Of a stretch of DNA of 64,000 bases, positions 1 to 64,000 are shown in pieces; the stretch's first letter is position 1, and every line of letters begins with the position of its first letter. The translations under genes and the position numbers were made by a program. The notes below the pieces were generated by a model that was given only the letters and a program-made list of their open reading frames with translations, was not told the DNA's origin and ran no database searches. Origin of the DNA: Phlyctochytrium arcticum (Eukaryota; Chytridiomycota; Chytridiomycetes; Chytridiales; Chytridiaceae); assembly GCA_025602905.1 (NCBI GenBank), contig JAHLKI010000038.1:1-64000 (forward strand), given 5' to 3'.

Positions 1-1185
1 ATACTGGCGACGATCGCAAGACATTCCTGTGGCCAAGGGGTGGCAGGGTCGATAGACTAGATTCCCTCGGAGGTTGCTTCGGGATGCATTTGCTCCAATG
101 GCCAGCGCGGGCGACTGGAGTCTCAATGGGAACACCGAGCATGCTTGGCTGCCAGTTGCAAGTAGCGAAATGAATGCATTGGCCTTACCTTTGTTCAACA
201 CTGCAAGGAATCTCTGCTGCCTGGGTCGCATTCAAACCTAAAGAGACAACCCGACGGACGGATTCAGATTGGTTTCAAAAGTGCCGTCAGCAGCAACCCT
301 TTTTGGATTTTGGTGGGAAATCAACTACAGTCGTTACAATTCCGCTCGACCACCTACTTCCATGATTACCGCAATACAAGCTTCCCAGGGATTCTGACCA
401 GCATCTTCGGGACTATCGCACGCCGCTCAGTTTCGATTAAGAAAGTGGAATTTTCTCGTGAAGAGGCAAGATGCCTTGATGAAACACCTATAGGGTCTCG
501 GCAGTGGCACAGTTATCCATACCATATGCATGCTGCAGTCCAGCCGACTTGGAACGGAGGATCGCTCATTGTCTTTCAAATAAAGCTGAGAGAACCGTAT
601 ACCGGACACCAGCAGGAATTTATATGGCAAGCTCCCGTCGCCACTTGTTGCCACTACACGCCGATGTACAATTGCCGGAGTGTTGGCTGATGCGTCGTTT
701 AAGTTTATACAATATGAGGCCTTTTAGGAGCGCACCCCAAATCGAGAATCGGGGCAAACCAGCCTGGTGGTCCGTCGGCAATACCCGCACCCATTGGTAC
801 TTCCAGTACCAGCATCAACTCACAAGCCGAAAGATGTCATCTTTTCCCCTCATCAACCTTGGTTTTGTTATTACCAGACTCCCCTTACGATGAGCGTCTT
901 TTTTTGAACTGAACACCAATATTTTGACAGGTCGGCATGAACTCCTCTTTTATTTTACCGGGTGGGAAAAAAATTCATTGAGCAAAAGGCTTTAGACTGA
1001 CATTGACCTTCTGCTGGTTCGTCCTGACGGCAAAAAGCGCAGATTCGAGATGCCAGGCCCTGTCTGCTGAATCACGACCAAAAGTGGGTACTAGAACATA
1101 TATCATGCCCGAACGTATATTTGCAGCGTACACATCCGTAAGAAATATCGATCTGGCTCGCCATTGACGGTTGCGGACCGATGGA
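1..1185. other. No supportable gene left of the DIRS element
   Basis: Several short open frames cross this stretch (for example 310-690 on the plus strand, of which 504-893 is an overlapping alternative), but none shows a domain or motif I recognise and none can be joined into a convincing spliced gene. It may be decayed repeat or a diverged single-copy gene. There is no visible continuity between this sequence and the DNA to the right of the DIRS insertion. Confidence 0.4.
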
Positions 1186-1233
1186 GATAGACTTCATAAA
1201 TTCGTCCATCCTTGGACAGATTTCGCTCTGCAG

Positions 1234-1364
1234 AAGGCCCGGTGTCAGTGATTATGCCGTTCCCACGGCAACGAGTCTCTGTTGGTGTAATCTAATATAA
1301 CTATAAATGCTATAGAAAAGACTATAATAGTGTCCCGTTCACCCTCCCGTTTCCCTTTGCCGTT
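1234..1364 (+). repeat. DIRS left inverted terminal repeat (shared part)
   Basis: About 131 bases here match the reverse complement of 5880-6010 with few differences. The repeat lies just upstream of the gag-like ORF and includes an AT-rich core around 1290-1330. The outer left extension, 1186-1233, is not shared with the right repeat but is repeated in the internal complementary region. Confidence 0.93.
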
Positions 1365-1444
1365 TTCAGAGCAGCGAGTCTGGCAACATCGACAAGCTCT
1401 AACACAAAACTGACTACGACCCATCAACTAAACAACCTTCACCT

Positions 1445-2446
1445 ATGGCTGAAAATGCTCCTACTCAAACTAACGAAGTCGAGGCCTTGCACAATACGCT
1501 GGCAGGCCTCGGGATCTCAGTGGACGCCCTGCGTACGATCATGGCTCCCCAACAGAATACCAACACTCCTCCCAAGAAAGCTAAGTATAGACTCAATCCT
1601 TGGGACTCGGAGAATGACGACGACTCCGATGGTTCTAGCTCAGACGAAGAGCCACCTACCCACGCCGCCGAAGCCTTTAAAGCTGGACAATGGGATCTAC
1701 CCGAAGAAACTCGCAAGATCCTGGCTCCCGACGACGAAAGCGACGCCCGCCTTTCTCGCTACTACACTCGGCGTATTTTGCGTAAACAACGAGAACCTCG
1801 AGGAGGCTTCTGCAAGTCAGCCGAGCTCGATCCAGCCCTTGCAGATCTCAAAGGGAAACGCGTTGAACATACAGTGGGCGAGCTCGACAAGCAGTATGCG
1901 GATACAGAACGAGATTTCGGAGTCACCGCACGTAACGAAGCAATCCTCCTCTGGAAAGCTAACACGCTCGTCAAATTCCTCAAAGACAGTCGAGAGACCG
2001 GAGAACCTCTCGATGGCGACCAATTACTCGCTAGGGCAGAAGACTTGGCCCGTTCGTTGGAACACCAAGTCACTTACACAGCGCACCTCAAAGCCACCAC
2101 CCGCTTCAAGCGCCGCAAAGCGTTCATCTCCGGAGCTAAGATGCCCGCCGAAATCAAAGACGCAGGAGACAAAGAGCCGCTCCACAACCGTTGGCTTTTT
2201 GGCGACGACCTGGTCCAAACCTGGCGCCAAGCAAACGAGAGACGGAACACACAACAGGTTCTCTCCCTCGCTGCCAATCGAAACCGTGCGCCTACCGATG
2301 CTAGACGCCCGCAGCAACCACACCGACCCCGTGGAGGATATCGAGGTCAGGGAAACGACAGGGGCCGCGGCCGGGGCCGTGGCCAAACCAACCAACAGTA
2401 CCAAAACACCAACCAATTCCAGAACGGGAACCCGACAGCCAATTGA
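1445..2446 (+). CDS. DIRS ORF1, gag-like protein
   Basis: This is an open frame of 333 residues immediately inside the left repeat, at the position of the gag-like ORF1 of DIRS elements. The N-terminal third is acidic and Ser/Asp-rich (around residues 55-70). The middle is charged and helical, and the C-terminal 60 residues are rich in Arg, Gly, Gln and Asn (RGG-like), consistent with RNA binding. No CCHC zinc knuckle is present. The stop codon TGA at 2444-2446 overlaps the start of the next open frame, which lacks a nearby ATG, so the polymerase ORF may be reached by frameshifting or reinitiation. A 682-residue frame (1455-3503) overlaps this ORF but has no domain signature. The assignment rests on position and composition. 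Confidence 0.8.
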   Translation: MAENAPTQTNEVEALHNTLAGLGISVDALRTIMAPQQNTNTPPKKAKYRLNPWDSENDDDSDGSSSDEEPPTHAAEAFKAGQWDLPEETRKILAPDDESDARLSRYYTRRILRKQREPRGGFCKSAELDPALADLKGKRVEHTVGELDKQYADTERDFGVTARNEAILLWKANTLVKFLKDSRETGEPLDGDQLLARAEDLARSLEHQVTYTAHLKATTRFKRRKAFISGAKMPAEIKDAGDKEPLHNRWLFGDDLVQTWRQANERRNTQQVLSLAANRNRAPTDARRPQQPHRPRGGYRGQGNDRGRGRGRGQTNQQYQNTNQFQNGNPTAN

Positions 2447-3524
2447 TAGCCACACTGGAACGAGCGACTTCGCAAGGGGCGAAGCGATGGCCGCTCAGAC
2501 CAGAGCTGACCCCACGGGGGACACAGCGGTGCTGGCAGCAATGGCAGGACAGCGGAGTTGCCCCTTGGGCCAGCAGGATGATTCGGGAGGGAGTGTCAAT
2601 CGAAATTCCACCCCATACAAAGATTCGCTCATGCTCACAAAAGTTTCGTCTGGCAATGAACGATCAAATGATTCTCGACAACCAGATCAAGGAGTGGCTG
2701 GACCCGAAGGCAATAGTGGAGATCCAAGACCCCGAGGAGCGACCGCAATGCACTCTCTCAAACTTGTTCGTAGTGCACCAGCCGAACGGGAAAGCACGTC
2801 CGTGCTTGGATGTCCGACACGTGAATGCGCACATCCCATACAATCACTTCAAGATGGAAGGAATGTCTACCCTTCGGGCTTTGATCCGCCCGGGGGACAA
2901 GATGGTCAAATTGGACTTGAAGGACGCTTACAATGCCCTCGCCCTTCACGCAGCTGCTCGTCGGTTCGTGTCGTTCGAGTGGCGGGGAAAGATCTACCAA
3001 TTCTGCGTTTTACCGTTCGGACTGAGCAACGCACCGCGGATATTCTCCAAGCTGATGCGAGCAGCACTGACACCCCTGCGCGAGAAGGGGATCCGCCTAG
3101 TGTTTTACCTCGACGACATACTGATACTCGGACGGACCAAGGAGGAAACAACGACGGCACTCGAGGAGGTGACGTCACAGCTGTTGCGGTTGGGTTTCAC
3201 CATCAACCTGGCCAAATCGGTTCTACAACCAACCGAGACCATCCAATTCCTCGGATTCCAGGTCAACTCGAGGAATATGACGTTGACGCTGCCCAAAGAC
3301 AAGGTCCGGTCCATCCGGAGAATGACCGACCAAGCAATTCTAAACCAGGAAATGACGGTCCGCCGCCTGGCGTCGCTGATTGGGGTGCTCAACAGTACGG
3401 CGCAGGCGGTCCGCCCCGCGCTGCTCCAGCTCCGTCACTTGCAACGGGGAGCAGAATCGTGGCTTACGGAAAGAGGGCCGCTGGGACGCGTCGATACTAC
3501 TGAGCAAAGAGGCTCTCACGGAAC
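2443..3524 (+). pseudogene. DIRS reverse transcriptase, 5' part of a broken RT/RNase H ORF
   Basis: The frame encodes a reverse transcriptase of the DIRS/gypsy-related type. A conserved LPFGLSNAP motif sits at about 3010-3036, and the catalytic YLDD motif (two of the three catalytic aspartates) is encoded at about 3106-3117. The palm and thumb regions are intact to about 3470. Near 3476-3480 a run of G and C carries one base too many, shifting the frame. A few codons later a solo LTR interrupts the gene after base 3524. The frame has no ATG near its start; the first in-frame ATG is near 2575. Downstream RNase H and methyltransferase-like regions continue from 3781 in another frame. The lesions make this copy inactive on its own. 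Confidence 0.88.
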
Positions 3525-3780
3525 TGTGACAAGCTGAGCTAGTCAGTATGTTTACATCTGTGCTTCACGCGTCGCGCGTCGTGTACGCGTTCCTATTACT
3601 ATGCCGTTGACCGTCCTTTTCATCTGATAGTTAGCGGTAGCCTTTTGTACATAGTCTTCCCCTGTATATAGTCTTGGTCCTCTGGACATCCCCTGCTTTT
3701 CTCTGGCTTTATTCTACCCATTGAATTTTACTAAGACATAAGTTAAGCCCAACAACACTGAACCAACGAGTCCTGTTTTA
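3525..3780 (+). mobile_element. Solo LTR (about 256 bp) nested inside the DIRS element
   Basis: The insertion begins TGTGACAAG and ends CCTGTTTTA, and it is flanked on both sides by GGAAC (3520-3524 and 3781-3785), a perfect 5-bp target duplication typical of integrase-mediated LTR retrotransposon insertion. Removing it together with one repeat copy rejoins the RT and RNase H coding segments across the break. It holds no ORF. It has a TATA-like stretch at about 3663 and a GC-rich imperfect palindrome at 3568-3592. The 3' terminus is TA rather than the canonical CA. A single LTR without internal sequence is the usual result of recombination between the two LTRs of a full element. Confidence 0.85.
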
Positions 3781-4640
3781 GGAACTAACGTGGTGGCGCG
3801 ATTCACTACGGACTTGGAACGGAGAATGCATCATTCCACAGGCGACGGACGAGACGCTGACAACTACGACCGACGCGTCCAGTCGCGCATGGGGATTCAC
3901 CAATTCCACGAACCAGGAGACCAGCGGATTTTGGTCGATATGGGAGCGCCAACAGAGTTCGAACTACCGAGAGCTGAAGACAATCTTGTTCGCGCTACAG
4001 ATTCACCGGGAACAATGGCGCGGAAAAACAGTCCGTCTGAGAACAGACAACACGACGGCGCTAGCGTACGTCAACAACCAAGGGGGTACCCGGTCCCCGC
4101 TCTTACTAGGCATTGCGAAACAGATCGGCACGATCTGCATGGAACGGAACATTCGACTGATAGCTCAGTTCATTCCTGGGAAGGAGAACGTTCACGCGGA
4201 TCGCTTGAGTCGAATAACTTGGGACAGGAACGCATGGCAACTCCACCCTGTCGCATTCCAGACGATTCAAGCAGTATACGGAACTCGAACGATCGATCTT
4301 TTTGCCGACCGCCTGAACCGCCAGCGTCCCCGATTCTTCAGCTGGCGCCCAGATCCGGAAGCGGAAGGCACGGACGCCCTGGCCCAGAAATGGCCAACTA
4401 CGGGAGCGTACGCCAATCCACCGTGGATCCTCATCCCGGACGTCCTCCGTATTCTCCAACAACAACGCGTGCGGGAACTGGTACTGATAACTCCCCGCTG
4501 GCCGGGCCAGGCGTGGTGGCCGGAGCTCTTGCGCCTGAGCGTAGCGCCGCCCCTAGCGATCAAGGCTCACCACAGCTTGTTCCGACCGGTACAACAGGGA
4601 TTCGCACAAGGAGTGGGTCCCGCCAGTTGGGACTCCGTCG
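3781..4640 (+). pseudogene. DIRS RNase H and methyltransferase-like domains, 3' part of the broken ORF
   Basis: Just after the solo LTR the coding resumes with a Trp-Trp motif and then an RNase H domain, with catalytic-type acidic residues in the TDAS (about 3858) and RTDNT (about 4040) segments. It is followed by a region starting IDLFADRLN (about 4280) that corresponds to the N6-adenine methyltransferase-like domain of DIRS elements. That region contains an NPPW motif near 4417, the hallmark of this methylase family. The frame stays open to 4831 but overlaps the recombinase ORF in its last part. Relative to the upstream RT frame it is displaced by one base because of the frameshift near 3478. 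Confidence 0.85.
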
Positions 4641-4641
4641 C

Positions 4642-5718
4642 ATGGAACTTATCCGGGCGGCCAAATTACACGAGGGCCTCTCGCCCGCCGCCGCAGCCCT
4701 TCTCTCAGAGGAGGTTAGGCCAAAGACTAGACGGAACAAGGACTCGAATTGGGGCAAATACAGTGCTTGGTGCCTCGAGAAGGGGCACGATCCAAGCAAA
4801 TACGATGTCCCTGTCGCGGTCAATTTCTTGATGGATATGGCGAATACGCACACATTCAACTCCCTGCGTAACTACTCGAGCACCATATCCTCTACCTGGC
4901 TGCGTCTTCACCCGACGCGACCGCAGCTGGGGCGGACGCCCACCATGACCGATCTCCTACGCCGACTACAGGATCGAACCGCGCGCCCGCGGCTTCCTCC
5001 GCCAACTTGGGACCCCATGATAATTTTGGACCACTTGCGGACTTCACCACTACCACAAGACTTACCGCTGGATGTATTGACAAAACGGACAGCGTTTTTA
5101 GTGAGTCTTTGCTCACTGTGGCGCCCACGATCGGACGTGGCAAGGATTTTGTATGAGGGGATGCGCTTTCAACCGCGCAACAAAATTCGAGCCACATCGG
5201 AGCCTGATTGGAGGACGTGGCCGTTAGACGAGGCCTTAGAGGGGGTCCATTTTCAAGCATTTAAGGTGAAAGAAGGACTCGAGAAACGACGCTACTTGCG
5301 CGCGTGGCCGGCGGATATTCGGATATGCCCGGTACACCACCTATTCCTCCTTCTCCGTCGTACTGAGGACCGCCGCCCGACACCCCATCCGACCTCGCAC
5401 ATTTTCTTGATTACTCGGGCCCCATACCGGGAAGCCTCCGGAGACACAATTGCCAACTGGATTCGAGAAATTATTGCGGCGCCGCCCCACTCTATCCGCG
5501 GGGTATCTTCTTCCGCCGCATGGCTCCGCGGTGCCGCCATCGATAGGGTGTTTGCCGCGGCAAACTGGAGTGAGCGTAGCCGCACGTTTTACCGTCACTA
5601 CCTGCGCGAGGTACCGCAACACCCACCGGTCCCGCCCCTCAGCCATTCGGGCCGACAGATCGATGAGTCCGGGGATGTGGAACATGCCATTCTGGCCGGA
5701 TCTACGAACTATCACTGA
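4642..5718 (+). CDS. DIRS tyrosine recombinase
   Basis: This is a tyrosine recombinase that would replace the DDE integrase in DIRS elements. Taking the ATG at 4642 gives 358 residues. An N-terminal SAM-like/core-binding region is followed by the catalytic domain with Arg161 or Arg163 (WRPR, 5119-5130), the HxxR motif His283/Arg286 (5488-5499) and the nucleophile Tyr317 in FYRHY (5590-5592). All four catalytic positions are present, so the enzyme may still be functional. The frame is open from 3790, overlapping the RNase H/methyltransferase segment, so the true start is uncertain. The stop lies in the internal complementary region. Confidence 0.9.
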   Translation: MELIRAAKLHEGLSPAAAALLSEEVRPKTRRNKDSNWGKYSAWCLEKGHDPSKYDVPVAVNFLMDMANTHTFNSLRNYSSTISSTWLRLHPTRPQLGRTPTMTDLLRRLQDRTARPRLPPPTWDPMIILDHLRTSPLPQDLPLDVLTKRTAFLVSLCSLWRPRSDVARILYEGMRFQPRNKIRATSEPDWRTWPLDEALEGVHFQAFKVKEGLEKRRYLRAWPADIRICPVHHLFLLLRRTEDRRPTPHPTSHIFLITRAPYREASGDTIANWIREIIAAPPHSIRGVSSSAAWLRGAAIDRVFAAANWSERSRTFYRHYLREVPQHPPVPPLSHSGRQIDESGDVEHAILAGSTNYH

Positions 5719-5819
5719 CACCGGGCCTTCTGCAGAGCGAAATCTGTCCAAGGATGGACGAATTTATGAAGTCTATCCGTAAGACGGATGAGCTCTAAAA
5801 AGGCCCGGTGGATGTGATT
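5711..5819. repeat. DIRS internal complementary region
   Basis: Positions 5711-5777 are an exact reverse complement of the element's left end (1186-1252). Positions 5776-5819 are the reverse complement of the right end (5991-6034) with two mismatches. The two halves meet at about 5776-5777, which marks the predicted junction of the circular intermediate. The stop codon of the recombinase ORF (5716-5718) falls inside this region, as is usual in DIRS elements. Confidence 0.93.
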
Positions 5820-5879
5820 CCCTCCCACGACCATATTCAAGTCGCTCAACCCACCACTACTAGGATCTACCTGCTCTTC

Positions 5880-6010
5880 AACGGCAAAGGGAAACGGGAG
5901 GGTGAACGGGACACTATTATAGTCTTTTCTATAGCATTTATAGTTATATTAGAAAACACCAACAGAGACTCGTTGCCGTGGGAACGGCATAATCACATCC
6001 ACCGGGCCTT
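5880..6010 (-). repeat. DIRS right inverted terminal repeat (shared part)
   Basis: This is the inverted partner of 1234-1364. The terminal extension 6011-6034 completes the right end and is repeated, inverted, in the internal complementary region. Confidence 0.92.
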
Positions 6011-6034
6011 CCTAGAGCTCATCCGTCTTACGGA

Positions 6035-6466
6035 CGGATGGTCATAAAAGTAAATTGTTGGCTCTCTAACTTTACTTCCTAGGGAATCTTTCGGTTGCCG
6101 ACCTGGAGCTATGTTCTTAGAGGTTCTTGATGTTGTCCCGGGTGAGAGTTTGTGACATGCTTTTCATTCAGTGCATTTCGACTGTCATGACCCATTCGAT
6201 TGCCAATCACCAAAACTCTGCCTGATGCACAGTACTTCACTTCCGTAATGCGACCCTTCATCTCTTGCTCCTCGGGATCCCCCAAATGATCGCCAACGCG
6301 CACCCAGTAGCATGAAGAAATGTAGTCCATCGTCGGTCGGGGGTTACGGCATGACCAGTTACAAAGAGTTTGAGAGAAACGTCAAGCACCTCTTCGGCGG
6401 AACTACAAAAGTCATAGAGCCGAGGCTTATCGATCATCTACGTAAGTTCCACGTTTAACTTCATGC
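6035..6466. other. Spacer between two mobile elements
   Basis: A 73-codon open frame on the minus strand (6109-6330, starting with ATG) contains a short Val/Gly-rich stretch but matches no family I know. Nothing else is supportable. This is the target DNA into which the gag-only element inserted, and it continues at 8413. Confidence 0.35.
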
Positions 6467-6471
6467 TATCC

Positions 6472-6805
6472 TGTAGCGGGTTCGTGGTTTGATGAGTGAC
6501 TGCGCTACTGCGCTGCTGCGCAACGCGTCGCGCAGTACATCTTAGTGTCCTAGTGTCTCGGTGTCTTGGTGTCTTGGTGTTCCAGCCAACCACCGACGAC
6601 CTTTACACGTGATGTCTTTTTTTCTTCCTTTTTCTTCTGTATAAAAGCACGTCTCGCATCTGTATTCTTGTTCTTGACACTTTTCTCTTCCTCTGCGAGA
6701 ATACACTACCCGAACTCACCGCGGCCTGGGAAGCCGCATATCTGTCCATTGTCTCTCTCTCCCTCTCTCTCTTTCTTTCTAGTAGCCGACCCCGATCCCA
6801 CTGCA
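6472..6805 (+). repeat. Left LTR of the gag-only element
   Basis: This is a 334-base LTR with TG and CA termini. U3 contains direct CTGCGC repeats and a GC-rich palindrome (6500-6537), then GTGTC-type repeats (6544-6579), a TATAAAA box at 6640-6646 and a CT-rich tract (6749-6780). The first 102 bases recur inverted at the right end of the element. Confidence 0.82.
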
Positions 6806-6813
6806 TGGTAGCA
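6806..6813 (+). promoter_or_regulatory. Primer binding site, tRNA-iMet type
   Basis: TGGTAGCA directly abuts the CA end of the LTR. It matches the complement of the 3' end of initiator tRNA-Met, the commonest primer of fungal LTR retrotransposons. Only eight bases agree clearly, so the tRNA identity is an inference. Confidence 0.6.
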
Positions 6814-6874
6814 CTCCTTGTTGCTTACTAGAACCTCAATACTACCTTCCTCCTTTGTCTCTTCCTACTGCACG

Positions 6875-8329
6875 ATGGGACCCAGCAACAACCGCTCCGC
6901 CAAAGCCAAAGGAAAAGGCAAAGCAACTGACGAAGGCACCTCAGACTCTGGAGAGCCCGCTCAGACGGGAAAAGTCACTTACGCTGCTGCTGCCGCCGCC
7001 ACTTCCGTTCAGGAAGAAGGAGGAAAAGCGGGCGGATTGACCAACCCCGAGAAAACTGCAGCTACGGCTCCCCACCAAGACCCCCACGCTGGCGGCGACG
7101 ACATGGATGTCGACCAACCCCAGAAGGACGTGGCGGGCACCGGGTCAACCAACCCACACACCAGCGCAGGCTCAGCCAGCCTTCCGCAGGAAATGGCTAG
7201 AATGTCCTTGTCTGGACACGCCACGCCCAAGCAAACGCTTTTGTTTGGTGGTCAGAACCCGTTCAGCGCTGCCGACTTGCAACGTATGATGTCCGAGCTC
7301 TCTTCCTTGAAGGGGCAGGTGGCGTCGTTGGAAGCCGAGAAAGCAGCCCAGACAGCCTCTGGTGGTGAAAACCGTGACCATCAACAGGGTACTTCATCCT
7401 CCTTCCAGTTGGATGAAAGAAAGACCCTCCAGCGTCGGGCTGCACAGGCATGCTTTTCCGGTGAAGTAGGTGAAGGGGGCGCCACGGCTATCCGTGACTT
7501 TCTTCAAAAGCACTACGACTACCTGGATAAGTCCCTCGCCACCCCCGATGAACGATGCGGCGACTCCTTCGTGGACTACATCGGCCGAGCACTTGAGGGT
7601 ACGGCGAAGGACTGGTTTACTTCGATGACACCGAGGGAACGCCCTCGGACCCGTCAGGAGTTCGAAGTTATGCTGCGGGACCGCTTTGAGCCGAAGAACC
7701 CCCGCGAATCCATCCTCGCTAACCTGCGCGAATTGACGTGCAGGAACTATTCGACCTACTTAGCCGAATTCAACAAGCTGACCGCGCAACTGACGGCCAG
7801 TGGAGGACGCGAGCACGTCGATGGGGAGGAGATTCGGCGGTACTTCCGCGACGGTCTCGAGCGCGGTGGCCCGTTCTGGTCTTTACTCGTGAAACATGTT
7901 TTCGGGGGTAATCGAGGGTCAAGCTTAACCCAAATCCAAACCGCCGCCGCCCAACACTTGCAAGACTGGGGATGCAACTCCGATGGGGAATATCTCGCTA
8001 TCGCTGGCGCACCCATTGACAGAAAGGGAAAGGGACCTGCCACCGCCACCACTGAGCTCAATCAGCCAGCCAAGAGCGGGGGAGGAAAGAGCCCCAAATC
8101 CAATGTCAGCGCAGCGAATGTCAGCAACCGCGGCAAACCCTACAACCGCGGCAACCCCACCTCCGGACTCTCCAGCTCCAAGGGCAAGGACAGCGACAAG
8201 AGGCCCGCCAAGAAGAACCCCAATGACCAACATAACGGGAATGATCCCCGGATGCATTGTTACATTTGTGGGCTTAGCGGCAACCACTGGACCGCTCGCT
8301 GCCCTGACACCAAGACACCGAGACACTAG
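6875..8329 (+). CDS. Gag protein with zinc knuckle, truncated at the inverted end
   Basis: The product is a 484-residue Ty3/gypsy-type Gag, starting at the first ATG after the primer binding site. The N-terminal 130 residues are low complexity (Ala, Gly, Lys, Pro). The central region (about residues 180-340) resembles the retrotransposon gag capsid domain, with aromatic/charged blocks such as AKDWF and the FEVMLRDRFEP segment. Near the C-terminus, a CX2CX5HX4C zinc knuckle (about 8260-8304) would bind RNA; one spacer is a residue longer than the classic form. The last six codons and the stop are encoded by the inverted U3 copy, so the ORF was cut exactly where the inverted repeat begins and any pol reading frame is lost. 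Confidence 0.85.
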   Translation: MGPSNNRSAKAKGKGKATDEGTSDSGEPAQTGKVTYAAAAAATSVQEEGGKAGGLTNPEKTAATAPHQDPHAGGDDMDVDQPQKDVAGTGSTNPHTSAGSASLPQEMARMSLSGHATPKQTLLFGGQNPFSAADLQRMMSELSSLKGQVASLEAEKAAQTASGGENRDHQQGTSSSFQLDERKTLQRRAAQACFSGEVGEGGATAIRDFLQKHYDYLDKSLATPDERCGDSFVDYIGRALEGTAKDWFTSMTPRERPRTRQEFEVMLRDRFEPKNPRESILANLRELTCRNYSTYLAEFNKLTAQLTASGGREHVDGEEIRRYFRDGLERGGPFWSLLVKHVFGGNRGSSLTQIQTAAAQHLQDWGCNSDGEYLAIAGAPIDRKGKGPATATTELNQPAKSGGGKSPKSNVSAANVSNRGKPYNRGNPTSGLSSSKGKDSDKRPAKKNPNDQHNGNDPRMHCYICGLSGNHWTARCPDTKTPRH

Positions 8330-8407
8330 GACACTAAGATGTACTGCGCGACGCGTTGCGCAGCAGCGCAGTAGCGCAGTCACTCATCAAACCACGAACC
8401 CGCTACA
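8306..8407 (-). repeat. Inverted copy of the LTR's U3 end
   Basis: All 102 bases are the reverse complement of 6472-6573. The homology stops abruptly at the gag side (GACACC...), with a short GACACCAAG-type similarity that could have served as microhomology for template switching. Confidence 0.9.
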
Positions 8408-8412
8408 TATCC

Positions 8413-9748
8413 ATTGTATCCAACAGATCCTGCTCTTGAATAATCCAGGTATGATATGGTAAAAAGGACCAGCTAAAACCTTTGGAATTTCGTGCTTTCT
8501 TTTATGATTGAAACCGGGATTTCCTCAGCATCCTTTGTCACTTGGCTCTTCGATCCTCCTTGGCCATAACTGGTTTCGACTCATGTTGCAAAAGAACCTT
8601 CATCCGACACCATACGAAAAACCCAGCGTCTTCTGACCGGCGTTAGCATATAGGCTCAGCCGCACTTTACCAGTTGCTTTTTTACTATTGACGAGTGATT
8701 TTCCCTCACGACAATATTTATTGATTTTACTGCTCCTCCGACTGACATATCCGCGGGTTTCTTTTCAGTTTGGGAAGTTTCCATTTTTCGAAGGACAATA
8801 CGTATTTTTCTTCATTCAAGAGAGGGCCGTCAGACACTGATAGCGCCTGATATTATTGCTATGATAGCCCTTTCAGGCAGAGTAGGCCGGCATTACAAAT
8901 GACCATTACTTCGAGTATAACTTCCTCCACATCCGAAGATCACATTTTTTTGCCGAAACCCCAGAAGGGAAGTGCCATTCTCAATTAAAAACCATCGAAA
9001 TTCGTTTGCAAAAATTAAAATTAATCCATGGGCTGCTGCAGGGTCTGCAAGGCAAACGGGGAACGTATAAATAGCAAAACCCGCAATCAAACGCTCTTCT
9101 CTGCCGCCTTGGAACCGCGCATTAGACGAAAGACTTTCACGGTTTATTAGCGTTCAGAACAGAACATAAGTTTCACCCATCTTGCTCCGCCGCTCACCAC
9201 ATTGTCGGGAGTGCCCACGTTTTTACCACCGGTTTCGGAGCGTCTTGTTGGACGTCCGTCGCGTCGTTCATCTTCAGGGTCTCGTTATTATTGACGACGA
9301 CTTGGGCCGGCCGGGAGATGAATCCTTCTTTGCGGAATGGGATTGTACTCTCATCTTTTATTGATCCTTTGGGATGACAGCTCCATTGTTTACCGTCCCT
9401 CATATTATTCACGTGGAAGTTTGGAACGGGGTCGTTTGGAACGATAGTAATAGCTCCGAACAACCGCTCACCAATCGCTATTAGTACAAGACACCACTTC
9501 TGAGCCAACGACTAAAACTAGTTAGCCCTGTGGTTATTAAGCCTCGTCTAGGGTATGTTGGGGGTTGAGCCAGCGTCTATAGACTTGTGGCCAGGGACAT
9601 TGCGCTAACAAATACTTTAAGCACAGTTTATACCCACCTCGGTCATTCCAATTACCAACAGACTCGATTCTCCCCCCCTGCTTCTGGACTGGTGTGGAGG
9701 AGGTCGCGAAGCAGCTAGCAACGACGAGTCTTGAGAAAGCGACATAAG
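8413..9748. other. Intergenic, no gene seen
   Basis: About 1.3 kb of AT-rich DNA. The longest minus-strand frame (9194-9508) has no ATG until late and no recognisable motif. No RNA gene or repeat pair was noticed. The last few hundred bases should include the promoter of the RasGEF gene. Confidence 0.4.
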
Positions 9749-12700
9749 ATGGAGGGCGACCACATTGACTTGACGATTGCGCGCGCTGACAAGGCCTTGA
9801 CGGCTTTGGACCAGAAAGCCGCATTCAAGGCGTACTTGGCAGCCATTACATTCATCTTGCAACACTTTGCCTCATCAACCGAGTTTGTGACGATTACTAG
9901 CGGCGGCGTGACTGGCGGCGATGGATCCGAGCAGGAGCGGAAATTCAAGAACAAGGCAGAAGTTTTGCCCGATGATGCGGAACGATTATTTGGTCTGGCC
10001 CATCTGTGGTATGTGCATCAGCCTAGAAGACCACAGAGTTTCTATGCGTCTCGCCTCTTTCTGTTATGAAGGAACCTTTGACTGATAGCAAATCTATCTG
10101 AAAATCAGTTTGACGGAGGCGGAAGACATCATGCTTGGCAATTTGACCGTCGACGACGTAGATGGGTCTGATGATGAAGATGATAACCCCGACGCCTCAA
10201 ACAGGCGGCCTGGTTCTGGTGGTGCGGATGCCAGACCACCTCCCGGTCGACAAGTCGCATCCCCAACTTCATCTGTCCAGGACTTTCGCGACAAAAGATT
10301 GTCCCGCCCTCGGTCTATCCGGTCGGTTCACGAGGCATTACGGAGGAGTACTACTTGGCAAATGTCATGTCCGCCATCGCTATCGCGCGTACTAGGTGGG
10401 ACGTCGTCCGAACGCGTTGCCTCGCAGGCAGCAGAAGCTTCTTTAGGCGGATCAAATGAGGCGCTGGTACGTCCGCATTGGGAAACAGTCAAGATGGGGA
10501 GCGCGAGAATAACATTAATTCCTTGCAGACGCTTATTCAAGAGTATTCTAACGATATGTTTCATAGCCCGACGCCATTACGAAGACCTCTTCCAAATTCC
10601 CAAGCCCACCTGGAGATCCCCCCATCTATTCCCCCATCAAAGATGTCATCCATGAACTTTGCGTCAACACCTACTCTCTTTGCTGAGCTCAACACTACCT
10701 ACACGACTGATAACTCTGAGGAAGGCCCGACAGACGACGACAGTGACGAGCCAGATTTACATGACTTGATGAAGCAACAGGAGCAACAAGAGCAGCTGGA
10801 GCAACATTTGCACCAGAGACGCTGCAGCACTGGCTCATCTTCGCGGCGGTCGTCGCGGCAGTTTAGCTCGCTACCTAGGCATTCGGAACTCGCCGGAGAG
10901 CAGGAAGACGATCGAGATTTGCGTCCACCCCGTCGGTCATCTCGCAATCGGCACTCAGTTTCATCACAGATTTCTTCTTGTGGGCAAGATTCATCTGCTG
11001 GTTCAGTTACAAAAAGAAGCCAAAAATCATCGTCCGAAGAGCAAATTGATCCGAGGTCTCCCGCCCTACAAGTAAATATGCATCGGGACAAGGACCACGA
11101 GTCAGAAAACTCGGATAGGCTTCCCTCGCCACACTGGAAGCAAAAGGGCCCAACGTCCTTTTTTGACGAGGAACTGAAGCGGTTGCAGGAAAAACAGGAC
11201 GAATTGGCGCACGAACAGAAAGCCTTGAAGGATAAAAAGTCCAATAGGCTTTCAGCCGCATTCTTTGGTGATGAATTGTCCAAACTGGAGCAGCAACAGG
11301 AGGAATTGCATCAGCAGCATCAAGCGGAAAAAGAGTATCAATCAATGGTAGACCGGCATCAGCAGAGTCATTCACACGAACAGTCAATAGAAGCAACGAC
11401 AATGTCTATGGGGTTTGCGTCAGTCCATATCGCCGCACCCACCCAAACACAGACGTTAGGTCGGCGACTGTTGTCCCCCGCCGTACAGCTCAAAGTACAT
11501 GGAGTTCAAAGCGAAGACCGCAGTGTGTCGCCTTTGGATGGATCACCGCGTGCTGGGCGGATAACAGCACTCGCAACGGCCGGACAGGTACCGAAAGGGG
11601 GCAGTCCAGGAATGCAGCGGTCGGCGTCACATTCAACCGCCCAAAGCTCACCTGCCTCCATCGTTGTTGGGGCATCAGTGCAGCGTCCTGTCCTGAGAAA
11701 AGAAGGCCCCTTCTTGAATGATCCGAACAGCCGAGCGCGCGCTCCCACACCTACCCCCGGAACATCGACTCCCACCTTGGAGGATCCCTCAACATCTGCG
11801 AAAGGAGTCTTTCGCCTGGGTGCGTTCAGCTCTAAACCAGGATCCGCCAACTCAAATCCGCAATCGCGCGAAAACTCAGTGCAACCGCCCAATGATCGGT
11901 CCACAGTGCTACCAGTCTCGCAACCAACCCCGCCCAAGTTTCAAAACTATCTTGCCTCACTTCCCATAGAAACTGGTCCTCGACCACCCCTTGATACCTT
12001 GGGTCGTCGCCGGTCCAGTCACATCGATGTCACTCACTTACATGCTCCGCCGGAACGACACATTTTATTTGACTCGAAAAGTTTTGATGCCCTGGATGAT
12101 CAGTCTGTGTCTGGTGCAGTGCCCTTGACAAGCAAACGCCCGCCGCAGCAGCAACAAGCGTCTACGCCTCCCCCCATGAATCGGAACTCTCTTGTCTGGA
12201 ATTTTCCATCGGTTCCCAAGCGGGATGGCGATGAAGGCGAAAAGGTTAAGCCGCTAAGAAGCAATGCCAATGCACCCACACAATTGTCCTTGCATGCGCT
12301 ACAGCAGCAGCAGTCCAAGAGTCATCATCAGTTGGACGATAATTCCATCAAAATCATACCACTACGATCCCAAATGAATGCGCCCACACAGCTATCTCTC
12401 CACGCGCTACAACAGCAGCAGCAGCAGTCACAGCAAAGCCAAACGATTTTGATGCCTAGTTTACCCGGAAATTTGGCCCAGCCGCAGTATGTCAGTCAAG
12501 GCCAGTTATTCCAGTCCTCGCAGCCATCAAGTAATGAACCATACGCGTTTTTGAACATGGACCCGACCGCTAAAGATCAGCAGCAACAACAGAATCGAAC
12601 CTCTGTGTATTCTACAACCTCTGATTCAAGTAGCACATCTCCTTTTGCGTCAGTTCGTATCCGGTCCGCTTCAGCCACAAATGTCGCGTCCAATGGTGCC

Positions 12701-13885
12701 GCTGTTCCTTACCAACCTGCTTCAACTCTGTCCCACGCAGCCCTACCACCCGTTCCGTCCTATCTTCCCACCATTCCATTTTCTCCGCTGGTCCAGCACC
12801 ACCGGCAATTGTCGGAGCAGTATACTCAAGCCCGCCAACAACTTGCGCAGCTAGAGGCTGTCACACAAGGCCGCGGTGCGCAGGCCTCGGGGCATCTAAG
12901 TCAATTGAGACGTTTGGTGGATCAAACGACAGACACGACCCGCCGTCTCAACTCACTGGACGTGCAAATTGCCGAATGGGGCAAGCGGACCATCTTGGGC
13001 GTGGAACCCGAAGAGCTATCCAAAGCCATTCTGTGCCTGGACGTCGACATGTTTCGTGCCATTTCCACCGTCGACCTGGTCCAATTGGCTACTTCCGCCC
13101 GGGATTTTCGTCCTCCACCCGAATCCCTCCGTCGCGCTCTCGACTTTAGCATCTTTTTGCAACGCGTCGTGCAAGCAACCATCCTTGAACAACCCCAAGA
13201 CGTTCCCCGCGCTTCCGCTATCATCCGCTGGATCACCGTTGCCCGCCTGCTAGCCCAACAATCCGATTTTCACGGCTTAGAAGCCGTCCTTTCGGCACTG
13301 TCCCACCCGTGGATCGCTAGACTGACGAATACCTGGAAGCTGGTCCCCAAAAAGTACAAATCGTGGTACAAGGAACTGGCACCCCTCCTATCCAACCTGA
13401 CTGACGCCAAAAAGTTTAAAGCGCAAATTGAAAAGTGCGCCACGCCCATTGTGCCCGTCATTGGGCTTATTGTACAAATGGAAACGATGCAGGCCAAGAA
13501 ATTGGTGGCGAGCTGTAAACAAGATATCCACGAATGGGATAAGGAGTTTCCGTCACTGAACCCTTCCGGTGGGACCGGGTCGAGCAATGTGGGCGGAATG
13601 GGATCTCAAGGTGCATTATCAGGATCAGCAGCAGCAGTCAATGGTGGAGGGGCAGCAGCGGCTGCAGCACAACCGTGGGGTGGTGCACTGCATTGGGTTG
13701 TGACACGGTGCTGGATGAGTGAAGGGCATGCCGAAGGACTAAGTTTGATGTGGCAACCAGACCGGTCACGCGCGGGGGCTAATGGCACCGGCTCAGGCTC
13801 GGAAGGGGGCAAGAAGGACTTGTTTGATGGGTTGCGTCAGGTCGTCCGAATGGCTAGTGGTCAGGGGAGTGGCGATAAATGGTAG
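9749..13885 (+). CDS. RasGEF protein with N-terminal MIT-like domain
   Basis: Three exons (9749-10008, 10109-10466, 10529-13885) give 1324 residues in a continuous frame. Residues 5-95 form a helical segment resembling an MIT domain, the ESCRT-III/microtubule-binding three-helix module. About 900 residues of Gln/Ser/Pro-rich disorder follow, with two coiled-coil segments (SFFDEEL and AFFGDEL, near 11160 and 11260) and CAG-encoded poly-Gln runs (12301-12312, 12412-12425). The C-terminus (about residue 1025 to 1310) is a CDC25-type RasGEF domain that would load GTP onto Ras/Rap GTPases. It contains DLVQLA, IIRWITVARLL and VPVIGL blocks, and its last helix region is separated by a Gly/Ala-rich linker. 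A RasGEF N-terminal motif was not recognised. The start is the first ATG that fits the MIT-like helix. Confidence 0.82.
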
Positions 13886-14246
13886 AAATCCTGTCATAGC
13901 AAGAGTTCCTCTTCCCCTTTCTCGTCTCCATTTTATTATTTTGTCGTGTTTTCGATTATTTTGTTCACCTTGTTTACTGCTACGTGTCTCTCTACACTTC
14001 TTCTTAAACTTTCGATTTTCTACACACTCTTCATCATTTTCTCTTTCATTCTTATTGTTGACCGAGGGGGCCACAGCAGACTTCATAGTTTGTTGAATAA
14101 AATAACAAACATCCCTCAAAATGATGGAAAACCTAGCGAGTCCAATCCTTTTTGATATTTAAATATTTAACTAGAACGAGAGAGAGAGAGAGAGAGAGAG
14201 AGCAGAAATACATAACATAAAAAGAGAAGAAGAACCAATAGCCACG
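13886..14246. other. Convergent 3' spacer with GA microsatellite
   Basis: This is the 3' flank of the RasGEF (plus) and ABCC (minus) genes. It holds T-rich tracts, a short palindromic ATATTTAAATATTTA-like stretch near 14155-14170 and an uninterrupted GA dinucleotide repeat at about 14178-14203. No gene is seen. Confidence 0.6.
14178..14203. repeat. GA dinucleotide microsatellite
   Basis: An uninterrupted run of about 13 GA units lies in the spacer downstream of the ABCC gene. It has no visible coding role and is likely length-polymorphic. Confidence 0.9.
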
Positions 14247-17200
14247 CTAATTGACTTCTCCAGCCTCTTTGGCCAACCCATAAAACACGGATTTCTTATC
14301 CCGCAACAAAACAGTCGGCGAAGCCAGTTCGGCAACACGGCCCGCATCCAAAACCAGAATCTGATCACAGTCCAGAACAGTATGAATCCGATGAGCAATG
14401 GTCAGAACAGTGCAGTGGGCAAATTCGCGTCGAATAGTTTTTTGGATAATCGTGTCGGTTTCAACGTCAATGGCTGCGGTGGCTTCATCCAGGATGAGGA
14501 TGCGGGTGGGGCGGAGGAGGGCGCGGGCTAGGCAAATGAGTTGGCGTTGGCCGACGGAAAAGTTTTCGCCGTTGGGGTTGACGGGGGCCGCGAGTTTGAG
14601 GGGGAGGGAAGAGATGGTTGCCGTCAGACTGGCGGATTCGAGGGCGCGCCAGAGTTGGGCGTCCGGCAGGGAGTGGAAAGGGTCGAGGTTGTCTCGGACA
14701 GTGCCGGCAAACAGGACGGGGTCTTGCGGGATGATGGTGAGGCGAGACCGGAGGTCGTGGAGACCTAACCGGGCGATATCGACTGAATCAATCAAGATGT
14801 CGCCGGTTGCGGGTTCAATGAGCCGGAACAAGGCAAGCGTCAAAGACGATTTGCCAGCACCCGTACGGCCAACAATCCCCACTTTGGATTGGGCAGGGAT
14901 CGTAAACGATACATCCTTCAAGACCAAATCCAAACCAGCCCGGTACCGCGTACTATAATGTCTAAACTCGATCCGACCATGTCCGGGCCACTCCTGCGGC
15001 GGTCGGTTCTCAGGTATCTCATGCGGTGCTTCACGAGGAAGGGCAATGTACTCTTGAATCCGCTCCACTGATACAATGTTTGTCTCAATTTCACAGGATT
15101 GGCGAACCATCCAGTTGAGCGTTTGCGTGACACTAAAAAAACGCCGGGGTAAGTAAACAATCGCAAAGTCAAAAAATGGCGTGATAACTTACTTGAGCGA
15201 ATAAACCAACATCAACCCAACAATTCCTGCCGAAATCCGTCCATTGACCATAATAGTAATGACCGTAAACAACGCCGACCCAAAGACAATCAGCGACCCA
15301 ATAAATTCCAAACGGACAGCCAACCAACGATTGGACGAAATACTGGGATAATAAGCCCGCATATTGTTATCCACCTTTTGCTCATTCGTGTACATGAACC
15401 GCAATTCTTGCTTAAAGGCACGGATAGTGGATACTCCGCCCAACGTTTCAGAAAAGTGGGCATAGATGGGTGAGCGGGTAGTTGAATCGAGGCGTTTGAG
15501 TTCGCGGGAGGTTGAGAGGTAGAAGCGCTGGAAATGGTAGTAGAGGAATCCGAGGGGTATGGCAAAGACGAAAAACATGGGGCTGCCCATAATGTTGACG
15601 AATATGACGGATAATACCATAAATAGGGTCCGAAAGTACCCCAAAAAGACACGGGGAAGGACCTCATCGACCGTATACATGTCTTTCGAGAAGCGGTTCA
15701 GGATACGGCCGAGCGGGGTCGTATCAAAAAATCCTTGAGGGAGTTCGAAAAGATTGTTCAGCATTTGAGAGTGCATGCGACGAGCCGACCGAATTCCGCA
15801 GTAGATCCAGACAAAGATGACTTGGCCAATAATGGTGAGGGAATAGAAAATACCGATGGCGCCGTAGACGGCAAGACGTTTGAGGACATGGCCATTACGG
15901 GCACCTCCGAATGCAGACGGGTTGAGCCGGTCGTTTTCTTCGGCCCAGTTGGCCAAATAGATGTTTTGGAAGACGCTGGCTGCTTGGGAGAGCACGGCAA
16001 TGATCAAGTAGGCGACTACGCCCTTCATGGAGCAGGCTTTGGCGTAGGATTTGTAGACATCCCAGGAGACGGATCCGACCGCGGATTCCTCTTTGGTCAT
16101 AAGGGCCGTAGTGGGAGGTGCCAATTTTGTACTGGATGCGACCACATCCGCGCGACTGGCGGCCTTCTGGAGACCGCCCGAGGACCGTCGACGGCGCGGA
16201 GTTCCACGGTGATGTTCGTGCGTTTGACTACCGAATGACCCGACAATAGGCACAACCCGATCTCCACTGCCGTCAACTTCTTCATCATGCGACAGTCCTT
16301 CATCATCATCATCAACATAATCGTCCTCTTCTCGTCGTTTCCCAAACTCCTTCATGAGGGCGTGCAGGGGTCCCTCTTTGGCCATGAGTCCCTGGAAATC
16401 ACCCAACTCACACACTTTCCCCTTTTGCAACATCATGACGACATTAACCTCTGGTAAAAAGTGGATTCCATGGGTCACCAGCACCCGGGCCTTATCCTTC
16501 AATATGCCCTCGGGTCCCAGCACCTGGTTAAATATGTGACGTCCAACATGAGCGTCGACGGCCGATAGCGGGTCATCAAACAGATAAATGTCGGCTCGGG
16601 AATAGACGGCACGGGCAATGGCCACTCGTTGTTTTTGACCTCCGGAGAGGTTGATTCCCCGCTCACCGATCTCGACACTGTCACCCCCCGGCAACACATC
16701 TAGATCCGTTTTTAATCCACAGGCTTTGATAACAGCAGCATAGAATTGAGGTTCATAGGGTTTTCCGAATAAAATATTTTCTTGCAAGGTTGCATTCATG
16801 ATCCAGGCCGTTTGGGGGACGTACGCAATGGATCCACGCACGCGAACGTCGCCGCGAATTTTGTACATTTCGCCGAGGAGGGCAGCCATGAGACTGGATT
16901 TGCCCGCACCCACGCTCCCCACAATCGCGAATACGTCGCCGTCTTTGACGCGAAAGGACAAATCTTCTAGAATGACGGGACCGGTTTTGGTCCACTCAAA
17001 CGAGGCGTGGTCTACGATAATACGATCGACATCAGCAGGACCTGTGCCGTGGGGACGGTTATGGTTGTGGTGGTGGAGCGCAGGTTCATGGACAACGGCA
17101 TGGCGGTCCAACTCTTCGTGGCGCAAAAACTTGTAAATACGGTTGAAGGACACGGAAGCCTCAATGACTGCAGAAATCATACTGGGGAACATGGCAAGCG

Positions 17201-18999
17201 GAAACTGGAGCAAGTTGAAGAGGGAGATGCAGACAAAGACTTTGGCCGATGTGAGAGGCTCGTCCGAAACAAGCGTATAGACTGCAAACGAGACAAAGGA
17301 CACCAAAAACGGGGTACACGCCCACGTAAAGCTCTGGTACGCGGACAAAAAGCCTAGTTTCTTGAGTGTGTCCAGCTCGGCTTCCCGGGCTTTATTAATC
17401 TTTTGCAAAAACGGGACTTCCCACGCGTAAAGTTTGATGACTTTGATGCCGTTCAGGACTTCGTCCATCATTTTGGTTCGGTTGTCTTTAGCGGCCATTT
17501 GGGCCTTGTTGAGCGTTCGGGCCCGTGTGGCCAGGAAGGCGTTGACGGGGATCATGAGAATCATGACTCCCAACCCAGCAAAAATCGCTGGTCCCAATGT
17601 TTGGTATAAGAAAGTAAGTGCTAATGCAATTTGAAGTGGTCCTGACCAGATAATGTGGCCATAAGAACACAGATCTGACAGACGCGTCGTATCGACACTT
17701 TGCAGGTTGACAATTTCACCTACGGTCGAGTCTTGCCGCGACAAACTTGAGAGGCGCAAGGATTTGCGGTATATTGCTGTGACAATGGCCGATCGCATCC
17801 GCATACCTGTGATCAAGCAAATGTGGAAATATTGATGCAGCATGATGGTCTGCACGACAGCGGTCAAGAGCATCAAAACAGCAATGGTAAACCCGCGCTC
17901 GACGGGCTGCGGACCGTCGGTGGACGGGTTGGTGTAACTTTGAGCAAATTCCATCATTCGCCGCAAAAACATGGGCTGAACAAACGCCAGCAGATCCTGA
18001 ATGGACTTGAAAATAGCGGCAGATCCAAAGGTCAACCCGTAGGTTCGTGCCAAGGCGCGTAACAAGGACGGTTTTTTGCCCAACAGTTCCTCTTCCCATT
18101 TTCCCTGAAATTCTTCCCCGGTGGTATGGGCACGGTCCTGTTTTTTCAATTCCCATAAATCGTTTTGTTCCAGATTTTTGCGGTAGCCCAGCTTCATCAA
18201 GGGGTCCATCCAGTAAAAGGTCAATCGCGAGAAAATATTTGCAGTGGCCTCTGGACTCTCGTTATGGACGTCGTCGTCGTCGAGTGTGCCATAGTACGCG
18301 CCCGCTTTAGGAACATTTTCAAGAATACACTGGATCAGTGCCAACCCGAGGAAACTAACGTAAAGGCCAAAATCAAAGGGATTTCTTTCGTGTTCCTGGG
18401 CCAGAATCAGCGTACGCAGCTTGACTGCGCCAGTCAACAGCATTGACAGCCAGAAAAATATGAGTATGGGAGATGCAGGGCGGCTGCGGAGGTGCTCGAG
18501 GTGATGCAGGCCAATGGCCATTGTCAGGGCACCAGCACCCACCCACAACGAGACCAGCGAGCAAGGGGTACTTCGGGCAATGCATTCGGCGCCGTTGGCC
18601 AAAGCGGTGAAGTACAGGGCGAGATGCAGGGAAAGCAGTAAACCCGCGTTGATCTGGGGAAATACATCATGTTCAGAAAAAGAAATATCAACGAGACACT
18701 CAAAGTACTTACGAGTTTAACAAAGTAGAGTATACTCTTTGGCACTGCGAGAGAAGGCCCCCGGAGGAGCGCTATAATGCGGGGAATAGCAAACACGATC
18801 AAACCCACAAAGGTGATCTGTCGCAATCTAAGAATTCCACTCAAGTTAAAAATAGGGATATACACAGGGAAGGGAAGTCTACTAACGTTTCTTCCTGGCA
18901 TGGAAAGTAGCGATCGATGCCTTGTTCTGGAAACCCTGGGGTGCCGACACACCACGAACTGTGGGACTGGTCCATAACGAGCGTCGTCCACATCCCCAT
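14247..18999 (-). CDS. ABC transporter, ABCC/MRP subfamily (Ycf1-like)
   Basis: Four exons (18887-18999, 18713-18827, 15193-18653, 14247-15132) encode 1524 residues, the full length of MRP-type transporters. An N-terminal TMD0 (residues about 45-170) precedes two transmembrane domains and two ATP-binding domains. NBD1 has Walker A GSVGAGKSS (about residue 655), signature LSGGQ (about 742) and Walker B YLFDDP. NBD2 has Walker A GRTGAGKSS (about 1316), the family's divergent signature FSVGQRQ and Walker B LILDEAT. An acidic and His-rich linker joins the halves. Family members export glutathione conjugates and metals from the cytosol, often into the vacuole; the substrate here cannot be told. 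The start is the first of three in-frame ATGs (18999). It is divergent from the PH-domain gene at 20045. Confidence 0.93.
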
Positions 19000-20044
19000 C
19001 CTTGCTATACTGAAGGCTGCAAGTCAATTTGCACAACCGCTTCCGCTAGTTCCAGCGATACTTGACGCTATGGGAGGGTGCTTCGGGGCAAGGGAAGAGC
19101 CTGGGCTATATACGACCGGATTGCTGATCTTTGTATGGTGCTCTGCGCTGTGCTTTGAATTCAAAGCAAGGACCAAGTGGGTGGCCCAGTCACAAAGGCA
19201 TTTGTCATCAAAAGTTCTTGGAACTCAGTCATCAACAAAAAAGATTCTACCAAGTGCCAAAACAAATGCCATCAAGGCCGCTATTACAAGGAATAAAGAT
19301 CAACATAAATGGGCAATGAATGTGGTTGACAGGAGGCAGGTGGTGCAGACACTCTATATCCGCGGGTCTTCTTGGTGGTCAACCAACTCAGCATTGCGTT
19401 GGTGGTCTTGGCGGGGCAGATTATGAGCATCGTTGTGTATATAGACGTCGCAAGGACTATCTAAGCTACGAGTTCTCCTGCACATCAAAGCATGCAGAGA
19501 GCGATTAGCAACATGCTGGATGCGCTCAGTCCACTCATGGGCGGGACAAGGACATCCTTCTTGGTCTAGAAGTCCCTATATCGACCCCAAGAAGGCCTCT
19601 TGCTTGTGTATTGCATTGTTTTGCTCTCAAGCAGGCCTATATTCACGTATGGAAGCTGTGGGACGCCGTAGGGCCGTAGGAGTAGAACCAGTAGGAACCT
19701 GCTTGCACAATCACAATCAAGCGCTCTTGCCATTGCTGCCAAAAGAATCAATAACTAAAGTCACTGTACGATGCCCTTTTTGGGTTGCTAGAAACCCGGG
19801 CCTCAACCCGAAGCGGGAAATGCTGCGCTTTAGGCTGATCGCTAAACGGGTGATTTTCCCAAAGCGGATTAACGAGGGCGCAGATCCGGCCGCTGGAGGA
19901 TTCGAATTTCGAGCTGATTCGGGCGCTTTTGGATTTTTATATCACACTGTCATTACGAACTTCTTCACACCTTCATTACGTTCAAGCAACCTCAAGAGTA
20001 ACTAGGACGACGACGACGACGACGACAAGAAACACATAGAAAAG
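19000..20044. other. Intergenic, divergent promoter region
   Basis: About 1 kb between the ABCC gene (minus) and the PH-domain gene (plus). A 161-codon plus-strand frame (19520-20005) exists but has no recognisable motif. Next to the PH gene lies a GAC trinucleotide run at about 20005-20026. No RNA gene was seen. Confidence 0.45.
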
Positions 20045-21502
20045 ATGATTCCCCGACAACGCTCGTTTTCCTCCGGCGCCGCAACGACAAACACGCCCAA
20101 ACTTCGAGACCCCACCGCTGCCGACGACGACGACAGCGACAGCGACGCTCACTTTGCCTACCTCACCACCGTCCTCGCCCACTCGGCCATCACCCCCATA
20201 TACACCACTCCCGCTACTTCCATGCTTCCTACTCCGCCCATGTCCTCCAGTGGTAGCAGGACATCCACCTCAACAACGACCTCTACGCGTTCCATCCCTT
20301 CCCCAACGGATGTTGCTGCTCCCCCATCCCTCCTCACTCGGCCTGTTCTGGCTCCCTTGACCATCTCCAACACCTCTGCTCCTATACCGGCTACAACGAC
20401 GACACAGAGCCAGGCGGAGATGGCAAAGAGCCCGGTGATGCATTCAGTGGATGCACTGTTGGAACAGATCAACATGGCCATTGAGGATCTACGCGTTGAA
20501 GAGAGTACTCCGCTACCACAGAAATCCATCCTCCGCCACTCCCAATCCCACCTTCAACCTCATCCACATCAACATCATCAACATCAACAACAATCCGAAA
20601 GTACTGCGCAACCCCGACGACAGCCGAGACTGAGGATGAGTTCTGCCCCGGAATGGAATTTCAACCCAGACTTGTCAGCAACCGACTTGTTTTCTCCCAT
20701 CTCTACACACCCGCCCACTCTCTTTCCCAACCCACCGAACCCAAATATATCCACCCCAATGAACGTCCTCCACTCGGGCCACCTCTTAAAGCTAACCACA
20801 ACCCTCACCCTCCCCTCCAAAAAAACATTCCGCCCCCGCTTCCTCGTCCTCACCCCCTGCCTCCTCTTCCTCTTCCGCTCGTCCCACCCCTCTGAATCTT
20901 CCATCACCGCGCTCCCCATCGTGCCCTCCACCGCCGCGTTTGTCGCCGAACAGGGCCTGTGGGTTCTGACTGTTCGATCCTCGGGATGGGATCCCGCCAA
21001 GAAGGAAATGGTTGGCCGAACTTGGACTTTGCAGTGTGAGGACAAAGACGAAATGGTCTCGTGGCTTACAGTCCTGCGTGGGGCCATCGCTTCCTCTTCC
21101 TCTTCATCATCTTCCACGTTATCCCCAACGGCTCAGATCGAATATCTTCAATCCCAAGGCCGAGGCCACGCCCTTTCCTCCCTCCTCTCTTCCCCCTCCG
21201 CATCTACTCAACAACCCCTCCACCACCTCCTTACAGACCTAAACCGTCTCCAACCCACTACAAACCTCCAAAATTTCCCGTCGCCACCTACCCAACCCCC
21301 ACTCCGCGACTCGGGATACTCGGACCCATCCACATCCCCCATTCATACCAAACATCCCGATCACTTTTCATCATCTCACAATGAATCAAGCTCCACACAG
21401 CAACAACCTCAGAAGGCTGCCCCGAGGGAGGAAATCGTATCACCCCGAGGCAAAATGCCGCTTTATTTGGGATTTGGGGCTAGTATGTCTATGGCCATGT
21501 AG
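20045..21502 (+). CDS. PH-domain protein, Ser/Thr/Pro-rich
   Basis: A single exon gives 485 residues. The first 220 residues are Ser/Thr/Pro-rich and probably disordered, with a His/Gln run near residue 175. A pleckstrin-homology domain spans about residues 240-350. It opens with a Gly-Leu strand (HSGHLLKL), has a basic FRPRFLVL strand and closes with the diagnostic helix whose conserved Trp lies in MVSWLTVL. The remaining 130 residues are low complexity. PH domains bind phosphoinositides or proteins and recruit signalling or trafficking proteins to membranes; the specific role is unknown. A (GAC)n tract precedes the start codon. Confidence 0.8.
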   Translation: MIPRQRSFSSGAATTNTPKLRDPTAADDDDSDSDAHFAYLTTVLAHSAITPIYTTPATSMLPTPPMSSSGSRTSTSTTTSTRSIPSPTDVAAPPSLLTRPVLAPLTISNTSAPIPATTTTQSQAEMAKSPVMHSVDALLEQINMAIEDLRVEESTPLPQKSILRHSQSHLQPHPHQHHQHQQQSESTAQPRRQPRLRMSSAPEWNFNPDLSATDLFSPISTHPPTLFPNPPNPNISTPMNVLHSGHLLKLTTTLTLPSKKTFRPRFLVLTPCLLFLFRSSHPSESSITALPIVPSTAAFVAEQGLWVLTVRSSGWDPAKKEMVGRTWTLQCEDKDEMVSWLTVLRGAIASSSSSSSSTLSPTAQIEYLQSQGRGHALSSLLSSPSASTQQPLHHLLTDLNRLQPTTNLQNFPSPPTQPPLRDSGYSDPSTSPIHTKHPDHFSSSHNESSSTQQQPQKAAPREEIVSPRGKMPLYLGFGASMSMAM

Positions 21503-22336
21503 TTCTTGTAGACTATTGTATACTATTCTAGACTGGATCTGGTTTGGTTGTCCCTTTTCATTTCATATGTATCTATTTTTCTATGGAGATTTTTTTGTTG
21601 TATCATATCTATCGGACTCTTTCTTCTGTAAATCTGTAAAAAAAAACATGGCTGGTCTTATTTCAAAAATCCTGCTGCTTCAAGTTGACGATCAACAAAC
21701 TTTTCCCAAGTCTTGTTAGCTCCTACAGTCTTTCTCAGACTCTCCCTGAATTTTTTCATTACATGCGTGAGAATTTCGGGTATTGCTTGTTCATATTTTT
21801 GTCCCGTCAGAGTTTCACGGCTTTTTGCATGTTATGTGAGCTTGCCATATATATTACACTCACCGTCTAAATGCTTAAATCTAGGATTTGCACGGGCGTG
21901 GGAAATTCCACTTGGTAAGCCAGAGAAATTGAAATTCAGTCGTGAATTTTATTGAAAGAAACATATCTGCACAAGTTGATTGAACATGGTGGCCAAGATG
22001 AAAGAGAAGAACATCCTTTCGGGTTTTGGGACTAAATCTGATGAGACTACGGTAGTCTCGTTGTTGTTTTTTTGACTTTGATAGCGGGGAGTGGACGTTG
22101 ATGTGTAGAAACGGGAGATCGCGCCGAAAACACTCTGAATCCGAGATGAAAGGCGACGACCAAGGATCCCAATGTTCTCAGCGGTCTTGCGGAGTGGTTT
22201 TCATCCCGGAATGTGTTTCTGGCAGCTGGCACCAGAATCCCAATTCTCCGCTCCTGGCCAAAAGTTGAAACGCACGTGGCTTTGCGATATTGAAAGTCAG
22301 CGCAGTACCCCAAATCGTCTCAACCAATTAGCAAAA
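21503..22336. other. Intergenic, no gene seen
   Basis: This stretch joins the PH-domain gene and the MMTAG2-like gene, which lie on the same strand. It is T-rich after the first stop codon and shows no coding frame, tRNA or repeat that I can support. The last 100 bases should hold the promoter of the downstream gene. Confidence 0.5.
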
Positions 22337-23536
22337 ATGTTTCACCATCCAACAAGAGAGGGCACTCGAGGAGGGCAAGGGCTGTTCAAGTGGGAAGATG
22401 TCAAGGAGGACAAGGTAGGTTAGATCTACCATTCGATTCTGGGCTACGGGGTTAATTGGATCATCAAGTATCGGGAAAACTACCTCGGTCATTCAGTCAA
22501 TGCTCCCGTAGGCCGGTGGCAAAGAAACAAAGGTACGGTCTAGTAGTCACACCCGCACCAAACACTTCATTAACTGTCAAGGACAGATCTCTACTGGTAC
22601 AAAAAAGTCGGAGCGACAGACGAGCCCACCCCAGCCGAAAAACTCGCCGCCGAGCTCGAAGAAATCCGGGCCAACGAGGCCGAAGCGCTAGCTGAAGCAT
22701 TGGGCTATGCCGGCCCGAAACGTCGGCGGAATGAAGATACGGTCAGCAAAAAGGAGATTGAGTCGTTGGTCAAACGGGATATTGTCGGTGGTGAGGAAGT
22801 CGAGGAACCGACCAATGTGGAGGATATGAAGGGGTTGGGCTTTCAAAGGTAAGAACCTTACCAGGGATACTCTTATTTTTTGTGGTACTGAAGGCTTCGC
22901 GGAAAATGTAGTACCAAGAGTAAATTGGCCGGGATGAGTTTGGAGATGGTCAAAGAAATGAATGCCGAGGAGATCGATACCCTTCCACCACCCCCCGCCT
23001 CAAACGAGTCGATATCCGAGTCCGTGCCTGCTGATGCTTCGTCAAAACGTATATCGAAAAGTGTCAAGAAGAGTAAAAAAGAAAAGAAGGATAAAAAGGA
23101 AAAGAAGAAGGAAAAGAAACTCAAGAAACAGCTCAAGCGTGAAAAGCACGATGGTGCTGAGAGTAGAGATTCGGGGAGTGAAGAAGGGGATGGAGAGGTG
23201 CGAAAGGGACGGGATGAGGGAAGGTGGACGGAACGGCGTCATGAAGGGGATCGGAGGCGAGAGCGAGAGACTAGTCGGTCTCCTGAACGACGTCGCCGAG
23301 ATTCAAGTATTGCTCGATCACCTGTTAGAGAGTCAAGGCGCACGGACGACCGTGCGGGTAGTAGACCAGAATACCGGTATCCGGAACGACAATATGACGA
23401 TAGACGGAGTACTACACGGCACCGTTCAAGATCAAGATCGCGGGATCGGGGACATCGTCGCGATAGAAGGTCACCATCACGCTCACGTTCACGTTCACCA
23501 CCACCACCGCCTGATTCGCGTCGGTACCGGCGTTGA
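22337..23536 (+). CDS. MMTAG2-like nuclear protein with RS-rich tail
   Basis: Four exons (22337-22414, 22469-22532, 22587-22848, 22912-23536) give 342 residues. The N-terminus has the diagnostic block of the multiple-myeloma-tumour-associated protein 2 family: RGGQ near residue 12, then WEDVK, RENYLGHSV, APVGRW and DLYWYKK up to about residue 55. A Lys-rich segment (residues 180-205) and an Arg/Ser-rich C-terminal tail (about 235-342) resemble splicing-associated SR proteins. The family is conserved but poorly understood, found in nuclear RNA-processing fractions. Each intron has GT-AG borders and the frame closes exactly. Confidence 0.85.
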
Positions 23537-23706
23537 AATGTTTTCATTTTTGAACCCCCGCAAATTTGTACATAACTAGGAACTCCTAAACTTATTGATA
23601 GTACAAAATAGATTCAATTATCCGCTGTCGAAAGAAAAAGAATATATGTGATTCTTCAAAAAAAATAAGCATCTACAAGGATACAGAAAAACAAGCGTTT
23701 CCAAAT

Positions 23707-25942
23707 CTATCCGTCCAGTTCAATCAACAGACGCTCAATCTCCTTTTCCAGAGCTTGAATCTCTGATTCATGCTTGGCCAATCCAGCCGTCAGAGATTTC
23801 CTTCGCGAGTCATCAACCGGTTGCCCTGCCTTGGCAATTTCCGCAATCTCCAGGTGCATGGCTTTAGTTTTGCCCAGACGGTCTTGTTGGAGGGCATGAA
23901 GCCGGCGAACCTGTCGCGAGAAACTGGCGCCTTTATGTTCCGTGCCTTTAGCTGCAGAGAGTAGCGCGTCCCAACCGGCCTTTAGATCCGTTTCGGTTTC
24001 TTTGATGGCGTCAGCATACTCGGCTAACCGACGGTCGGTTTTAAGGTATTCAAATGTGGACCGCATCCGGTTGACGAGCTTGGTTTCCGTCTTGGCTAAA
24101 CCGTGAACGGTATTCCGGTACACGCGCAAAATGGCGTCCTGTTCGGCTTTAGGGTCCTATCATCCCGCGCAAGTTTAAGCACCAAGGTCACGGTCAATAT
24201 GTATATGACTTTGCTACACCTACCTTGGTAATAGACAGATCCAAACGGGTGTACAATGAGACTGCCAGGAAAAGACCAAGAATGAGCCCGGACGCCGCAA
24301 GTGGTTTTTGGAGTAGACGGTACTTGGGAAAGTCAAATGTAATCTTAAGAGTGGGTGAGTTTTCATTGTGGTTGTTCATTGCGGCCCTGCCTCAAGATTT
24401 TAACGTACCACAATATTCTGTGCGTGCTCGTCGGTTAAGAGGCTCTTTTGCAGGACAATAGTGGGACGGCCCGTCGTGTCAAGGTACGAGTAACTGCGAC
24501 TTTCCGTGACTTCATCCATGGGAAAAGGTAAGTGCATATTCACACCCCTAAAATAAATTGTAGTTAGAAATCAAGTGAGTTAGCGTGCGAATTAAAAAAA
24601 ATCTCTTACTCGGCGCCCTCTGGCAAAACAATTTCGATTTTGGCATTCTGAATGCCAACTCCTGAAATACTGCCCAGGAACGGGACAGAAAGAGCATATC
24701 GGCCAGTCTTGTAGTCATGTTTCAAGTAGTTGCTGGACGAAACCGCATAGCCATGGTGCCAAGTGTATCTCCACCCTCCGTATAAAGGGTATCGGGGACG
24801 AATCAAGAGTTGGGTACGCTCTTTTTCATAACGGATTTGGGACGTTGACACATTTCCAATCGTGTCGCGGAAGAAAATGTGTTGGGCTTTGGGTGGGAGA
24901 TTGACGGTGATATCTTTGACGACGTTGGTGATTTGGTGCATGCGTTGAGTGAGGAGGAAATCCACGCGTGAAAAGTGTCCTTTCAAACTAACATGGCAAA
25001 GATGAGTTTTTTCAGTGGCAGAGATCCAAGATTTGGTACACTTACTGGGCACCCTCGTGATGCAACTCCCAGTCTTCCTGCACGTTCAGCCTCTTTCCCC
25101 ACATGCTAAGTTCGACCTTCTTTTCCACATTTGTGGCGATGAGAATGGGCTGGTTGTCATCGTAATGGATAAAAGTCTTCTCCAAGGTCAAAGGCGCGAT
25201 GTTGCTGTACGGCCCATACTTGATGGTGCTTCCAGACTTGAGTACGGGTGCTGGGGTTTCCTTGTAGGATACCACATGGTCCTTTGGAAGGCTAGATGAT
25301 GACCAAATCTGATTAGATCACTACGCAGGATATCGTGTAAAATCGACTTACCGAATGGTCGCGTGGCCCCGCTGGGTCGTGTAAGGGCTGAGAAAGTAAG
25401 GGGATCGTTCGTATTTTAATTGTTGAGTCTTGGTCAACTCAATCTCCTTCGGGTAAGGGCTCACAACATTGATGATGGCTGTGTTTACTACCAAGTCCAG
25501 GGCATCTCCCTTGGCAAGCGGCATAGGCAACTTGACAGAACAATAGGTGAATCCACTAAAAGAGATCATGTCAGTTTGGATTACTACTACAAGTCGAAAG
25601 GGTTGTTGCAATCTAGAACACATACTCCTTTGCCAATTTTGGTTCCTTCTTGACGACCAAGTGTTCCTTTGGCTTTCTAGCATCCGCGACTTGCACAAGT
25701 GCCAAATGCTCCTTTGCGATACCATCTTCGAATGCCAAGTAGTACACATCGGATCCTTTGCTACTCGTGCCTTCTACTTTGACGGTGATCTTCTCGCGTG
25801 CTATGGTGGGATTGCCGAGATCTACATCGTAGTTGACGTGATGGTTGATAAAGTCCTGGGTAATGGGAGTGGCAAGGACGGTGCACACACACAAGAGTAG
25901 GAACCCGAGTGTGGTGCACAGTATAAAGGCATTCCCCCGCAT
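23707..25942 (-). CDS. Ribophorin I, oligosaccharyltransferase subunit OST1
   Basis: Seven exons (25626-25942, 25352-25555, 25046-25291, 24610-24987, 24409-24547, 24224-24343, 23707-24156) join into 617 residues, close to the 600-odd of known ribophorin I. A signal peptide occupies residues 1-24. The lumenal part carries typical ribophorin blocks such as YSNIAPLT and the HHGYAVSSSNYL region. One transmembrane helix (about residues 435-460) is followed by a cytosolic coiled-coil tail of about 150 residues. OST1 is a non-catalytic subunit of the complex that transfers glycans to Asn in the ER lumen. It is divergent from SPC24, with 185 bases between start codons. Confidence 0.93.
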
Positions 25943-26127
25943 GTTTGTCGATGCTAACTAGTTGAACTAGTAGGTAAATTGCTATTCAAAACGACCACGG
26001 AGACTTTGGTGTCATGTCAGAATGCGCAGGGTGGCACAGTGGGTTGCATCGGACTTGAACTTGGGAAACTCTTCGCGATCTTGAGCAATCTCTCGACCAA
26101 TCTTGAACCGAATATACTCCAGCAACC

Positions 26128-26930
26128 ATGCTAACGGCAACGACAAATGGGCCTACCCCGCAAATGAGCGCAAGGTTCCGGGAGCCGCGCGACATGTTGC
26201 ACATGATGATGGACGGACTGAGCAGTGGGCAGCACGTTACTACTGTTCGCAAAATCGACGACCTATTGCATGAGACTGACGACCTGCGTTCAAAGCAAGT
26301 AGACGAAACGCAGGATATGCTGAGAGGCAATTGGATTTTTCTCCTGTAACCATTTGGCATCATTCTCATCGCTTTCTCACCGTTTATAGCGCTTAGCCGG
26401 AAATTCCAAGAGGCAAAGCAGGTGGCCGATACCCCGCGGCGGGACGCGAAACAGCATACCGAATATATACTCGGACTTGACCAGCAGCGGAATAGTTGTG
26501 TTGATGAAATCAGCCATATGGAAGAATCGATCGAATCCCTCGAAGCCCAGCTGTCACAGTTGCAGCGCGAGTCGCAAGCATTGGCCGAAGAGGAACATCA
26601 AATGGACGATCAACCACCAAGTTTGGAAAAGTACGTTTTTGCTCGTTACCTTTACATAAGGGGACAGACCACTTACGCGCTAGAAACAGTCTCAAACTGA
26701 GCATATTCAAGATGTTGAATATGGATCTGCAAAAAGACGCAGACGGAAATTTTGTTCGTTCCAAGATTGGTATGACATTTTCGCCTATTCACGATCGTTA
26801 GGATGGCCCCTAACCCTCATCTACAGCATGCTACCCCAAAAACGATATCCAGTACGTCGATTTCGAGGACAACAAGTTTTCGCGGTTTTACTATGCAAAC
26901 GTCATGTGGGATGTCAGTCTCGGCGACTAA
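26128..26930 (+). CDS. Kinetochore protein SPC24
   Basis: Four exons (26128-26326, 26390-26630, 26684-26769, 26827-26930) encode 209 residues, the usual size for Spc24. The N-terminal half is a coiled coil. The C-terminal globular part has the family's LKLSIFKMLNMD opening and ends with an FSRFYYANVMWD-type block (about residues 191-202). Spc24 pairs with Spc25 to anchor the NDC80 complex at the inner kinetochore. The first intron starts with GC rather than GT (26327-26328); the only GT nearby would bring a stop codon. It is divergent from OST1. Confidence 0.88.
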
Positions 26931-27138
26931 CATGTCCATCTCATGGGACCCACTATTTATTCTCGGTAATTCCTGTACATATTTTGCTTTCATTGCCACA
27001 TCGGCACCACACAACCACATATAAAGTGTCAGTAGAGAAATGTAATTATAAACATTGAAAAAGAATGTACACACATCTATATGAACATCACTATGTGGAT
27101 TTGTTGCAGAGCCAGAGCTGGGTAAAATGGGGGAATGT

Positions 27139-29208
27139 TCAGAGGCACAAAATCATGACGAGGCATAGAAGGAAAATGAGGAGGAAGGCAATAATATAGG
27201 CATAAGCATCAGGAACTAACAGACGGAGAGAGGTTAGTGTCTGTTTGCAGAGACAAAAGAAAAAACAATGAGAACTCACCAATATACTTGATCAATACGA
27301 ATCCGATGATGATGTACGTCAAAAGTAGCCATTTAAGACCGGAAGTGCCATTTCCCCGGCTGAAAAATCCCTCTTCGTCCTCTTCGCTGACAGCGTACAT
27401 GAATCCGAGCAGAGCTGGGTGATCCTCGGCGCCATCCAGGACCTCGGTGTCTTCGCGGCTGGAAGGTATTGTGAAGAGCACGGCATCGGACGTCTCGAGC
27501 GCATTCTCTTTGAAGTAGGCGCGGACATTGGATTTCATCAAAAAGTCGTCGTCGGTGGCGTAGTACTTGGCGGTAAAGTAGAATGGTTCAGGGGTGTAGG
27601 AGCCTGGCGAGCATGGGGAGAGAGCCTGTTCAAGGAGGGGAGTACGGCGGGGGCGGTGGCCGTTGGGAGCGGGGGGAAATGCTGGTCGACGAGTGTTGTG
27701 TATGAGGGGTAATGTGATGTTGGTTGGGCGACCTGGGCGGTTGATGGTAGCAGATTTGGGTTGATCGTTGTCAGCAGATGCGTCATCGAGCACGTCGACT
27801 TCGTTGGCAAAACTTATTGATCGGACGCGGCGGTGAATCTTTGGTGTCGTGCTTCCGGTGCGAACGTTGGCGTCACCGCCCTGCGACGGTCCGTCCAAGG
27901 ATGATCGAGATCCGACAGTGGGTTCGGCAGCACTGGCGGCGACAGCTTCCGTGGTCATGTTCATGCTGATGCCGTCCGCGTAAATGTCATCCATAGAGTT
28001 GCGTCGAGATCGGGAGGGTTTCCTGATGGCGTCTTTCAGGGACTCTGCTGAACATGGGCGCAGACGATTTCGGGAGGAGTGTCCTTTGCCTTTGTAGCCT
28101 TTTCCGTTACTGCTCTCGGCCTCGGTCAACAAGGCAACCTCTTCCACAGTATGATCCACAGCCTCAGGCTTCATCATAAGATGCAGCGTTCGTTTGCGGA
28201 CACCGTGCTGTCCAAGCCCAAGAAGGCGGCCGAGACCGGGTTTGGTACCCTCTCCCTCGTGAACGTGCACCCCGGAACTCTTTGCCCGTGGTGCAACCCG
28301 GCGACGGAAACGGTCAAACTCTCGTCGATTGGAGCCTGTGGATGAGACGGATGCTGTAGAAAAGACAGACATCATGCTGCGGATTGAGTTGACTGAGCGA
28401 ATGGATGTGATGGAGCGCATTGAGGTTGCGGAACGCACGGAATCGAACGACGCGCGACCGGGGCTCATTGCGCTTTGTTGTGCCTTGAGTTGTGCAGCGC
28501 TGACGACAAAGTAGTGGACGTCTCCGACAATGGTCATGTTGTTCAGAGGCTGCAGAATATAAACAAAAGATCAGAAACCAGTCTTAATGGGGGGATTCAA
28601 AATTTGCGTAAACTTACGTTCTTGGCCTTCATGCGGTGAAGAAGACCCTCCTCAGGTTGCGTTCGGAACAGCACCTTGTTGATGTGATGGGCGGCATAGT
28701 AACTGTAGTAGAAACGAGTCTCGTCCTTTGGATCAACAGTGGTCACTCGGGCCAGAATGAAATCCTTGTCCTTGTCAACGTGCATTTGGATCAGGGAATC
28801 AAACGCCTCCAGTGTAAAAGGGTCCTCGGCCTGAGCATCGACAACTTCGATAAGGACATTCTCGTGGTCAACGCCAGCGCTGAGCACAACAGAAGAAGCG
28901 GTTGGTTTGATAGGGAGGCCAGTTGTGGGGTCAACTTTGAGGGGCTCTTCTCCCGAGCATGATGGTATGGGCTGTCCTACGACTCGGATAAATTTGGGCG
29001 TCTCGCCGCCGATTGGGGGTTCGCAAGCATCGTCGTCGGAAAAGTAATCGTAATCAACATAGTTGCCTTGGTTGGTAGGTGATATCCGTGGTATTGTGAT
29101 GGCAGTGTGATCCGGGGTTGGCGAGGCTGCTCCTACCGAAATGATGAGGGAAAGCGGAGTATCGGATGATTCGTCATTAGTGGGGAGGCGAGCATATGAT
29201 GGGGCCAT
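27139..29208 (-). CDS. Unrecognised protein with two C-terminal membrane helices
   Basis: Three exons (28618-29208, 27280-28549, 27139-27214) give 645 residues with an exactly closing frame. Residues about 120-230 form a folded-looking domain rich in aromatic and charged residues (DKDFILARV, FYYSYYAAHH, LLHRMKAKN and a GDVHYFVV strand). The middle 350 residues are Ser/Arg-rich, probably disordered, with short MRSI/IRSV repeats near residues 225-245. The last 60 residues contain two hydrophobic helices (about 595-615 and 622-643) separated by only a few residues, and the protein ends four residues after a Leu/Ile/Cys-rich stretch, suggesting membrane anchoring by the C-terminus. I do not recognise the family and assign no function. 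Confidence 0.75.
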
Positions 29209-29340
29209 TGTTGCTTCAAGTGTCGATATCAATGGTTTGACGAAGTGGTTTCTTGTTTAGGAACTGTTCTTGGATATTCAAAAAGTCGTAGGGCAGCAAA
29301 GGCCACTCCGTTCCTTTTGTCTCGCAGCCAACGTTCAGTG

Positions 29341-29592
29341 CTAGACCTCTTTGCAGAACGTTGGGTCGGCCGTCTTAAGCTTCTTCTTAACTGTCGGCGG
29401 TGCGTTACTAATTTTAGGACCACCTTTGTGGGTCGAGCGGCTTGCCGTTGCCGGATCCACAGAGATTTCCACAGGCGGTGTGTTGTCTGCCGTTCTATGA
29501 AAAGAAGGCCAGGTCGTCGTCCTAATATTGTTAGCTACAGTCTTATTGACCTCCAAAAGTTGTTTCGCCGCTGTCGGTGAAGCTCTTGGCAA
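29341..29592 (-). CDS. Possible small gene, unidentified
   Basis: A minus-strand frame of about 83 codons follows a good splice acceptor (CACAG just above 29592) but contains no ATG, so it would need a short upstream coding exon that I cannot fix. It is rich in Thr, Pro and Lys with no motif I know. A telomere-repeat-like GGGTTAGGGTT at 29632-29642 lies just upstream. It could equally be untranslated or spurious. Confidence 0.25.
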   Translation of the reverse strand: MPRASPTAAKQLLEVNKTVANNIRTTTWPSFHRTADNTPPVEISVDPATASRSTHKGGPKISNAPPTVKKKLKTADPTFCKEV

Positions 29593-29809
29593 CTGTGAAA
29601 TTTGACTGATGGAAACAAGGCTTTTGATGATGGGTTAGGGTTGGCCGTCTCCAAAATTTCAATGTGGGTCAGGATTGTGGGTGTTCAGGTCAACGGGAGG
29701 CTGCCGGGCTGATATTCAGGAGATTAGAAGTACAATTTGACAGGCATAGGACCGCACGAGAGGACAAGACGACAAAAGAAAATACAGAGGAAAAAAGAAG
29801 GCGAGATGA

Positions 29810-31589
29810 CTATTGGGCAGCGACGAGACCGGCGGGGTTGGACGCCGTCCGGGTGGAAATGACCAATGGCTTGAATCCTAATTCTTCAATCGGTATTGAA
29901 AACTCGGTCAGTTTGGCTTCGTAGGTGCGAATCATGTCATTGTGGGCCTGGCAAGAGGTGTTAGGATAGGCACCAAAATCTGTAAGTTTTCATGTTGGTT
30001 TTACCTTTGTCACTTTGGCCAAATCATACTGGAGCTCCTTCACTTGCCGGTTCTTGGCATCCAAAACCTCTTCCAATCGCCTTGTCAACCCCGCCATGGC
30101 ACCAGGCTCCAAATTCGTGGCTTTGAGAATCTCATTGACCTGCAAATCCTTCTTTTCAACCATCTCGCGCAAGGACTCGACCTTTTTCTCGAGCACCAAA
30201 TTCTTGAAACCGGTTTTCTGTTGCACGCTGACGATGCGGTCAACGAAGCCTTCGTAGAGCTCGTCCCGCTCTTTTTGGACTTGCTCAAATCGCTGGTCCA
30301 AAACTTCATGTTCCCACGAAAGTGCCTTGTGCTTGTCCTCCAAGACCTTTAGGCGGGCTTTGGTATCACGCAGAGACTGCTTATCCTTTTCATAGTTTTG
30401 CAACTGCCGCTTCAGGGTCTCGCACTCGGATAACGCAGCCTGTAGCGGCTCGGAAAGTCGTTTGTTTTCCGAAGCAATATCTGCCATCTGCTTTTCATTT
30501 CGCTCCTCCTTCTTCTTCATCTCCTCCACTTGTTCCTAATCATCCAAGTATGTCAGTCACTCGGTTGCAATGGAACCCGGATTCAGACATACCTTGAGTG
30601 AATTGATCAGGGCAAGGTTGTTGAGCGTAATATCGTTGTAATAATTCTTGATTTCCCCAAACGCTTTGTCGTGGTTTTTCATCAATGCATTAATCTGCCC
30701 ATTCTTGCGCTCCTCAATCTCGTGGATTTCATTTTTACGCTTCAACTCGAGCTCATCGCGCACGACCTTCATCTTCTTTTCATATTTGCCGTGTAGTTCT
30801 CTCGCCCGCCGCTCAAAATCCCCTCGCATCTTGGTGGTTTCTTCATCTTGCTTCTGTTTCAAATTCTTTATAATGTCTTCGTGCGACAGCTCAAGTTCTT
30901 TCAGTTCGAGCTTGAGGGCCCGTTTGTCACGCTTGAGCTGCTGTTCGCGGTTGAGGTGATCTTCTTGATCGAGTTGAAGTGCCCGCTCAGAATCGGCTTG
31001 CAGATGTGCGACATTGTTTTGGTACTCATAGAGAAGATGTTTGACCTTTTGCTTGTACACCTATAGAACGCTAGTGGTAAGCCCACCGAGTCAACAGGAC
31101 AGTATGATAGTTCACAAACCTTGATCTCCACTTGATGCTTTTCCTCCAATTCTTCAAGTTCCCGGTCTTTGTTCAACAGGTCGGCTTTTGTTTGAGAAAG
31201 CTCATTTTTGGTAATATCCCAAAACGACGTGATCTTGTCCTAAATAAACATTGCCGCCATACTTGAGTCCATCGGGTCAAATGGCATGCCTAAAGAAGCA
31301 AAACCCACTCGTTCCAATTGAAAGTAGTTTCGTTCATCTCGTTCATTTGTCAATTCGTCGGTCAGTGTTTTCAAATCATTTTCCAAATCTGCCTTGGATT
31401 TGCCCTCGCCACCCCCATCATCTGCTTTCGCCCCGCCTTTTGCTGACTTTGCATCCCTTTTTGATTTGGCCGTTCCGCCCCGTGAGCCTGCCGACCCCGG
31501 TGCCGATCCTCTTGTCTTTGCAGACTATTCGTTTGGCCAAAAGTTAGGTTTTCTGATTCAGTACAATATATTTTCCATGAGCCTACCAT
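29810..31589 (-). CDS. Dynein regulatory complex subunit 4 (GAS8)
   Basis: Six exons (31587-31589, 31309-31524, 31120-31239, 30593-31060, 30005-30535, 29810-29947) yield 491 residues, matching GAS8/DRC4 in length and in blocks along its coiled coil: NYFQLER followed by DKITSFW, the [12 protein letters not shown] block, [12 protein letters not shown], and [14 protein letters not shown] near the end. DRC4 is a scaffold of the nexin link between outer doublets of motile axonemes. Its presence indicates a swimming zoospore stage. The first coding exon appears to be the ATG alone, followed directly by an intron starting GTAGG. A GGCTAGGGTTA motif lies about 200 bases upstream (31784-31794). Confidence 0.93.
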
Positions 31590-31808
31590 AATGGATTTAT
31601 TATACTACCAGACTCTGAGTAAGCTGAAGTACTATATAATGTAGAGGTGGGGGAAGAGCGGCTTGGTAAGGGAGGGGTATGAAGATAGGATGGCAAATGG
31701 CAGCTATACGCATCGAAATTATCCGGAAGCCTGACCATGATCCCCAAATTCCGACGCTGAGTCAGCAGCAAAGCCACAACAGCGGCTAGGGTTAGAGTGA
31801 GTTCTATT

Positions 31809-32882
31809 TCAAGCATTCAGTTTTGCGACTGCTTGTGGTTGTCCTAGAAAGTGAATAACGTTTAGTCTATGTGGTCCGTCTATTAGATAAGCAAAGGTAC
31901 GACATACCGTACTCGTCTATTTCCACCGTGTTCTGCGTTGATAAAAAAAAAAGGTCAATCGCGTAATCGTTCCGCGTCAAGTCTGCTCAGGAACCTACCG
32001 GTGCTGGATCTTCCGTTGATGCGCTTGGCATCTCATATGTTGGCTCTTGCAGATATGATGGTTCATCCTCATCCTCGACCAATTCATCGCCCAATGCCTC
32101 AAGTTCTGAAACAAACAAACCAGGGTAAGGCCCGCGTGATCGTGTAAGTACGCTAGGCATATATATACCTGCTTCCAAATCATCTTCGTCCACTCCGTCT
32201 GGCAGTCCATAGGACCTGCCAAGCGTTTCTTGCACGTCATTTGCCTGCTCCAGCAAGTCCTCCATCTCGTCTTGTATTTTCTATATCGGCACAAGATGGT
32301 GTAAGTTTGAGTTTCAAACCACAACCGGGCCCCTCACCTCAATCTTGTCGAGATTTATCTTTTTGTACTGGCCCTTCAATTCCTTGTTTGCAAATTTCAT
32401 TGCGTCGACCGTGACTATCGTGTTTTTCAAGTTGTCCAATGCCATATTGCCTTGCTCCATGTTGAAAGACTGTTGTGTGAGCTGATCTCGTTGGCCTTCG
32501 TATCTGTAGAATGGGATAAGCAAAAATCAGTCATGCAGGTCCTCCTACGATTCTAGCATTGCGGCTCTTGGCAACATCATCTACCGCAGTACTCACAACT
32601 TCTTTTGCTTGAGAATCCGCAGTGCCTTTTGCTTCACCGCATTCTTTGCTGGGCCTTCCCTCATTTTCTTCATTTGCTCCCGATACTTCATCAACTCAGC
32701 ATCCAATTTTCTTATCTTGACTTCGACCGAGTCTGCTCGCGCATCAGTCTAGAGATGACACTCATGTTAGTCCACTGACGCTCTGCATGCGTCTACAGTC
32801 TCATTGCACTTGCCGAGTTAATGGCGTCCGAGATTGTCGGTTTTGGGCCTTTTGGCTTTGCCGTTCCGAAAATGCGGTTCAT
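31809..32882 (-). CDS. ESCRT-III family protein CHMP5/VPS60
   Basis: Seven exons (32814-32882, 32597-32748, 32338-32503, 32169-32280, 31999-32105, 31908-31932, 31809-31843) encode 221 residues, the standard CHMP5 size. Conserved blocks include the N-terminal [15 protein letters not shown] (about residue 53), [19 protein letters not shown] and the acidic [13 protein letters not shown] region. The C-terminus ends with EIDEYGQPQ as in relatives. VPS60/CHMP5 acts late in multivesicular-body formation with the Vta1-Vps4 ATPase. The first intron begins GCAAGT (GC-AG type); the alternative GT site would create a stop. It is head-to-head with alpha-SNAP. Confidence 0.94.
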
Positions 32883-33177
32883 TTTGGGTATTGAAAGAGA
32901 AAGAATGCGCGAGTCCGAACGAGGTTGATGAAATCCTGTGGGTGGCCTTCCGAACAAACAGGATTTGGCGTCTTTGGCACTTTGGCGAATCTATTTGAGG
33001 GTGGTGATGTCTTGGCAAACTTCTGCTGCTTCAAATTGAAATTGAGACTCACTCGCGAGCCCTAGCTCCTAGTAGCCCTAGTAGCCCGCGCTGAGGTCAT
33101 CTGCAGAGTTGATCAATTCAAAGTGACGGCCTACAAAGCACACTCCACAACAGTTTGCTTGCAGAGATACCTGCAAA

Positions 33178-34419
33178 ATGTCCAACTTTGAGCGAGAGGG
33201 CCGGAATCTACTGGCGGAGGCGGAGAAGAAGGCGGCGTACAAGAGCTTTTTCGGTGGAAACAAGCTCGAAGAAGCGTCAGATTTGTATGCAAAGGCGGCA
33301 AATGCCTTCAAACTCGGCAAGAAATGTAAGTTTGGGGGGCCAGTTGTGGACTGTCGAAGAGGGTCGAACTGGTACGGGCAAGGGATCCTTGCCTTATTCT
33401 AAACGCCCTCTGTCTCCAATGCTTCCCGTCCTCAGATGTCTAACAAGTGTGTTTTTTTTCAACAGGGCGAGAAGCTGGAGACGCTTTCATGTCCCAAGGA
33501 GGTGTCTTGCTACGCATGAACGAGCGAGATGAAGCATCTTCAGCCTTTCTGAATGCATCCAAAGCGTTCAAGAAGAACAGCCCACAGGGTAGGATATGGA
33601 CGTTTGATCCATCGCAGGCAGGAGGTGATTAACAATGATGGTAGACGCTGTCTCTGCGTTGCAGCAAGCGGTAGAACTCTTGACCGAACGCGGTCGATTC
33701 AGTGTGGCCGCCAATAACCAAAAAATGATTGCGGAGATCTACGAGAATGATTTGGCCGATTTTGAGAAAGCGCTCCATGCATATGAGATTGCTGCCGAAT
33801 GGTACTCTGGGGAGGACTCTAATGCGTAAGCCCTTTTCAATATCTACGGGAGACTTGTTATTAATCACTACGGTTCTCAGACAGGCGAATGGTTGCCTTT
33901 TGAAAGTCGGGCAATTTGCTGCTCAGGTTGAGCAGTACGACAAGGCCATCGAGAGTTTCGAGAAAGTCGCGTCAAACAGCATGAACAGTGCTCTTACAAG
34001 GTTCTCATTAAAGGACTACTTCCTGAAAGCTGGCTTATGCTATTTATGCGCGGGGGTAATGCATTTTTTCAACCTCTTACCTGTGGCCTACCTTACTCAT
34101 TGAGTGCGTTCCAGGATACCGTACGCACACGATCAGCCCTGGAGAGATACCGGAATATGGACGCAAACTTTGAAACTTCCCGGGAACACAATTTCTTTGC
34201 GGTACGTTACGAGGAGGAACCATTGTCCCGGACCCTGCAACTAACAATCTTTACTTAACCTTTAACTAGGCTCTTTTGGAAGCTGTCGAAGCTCAGGATT
34301 CACAACGATTTACCGATGTCGTGGCTGACTGGGATCGACTTACGAAGCTTGACAGCTGGAAGACTACCCTTTTGTTGCGTCTGAAGAAGACATTGGGCGA
34401 GGAGCTCGATTTCACTTAA
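33178..34419 (+). CDS. Alpha-SNAP (SEC17)
   Basis: Six exons (33178-33325, 33466-33588, 33645-33825, 33881-34055, 34115-34201, 34270-34419) give 287 residues in frame, as expected for alpha-SNAP. The protein is a TPR-like helical solenoid with family blocks AYKSFFGGNKLEEA near residue 20, KLGKKWREAGDAF, MIAEIYEND and a C-terminal LLLRLKKTL-type helix ending in acidic residues that stimulates NSF. It couples SNARE complexes to NSF/Sec18 for disassembly after membrane fusion. It shares a roughly 295-base promoter with CHMP5, which contains an AGCCCTAGCT motif at 33058-33067. Confidence 0.95.
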
Positions 34420-34709
34420 TTTACTGTTTGCTTCATTCTAGTCTCCTCATACGTTATGGGCGTGAAATACCTGTACATCTGATTGTTCGTGTAATATATC
34501 TGGAAAGCGTCCTTCCTGACCTTCATGCCTTGCCATTTGACATCCAAAAGGTCACATCCCTGATTCTGAATTTCTGATTGGTCACCAGTGGCTGTGCATT
34601 TATTTTATTGACAAAATCGCTGAGGTTAACCGTTAAAAACTCTCAGACATGGACGACACTTTTGTGCCAGAACTGCAATAAGCTACGAGAATGACGAGGG
34701 AAAGTCGCT

Positions 34710-35782
34710 ATGGAAGATGATGAGGAGGAGGAAAGTGTCGGTTCAGGGGAGGGGTCTGGAACCGAATCACCCAACGACAGCGACGACGCTGCGTGCACAG
34801 ACTTTCTACCGTTTGCCGAGGAATTTTGGCAGGTAATTTACCAGTATCATATCCCCATACGACAGTTTTAGTGATATGACCTCTCAATCAATCTAGGCAC
34901 GAGCTCTTCATGGTGAAGTACCGACTTTAGTACCAAACGATGAAGTGTTCACAATCCAAATACTTCGCCCAAACGGGTTTCGGTTGATGACGACCATACA
35001 GCTTTTGGGTTCCCACACTCTTGCTGTCCTACGGGATGCCTTTTACTGCCCGAAAGATTTTGTGATGCTGGATGGGAAAGTGTTGTCGCCGTCAAACGAA
35101 ATATATCGAAAAACCTCGGCATCTTTGTTTTTCATTGAGAATACCTGTTACATTGACGAGCGAGATCCTGATGCGGAAGACTACTCACTGTGAGCAATAT
35201 TCCTCCTATACTATTTGTCTGATCGACTAACTCCTTTGAAGACCCATCCTCGAATGGCTAAATGATTCCAGTCGTGTAGCACGCTACAATTTGCCCAATA
35301 TGTCAACAGTAACGCAGTCTTCCACTTGCCTGACGGATCTACCGGTCGTTCTGCACAAAAAGTACCTATTTCAGCATCAAGGTAGCTGCGAGCACATTTT
35401 CACCATCTCTGCGCGAACGTAAGTTGCATGCTTGTTTTCCCATAATCTCTGCTGAAACGTTCCATCGGCTAGCCCCCTCAAGTCCAACGATGACTTCAAG
35501 ACGTATCCCCGAATGTCAATGATCAAGAGACAATTTGTTCGAATGCTATTCTGTCAGGTGTGCTTTGAGACGAAAGCAGGGTATTTCAAGCTTTTTTTTT
35601 GCTTACATCTGGCATTTCATGCTGATCAGATTCTTAGATGGATAACAATTGATGACATGCGGGCAGATCGGAATCCTTGCTTGTGGTGTCCCAAATGCTA
35701 TGATTTGTTCCACTTTCAGAGCGATGGGAGTCCTGCGCATGACTTTGAGGCTCACCAGTTTTCACTTACCTTGGAGCCGTGA
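34710..35782 (+). CDS. snRNA-activating protein complex subunit 3 (SNAPC3-like)
   Basis: Five exons (34710-34832, 34897-35189, 35242-35418, 35473-35580, 35638-35782) encode 281 residues. The acidic N-terminus precedes a conserved C-terminal half with an HQGSCEHIFTI block (about residue 179) and Cys motifs CQVC and CPKC, which together with nearby His form the zinc-binding part of SNAPC3/SRD2 proteins, followed by a WITIDDM block. SNAPC3 binds the proximal sequence element of snRNA genes for Pol II and Pol III. Two short upstream frames (34649-34681 and 34691-34720) precede the chosen start, and the second overlaps it. For the last intron, the acceptor at 35637 is the only one that avoids a stop. 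Confidence 0.87.
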
Positions 35783-35996
35783 TTTCTGATCACGATCTGA
35801 GGCCCGTCCTAGCAACTTATAAAAAAAAGACTTCCCATTGTATTGATCGTGAAGACCCGTATTCCAGTTTTCCTAGTCCCTTAACTTTATTTTTTTCTAA
35901 GCGGAAAAAACTATAACTTTTACCCATCTCTGATGTCAAGTCACGAAGTGTCACTTTTCCCAGGTGGCGCGGCCAACGCGTGCGTGCGCGAACGGG

Positions 35997-36004
35997 TATA
36001 TAAA
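35997..36004 (+). promoter_or_regulatory. TATA box of the glycogen phosphorylase gene
   Basis: TATATAAA sits 55 bases before the phosphorylase start codon, downstream of a CpG-rich stretch (ACGCGTGCGTGCGCG at 35976-35990). This is a good position for a core promoter with a short leader. Confidence 0.6.
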
Positions 36005-36058
36005 GAGGACGCTCGCGGTACCCATCCTCGCTGCCTTCCCACTTCCCGCAGCGTGAAG

Positions 36059-39000
36059 ATGAGCAGAACCCGAAGCAACACTGGGCCCGGGCAGTCGCCG
36101 ACCTGGAAACCACCCGCGGCGGCCGAGCAGATCTGGCGCGAACTCAGTCGGGAAGACCCGACGGATGACAGGAGCATTCAAAAGTCCTTTATTCGCCATG
36201 CCACAAAGACACTGGCCCGCAGCTCGTTCAACATGGACGATTTTGCCGCCTACCAAGCGACGGCGCACAGGTACTGTTTACTGATCTTGTTCGTTTTGAA
36301 GTTTCACCGAGGTTGACCCGCCTCCCATTTTCCAACAGCGTGCGCGACCACCTTTTGGACCGCTGGAATACCACCCAGCAATGCCACAGCGAAAAGGATC
36401 CCAAGGTGGGTTTTATTTACTCAATTTATTGATTAAATGAGCGGACCACTAATATAATATACATGTAGCGGGTGTACTACATGTCGCTAGAGTTTTTGAT
36501 TGGGCGCACACTGGACAATGCGCTTCTTAACATGGATCTGAAGAAAAACTACAAGAAGGCCATTGGCGGAATCGGTTTTAATCTCGAAGATTTGGTCGAT
36601 GAGGAAATGGACGCTGCCCTGGGTAATGGAGGTCTTGGTCGTTTGGCTGCTTGCTTCATGGATTCCCTTGCTACTCTTGACTATCCTGCATGGTCCGTAA
36701 ATAATTGTCACTCCAGCCACTCTTCTATTTTAACATGATAAATTGATTAGGGGTTATGGAATTCGCTACGAGTACGGTATCTTCCAACAGAAGGTACGGA
36801 TGGCGAAATGATGCAAGCGGAGAACAATTGTTTTGACAACTTTTTATTGCAGCTCGTAGACGGCTACCAAACCGAATACCCGGATTACTGGTTGACTTTC
36901 GGCAATCCCTGGGAAATCCAACGTCTTGATGTTTCGTATGATGTTCGTTTCCGCGGCTACGTTGACAAGTACATTGATGCCAAGGGTGATACTCGTTACC
37001 GTTGGGATGGGGGCGAAAAGGTCGGGGCTGTTGCCAACGATTATCCCATTCCCGGTTTTGGTACTCGCAACTGTATCAACATCCGTCTGTGGTCCAGTAA
37101 GCCAAAGAAGGAATTTGACTTTGCCAGGTTTGTCCATTCCCAACCAGCCACGTTTGTCAATCACCTCTGACGCAATTGAATAGCTTCAACGAAGGAAACT
37201 ACGACAAGAGTGTTGAGGAACAGAAGGCTGCCGAAAACATTACTAGTGTTCTTTACCCCAATGACAACCACATGGTTGGAAAAGTGCTGCGCCTCAAACA
37301 ACAGTACTTTTTCGTGTGTGCCACTCTGCAGGACATTATTCGCCGCTTCAAGAAGACTGGCCGACCCTGGACCGAGTTTCCCGACCAAGTGTCTATTCAA
37401 CTGAACGACACTCACCCCACCCTCTCGATTGTTGAGCTCCAGCGGGTTCTGCTCGACGAAGAGGGTCTTACTTGGGATGAGGCTTGGGACATTGTTACCC
37501 GCACGTACTCTTACACCAACCACACCGTCCTCCCCGAGGCGCTCGAAAAGTGGGCCGTTCCCCTCTTGTCTGACCTTCTTCCCCGTCACATGATGCTGAT
37601 CTTTGAGCTCAACTTGTATTTCCTGCAGCAAGTGGAGAAAGCGTATCCTGGAGACAGGGACATCCTGCGCCGCATGTCTATCATTGAGGAGGGACACCCC
37701 CAGCACGTTCGTATGGCACATCTCGCGGCCGTTGGCAGTCACCACGTGAACGGAGTAGCCGAACTTCACTCGGAATTGGTCAAGACCACCATCTTTGCTG
37801 ATTTTGTTCAGTTCTATGGCAAGGAAAAATTTGTCAATGTTACCAATGGAGTTACACCCCGTCGCTGGTTGCACCAGGCCAATCCCGATCTGAGTGCGCT
37901 GATTGACGAAAAGTTGGGCAGCCAGGCTTGGCTCAAAGATCTGTCCCAGCTGGCAAAGTTGAAGAAATTCGCGACTGATGCTGACTTCCAGGCGAGATTC
38001 ATGGACATCAAGTACAAGAACAAGATGCGCCTTGCTGAGTATATTCGTGAAGTTCTCCAAATTGAAATCTCCCCGGATGCCCTCTTTGACGTCCAGTGTA
38101 AGCGAATGCACGAGTACAAGCGTCAGCACATGAACATTTTCGGCGTCATTCACCGATACCAGCGCTTGAAGACCCTGAGCAAGACCGACTTGGAGAAGGA
38201 AGTGCCACGTGTAGTTATCTTTGCCGGAAAGGCCGCACCTGGGTACTACACCGCCAAGCTCATTATTAAGCTGATTAACAATGTCGCGGCTGTTCTCAAC
38301 AATGACCCGGTTACATCGAAGTACCTGAAGCTGATTTTCATTCCCAACTACAATGTGTCTGTGGCGGAAGTTTTGATTCCCGCCAGCGACCTTTCGCAGC
38401 ATATTTCTACCGCCGGTACTGAAGCCTCAGGAACTTCGAACATGTATGTGTGATTTGCTGGTCACTTTTGGATCACGCACTTACGTTTGCACCTGTAGGA
38501 AATTCGTTCTAAATGGAGGTCTTATCTTGGGTACCGTCGATGGAGGTATGTTCACGCTAAAGCCGTTGCCTTGATGCCAACCTCATTCTGGGATGTAGCA
38601 AACATTGAGATTGGAGAAGAAGTCGGTCAGGATAACATCTTCTTTTTCGGTGCTGTCGCCAACGAAGTTGAGGATATCCGTCACAATCAAATGTACCACA
38701 GCACTCCTATGGATGAGAAGCTCCTGGCCGTTGTTAAAAGCATCCAGGCTGGACAGTTTGGGGACGCCCTTGTTTTTGAGCCATTGCTGGGTAAGGTCTT
38801 TGCCGGTCGTTTACTTGGACTTGTATTCTAACATTTTTCCAGCTACCCTCCGTACCGATTACTACTTGCTGAGCAAAGACTTTGGCGCATGTAAGTGAAT
38901 CTCCATAATGCAAGTGTGCCAGATAACGCCTAATACTCCTTGAATTCATAGTCCTGAAGGCAATGGATAAGGCCGACGAAGTATTTAAAAACAAGGCAGA

Positions 39001-39209
39001 CTGGGCTAAGCGCTGCATCGCTGCGTTCGCCAGTATGGGCAAATTCAGCTCTGACAGGTACCGTAATGTTTGAACCGTGCATGCTTGTCCATAGACTTAC
39101 CGGTTCGGTTGAATCCTTTTTCAGATCTATTCAAGACTACGCTACCAAGATATGGAAGGTCAAGCCTGTCCCTACCGGAGACGATGGTCCGGTCACTGCT
39201 AAGGCCTAG
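36059..39209 (+). CDS. Glycogen phosphorylase
   Basis: Eleven exons (36059-36270, 36339-36405, 36469-36692, 36751-36793, 36853-37127, 37184-38443, 38499-38545, 38599-38790, 38843-38890, 38952-39057, 39125-39209) join exactly into 852 residues. The enzyme removes glucose from glycogen as glucose-1-phosphate in the cytosol. Visible blocks include [28 protein letters not shown], the QLNDTHP motif, KRMHEYKRQ and the pyridoxal-phosphate site EASGTSNMK with Lys695, split by an intron. The N-terminus has a short region before the catalytic core with several Ser/Thr, where fungal enzymes are regulated by phosphorylation; this is inferred. A long minus-strand open frame (37161-38402) is only its antisense shadow. 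Confidence 0.97.
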
Positions 39210-39383
39210 ACTTTGCCTTTGACCGGTCAAATACGGGGAATCCTTGTGACCTCGTTGATTATGTGCATCTTTCTTTTTTGTAAACCTTTTTAACTATAAA
39301 TACACGATTTCGAGTCGCATCCTGCTCATTACATCTACATACTGGTTTGACCAGCAGCTACAGTACATGCTACCTACACCGAA

Positions 39384-40193
39384 CTAACTAGGTGGCGGCC
39401 CTGATTTGTGAAAAAAGAGTCGATCAAACTTTTGGGGATCCGGTACGCGACCCTGCCGCTCCAAATTATACGTCCCCCGTCCTTCCATTCGCATTTGAAT
39501 AGCTGGTTCCTGTCGCAACGCTTTCAGCTGCGACATCACCCAGTTAGTCTTTGCCTCTGATCCTTCATTTGGGAGTTTGGCAGGAATGATTGGCTCAAGT
39601 GTCTGGACTGAACTAATTGGCACTCTCACGGTTGGTCTAAACATTCTACCTGTTGTGATGACGACCGATGTAGGAGAATCCGGTACAATCTTCTTTACAC
39701 CCCTAAATCATAAAGGAGCGGTCAATACCGATCCCACATGCAATGATTGAGCACAAACATGGATGTACCTGCTTGCGACCCGATGTACACCCCATGCAAA
39801 TAACAGTCCTAAACTGCCAATCCCGCAAGATATCGCTATTCGCTTCGCCGGCGTGTCCATCCACTCCGGAATATCCTCTAATTTTTTGACATCCGTCTCT
39901 TTCGTCTTCTCAATTGATTGCCCCGCTTCCGATGATTCCTTCACGCCTTTGACTAGACCTTCCATGTGGCCCCAGACAGATCCACCCACCAGACCCCAGA
40001 AGAGGACATGACCAATACCGAGAAAGTAAAAGAGACCAAAGACGCGGGGATTGGGGTGGAGGTAGAGGGGAACTGGGGTGGCGGATATGATTCGGGCACG
40101 GGGAATGCTGCTGGAGGAAAGGCGGGTGTAGTGGAGAAGTGGTGATTGGTGCTTCTTTTGTAGTAGGCGGAGTTGGGATCTGCAGGTCAACAT
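39384..40193 (-). CDS. TMEM223-like mitochondrial membrane protein
   Basis: Two exons (39769-40193 and 39384-39702) give 247 residues. The basic, Ser-rich N-terminus looks like a mitochondrial targeting sequence. Two transmembrane segments follow (about residues 50-70 with FGLFYFLGIGHVLFW, and about 120-137). A C-terminal domain then begins with a VVITTGRMFRPTVRVPISSV stretch, which matches the layout of TMEM223. Human TMEM223 is an inner-membrane factor for cytochrome oxidase subunit I synthesis. The match is by topology and a few motifs, so this is a probable rather than certain assignment. It is head-to-head with the OB-fold gene at 40407. Confidence 0.6.
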
Positions 40194-40406
40194 TTTTGAA
40201 ATTTGACGAACTTGCTGCCAATCTAGCTGCCAATCGTACGATTTGGCCTTGCTTTTTGCTGATCCAACAATCAACGTCCTGTTTCAGTCACAAGATCCAC
40301 TGATAATGGGCGTGTAAGAATGCTGAACTATCCCACGATACGCGGAAATTTCTTTGAGAGTTGGAAACCGGGATTGTGATTGGGGTGGTTGGTCGGAGCT
40401 CGTCGT

Positions 40407-41270
40407 ATGAGCTTGCTCAAGAAATGGCTGGCCGAGCATGCTGCTCAACAGCTACGGGAAGTGACGGACCTCGTTGCCGCCAATCCTCTTGATCTGGAAG
40501 TCCGGGAGGCCATCACTTCACCGTCGTTCTGCTTTCCTTGTTCCAGAGTGCGGAAAAGAGTGCGAGTCCTGGAGGTTAGATTATTCCTGAAAGTAACTCC
40601 CTGATGGAAACGGACGATCCAATGAGTTGCTTTTAGATCACATCGTATAATCCTGCATCGGACATACCCATGACACTACAAGTGACGGATGGGCACGTTT
40701 ACTTGGATTGCATGATTGGCCCGCTGGTTCATCATGATTACAATAGGTGAAAACTGGAGACGTCTACTCTACAGTGCAAATATTGAATCATTTCCTGTAA
40801 AGGCGGAGGCAGAGCCTTAGCACTTGCCTACCCTCAATCACAGCGCTACGAGGCGCCTACATCATCATTCAAATGTCTTCGCTAAAGATGATTCGCCCAT
40901 CCACCACCCAGCACTCTTTCGGTATTGGAATGATTATCAATGATTTGACCTTTATCGGCAGTCATGGCACACAACCAGAGCACAATGCTTGTCATCTGAT
41001 GGAGGCTCCCACGGTCATAAAGGCCATCAACGATTGGATGAACACGTAAGTAACCATATCAGCGCGTGGAGGATAGTCCAAAAGGGCCTAACTGAACACA
41101 ATTCCAGATCTGCGAATGCGCGAGCTACAATCGCAGCTCGAGAGAAGGCAAAATCTCCAGAACTGTCGTCTGCAATCATGAACGAGTTTAACCCCGACAT
41201 TGACGCTGGCTTCACCCAAGGCGGCCTGGAAATCATTATCGACGAATTGCCCAATACTTTCAGGGATTGA
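40407..41270 (+). CDS. OB-fold protein, possible TPP1-like telomere subunit
   Basis: Four exons (40407-40574, 40637-40746, 40803-41045, 41108-41270) make 227 residues. An N-terminal LKKWLAEH helix leads into a beta-rich domain with strands RVRVLEITSY, MTLQVTDGHVYLDCMIG (about residues 67-83), ALRGAYIIIQMSS and FGIGMIINDLTFIG. The order, the DG turn inside the second strand and the Trp-containing start resemble the OB fold of TPP1/Tpz1, the shelterin subunit that recruits telomerase. Sequence identity must be low, so this is a fold-level suggestion; other OB-fold proteins remain possible. The C-terminal 60 residues are variable and acidic. Confidence 0.5.
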
Positions 41271-41392
41271 ATGAAGACGGTGCACCTCGAGTCAAAACGA
41301 ATGAAAATTTCAACCGTAGACATGTAGTGTGTATATTGATGTAAATTGATGCGAAACAGGGAGAATAACAATATTTGACTTGCATAGTTCGC

Positions 41393-41770
41393 TTAATGGT
41401 GAGTGTGGTGCTCGGGGGACAGAAGGAATTCCTTGCGGTTGAAGTACTCAAACTAAAGTGCAATGAAAATAATTAGTTTGCATGAAGGGAGAGCAGTCTG
41501 AGATGCCAAAACGTACCTTCTTGTCAGCCCAAGATTTGACAGCGAAAAATACCAATGCAGGGGGACCAATGAAGATTGCCTGGCGAGTGGTACGCTTCAT
41601 GAGGTTGAAGGCACCGGGGTTGAAGAAACCCTTCATTGTCCTAATCTGGAATGGCGACAAGCCATATTCGTAGAAGCCGTTCTGGCGCGACAAGTTACCC
41701 CACCACCTGCGACAGGCCCGTTAGTTCAGCGTTGTTGCGGCGGTGAATACTGTGCTTACTTGTGTCCCAT
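41393..41770 (-). CDS. Cytochrome b-c1 complex subunit 8 (QCR8)
   Basis: Three exons (41760-41770, 41517-41706, 41393-41452) code for 86 residues, the normal size. The first coding exon is only 11 bases. The sequence has the family's KWWGNL start, FYEYGLSPFQIR, KGFFNPG and a single membrane helix IGPPALVFFAVKSWAD followed by a charged tail. QCR8 sits on the inter-membrane side of complex III with cytochrome b. It is convergent with the OB-fold gene, 122 bases apart. Confidence 0.92.
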
Positions 41771-41948
41771 CTTTGCTATTGGATGTTAAAAAGTTGAAGG
41801 TGGAATGAGGTTGCTCCCGCGTAATTTCCATCGGGTGGATGATTTCGAGAGCAGCCCGCCGCCACGTGATTGCCATGGCAACAAATCAACCATCGTGCTT
41901 TTGACCTGTTGGTGGAATTTGGCAATCACCGAAACAAAGATCCTTGAA

Positions 41949-42977
41949 ATGACAACGTCGGCACTGCGTGTGAAGCCATTCAAAAGGCAGCGGACGACCC
42001 AAAGGGGACGGCTGTTTGATGACGAGTCATTTGGAGATGTCCTGAAGGAGTTGTTGGCGGAGGGGCGGTTGGAGCGGAGGACAAAAGAGGGTTTGGATAG
42101 CTGGAACGAATATGCAGCCTAGGCAAAGTACCCAAAAAGATTACCGTCTTGCAGTACATTGTGCATATGCATGGACACGAATATCCGCTAAAGACCATTT
42201 CCAATTATTTGTTGGCTGTTGGCGACTGGATGACCACTCAACGGCGTCAAGAAGAATGGGAGGCGATTATGCAGGATCCCGACATTCGCGAGCTGGAAGA
42301 GGCTGTCCGCAAGCTTCAGGACCGCGCGGGATTGATTGAGGTGGTGCCAAAATCGATGTTAACGATCGACGGCTTGATCAAACTGGCGGACGCCTGATCA
42401 CTCAGACCCACTCCACATCTATGACAACGCGCTTTTTATGGCCATTCTGCTGACTGGATTCTTTGGTATGTTTCGCCTGGGAGAGCTAGTGTGGCCGGAC
42501 GAGCAATGCTACAGGATGGCCGCCAACATTCCAATGCGCAGCAGCCTGCGCTGTTTCGACGAGTCTTTTTCCTTTGAGCAAGTGTCTCGGAAGAGGGATG
42601 TTTTCTATCAGAGGCGGCCGGTCACCGTTCAGAAGCGAAAGGGAATTCCGGGGAAGATTGACGCATGCATTGCGATGATGTATTACTACCCCTGGCGAGA
42701 CACACACCATAACAGCAAGGAAGGACCTCTGTTCCTGATGTTAGATGGCCGGATACCGACACGGCGATGGTTTATCGACCGGTTCACAGCGGTGGTGGGT
42801 GACGAGTTTTCAGGTCATTCGCTACGGGCTGGCGGAGCAACATGGCTAGCAAGCACAGGAGTAAGCAAAACAGAGCTGATGATCGCCGGGAGATGGGGAC
42901 CCGAAACTTTTCTAAGCTACATCCGGAAAACCCCAGAGTTTGCCGAGGCCTTGGATAAAGCGGCTACGCTAGCATAG
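41949..42977 (+). pseudogene. Decayed tyrosine recombinase, Crypton-like
   Basis: Three frames in turn encode one tyrosine recombinase of about 340 residues: 41949-42122, about 42137-42397, and about 42400-42977. A TAG stop at 42120-42122 and two frame changes (near 42130 and 42395) break it; no introns fit. The SAM-like N-terminal core-binding region is in the first two parts. The third holds the catalytic set: Arg in FRLGEL (about 42475), HSLR (about 42817-42828) and the nucleophile Tyr in FLSYIRK (about 42918). Its arrangement and single-ORF nature suggest the Crypton class of fungal DNA transposons rather than DIRS, since no reverse transcriptase lies nearby. Element ends were not found. 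Confidence 0.8.
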
Positions 42978-43619
42978 GCTGCCCGAAGACAAGCTCGGTA
43001 TATAGACAATTGACAGGTACTCTGTAATTCTGTTTTGAACGTGTGAATCTCATTGGCGTTTTGTGCGTCGCTTTAGTGTTGGCAGAGGGCGGCCCTTGAT
43101 GTCCTGAAAGGCCATGCCGCAGCGGATTTTGAAGTAGCTGTGCGGAGAATCTTGGTGGATCGCTTTGCTCCAAACCTGGGGCCGCCTGATGCCCCTGCTC
43201 TCTGCTAGCACAATGAAAAGATGGCGTTGCCACGAAACATGGGGGAATGAGGGATGCGAACTTCCACGGCGTAGATGGGGCGGCTATCCAATTAGTGATC
43301 TGATAACGACCTCCACTCCCACGTTACCCCTGTAAGGACCCACCCCCATCACGTCCTGAGGCTACATTTTCGATCCGGCAAACGCGGGTATTTTATGCAC
43401 GCGTTAGACCTTACAGAAGATTCTTCGGGGGCGCCTCGGCTAGGATGAGCCAACTTGTAGAACTTCTCAGTATTCTCTTGTACAATTACCATTTATCTAT
43501 CTTAGTACAACCAGGGCTAGTTGGTATTGCAAATGTAAAGCGTAGGTTTTTGCGCATTTACAAGTTGCGCAATGTGCAACGGGAGAGCCCGAAGAGGTAG
43601 TTTTACAACAGTCGAGTAC
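42978..43619. other. Intergenic with one orphan coding-like segment
   Basis: Between the decayed recombinase and the HbrB gene. One stretch (43077-43208) follows a splice-acceptor-like CTTTAG and reads as 43 codons of ordinary composition (WQRAALDVLKGHAAADF...) before a stop, but no upstream exon joins it in frame. It may be a remnant of the recombinase element or of a lost gene. The rest shows nothing. Confidence 0.35.
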
Positions 43620-44657
43620 TCATATGACAACTTCATGGAGACCCCCGCGCTTACGCTGCCGCAGTACTGCAGCGATGGGATCGTCTCCATCCTGTATGAG
43701 GGCTCTCATCCCATCCAGGACGTACAGCATTTGCATGAGCCGCGTTGCAGTATCATTCATTTTGCGACCATTCTCAATATCTGCGACCAGCCTCGGAAAG
43801 ATTTCTGCCCAAAGAAGATGAGAAGTGACCTGGCACAGTTGCTCGAAGTGGGGTTATACCTGTCAATCGACCGCCTAGGGGTGCTATTATGTGATCTCGA
43901 AAAGAAACCAGAGACATCTCCCGCACGTTAGGGGGTTCACCAGTTCGATTTCCCGATGTACGCCATGAGGTTCGGACAGGTAAAAAGACTCCCTGAATGT
44001 ACGGCACCACTGTTCCAAAGTAGAAGGACCAAACCTCTACTAGTCGCCCTGCGAGTGCCTCATCTGCCACTGCAACAATCTTGTTCCCCAGTACCATCAT
44101 ACCGGTGGTAAACAGGTCGTTCAGGTCGTCGACAACAACATTGGCAGGTGTGTCACTGAGCCAATTACTGCAGCATTCTTTACGGCGTGAGGACATTTAT
44201 AAAACAAAGGACGTGTTACGACTTACCTCACTAGGTCATTCAAGTCCTCCATATGTCCTTTCAGGCCCTGACCGTTGAACAGTGGCAAGACCTTCTGGCA
44301 GAGGGCTTGCCATGCCCCGCCTCGGTATGCACCCGGATCAATTGCTTCTCTGCTCATTTTCTGCGGGTCCAAAGTTGCCATTGATTTGCCAGCATTGGAC
44401 ACATTTGTCACCGAGAAAGATGCGGTCAATCCACTGGTAGTGCCTGATACTGATTGTGGGGGAACAAGGAGAGAGCTTCCAACAACGGGTGATAATACTG
44501 CTGGCTGCGAGCTTTTGCGTGGTGGAGCATACGGCAGGGTCTGGACATTTCCAAGTGAGAGCGACGAAGCTGATGAGCCCGTTATGCTGTTTGCGCTCTG
44601 GTTCCGGGGACTACCACCAGACTGCCCGCCTGAGGATGTTTGCGTGGTTTGTGGCAT
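43620..44657 (-). CDS. HbrB/Bit61/PRR5-like TORC2 subunit (one apparent frameshift)
   Basis: Two exons (44227-44657 and 43620-44167) would encode about 325 residues. After a Ser/Gln-rich N-terminus comes the HbrB domain: KVLPLFNGQGL, a METLN-like HMEDLNDLV, LFTTGM, and EVWSFYFGTVVPYIQGVFLP around residues 115-220, followed by MSLVSFRDHIIAP and a helical tail. HbrB/Bit61 is the fungal counterpart of PRR5/Protor, a partner of TOR complex 2, which controls the actin cytoskeleton and polar growth. The frame shifts by one base at a GGGG run (43850-43853 on the plus strand); one base fewer restores the conserved tail. This could be a sequencing error or a real lesion. It is divergent from the TCD gene. 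Confidence 0.85.
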
Positions 44658-44744
44658 GTTTTACGTCGAAAGTCGGGATGGAATCTGGAATATTATCTGG
44701 AGTGTCATCAAAACCCCGCCGCGTTTTGCTCGGTTGCATATATG

Positions 44745-44755
44745 GGCTAGGGCTA
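44745..44755 (+). promoter_or_regulatory. GCTAGGG-type motif in the HbrB/TCD shared promoter
   Basis: GGCTAGGGCTA lies in the 188-base region between the HbrB and TCD start codons. Similar motifs occur at 31784-31794, 33058-33067 (reverse), 55632-55642 and 58720-58732 (reverse), all in intergenic promoter regions. Confidence 0.4.
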
Positions 44756-44845
44756 CCTCTTCTTGAGCTCCGCTCTCGCCAAAGCAAAAAGACCCCAGGG
44801 AAGACACTAGGAACAAGTACCAAGTTGAAGCTCGAGATAGGGCAA

Positions 44846-46687
44846 ATGACCAGCAACTCGATGCTGCAAACGGCAGCCGTTGCCGTCGCAGCTTCAGTTG
44901 TGACAGCAGGCGCAATTCTCTTAGTGCAGCGGAAGGATAAACAAAAGCGGATACAAGAATTGAAAAAGGATATCTACGACTCCATTCCGTCCACGGCGAA
45001 CCTATCTCCCCTAATACGGCGGAAGATCGACATACAAGAAAGTCGTGTCGACGAAGGCCTCGTTAGGGAACAGCTCTCACGGAACTATGCCTTTCTTGGT
45101 GAACAGGTCAGACTTGTGCTCGTTGGCATCAAACACTACAAATGTTGATAAACAAACGCAGGGAGTTGCAGATGTGCGTAAAGCATTTGTTATCGTCGTA
45201 GGCTTGGGTGGAGTAGGTGAGTACTACTGATGTAGGCGGAAAGCGGGCACGTCTAATGATGATATACTAGGAAGTCATGCGGTAAATGCGAACCAAGTCA
45301 GATTATGACCCTTCTGTTTCTAACAGGATTAGTAGGCTCATATGCTCCTGAGATCTGGTGTGGAGCATCTCCGCCTTATCGACTTTGACCAAGTTAGTCT
45401 GTCTTCCCTCAACCGGCATGCCGTGGCGACCCAGGCAGACGTGGGAGTTCCAAAGGGAACATGCTTGAAGAATCACTTTGAGGAGATTGCCCCTCATGCG
45501 AAGATTGACGTCAAGAACGAGCTTTTCAACTTGGCTGCCGCCGACCACTTACTGAAGGGAAAGCCGGATTATGTCCTTGGTCAGTATGATTATACATTCA
45601 TGCGCAATGATGTGGGATCTCATCTATGCCGCACTATAAAGACTGCATCGACAACCTCAACACGAAAATGGATCTGATCAAGTACTGTGTTGACCACAAG
45701 ATCAAGATTATATCATCCATGGGGGCAGGGGCCAAAGCGGATCCGTCACGAATCCAGATTGCAGACATTAGTGAGACATTTGGTACGTACTTCAAAGGGC
45801 GACATGGCGTTCAGCAGTTCTTGAATAAACTTTCCCAGAGGACCCTTTGGCACGTGCAACACGACGAGGCCTGAAGCTCAAGGGGGTAGAGAGTGGTGTC
45901 ACTGTGGTTTACTCTACTGAAAAGCCCGGCCCTGTTAAGCTCCTCCCATTGGAAGAAACCAAGGTGGACAATGCAGATGAATACTCGGCCTTGCCCGACT
46001 TTCGCGTGAGGTAAGAACGTTTTTGTTACTCGAAGAGCCGAGCATCCTTGTTAATGTTTTGTCAGAATCCTTCCAGGTGAGCTTTGATGCCCCCGCACTT
46101 GAAGTGTTCTGTTCTCATGATATCTGATAGTACTGGGTACTTTGCCCGCGCTGTTTGGTATGTGCATGGCATCCTACGTAACCACAGAACTCGCCAAGTG
46201 GCCAACGATGCCATTGGCAATCAAGTTGCGTGATAAAACTTACATGAGATTACATCGTGACTTGGTCAACAAGGAGAAAGACCAGTTCAAATCGAGGTAA
46301 ACGTGCTTCCCAAGGAAGGTTTTGTGCACGTCACTCACACCCATTGGTTCCAGCGATAATCTACCTCTAAATGTCGCAGACATTGGTTATATTTTTGAAG
46401 AGGTAGCGTAGATTTCAGATCTCGCCAGTTCCAGCTCGACTAAACTCGGGGTGTAGATTTGGCGCGGACGCAGTGCCCTTTCTGGTGGCTTTGACAAGCT
46501 CCATCTTACACGTTGGGATGTGTCAAAGCCGGCATCCTTCCAAAATCTTATTTGCCTGACTCGCGGCGAGGTTGAAAAGCATGAAAAGCTTACGTTCGAC
46601 CAACTACCTTCCTATTATTCGGAAGAGTTCCTCAAATTTGTTAACGAGCGTTTTAAGGAAGAGCGCAAGATCAACAAGTGGCGCTGA
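44846..46687 (+). CDS. tRNA threonylcarbamoyladenosine dehydratase (TCD1/TCD2)
   Basis: Ten exons (44846-45106, 45162-45216, 45271-45281, 45336-45579, 45642-45782, 45839-46010, 46066-46076, 46131-46296, 46354-46402, 46457-46687) give 446 residues, the size of yeast Tcd2. The enzyme, an E1/ThiF-fold protein, cyclises t6A37 in ANN-decoding tRNAs to ct6A using ATP. Residues 7-27 form a membrane anchor, as in the yeast proteins on the mitochondrial outer membrane. The nucleotide-binding GLGGVGSHAAHMLLRSGV motif is at about 101-118, then LIDFDQVSLSSLNRH, DCIDNLNTK and a conserved SSMGAGAKADP block. Two exons are only 11 bases long, both needed to keep the frame. Confidence 0.94.
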
Positions 46688-46795
46688 TTGGCGCTGGTTG
46701 CGCATTGGGGATGAGTATTTATGGGATTCATGTCTTATCGTCGTGGCTAGCACTTGATCTTTGGATCTCCCCCCCTCCTCCCAGCTCTATGTCAA

Positions 46796-48197
46796 TCAAT
46801 TGGAGGTGCTCCTGATAGTCAAATGAGAGGCGAAGGATAGAGAAGAATCTGTGAACGCCGGGACAGAAACACCACACCTCACAAAACAATCCCAATTATG
46901 TATATATGGTTTGAAAATTTTGTATTCTTTGAATCCGCATTCGTAAATTACACCCTCTTCAACCAATTGAAGGATTGCCTTTTCAAAGACCGTACGCGTA
47001 ATCATCTTGAAGTTCGGGGTCTGTCGCATTTGGAATATCATGACTTCGTGGTTTATACTAGATTGAGAATCGGTGGGTAACAAGTCCAGGATGGCACCTC
47101 GTAGATTCACGTCATAGCGAACGACTTGGTAGACATCTTCATCTTCATCGTGCAGAAACATAAAGCATTCCTTGACGAGTGATGTAACCACACGAGTGAG
47201 AAGGTTGTTGACTTTCTGCAAAGTGGGCTCGATCGTAGGATCCTGTTAATTGCGGTAAGATAACTGTAACCATGGCGCAACGCTTTTGGCATACACACCA
47301 CTGCCCGCAGTATTCGGTCGACGAGTGCCAGAATAGTGTCATCGTAACGAAGTAGCCGATATGGAATGTTGATCCAGTCATTTGTCAAGATCATTAGTTT
47401 GGCAAATTCCTTCACGTCCGCTTCTGTTGGCGTCCGTTCCTCGAGATCCAACCGGAGTTTCTCGAGCTAGGAAGCATGGTGAGAACAGATTTCTGTAATG
47501 AAGAAGCAAATAATAAATACATTCTCCGCATAATTCGAATCTTCCTCGCGGGCCTGGGCATCGGCGAGAGATGCTGTGACGACTTGTTCAGCCTCGGCCT
47601 TGAGCTCCTCTGTCAATTCGAAAGGTATATCGTACACTGTCTTTTTCAGCTGCAGTATCTCCAGCCACCTGTATGGTTCAACATTCGGATCTTTTTCTGT
47701 TACTTTGATAAAGATGAGCCTCATGTTCATAGATTGGAAGCGGGAAAATGTAATCACCTATTCCATTGACGGAAATCTGCCGAACGTCCCGAAACACTGA
47801 TATCCTTCCGTACACAGTGACGAGTGATCCCAAATCAATTGTCTCCCTCTGACTGAGCTTCTGTTCCTCGTCGGAGAACCAAGATATACAAGAGATATAT
47901 CCAGTTCCATCATCAACTACCAAGTGATCGATTGTAAACAAATGAACCAGCAAATCGTATGTCTTTCAATAACGTACCTACATATTTCACATATTTGGTT
48001 TTTTCATCCTTCTCGACCACTAGCCCGGTAATTGCCACTTTCCTTATCGGGTGGTTGGAATACAGATATACCTCTGGGATCTGTGAATGTGTCCGCAACT
48101 GGTAGACATCTTGAACGAAAAGCTTGACGTGGATCCAAAAAAGTGTGTCGAGGCCAAAGTACAGAGGCTCAAGCTCTTCTGGGCTAGCGACGCTCAT
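46796..48197 (-). CDS. CST complex subunit STN1
   Basis: Five exons (47978-48197, 47758-47916, 47521-47696, 47299-47466, 46796-47242) encode 389 residues. Residues 8-75 match the start of the STN1 OB fold (PLYFGLDTLFW, KLFVQDV, YLYSNHPIRKVAITG) and continue to VDDGTGYISCISW at about 74-86, the family signature strand pair. The C-terminal half forms winged-helix-like repeats with LVEEGVIYECGFKEYKIF. STN1 with TEN1 and CTC1/CDC13 binds telomeric single-stranded DNA and recruits polymerase alpha-primase for C-strand fill-in. It is head-to-head with the CEP295-like gene, 107 bases apart, over an ACGCGT box (48290-48295) of the kind used by G1/S transcription factors. Confidence 0.92.
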
Positions 48198-48304
48198 CTT
48201 CAACCGGAAAGCAAAAGTGGTTTTCCTGTATGCATTCTGTTCCAGATCTTGCCGTGAAATTGACAAATTTCGGAACAAGAAATTGGGAAACGCGTCGACA
48301 AAAG

Positions 48305-49533
48305 ATGTCGATCGCCTATTTGCGCCCAAGTCCGGGTGAGGCGGAACGACTCAAGCAAGAAGAGCAAAAGAGGCACAAGTTGGAGAGGCTGCAGGAGGTG
48401 CTTTGAACATTGCGTTGTCTTCAAGATTGTTGTTAACCGTGGCATTTGCACAGGTTCGCGGACAGGAGCGGCGAATTGCCGCGGAAAGGCGATCCCGATA
48501 CAAACAATGCGTGGGGGCACACTTGGAAGCTGAAGTACATCAATTGGAGGTATGCTCTTTTCTTTTCCGCACAACTTCACCCAATCTAATATTTTGATGG
48601 CAAAGGCCGACTGGCGTCGACGGAAAGGGGAGAAATTGCGCGTATTGCAAGATTTGCATAATCGACAATGCCAAGTAATTGGTTTATCCCATCAACAAGC
48701 AGAAGATTGCACAGAACAGAAGGTGTGTGTTCACTCAGCTTGAATACGCGGCCAGTCATGCTCAAGCTTGGAAATAGGTAGTTGCTACTGCTCATTTGAA
48801 GGAGATCACACTCCAGCGTCAAAATGAAGATAGGATGAGGGGCCTAGAGTCTCAAATACAGGTACGATTATCCGTATAGACTCAGGATGTTCATTACATT
48901 GACACGAATCACTGTAGAGTGACATTCAAAAATCTCTCAAACAAGCACCCATGATCCAGCAAAGACTGACGCGAGAGAGAATAAAACGAGAAGAAAGTGA
49001 ACGTGCTCATCTCCTCGCCGAGCTATATCGTGAGGCACTGGCCAACACTGCTCCCGGGGCCGAAGTTGAGTCTCAACCGTTGTCGTTGCGTCTCGCTCTG
49101 CGCAATATGGACCGCGGCTACGACAAATCCTGTATACACCGGGACTTTGCGGCAGTGCGATGCGAGCCAAGCGGTCCCACAACAAATGCATGGAAGCAAG
49201 CAGGCGTAGCCGTCGCTATGCGAGATCTGCAGGAGCGAATGCGCCAAGAGAGGGCAGAGCGGCTGAAAGATCGCGCCGAAAAGCGTTTCGAGGAAGCGTT
49301 GGTTGATGTGCAAATGGGCACGGTATGTTTTGTTAGCAGTTGCGTCTTTACTACGGGAATTTCTCATTTTGTTTGTATTCCTCCAGGCAAAGGACTCGCT
49401 TCATAAGATTCTCGAACGTATCTATGAGATCGACCGCAAACGGAAAGCCCAATTTGCTTTGAGTGAGCTTCCCGCACCTACCGAGTTTGAAATCGAGGAC
49501 AGGTTCGGCAAAATGTTCCGCATGAAACCCTAG
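48305..49533 (+). CDS. CEP295 N-terminus-like centriolar protein
   Basis: Six exons (48305-48397, 48454-48549, 48606-48722, 48778-48861, 48918-49322, 49387-49533) give 313 residues. The first 130 are a charged helix resembling the N-terminus of CEP295: a SPGEAERLKQEE start, RHKLERLQEVRGQER and an ADWRRRKGEKLRVLQDLH segment. The rest is coiled coil with Arg/Glu-rich helices and a short conserved-looking C-terminal FEIEDRFGKMF. CEP295 is a centriole protein needed for conversion to centrosomes in animals and is far longer there; this short form would be a minimal version or a relative. Its occurrence beside DRC4 in this window fits a flagellated cell. The 55-base fourth intron is the only one that avoids a stop. 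Confidence 0.65.
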
Positions 49534-49676
49534 AATAGAAAAAATCTCCAATCCTTGTGCATTGTAAAGTTTTAATATCGTATTTATTCACCGTATTGAT
49601 GATCCGACGCGATCTGCGATGCCACGCCTGATGCCACGCTCGAATTTTGCTTGAGCTTGAACTTGACGGATGAGGA

Positions 49677-50561
49677 ATGATTCTGACCAGTGACGATCAG
49701 TCGACGTTGACAACAGCCTCTACTTTTTTCCATAGTTTGTTCCGCCAGTCGCTGGGCCAAACTGTATCAGCGATAAAGTTTCCTTCTGGAGTTTCAGCAA
49801 CTTCACCTTCCGAACAAGGGAAGACGATTGACCAACGTGTCAGACAAAAGACAGCTGGAGACGAGGCCAAGATCAAGCAATGCGAGAAGTGGAGGGATGA
49901 AGTGATGGAGAAGAGTAGGTCAGCTAAAGAGACCACGCGGGCGACTTACTAATAGTCAAGTAGGTGTCCGAGTGAGGACACTCTTGAGTGGGCTGGCAAG
50001 TAACGGTTGCGCTTTCCGGAAAGAGCATTTCAGTTGCGTAACGTGCGATGAGACGCTCGCGGGAGGATTTGGACCGACTGCAGGGGTATGTTTGGCTAAA
50101 TAATTGTTATATTGTGTATCATGCCTTACATTATGATCAAAGGTTCATCTCTGCAGCAATATTTTCAATACTAGCGAGCAGCTTGAAGATACCATGGCAC
50201 ACGAGCTCGTTCACGCATACGATTATTGCACAACTAAGCTCAATTTCGAGGATATAGAGCACCATGCGTGCACTGAGATCCGAGCTGCTCATCTGAGCGG
50301 CGATTGCAACTTTACCAAGGAGCTGCGGAGAGGTTTTGGGGCATTTCAGGGGCAGTTTGAGGTTTGACGATATGATAGCTATGACTTTCGTGCACATTTT
50401 GATTCCTGTTTCAGCGCTGCGTCAGGAGGAGAGCAGCGCTAGCTGTCTCATACAATCCTGAGCATACCCTCGAAAAAGCGAAGGATGTGGTGAACAAACT
50501 CTATCCTGTTTGCATGGCGGACATTGCCCCATTTACTGAAGAAAGTATATTTGCATCCTGA
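49677..50561 (+). CDS. Mitochondrial inner membrane protease ATP23
   Basis: Four exons (49677-49914, 49964-50085, 50143-50361, 50415-50561) produce 241 residues, typical for Atp23. The zinc metalloprotease motif HELVH is at residues 140-144 (50200-50214), preceded by a CxxC pair in HFSCVTC. It is followed by HHACTEIRAAHLSGDC, a hallmark of the family, and Cys residues that form intermolecular or intramolecular disulfides. Atp23 resides in the intermembrane space, processes the precursor of ATP synthase subunit 6 and chaperones its assembly. The C-terminal VCMADIAPFTEES block also fits. Confidence 0.94.
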
Positions 50562-51295
50562 AATCCTGCGATGGGAGCCTTCGAAACGTAGTGTACCTCA
50601 CATCCAGCACTGATGTTCACGGCTCGCGGGGAATGAAGATCTCGAAAATCAACCCCACCCCACAGCACCTGAACAGGATCCCCCCCCCCTTCTGTTTGGT
50701 CTTCGCGTGACTTGCTATTGCTCACCATCCCACTACGTGAGTCGGATCCGATTTCCAGAAATGGCGGGCAAGGAGGAGTATGGTATAGGACTGGATTGCT
50801 GAATACTGGAAATCTGTTCACCAGCAATTGAGTATTCCAATCTGTTCTAGACGCTTTCAATTTCAAAAGAGAGCCGTACTGCTATGGGTCTGGTGAACTC
50901 TGGACGGCGTTTCCGACACACCTAGTCTTGATAGCTACAGTAGATCCGTAGGTTATGCAGTTTAGACTATCTCAAGCTCCTCGTCTTCTTATGGTCATCA
51001 TTCCCCTGACAATTACCTTCATGGTGATGTGCTTTTTTGTGTATATATCGCCTGAACGCCCTGTTTGACTTCTGCAATATTCGAAAAAGACTGGTGCTTT
51101 TGCGAATCTTTGGGACGCGACGCGCTCTGTTCATGATTTCATGATTTGGCTTTGTCAACGACAATTGCATCCCGACAAGTATACAGGTGGCCGTCGGGCC
51201 AACGCAACCTTCAAACTCCTTGACTGTTTTGGTTAAAAACCGCATACGCCGAATACACCACCAACCTATCTGTCTTTAGCGGGCAAGCATTCAAG
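50562..51295. other. Intergenic, no gene seen
   Basis: Between ATP23 and AP-2 alpha on the same strand. A minus-strand frame (50501-50866) overlaps the end of ATP23 and has no ATG; it is not supported. No RNA gene or repeat was noticed. Confidence 0.5.
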
Positions 51296-54200
51296 ATGGT
51301 AGGTACTGACGATGGCCGACACTGCGAAATTGCGTTTACCAAAGGCACTTCATAGTCTATGCGGGGTTTGACGGTGTTTATTGCCGACTTGCGCAATTGT
51401 GAGTGCAAACACCCAATTACTTCAATCAGCCGTACATTGAACTCAACCACTAGGTCGAGCAAGAGAATTGGAAGAGAAGCGGGTCAATAAGGAACTGGCC
51501 AATATTCGATCCAAATTCAAAGGTAATTGGCCCGTGCTTGCGTTGATGGCTTACAAAAGACTAATGTACACTCAGATCCAAGTCTCAGTGGACGGCAAAA
51601 GAAGAAATATGTCTGCAAGCTGCTTTATATGTACATTCTCGGCTGGGACGTTGACTTCGGACACATGGAAGCCGTCAATCTGTTGTCATCAAGCAAGTAC
51701 TCGGAGAAACAAATTGTGAGTACTTTTTGATTGTTGCAAGCAACTTTTGCAAGTTGATTGATTTATTCACCCAGGGGTACCTGGCAGTCACCCTGATGCT
51801 GACAGAAAGTAACGAGTTGCTTCGGCTGGTTGTCAATTCAATGCGGAAGGACCTCGACGATCCAGTTGAAACCACCCAATGTCTCGCGTTACAAGCGATT
51901 GCCAACATAGGGGCTCGAGAAATGGCAGAGGCACTGGCGAATGACGTCCTTCGATTGTTGACAACAAGTCACACCAAGAGTTTTGTCAAGAAGAAAGCGG
52001 CGCTGTGCTTGTTACGGCTTTACCGCAGGCACCCTGATCTCATTCCCGCAAAAGAATGGGTTGTCAAGGTTTTGGGATTGATGGAGGATCGTGATATGGC
52101 TGTGGCCTTGTGCGCAACCAGCTTAGTACTAGCAATTGCGCAACAATACCCGGAGGAGTCCGCCGGTGCAATCGATCGAGCTGTATCGCGCATTCACAAG
52201 ATTCTCAATGAGAAGGAGTACGGACCTGATTATGTTTATTACAAAGTTCCTGTTCCTTGGCTACAAGTAAAGTTGCTGCGACTACTTCAATACTTCCCTC
52301 CACCTGAAGACCGGAATGTGCGCCAAAAGCTTATCGGTTCGCTGCAAACAATCTTGACCAATGCCCAGGACATTCCAAAGAATGTGCAGCACAACAATGC
52401 TCAAAACGCAGTTCTCTTTGAAGCAATCAACTTGGCGATCCACGTCGACCCGGATTCCGACATTGTCGTGCAGGCTTCCGCATTACTTGGCAGATTTATC
52501 TCATCCAAGGAGACCAATATTCGATACCTTGGCCTGGAGACTATGTCGCATTTGGCCGGAGTTTCGTCTTCCCTGGGAGCAGTGCAACGACACCAGGAGA
52601 CTATCATTCAATCCCTCAAAGATAAGGATATCAGTGTACGCCGTCGTGCCCTGGATCTTCTCTACAGCATGTGCGACATATCAAATGCGAAAACTATTGT
52701 AACGGAGTTACTTCAGTACCTTACAATAGCAGACTTTGCTATTCGGGAGGAGATGGTCCTGAAGATTGCTATTCTGACGGAAAAATTCGCTACAGATTAC
52801 AGCTGGTATGTTGATGTGATTCTCCAGCTCATTACTGTTGCGGGCGACAATGTCAGCGACGGAATCTGGTATCGCGTCGTTCAGATTGTGACCAACAACG
52901 AAGATCTGCAAGAGTATGCTGCGCGTACTGTTCTGGCTGCCTTGAAGTCACCAACATGTCATGAAACAACTCTGAAAGTAGGAGGCTACATACTGGGCGA
53001 GTTTGGGCATCTGATTGCCAATTTACCTGGATGCGCACCAATGGAACAGTTCATGAGCTTGCATTCTAAGTTTGGGATGTGCACAACCAGCACCCGCTCT
53101 ATGCTGTTGTCTACGTACCTCAAGTTTTGCAATATCTTTCCAGAAATCAAGGAACATGTTATTCGTGTTCTCAAACAATATCGATTTGTCCTGGATGTTG
53201 AGTTACAACAACGTGCGTGCGAGTACCTCGCGATTGTCACCCTGCCAACGGATGATATCCTACAAGCTGCTTGCGAGGAAATGCCTCCGTTCCCGCAGCG
53301 TGAATCTGCTTTATTAAGTAAACTTCAGAAAAAGACGGAGGATACTGAGGACAAGCGAACTTGGCAAATCGGTGGAAAGGATGCCAATAACGCCCCGACC
53401 GCTAAGCGCAATGACCGACGACGCTCTACGGTGACAGCGGAGCGCCCGTCTCAGACACAATCTGCTTCTTCCTACAATAATGCCAACCCCCACAGTGACA
53501 TGGACGATTTACTTGGCTTGCGCGAACCTGTGGCTGCCCAGGCAAATCCAATGGAGAAATACAACAAACTTGTGTTGGAACCCAACGGTGTCATCTATGA
53601 GGATCAATACATTCAGATAGGATTGAAGACCGAATATCAGCAACAACAAGGCCGTTTGGCCATATTCTTCGGGAATAAGTCTACCGCTACCATTTCAAAT
53701 CTCCAAACTGATTTGCAATCGGGCGGAGCGGTGAAGATCACTTTGACACAACCAATTGCCAGCACCATTCCTCCCGCAACCCAGTACAATCAGGTGTGTA
53801 AAACCCCATCCACGCGTCGTCAGATCTTGAAATAATTTTTTTTCGTCAGGTATATCAAGTGGAATGCTTGGATGCCGCTGGCTTCCCTGTCACGATGAAC
53901 GCCAATTTCCAAATCGGGAATGCCCCTGTTCAGCTAAACATTATCATGCCAATTGTTTTGTCAAAATTCGTCACTCCTGTCGAACTTGGTGGCCCTGATT
54001 TCTTCTCTCGCTGGAAGCAGATTGGCGGCCCACCGCGTGAAGGCCAAGCAATTGGCAAATATGGCAATAGAAGCACCGAGGCGATAAAGAACCTGATTAA
54101 AGCGCTCAACATTGGCGTTTTGGAAGGAATTGATCCCAACCCCAATAACTTGGTGGGGGCGGGAATCTTCAATGCATCAAATCTTGGTAAAATTGGATGC

Positions 54201-54380
54201 CTAATGCGACTGGAGTTGAACGTGGAGCAACAGGTAAGGCATCTGCGATTTCCAAATCTCGTGCTGTAGTTCTAATTATGCGCTTGACTGAAGATGTTCC
54301 GCGTGACCCTCCGAACCACCAATGAGACTGTGAGCGAAGTCCTCACACAACAAATTAAGGCGGCTATAAAGGCGCCTTAG
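51296..54380 (+). CDS. AP-2 complex alpha adaptin
   Basis: Seven exons (51296-51298, 51356-51398, 51454-51522, 51576-51715, 51775-53793, 53850-54233, 54294-54380) give 914 residues. The N-terminus begins [14 protein letters not shown], then [17 protein letters not shown] and KKKYVCKLL blocks. The trunk is HEAT/ARM-like through about residue 610 ([13 protein letters not shown] near 420), followed by a linker and the C-terminal ear domain (from about 690). AP-2 alpha is the large subunit of the plasma-membrane clathrin adaptor for endocytosis. The first coding exon is the ATG alone; initiation at the second ATG (51359) is possible. One exon of 2019 bases covers most of the trunk. Confidence 0.95.
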
Positions 54381-54440
54381 TTTTTGAGGCGCAGCTATGA
54401 AGAATCTTCAAATGACCTCACGAAAGGCAACCTGAGTCTG

Positions 54441-55525
54441 TCACATATACAATTTATTGTCGTCAATGTACTGAATTACAGAATCTGGTGCAAGGTATTT
54501 GATGGAGAATTTTCGTTTCACGAAAAGTCTATCATGATGACCCGACGTCAATTACGATGCTGAAATCTACCTGGCATGAGATCCCATACCTTAATTTGGT
54601 GGACGAGATATCATTGCTGATGTGTTGTTTAACACCGTAAATGTTGTGCTGTAAGGGGTTGCGCGATTAGTCTCGATACACATTTCCTATGCCGCGAGGC
54701 TAACGAACCCTATGTTCATATAATATGTCGTTTTTCAACATATATTCAGATATATCTGCACCAGGACGCTCAATGATGACACAACCATGTGTGCCAAGGA
54801 TTTTGTGAACCTATGCGTGGTGAGAACCTTGTCGAGTCATTTTGCTAGCATGCACTTACGTCGCCCTCCTTCCATAGGTCTGGTACCGCAAAAGACTGGA
54901 TAAGATCCCCACCAGCAAGTAGCATAATTCGCACGCGTTTTGGTTTACCTACACATCATCAGTTTTCCAAATTTGACAGGTTCTTGCCCGCGTCAACTTT
55001 ACCATCTACCCCTCGATACTTCTGACCCTCGTTGACCATTCGGTCAACATGCGCCAATACCCATGCCGTTCGTTGAAAGCTCTGCTGTCGACTCTCCCAA
55101 GGATCGACCGTAATCCAGTCACTGTTTGCGGTGGCCAGCTCACACATTTGCACCCGGTGCTGCCAAGGTACAAGTCCAGGCTTTTTATAGGCGTCTGAGA
55201 CGGGTGAGAACACCCCTCCGATTGGATAGTAGTCTGGATGATCGACCAGTAGGTCTTTGGCCATCTCTGATGTCTTGGATTAAGTGGCACGTCCGGCATG
55301 ATGAAGAGCGAAGGGCAATGTACCAAACATGCGTAGATGCAGATACGTTACAGGAGAATATGATCCACATGCCACCAATAAGACAGGCGTTGCGTCTGCT
55401 TTGTCAACGGGTAAAGGTTGCAGCTTGTGCAAGGGAAATTGGTAGTCATCAAAGTATTCTGATTCTTGAGTATCCCCGGTCGAAGTCACAGCTGCCAAGC
55501 TTTCCTTAGAGTACTCGAATGTCAT
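54441..55525 (-). CDS. Nicotinamide mononucleotide adenylyltransferase
   Basis: Six exons (55324-55525, 55027-55266, 54860-54948, 54709-54810, 54590-54648, 54441-54528) give 259 residues. The enzyme joins NMN or NaMN and ATP to make NAD or its acid form. The Rossmann-like nucleotidyltransferase motif GSYSPVTYLHLRMF is at about residues 54-67, then GVFSPVSDAYKKPGL, DPWESRQ, MLLAGGDL and the C-terminal ISSTKLR motif that binds ATP. Splice sites were selected to keep these blocks in frame, including a short donor after NEG at 55027; one alternative frame would stop at 54980. It is head-to-head with GET1, with 192 bases between starts and a GGCTAGGGTTA motif. Confidence 0.93.
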
Positions 55526-55631
55526 CCTCTATATTCTGAGCACTACAGATATATGTGGTTAAGAAGCTGAACCCGCTTGCGATCACGACCTAGAGCAAAG
55601 TGCGGAGACTGTCTGGGGAGACTGTACCGAG

Positions 55632-55642
55632 GGCTAGGGTTA
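55632..55642 (+). promoter_or_regulatory. GGCTAGGGTTA motif in the NMNAT/GET1 promoter
   Basis: The 11-base motif lies between the two divergent start codons (55525 and 55718). It is the same as 31784-31794 upstream of DRC4, hinting at a shared regulator. The function is unproven. Confidence 0.4.
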
Positions 55643-55717
55643 CTTAACCAGTTGGACAATTTGAGGTTTGAACTTTGCTCGTACTCTCCAATCCACTCCT
55701 CACACCCGTTGGCAAAA

Positions 55718-56418
55718 ATGACTTTGCTGTTCACGATCATAATATTGGCTTTTGCCCTTCAAGTACTGGATAGTGTGGGATATGCTCGGATAGCTGAATC
55801 GGTATGCTTTTGGCGGACACTTTTCGTTTTGACTCCAAAATCTTACACTGTTGTTGCCCACAGATATGGCGAATCTTCCAGCGGATCTTTAAGCAAGGAA
55901 GCAGTAAAAAGACAAACAAGTTGAAGCAAAAGATTCTTGTTACCCAGACAGAGCTGAAACGAACTAGTGCACAGGTTTGAAACTCATAAAGCGATTGATT
56001 GGCCGTCACGGATTTCTCACCTTGCCGCTTCAGGACGAGTTTGCTAAATGGGCCAAACTTCGACGTTCGCTCGATAAGATGAAGGCTGAGTACGAGACTA
56101 TCTCCCGACAAGATGGCATGTCCAAGACATTTTTCGAGCTGAAAGTTTCATGGGGCTTGCGAGCAATTCTATATGGAACGCAAATATGGATTGTGCTGAT
56201 GTACCGTTCTACGCCGGTTTTCTACTTGCCATATGAATGGCTGGGGCCAATATCATTCATCACATCACTACCAGGAGCACCGGCGGGTGAGTTTTGAAGG
56301 AAACAGTCGTAATGTGACCGTGGTGCCTAATACACCGTCTACAGGATCGGTTAGCGCCCTGTGTTGGTTATACGCGTGGAAAAGTACGTGGAAACGTGCA
56401 TTCCGAGCATTCGCTTAA
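55718..56418 (+). CDS. GET1 (WRB-like), tail-anchored protein receptor subunit
   Basis: Four exons (55718-55801, 55864-55974, 56034-56286, 56345-56418) code for 173 residues. A first membrane helix (residues 1-20), a cytosolic coiled coil with FAKWAKLRRSLDKM (about residues 67-80), and two further membrane helices (about 105-125 and 148-165) match the three-helix plan of Get1/WRB. The coiled coil binds the Get3/TRC40 ATPase and helps release tail-anchored proteins into the ER membrane with Get2. All splice sites are GT-AG. Confidence 0.9.
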
Positions 56419-56673
56419 CCGAAACATGCTGCCCACAACAATCATCTGAAACGCACTGCTTCTAATGTAAATAGTTATTTCACTTATGTAAACCTCAATG
56501 TGCAAGAATATCGGTTTGCGCCTGAATTGAAGGTCGCAGTCCGTGTAGGAAGTTAACTCGGCCAAAATTATAAGGTAGCAGACGAGTTTGATAGTCAGAA
56601 TAGCTCTAGCCTTGTCTCTAGCAAACAGAGATTTGTGAGATCCTTATCTTTCTGTACCGCATTGTGATACGTA

Positions 56674-58442
56674 CTAGCGAACTGTTTCAGAAAAGTTTGA
56701 TGGGAAAAGTCCTTTACGCCTCCGCCCAGCTTCCGAACCCAATCCTTCCCACCACCTGCAATAGTCATCAGTAAAAGGACTTTCCCTCATACGAGCAACA
56801 AAACTCACCCATCATCATGTGTCGCAATCACAGGAATAAGTTGCCCTTTAGCTATGTTGAGCTCTTCGGGAGCTTGCGCTTGGTAATCGTATAGCACACG
56901 AACTGGTCAAATAATCATTAGATATGGCAGGGAAGATCACGATGAGAAGCACATACCGGAAAACAAGACAGGCATACTCTCTGGTACATCATATGGATCA
57001 TATTGGAAAGTAGCGTCGCCTCCACCCAACATGGATCGTTGACCGGTCTCGGCCTGCCCTCCCATAGGATTCGGTGCTGAGGCAGTTGCCGCGGAAAAGA
57101 CAGGTGCGGAGAGTGGAGCTGATCCGCGGGATGATATGCTCTCGCGCCGGTCGTCAAGATATGCGCTGGAAAGAGGATGTCCGTCTACGTAGCCCGTCGA
57201 TGCACCATTCTCGCTCGTGTAAGCGTTGGCGGCAACCCCAAGTTTGTCAACACTGATACTGCTTTGCCGTGTGCCGGGTGCGGAGCCTTCCTGCGTTCTT
57301 GTGTAGTAGTTAACGTACTGTAGCGGTTCTATAAAGTAATATGTAAGACACGGAGACTACCCTGTGAAGTGAAAGTGAGTGCATACGTGGAATTTCAGTT
57401 CCTGTCGAGCTGCGGTCCAAAAATTGCGCAAGATCCTTTTCAAAGTCGCAAACTTCCAAAGACACCCGAACTCGCTCACAAGCCTCATCGTCAGCAACAC
57501 AAACTCCCGATATAAAATTTGCATAGTTCCAAATATTTCCACGCAAGAAATGGAACCGGTCCTCTTCCAATTTTTGGCACTCTACGCATGCTGTGCGGAA
57601 ATCGAACACCCACCGACGATGTAATTCGGTAAGCTTCTCCACCCCTGCCACATAGTCGGAGTCTGCCTGTTTCGCCTGTGACTGGGTCTTGTTTAGTTTC
57701 GCTTTGACCTGCCCAATGTTAATCTCGGATGTGGTTTTGATGTTATCAGGTACCAACCTTCTCGCCTTCCTTGCTCGAGGGATCTGCTCGCACTTGTGAC
57801 AACTGAGTGCTTTCCGCACACTTGTGCTCATAGCGCTCCTTGATTTTCAGAACGGCAGCGACTTGTGCGGCTTTGGCTTTCTGATGTTTTTCCACTACTG
57901 TATTATGCTAGACCATCGTTAGCTGAATCGATAAGTAACCTTGACGGGTAAAGCGTACATTCTTCCGTATGCCACTTTGAGTGGTCATAAAATCGCTCAA
58001 TGGTTTCTCCAGCTTCACGCGAATCTCTTGCGCCAAATCCAGATGTGCTTTCCCGCTCTTTTCTAGTTCCGCCCGAACAACGTCCATTGAATCTCGTAGC
58101 GTTCTACACATATCGATCAGCCATTACCCCTCCGGACCCCGATCGGAACAACCTTACCCAATCTCTTCTTTGGGACTAAAAGTTCGTGATAACTTTGATA
58201 ACCTCTTCCCGTATTCCTCTTCGATAGTAGCTCGCTCTTTAAGCATAGCATGGACCTCTTCACAAACATGCTTCCCGGAGCGCATGCGGCTCATCAGCAC
58301 TTCAAGGCCTTTATCATTGTCGCCCTGAATGAACAGACATGGTATCAAAAAAAACATGGTTTTGAGGTACGATCCAGTAAACAGCGCTTACCCAGAAAGA
58401 GTTGGCAAAGCATGGTTTCTCCATCGTGTCGGCCATCAACAT
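56674..58442 (-). CDS. F-BAR and SH3 protein, Cdc15/Imp2/PSTPIP family
   Basis: Eight exons (58392-58442, 58158-58324, 57959-58103, 57758-57907, 57387-57708, 56957-57328, 56809-56902, 56674-56755) yield 460 residues. The F-BAR domain covers about residues 10-260: FANSFWG, RMRSGKHVCEEV, ERATIEEEYGKRLSKL and a KTQSQAKQADSDY block. A Ser-rich linker leads to a C-terminal SH3 domain (about 398-456) with VLYDYQAQAPEELN, GWWEG and LFPSNF. In fungi such proteins bend membrane and organise the cytokinetic ring and septum. The first two in-frame ATGs (58442 and 58436) are equally plausible starts. It is head-to-head with the Slo-like channel gene. Confidence 0.93.
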
Positions 58443-58719
58443 TGAGACTTGCAGTCGCGGGCTTGTGGCCAGCGACCTGTGTTATCAGGAAAAAGTAATT
58501 GCGACGCTGGCTAGCAGTCTCTGGAGCTCTCCACTGTCCAGAATAGTCCCACGTCAAGTTTCGGCCGCTGACAATATACTTTCTTCTGGGATCTGCAGGG
58601 TGCTGTCAGTCCAATTTGAGATGGAGTTGTTTTGGGAAACCTGGGTGATCTCCACCTTTCTGGCGCGTCGATGAGCCACCAAACCGCTCAATCGCGAGAA
58701 CACGTGACATTGTATGTCA

Positions 58720-58732
58720 TAACCCTAACCCT
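58720..58732 (-). promoter_or_regulatory. Telomere-repeat-like motif in the F-BAR/Slo promoter
   Basis: TAACCCTAACCCT (two and a bit copies of the reverse telomere repeat) lies between the two divergent starts, about 290 bases from each. Telo-boxes of this type are known to bind Myb-like factors in other eukaryotes; function here is inferred. Confidence 0.4.
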
Positions 58733-59023
58733 CAGAGCGGCATGAGCTGGCTTTCCGACTTTTGGCAAGGATCTCCATGTCAAAAAGTTGCGCATGGAAT
58801 TGTTCAGCGGAAAGTCAAATTTATCACAACTCCAGCCACCCAGATTTTCCAGAGGAGGGCAGTGTTCCAGCTCTTTCCAATCACGGCCGCCCCAAGAAGC
58901 AGTCATTAGCTGGGTTAGAGGCAAGATCAGGGCTCTTTCCGCCACCACCTTCAGCAACCAGTTCTGAAGAGAGAGAGAGGTGGCCAGAGGTGGTGGGGCT
59001 CCTAGGCAGTAATCAATTTGAGC

Positions 59024-62000
59024 ATGTCGGACCGCCAACCGCTTCTTGCGTCGGCGGCTCGCACCAGTCATGCCGGGCTTGGCAAGACAAAGGGAGTGAA
59101 CCCTTCTTGGTCTCCACAGGGCAAGAAATGGATGAAGAAACCCGTAGCTGCATCATCTCCAGGGCAGAGTACGCGGCGTGGGTCTTCCCATGTTCGGCTC
59201 CCCGATTCGAGTTCGGATGAAGATAGTGACCCCGATGATTCTAATGTTTTCTCGCCTGTTGTGAAGGATTCCGAAGTCACTGCCAAAGTATGTGAGCAGA
59301 GGCAGCCAACGCGTCGTGAACGTTGGGCGTACTACATGGACTATACTACCTTTGGCCGATGGTAGGTGAACTGATCTCGCATCCTCTGATGTGTCCGACG
59401 CTGTGTCTTACTGGTCCCTATAAGGTGGCAAGTATTGGATGCAGCTTTAAATGTGGCATATGTGGTTCTGTTCATACACATGACAACTTACATCATTGCG
59501 CCCTCTCGCGATCCCACTGCTCGACCCGGCGCACCGCCAGACACCTTATTCATGGCAGATATGATATTGGCCATAATCATTCTTGCGCAGTACGTTCCTC
59601 GCGTGTATTTGTCCTTGGAGCCAGGAGCAGCAGCGATCTCTGGCATGTCACTCGCGTCCTATCTGGCAACTTTACCAGTGATTTATGCTTATTTTCAACA
59701 TGATGATGCAAACACTGACTATCTTGATGCGAGCCAATTTCTTGCATTTCTGTATCCATTACGCTTTTGGCGAATGCACCTCTCTGTCATGTCCATCTTT
59801 GCCCCAAGGTGAGGATATCTTGCATTTTCCCATTAGGTATTTGCTGATTTTATCCTGTGACATAGTAAAACCGTCGGGTTCAATTTTTCCCCTATTACAC
59901 AAAAAGCCGTCAAGCTTGGGTTATCAATCTTCAATACGTTAATCACGGTTACAGCATGGGTCCATATCTGCTTATACATTGTGCAGGTCGGGAAAACAAG
60001 TGTCCTATTCCTTGAACGTTTCACTGAACCTCGTACCGTTATGCAGAATTATTACGATCTGAGTTTTTTCGATGTGTTCTACACTATTGCGGGTATGTTG
60101 ACGTTACAATTGAGTTCGCTTTTTTGACATTTTGGTTAATCTTCACACGTCAGTTTCATCGACCTCGGGTCTGAGCACACAAATCATTCCCGACAACACC
60201 TTCAGTCGTATCGTCATCATGGTACGTTTGTGGTAGGATTTAAACAAAGGAGTGAAGCTCATATGGTTCCCAGTATGTGATGATCGTGGGCGCCATTTTC
60301 ATTCCTACAAATTTGGCAGAGCTCTTGGCACTGGTACGCAATAAGTCCCCATACGACAAATCCTACAAGGGAAGCTTGTATCGGTCGCACGTCCTCATTG
60401 TAGGAAATTTGGAATATAATTCCTTAAGAGATTTCTTGTGGGAATTTTTCTGCGAGGTACAAAGAATATGCCTTTTTTCATTCGGTCCTCAACTCATTCG
60501 ATCGCTGTAGGATCACGGGACAGCCACTATGACAACTCAAGTCGTGCTCATGGCTCCATTGGAACCCTCTGAAGATGTGGAAAGTCTGCTTGTACGTGAT
60601 CCTTTCTGAAACCTTTCTATTACGCCTTTGACGTTTTGTTTTTTTAGGCCGATCCGCTATATATCAGTCGCGTCAAGTATGTCAAAGGATCCCCCATGTC
60701 GTTTCGGTCGCTTCAGAAAGCGAAAGCACGGGAGGCCAAAGCGTGTTTTGTGCTAGCTAGTACCTTTTCCGACAAGGGTGCAGAGGAGGATGATGCCGAA
60801 ACTGTTATGACTGCACTGGTTTGTTGTGCACGAGATTGAGATGCAGTAGCCCTCTGATCATGAATCTTAGGCAATCAAAAAGTTCCACAAGAAAGCAAAC
60901 ATTTTCGCCCAGGTTGTCCTTCCGGGGAACAAAATCCATTTTCAAATACTGGGTGCGTAAACTTGCTTCACATGATGTCAAGTTTCTTACGGTGTCATAG
61001 CCGATCACATTCTCTGCATCGATGAGTTCAAGCATGGAATGCTGGCGCAGAATTGCTTAGCACCCGGATTTTCGACGCTAATGTACTTGTTGACAACATC
61101 CATTCCCAACTCGATCAAGGACACTTTCAAGGAGCGCAGTCGGAACAGTGAGTGGATACCTGAATATGCCGATGGGGCAGAAATGGAAATATATGCGGTA
61201 TGATCGCTCTGCAAATCTAGTTGTTTCCCACTTTAACTTCCCATCAGGTCAACTTATCCTCTTTGTTTGCTGGAATGTCATTTCCGAAAGCCGCGGAGCG
61301 TATTTACATGAGTCACGGTGCGCTCGTGTTCGCCATCGGGTTCAAGGTTGCGAACTCTGAACCGACGATTGTGATGAACCCTCAGAACTACGTGATCTGC
61401 GGTGGTGAAACGGCGTATATAATAACGACCCAAAGCGCGGTGGCGGATACTATTGCGAGTGAAGGAGTTTCACTAAACGACGTCTCCGATGCTTACAACC
61501 CGATTAGCCTGTTGAGCCAGATGCCTGATGATCGTGGGATGAGTACGTCGCCAATGGATGCAAGCAGTCCCAAGCAACCTGAGGAGCTTCGCGACGAATC
61601 GCCGCGCGAGACTCCTCCTCGTCTATCAACATCAGCCAAATCTGCTAAAAATGACTTGATAAGCTTCGGAAGCAAAGTCCGCGCGGCACCCAATGTGGAG
61701 CAGGATGCCCCGTCAGCTGAATCAGTTCTAAATAATTCCGTTTCCCGCGACAAGTTGAAAGAATCCATTCAAGCTCCCAAAGAAGCACCAACTTGGACGC
61801 TACCTAAAGATGTTGAAAATCACGTCCTTGTTTGTTGCCTGGGTGATTCGTTCCCTCGAAATTTGGCGTTCTTCGTCGCACCCTTCCGGCACAAGGATCT
61901 GAGGCCAATCGTGATTCTCTGCAAGGAAGAGCCCGCGTGTGAACAATGGGCTAAATTATCGGCCTTTACGCAAGTCTATTACGTTATAGGCTCACCCATG

Positions 62001-63025
62001 TCTCGGAAAGACTTGAAGTTGGCCAGCGTGAGCAAGGCATCAACCGCAGTAATCATGGCTAATCCGCTCCAACAAAAGTGAGTAATGATTGCTTCAAGGA
62101 GGTTTTGACTTTACCCTGATTGGATTTTACAGTCGTGCGGACCGGGCTGCCGACGCAAACGCCTTGCTGTCGGTCTTGAATATCCAGGCCATGACCTCTG
62201 ACGTGGAGGACCGCAATATTTTCACAATGGTGGAGTTCATACATCCAGAAAATGCAAAGTTTATCGGCAATGGAGAGAAATACTACAGTGATGGCGTTCA
62301 TGGTATGATATGGAAAGTTCATCGTAGTCACTTTCTTGAATCTAACGACTCATTTTACATAGGTCACGATCTTATGCCTTGTTTCGTTGCTGGTATATCC
62401 AAAATCAGTCAAGACCGCATAACACCCGTTTCTAACTTTCTCTATTCAGGCCATGTCTTTTTCAATGGAATGTTCTCCTCGCTGTTATGTCAGACCTATT
62501 ACAACCCTCACCTTCTTCATGTTCTCAAGGTTCGCAACTTTTATCTTATGCCTTCTCCTCGTTGCACTTGCCCGCAATTTAACATGATTTATATAGCACT
62601 TCATCTTCAACGGCACGCACTATCCGAGCTCCCAACAGGCCGCGTCGTCAGGACGCGTGTTCTCATCAATCTTCCGTTCCGATAGTCATCCAGCTTGGTT
62701 TGACTTCTTGACTCAGCAGCTGGCTAGTCCATCTGCGGAACTGAAAATTGAGCCGGATTCATGCGACCGTCAGCAAAACCACGGGAATCTTTTCCAGATT
62801 CAAGTACCGGAAAAATATGCCGGCGTCTCCTATGGAGTGCTACTGAAGGACTTGTTGCGAGATCATCACGCCCTGGCAATTGCATTATATAGACGAACCG
62901 TCGAGCGTAGAAGCCTATTAAAATACGTTGTCGTCAACCCAAAGTCGGCTTTACGATTGAGGGACGATGATTTCGTGTTTATATTTGCCGAGAAAGTTCC
63001 GGTTTGGGCATCTAACGGACTCTGA
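59024..63025 (+). CDS. Slo/BK-type channel homologue with a non-canonical selectivity filter
   Basis: Fourteen exons (59024-59361, 59425-59808, 59866-60092, 60154-60221, 60274-60456, 60511-60591, 60648-60818, 60871-60952, 61001-61197, 61248-62077, 62133-62302, 62363-62392, 62450-62529, 62597-63025) give 1089 residues. After a Ser/Asp-rich N-terminus come six membrane helices (about residues 120-365). A cytosolic gating ring of two RCK domains begins at about 388 (YRSHVLIVGNLE), with the BK-family block AQNCLAPGFSTL near 540 and a second RCK domain after about 745. The pore loop reads TSGLST (residues 320-325; 60162-60179) where potassium channels have TVGYGD, so ordinary potassium selectivity is not expected. 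Ion preference is unknown. Confidence 0.88.
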
Positions 63026-63192
63026 AAAAGCTGTAACTTAGGGTATATAGCGGAAATTTTTCTTTTTTTTTGGTAGCATTATCAGCATATATCTGACCAC
63101 ACCACAAGAAAGTCGGAGTATCATGTATCAAAATTGAGCGCAACCAAACGAGTATTTCTCCAAGCTCGAGATATCTGACGTCCATCATCTCA

Positions 63193-64000
63193 CTAGGCCA
63201 CAGCAGCTGCCCGTCGTGCAAAGTATCTCACGTCTACGTCCCCATCCTCTGACATTTTTGTCAACGCAGGCTGAATCTGCTCAGCAAGAGCATTTCCGAG
63301 GTTCGCCTTGCGCACCAGAGGAATAATCTGCTCCAAGGCCTTGGCAACGTTGAAACGAATGTTGGGAATAGGGTCATTTGCGAGGGTGTTGATGGTAGGA
63401 AGGATGAAATCGCGGAGAGTTTCGCCATTGGAGGCATGAGATAATGCCTATGAATTGATAAGCATAATGCTTGAAGAAAGATTACGGGTAGGTTTGGTCT
63501 TACGGTCAAAGCGAAAACAGTGGTCATTCGGTAAAGATAATTTTGGTGCTGTGCCATCTGCGAAATTTTCGGTAGAATGGCTTGCTTGGCCCACTCAACC
63601 CCAAAGACTTCGGTCAAATTTCGCAGGTTTACTGTAGCAGCCTCCCGAATGGAGAAGACGCAGTCACCGAGCCATGACATACACAGGCTTCCAAGTTTCT
63701 CATCAAAGAACTCCACTCCCTAGCATGGAGCACTTCTCAGCACACATCGACAAATAACAAAATTGCGCTGGCACTTACGAGTTGCTTCGCAAGAAGTGGA
63801 ATATTTTCGATAATCGCCAAACGCACACGCCATTGCTTATCCTCAGCAAGCTCCACAATTGCTGGCAAAAGCGATTGAGACAGCAACTCAATTCCAATTA
63901 CTGCAGATAAAATATGAGACACTGAGTTCCGGATGGCATGGAGATATGAATCATACCATCATTAACGCGATCGAGCTTCGAAATGATGTTGAGACGGACC
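63193..64000 (-). CDS. PP2A scaffold subunit A (PR65), 3' part
   Basis: The gene runs off the right edge. Four exons are visible (63957 onward, 63779-63900, 63504-63719, 63193-63447), ending with a TAG stop at 63193-63195. They encode the last HEAT repeats: [58 protein letters not shown], the [14 protein letters not shown] block and the [11 protein letters not shown] repeat, closely following PR65/Tpd3. This subunit holds the catalytic and regulatory subunits of protein phosphatase 2A together. The 5' part and start are outside the window. Confidence 0.94.

What the first reader, a model, noticed from the sequence alone, without database searches (positions are those of the whole stretch)
6467..8412. 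Gag-only retroelement whose two ends are the same U3 end, inverted, with a 5-bp target duplication
Seen directly: TATCC repeats at 6467-6471 and 8408-8412 flank a unit beginning TGTAGCGGG and ending CCCGCTACA. The left part is an LTR plus tRNA-iMet-like primer site plus gag with zinc knuckle. The right part is only an inverted 102-base copy of the LTR start, replacing pol and the second LTR. Integrases normally join a U3 end and a U5 end, so an insertion with two U3 ends would mean that the enzyme accepted a fold-back cDNA. A plausible origin is self-priming or template switching: the gag strand near 8306 shares a short GACACCAAG-like similarity with U3. If other copies share this exact structure, it is a replicating family with a new architecture (TIR-flanked gag) rather than a one-off accident.
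Basis: partly seen in the sequence, partly recalled or inferred. Interest (0 to 1): 0.85.

Follow-up and report, generated by a model that had tools for sequence, protein, structure and literature searches.

The report
One-off retroelement with two U3 ends
This is a single miscopied LTR retrotransposon whose DNA copy carried the same LTR end at both tips and was still inserted by the integrase, leaving a readable record of the copying accident rather than a new mobile family.

Summary
Window 6472-8407 is a 334-bp LTR, a primer site and an intact gag, closed by an exact inverted copy of the first 102 bases of U3, flanked by a 5-bp repeat (TATCC). The parent is a chromovirus-type Ty3/Gypsy family in the same genome: two-LTR copies (one examined: RT, RNase H, integrase, chromodomain) and solo LTRs with 5-bp duplications. 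The gag/inverted-U3 junction was found once among 6 gag-end matches; the other five read on as ordinary gag/pol. Lacking PPT and 3' LTR, the copy should not retrotranspose normally: one event, not a family.

The junction suggests how it arose. Gag's natural continuation resembles the U3 tail (16 matches in 19 columns), U3's letters are kept, and the other side shows no unusual homology. The real pair is the single best of 934,752 scanned. Best reading: a truncated plus-strand strong-stop DNA, starting at the PPT/U3 boundary, annealed to gag RNA and primed minus-strand DNA, giving a cDNA with two U3 ends that integrase inserted in concert. The integration step is near certain; the priming step is inferred. 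Ten searches of an open-licence paper library listed no report of such an insertion.

The parts
6467..6471 (.). left target-site duplication TATCC
   Evidence: sequence; the family makes 5-bp duplications
6472..6805 (+). 5' LTR, 334 bp, TG..CA
   Evidence: boundaries set by solo LTRs with 5-bp duplications
6472..6573 (+). first 102 nt of U3 (left copy of the inverted arm)
6548..6580 (+). 8-bp-unit repeat tract in U3 in which the copied arm stops; its length between fixed anchors is 19, 27 or 35 nt (3, 1 and 14 of 18 LTRs compared)
6640..6647 (+). TATA-like box TATAAAAG
   Evidence: read by eye; also seen in family LTRs printed
6806..6817 (+). primer binding site TGGTAGCACTCC; 10 of 12 complementary to the 3' end of the genome's own tRNA-Met(CAT) gene plus CCA
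   Evidence: comparison by eye
6875..8329 (+). intact gag ORF, 484 aa; last codons and stop supplied by the inverted arm
8258..8302 (+). zinc-knuckle-like motif of gag
   Evidence: read by eye from translation
8303..8324 (+). junction: family copies read on as TGACGCCAAGCACAGAGAC or a close variant here, this copy carries the U3 letters
8306..8407 (-). exact inverted copy of U3 1-102, ending at the U3 terminal base
8408..8412 (.). right target-site duplication TATCC
   Evidence: sequence

Best explanation
A chromovirus-type LTR retrotransposon made an aberrant cDNA. A plus-strand strong-stop DNA, primed at the PPT and so starting at the exact first base of U3, stopped or was displaced after about 102 nt, in the 8-bp repeat tract. 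Its 3' end annealed to similar sequence near the 3' end of gag RNA and was extended as minus strand towards the PBS. Normal plus-strand transfer at the PBS then built the left LTR, and plus-strand synthesis ran off the U3 primer on the right. The linear DNA thus had a U3 end at each tip. Integrase joined both in concert, with a 5-bp duplication. Shown: anatomy, duplication, exact U3 ends, position and letters of the junction, an integrase-coding parent family. Inferred: primer identity, RNA as template, order of steps. The copy is intact for gag but lacks PPT and 3' LTR and should not retrotranspose on its own.
For: Exact 102-nt inverted U3 and TATCC duplication. 5-bp duplications at 8 solo LTRs and at 3 of 4 two-LTR copies of the family. 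GTCTGAGGGGGG, a PPT-like tract, abuts the U3 start at 7 3'-LTRs, so PPT priming explains the exact right end. The junction pair is the one best of 934,752 pairs and its similarity lies on the U3-letter side; the other side scores 0-3, ordinary in background. 8-bp length steps in the same tract point to slippage. U3 and U5 tips agree at 12 of the first 16 positions. Pieces of the C3 copy encode RT, RNase H, integrase and a chromodomain. Repeated PPT priming and displaced plus-strand strong-stop DNA are described for Ty3 (PMC5371799, passages).
Against: One event only, so no replicate. The scan used 3,018 nt of internal sequence (gag and the first part of pol of one copy), not the whole element. 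Control scans with the LTR in sense or reversed orientation reach scores of 13 and 14, so the score alone is not rare; its coincidence with the real junction is. A review states that integration during infection needs integrase action on both U3 and U5 ends (PMC11054761, passage), so use of two U3 ends is not the expected course. End-joining of two cDNA pieces before integration could leave a similar junction. No reads were available to check the assembly.
Confidence: 0.66

Rival explanations
1. Gag plus strand as primer: plus-strand synthesis stopped in gag, its 3' end folded back on its own U3 (or on another plus-strand strong-stop DNA) and copied U3 to its end.
For: Gives the same overall anatomy and also explains the exact right end by run-off; GAC (8306-8308) is shared by both sides.
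Against: A gag primer should leave gag letters in the homeologous tract; the tract carries U3 letters, and similarity before the switch is only 3 nt, a score reached by 7.9% of 20,000 random pairs.
Confidence: 0.17
2. Two cDNA fragments (LTR-gag and a U3 tip) were joined by microhomology-type end joining before integration.
For: 16 of 19 matching columns at the join would suit annealing of resected ends; also compatible with one later concerted integration.
Against: Needs two breaks and a join inside the particle or nucleus; nothing in the sequence requires it.
Confidence: 0.1
3. Rearrangement after an ordinary insertion (nested inverted element plus deletion, or gene conversion).
For: Truncated copies exist in this genome, e.g. 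the C59 copy whose gag is cut off by unrelated sequence, with a dispersed repeat beginning about 285 bp beyond.
Against: The right flank would then abut a U5 end; to find an exact U3 end beside a matching 5-bp repeat needs a coincidence of about 1 in 1024 besides an exact breakpoint.
Confidence: 0.04
4. Assembly artefact (false palindrome).
For: No reads were available; the contig start is only 6.4 kb away.
Against: The 214 nt left and 166 nt right tested match only themselves in the genome and carry the same 5-bp repeat; a chimera would not be expected to make a target duplication.
Confidence: 0.03

Closest known systems
Complex LTR insertions by abnormal template switching in Triticeae (Sabot and Schulman, PMC1950507)
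   Same: A one-cycle aberrant reverse-transcription product inserted by integrase, recognised by intact 5-bp duplications.
   Different: In the part read (abstract and first of two parts of section 3) they have three LTRs and two core sequences; here the right end is an inverted U3 piece and pol is missing.
Plus-strand strong-stop DNA and PPT recycling in Ty3 (PMC5371799)
   Same: Repeated PPT priming and displacement supplies free DNA starting at the U3 base.
   Different: The known transfer is to the minus-strand 3' end; here transfer to gag RNA is inferred (passages read).
TR-GAG non-autonomous elements (search listing only; definition recalled)
   Same: LTR plus gag without pol.
   Different: TR-GAGs have two direct LTRs and form families (recalled); this has one LTR, an inverted U3 piece, and was found once.
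DIRS-type retroelements (recalled)
   Same: Inverted termini on a retroelement; a DIRS-like one lies next door in the window.
   Different: DIRS elements use a tyrosine recombinase and make no target duplication (recalled); this one shows a 5-bp duplication and its family encodes an integrase.
Autointegration products (abstract start of PMC2644782 in a search listing)
   Same: Aberrant use of LTR ends.
   Different: Autointegration joins the terminal CA to an internal site; here the inner join is at U3 base 102.

Membership tests
Ty3/Gypsy chromovirus family (parent family) | Pol order RT-RNase H-integrase with chromodomain | tested here: met
   Pieces of one copy, C3:960001-967097: RVT_1, RT_RNaseH, Integrase_H2C2, Chromo above their cut-offs; rve (E 7e-6) below its cut-off. 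The window copy itself has no pol; pol of the other copies was not examined.
Ty3/Gypsy chromovirus family (parent family) | Gag and LTR of the family, TG..CA, 5-bp duplication | tested here: met
   The 1500 nt after the LTR match the C4 copy at 1495 positions, the LTR matches the C4 3' LTR at 333 of 334; duplications.
Ty3/Gypsy chromovirus family (parent family) | tRNA primer site | tested here: met
   C4 copy 12 of 12, window 10 of 12 to the genome's tRNA-Met(CAT) 3' end plus CCA (compared by eye).
Complete LTR retrotransposon (two direct LTRs) | 3' LTR and PPT | tested here: not met
   After 8305 only inverted U3 1-102, no PPT or LTR body.
Mobile gag-only family (TR-GAG-like or TIR-flanked) | Several copies with the same junction at different sites | tested here: not met
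   1 of 6 gag-end matches has the junction; one facing pair within 20 kb among 28 listed U3 termini. Counts are lower bounds by the tool's own note.
Integrase-mediated insertion of a two-U3 cDNA | Exact U3 terminus on both sides with duplication of family length | tested here: met
Integrase-mediated insertion of a two-U3 cDNA | Empty site in another strain | not testable with these tools
   Flanks are unique here; no relatives of this genome are held (note).
DIRS element | Tyrosine recombinase, no target duplication | tested here: not met
   5-bp duplication present; the only Pfam families in its gag ORF are gag-type or a below-cut-off eIF3g match. Other small ORFs were not scanned.

The most novel reading that the evidence does not exclude
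Free plus-strand strong-stop DNA is a recurrent ectopic primer in chromovirus particles. Wherever its tail finds similar sequence on the genomic RNA, it starts a minus strand and makes short two-U3-ended cDNAs that integrase accepts. This would be a standing route from LTR retrotransposons to terminal-inverted-repeat elements. The orphan 72-nt U3 ends on C41/C63 (one duplicated locus) may be an older trace of it.
Probability: 0.15. Interest if true: 0.78.

Novelty: new variant of a known kind. Interest (0 to 1): 0.5.

Why it matters
The insertion is natural evidence that a Ty3/Gypsy-type integrase can complete a concerted insertion with two U3 ends and no U5 end. Its junction records which strand most likely primed the faulty synthesis. 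It suggests a simple test: scan genomes for LTR-start sequences facing each other across a short stretch with one target duplication. If common, such events would show a route by which an LTR element becomes a terminal-inverted-repeat element in one step.

Tried and rejected
Replicating family: rejected. C59 copy as a second case: its gag breaks into sequence that is not U3; a dispersed repeat begins about 285 bp beyond the break, and the 285 bp between have only one weak match elsewhere. C41/C63: 72-nt U3 ends without an LTR body, in one duplicated locus (3,167 identical bases); none of the four TGACA sites in the 3.2 kb of L058 marks a matching left end; left unexplained. Paralogous empty site: none. 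Gag protein search: no hit at E 0.001 among the 7,995 candidates scored. DNA fold of the 102-nt arm: z -1.0, nothing special. Autointegration: rejected from the position of the inner join. Papers: the ten counted searches (one search was on TR-GAG, and one search listed 25 of 34 papers) listed no paper that, by title and opening of abstract, reports an insertion with two U3 ends. The library holds open-licence papers only. I recall, unchecked, in-vitro work in which retroviral integrases join two like ends.

Full report
Anatomy. The unit 6472-8407 begins TGTAGCGGG and ends CCCGCTACA and is flanked by TATCC on both sides. The inverted arms are 102 nt and perfectly complementary. The left part is a 334-bp LTR (6472-6805), whose end is fixed by solo LTRs elsewhere in the genome. 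Then follow a primer site at 6806 and a gag ORF of 484 aa (6875-8329), matching Pfam Retrotrans_gag. The primer site fits the 3' end of the genome's tRNA-Met(CAT) gene plus CCA at 10 of 12 positions; the C4 copy fits at 12 of 12 (compared by eye). That this gene is the initiator tRNA is inferred from the pattern used to find it.

Family. The genome is an unnamed assembly of 31.5 Mb in 91 contigs, probably fungal; I did not identify it. A pattern for the U3 terminus lists 28 places. From I sort them by eye as: 7 3'-LTRs preceded by GTCTGAGGGGGG; 8 5'-LTRs, the window's included; 8 solo LTRs with 5-bp duplications (C7, C11, C13, C14, C15, C17, C50, C51; C13 belongs to a related family); 2 LTRs not resolved (C2, C20); 2 orphan 72-nt U3 ends (C41, C63, copies of one locus); and the inverted right end in the window. 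Of four two-LTR copies of the family, three have matching 5-bp duplications (C3:960001-967097, C4:808410-819372, C4:1328288-1339985); in the fourth (C25:333880-340853) the repeats differ by one base. Pieces of the C3 copy encode RT, RNase H, integrase zinc-binding and core (the core below its cut-off) and a chromodomain, so the parent is a chromovirus-type Ty3/Gypsy family; pol of the other copies was not examined. The window copy is young: the 1500 nt after its LTR differ from the C4 copy at 5 positions and its LTR from the C4 3' LTR at 1.

One event. A search with 8230-8330 gave 6 matches; only the window has the inverted arm and the other five continue as gag/pol. The tool notes that counts of repeats are lower bounds. 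The junction lies shortly before the normal gag stop, so gag is almost complete: it ends ...CPDTKTPRH instead of ...CPDAKHRDPKN. Without PPT and 3' LTR the copy should not be able to complete a normal cycle (inference from known replication), so 'a replicating family of new architecture' is not supported.

Direction of the accident. After TGCCCT, four of the five other copies read GACGCCAAG-CACAGAGAC and the fifth GACGCCAAG-CAGAGAGAC; the window reads GACACCAAGACACCGAGAC. Against the first form this is 16 matches, 2 mismatches and 1 gap. One mismatch would be a G-T wobble if the U3 strand paired with gag RNA. Scoring every pair of LTR position (312, U3 and beyond) and internal site (2,996; 3,018 nt of the C4 copy), the actual pair scores 12 and is the only one of 934,752 to do so; 8 pairs reach 11 or more: itself, 4 shifted neighbours and 3 elsewhere. 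Random sampling gave 0 of 20,000 at that score. Control scans reach 13 with the LTR in sense orientation (6 pairs at 12 or more, the ones printed mostly pyrimidine-rich) and 14 with it reversed (9 pairs, not printed). Such a score is therefore not rare in itself; what is unlikely by chance is that the real junction sits on the maximum. The similarity lies on the side where U3 letters are kept. On the gag-letter side the score is 0 to 3 depending on breakpoint, and 7.9% of 20,000 random pairs reach 3. A primer keeps its own letters in the annealed tract, so the U3-bearing strand was most likely the primer and gag plus strand the template. The U3 tract at the break is made of 8-bp units and its length is 19, 27 or 35 nt in 3, 1 and 14 of the 18 LTRs compared, so strands seem to slip there.

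Model. In Ty3 the PPT primes plus-strand DNA repeatedly and displaced plus-strand strong-stop DNAs result (PMC5371799, passages). Such a DNA starts at the first base of U3. If one of about 102 nt annealed to gag RNA and was extended, the minus strand would carry U3 at its 5' end; plus-strand completion makes a blunt U3 end on the right, and the ordinary transfer at the PBS makes the left LTR. This accounts for the exact right terminus, the missing pol and 3' LTR, the intact left LTR and the junction letters. Integrase then joined two U3 tips; U3 and U5 tips of this family agree at 12 of the first 16 bases, so a second U3 end may pass for a U5 end.

Rivals and limits. Fold-back of the gag strand, end joining of cDNA pieces, later rearrangement and assembly error are weighed in the rival list. 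The flanks tested are unique, which speaks against misassembly, but no reads and no sister strain were available.

Known or new. Aberrant template switching with intact target duplications is in print (PMC1950507, abstract and part of section 3), and template switching between packaged mRNAs is described for Tnt1 (PMC2923131, passages). A review says that integration during infection requires integrase action on both U3 and U5 ends (PMC11054761, passages). Att sites at U3 and U5 have been described for plant Del elements, with a statement that integrase assembles on the two independently (PMC4029996, passages). Ten counted searches of the open-licence library (listed in Tried and rejected) listed no report of an LTR-element insertion with two U3 ends; this is a limited library. 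I file it as a new variant of a known kind: an aberrant reverse-transcription product fixed by integrase.

Noticed in passing
window 1186-6034: A DIRS-like element with inverted repeats (arms 1186-1252/5711-5777, 1233-1364/5880-6011 and 5776-5819/5991-6034), an RT domain ORF (2308-3534) and a weak Dam-methylase match (3785-4828; E 9.8e-5, below cut-off). The ORF 3745-5715 looks like a tyrosine recombinase by eye but has no Pfam or PDB support. Its right half (searched from 3500 on) recurs at nine other places, one of them in two pieces.
   Followed up: partly
window 3524-3781: A stretch of about 257 bp inside the DIRS-like element that recurs alone at many other places (76 to 100% identity), probably a nested solo LTR of another family.
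   Followed up: no
L058 (C63:24318-24389) and L059 (C41:50852-50923): Orphan 72-nt U3 ends of this family without an LTR body, beside a near-perfect 41-nt palindrome; the two are copies of one duplicated locus.
   Followed up: partly
L062 (C59:49964-50457 and 50645-51138): 494-bp inverted repeat with 99.8% identity and a 187-bp spacer, 1.7 kb from a truncated copy of the family.
   Followed up: no
C1:1521660, C3:605840, C3:856847, C20:492131, C2:481080: Related LTR families share the first 62-71 bp of U3 at 86-97% identity but only 68-73% over the whole aligned LTR, as if the U3 tip were conserved or exchanged between families.
   Followed up: no
C4:819194-819372: The 5' LTR of the copy closest to the window element is 179 bp long, 155 bp shorter than its 3' LTR, by an internal deletion.
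   Followed up: no
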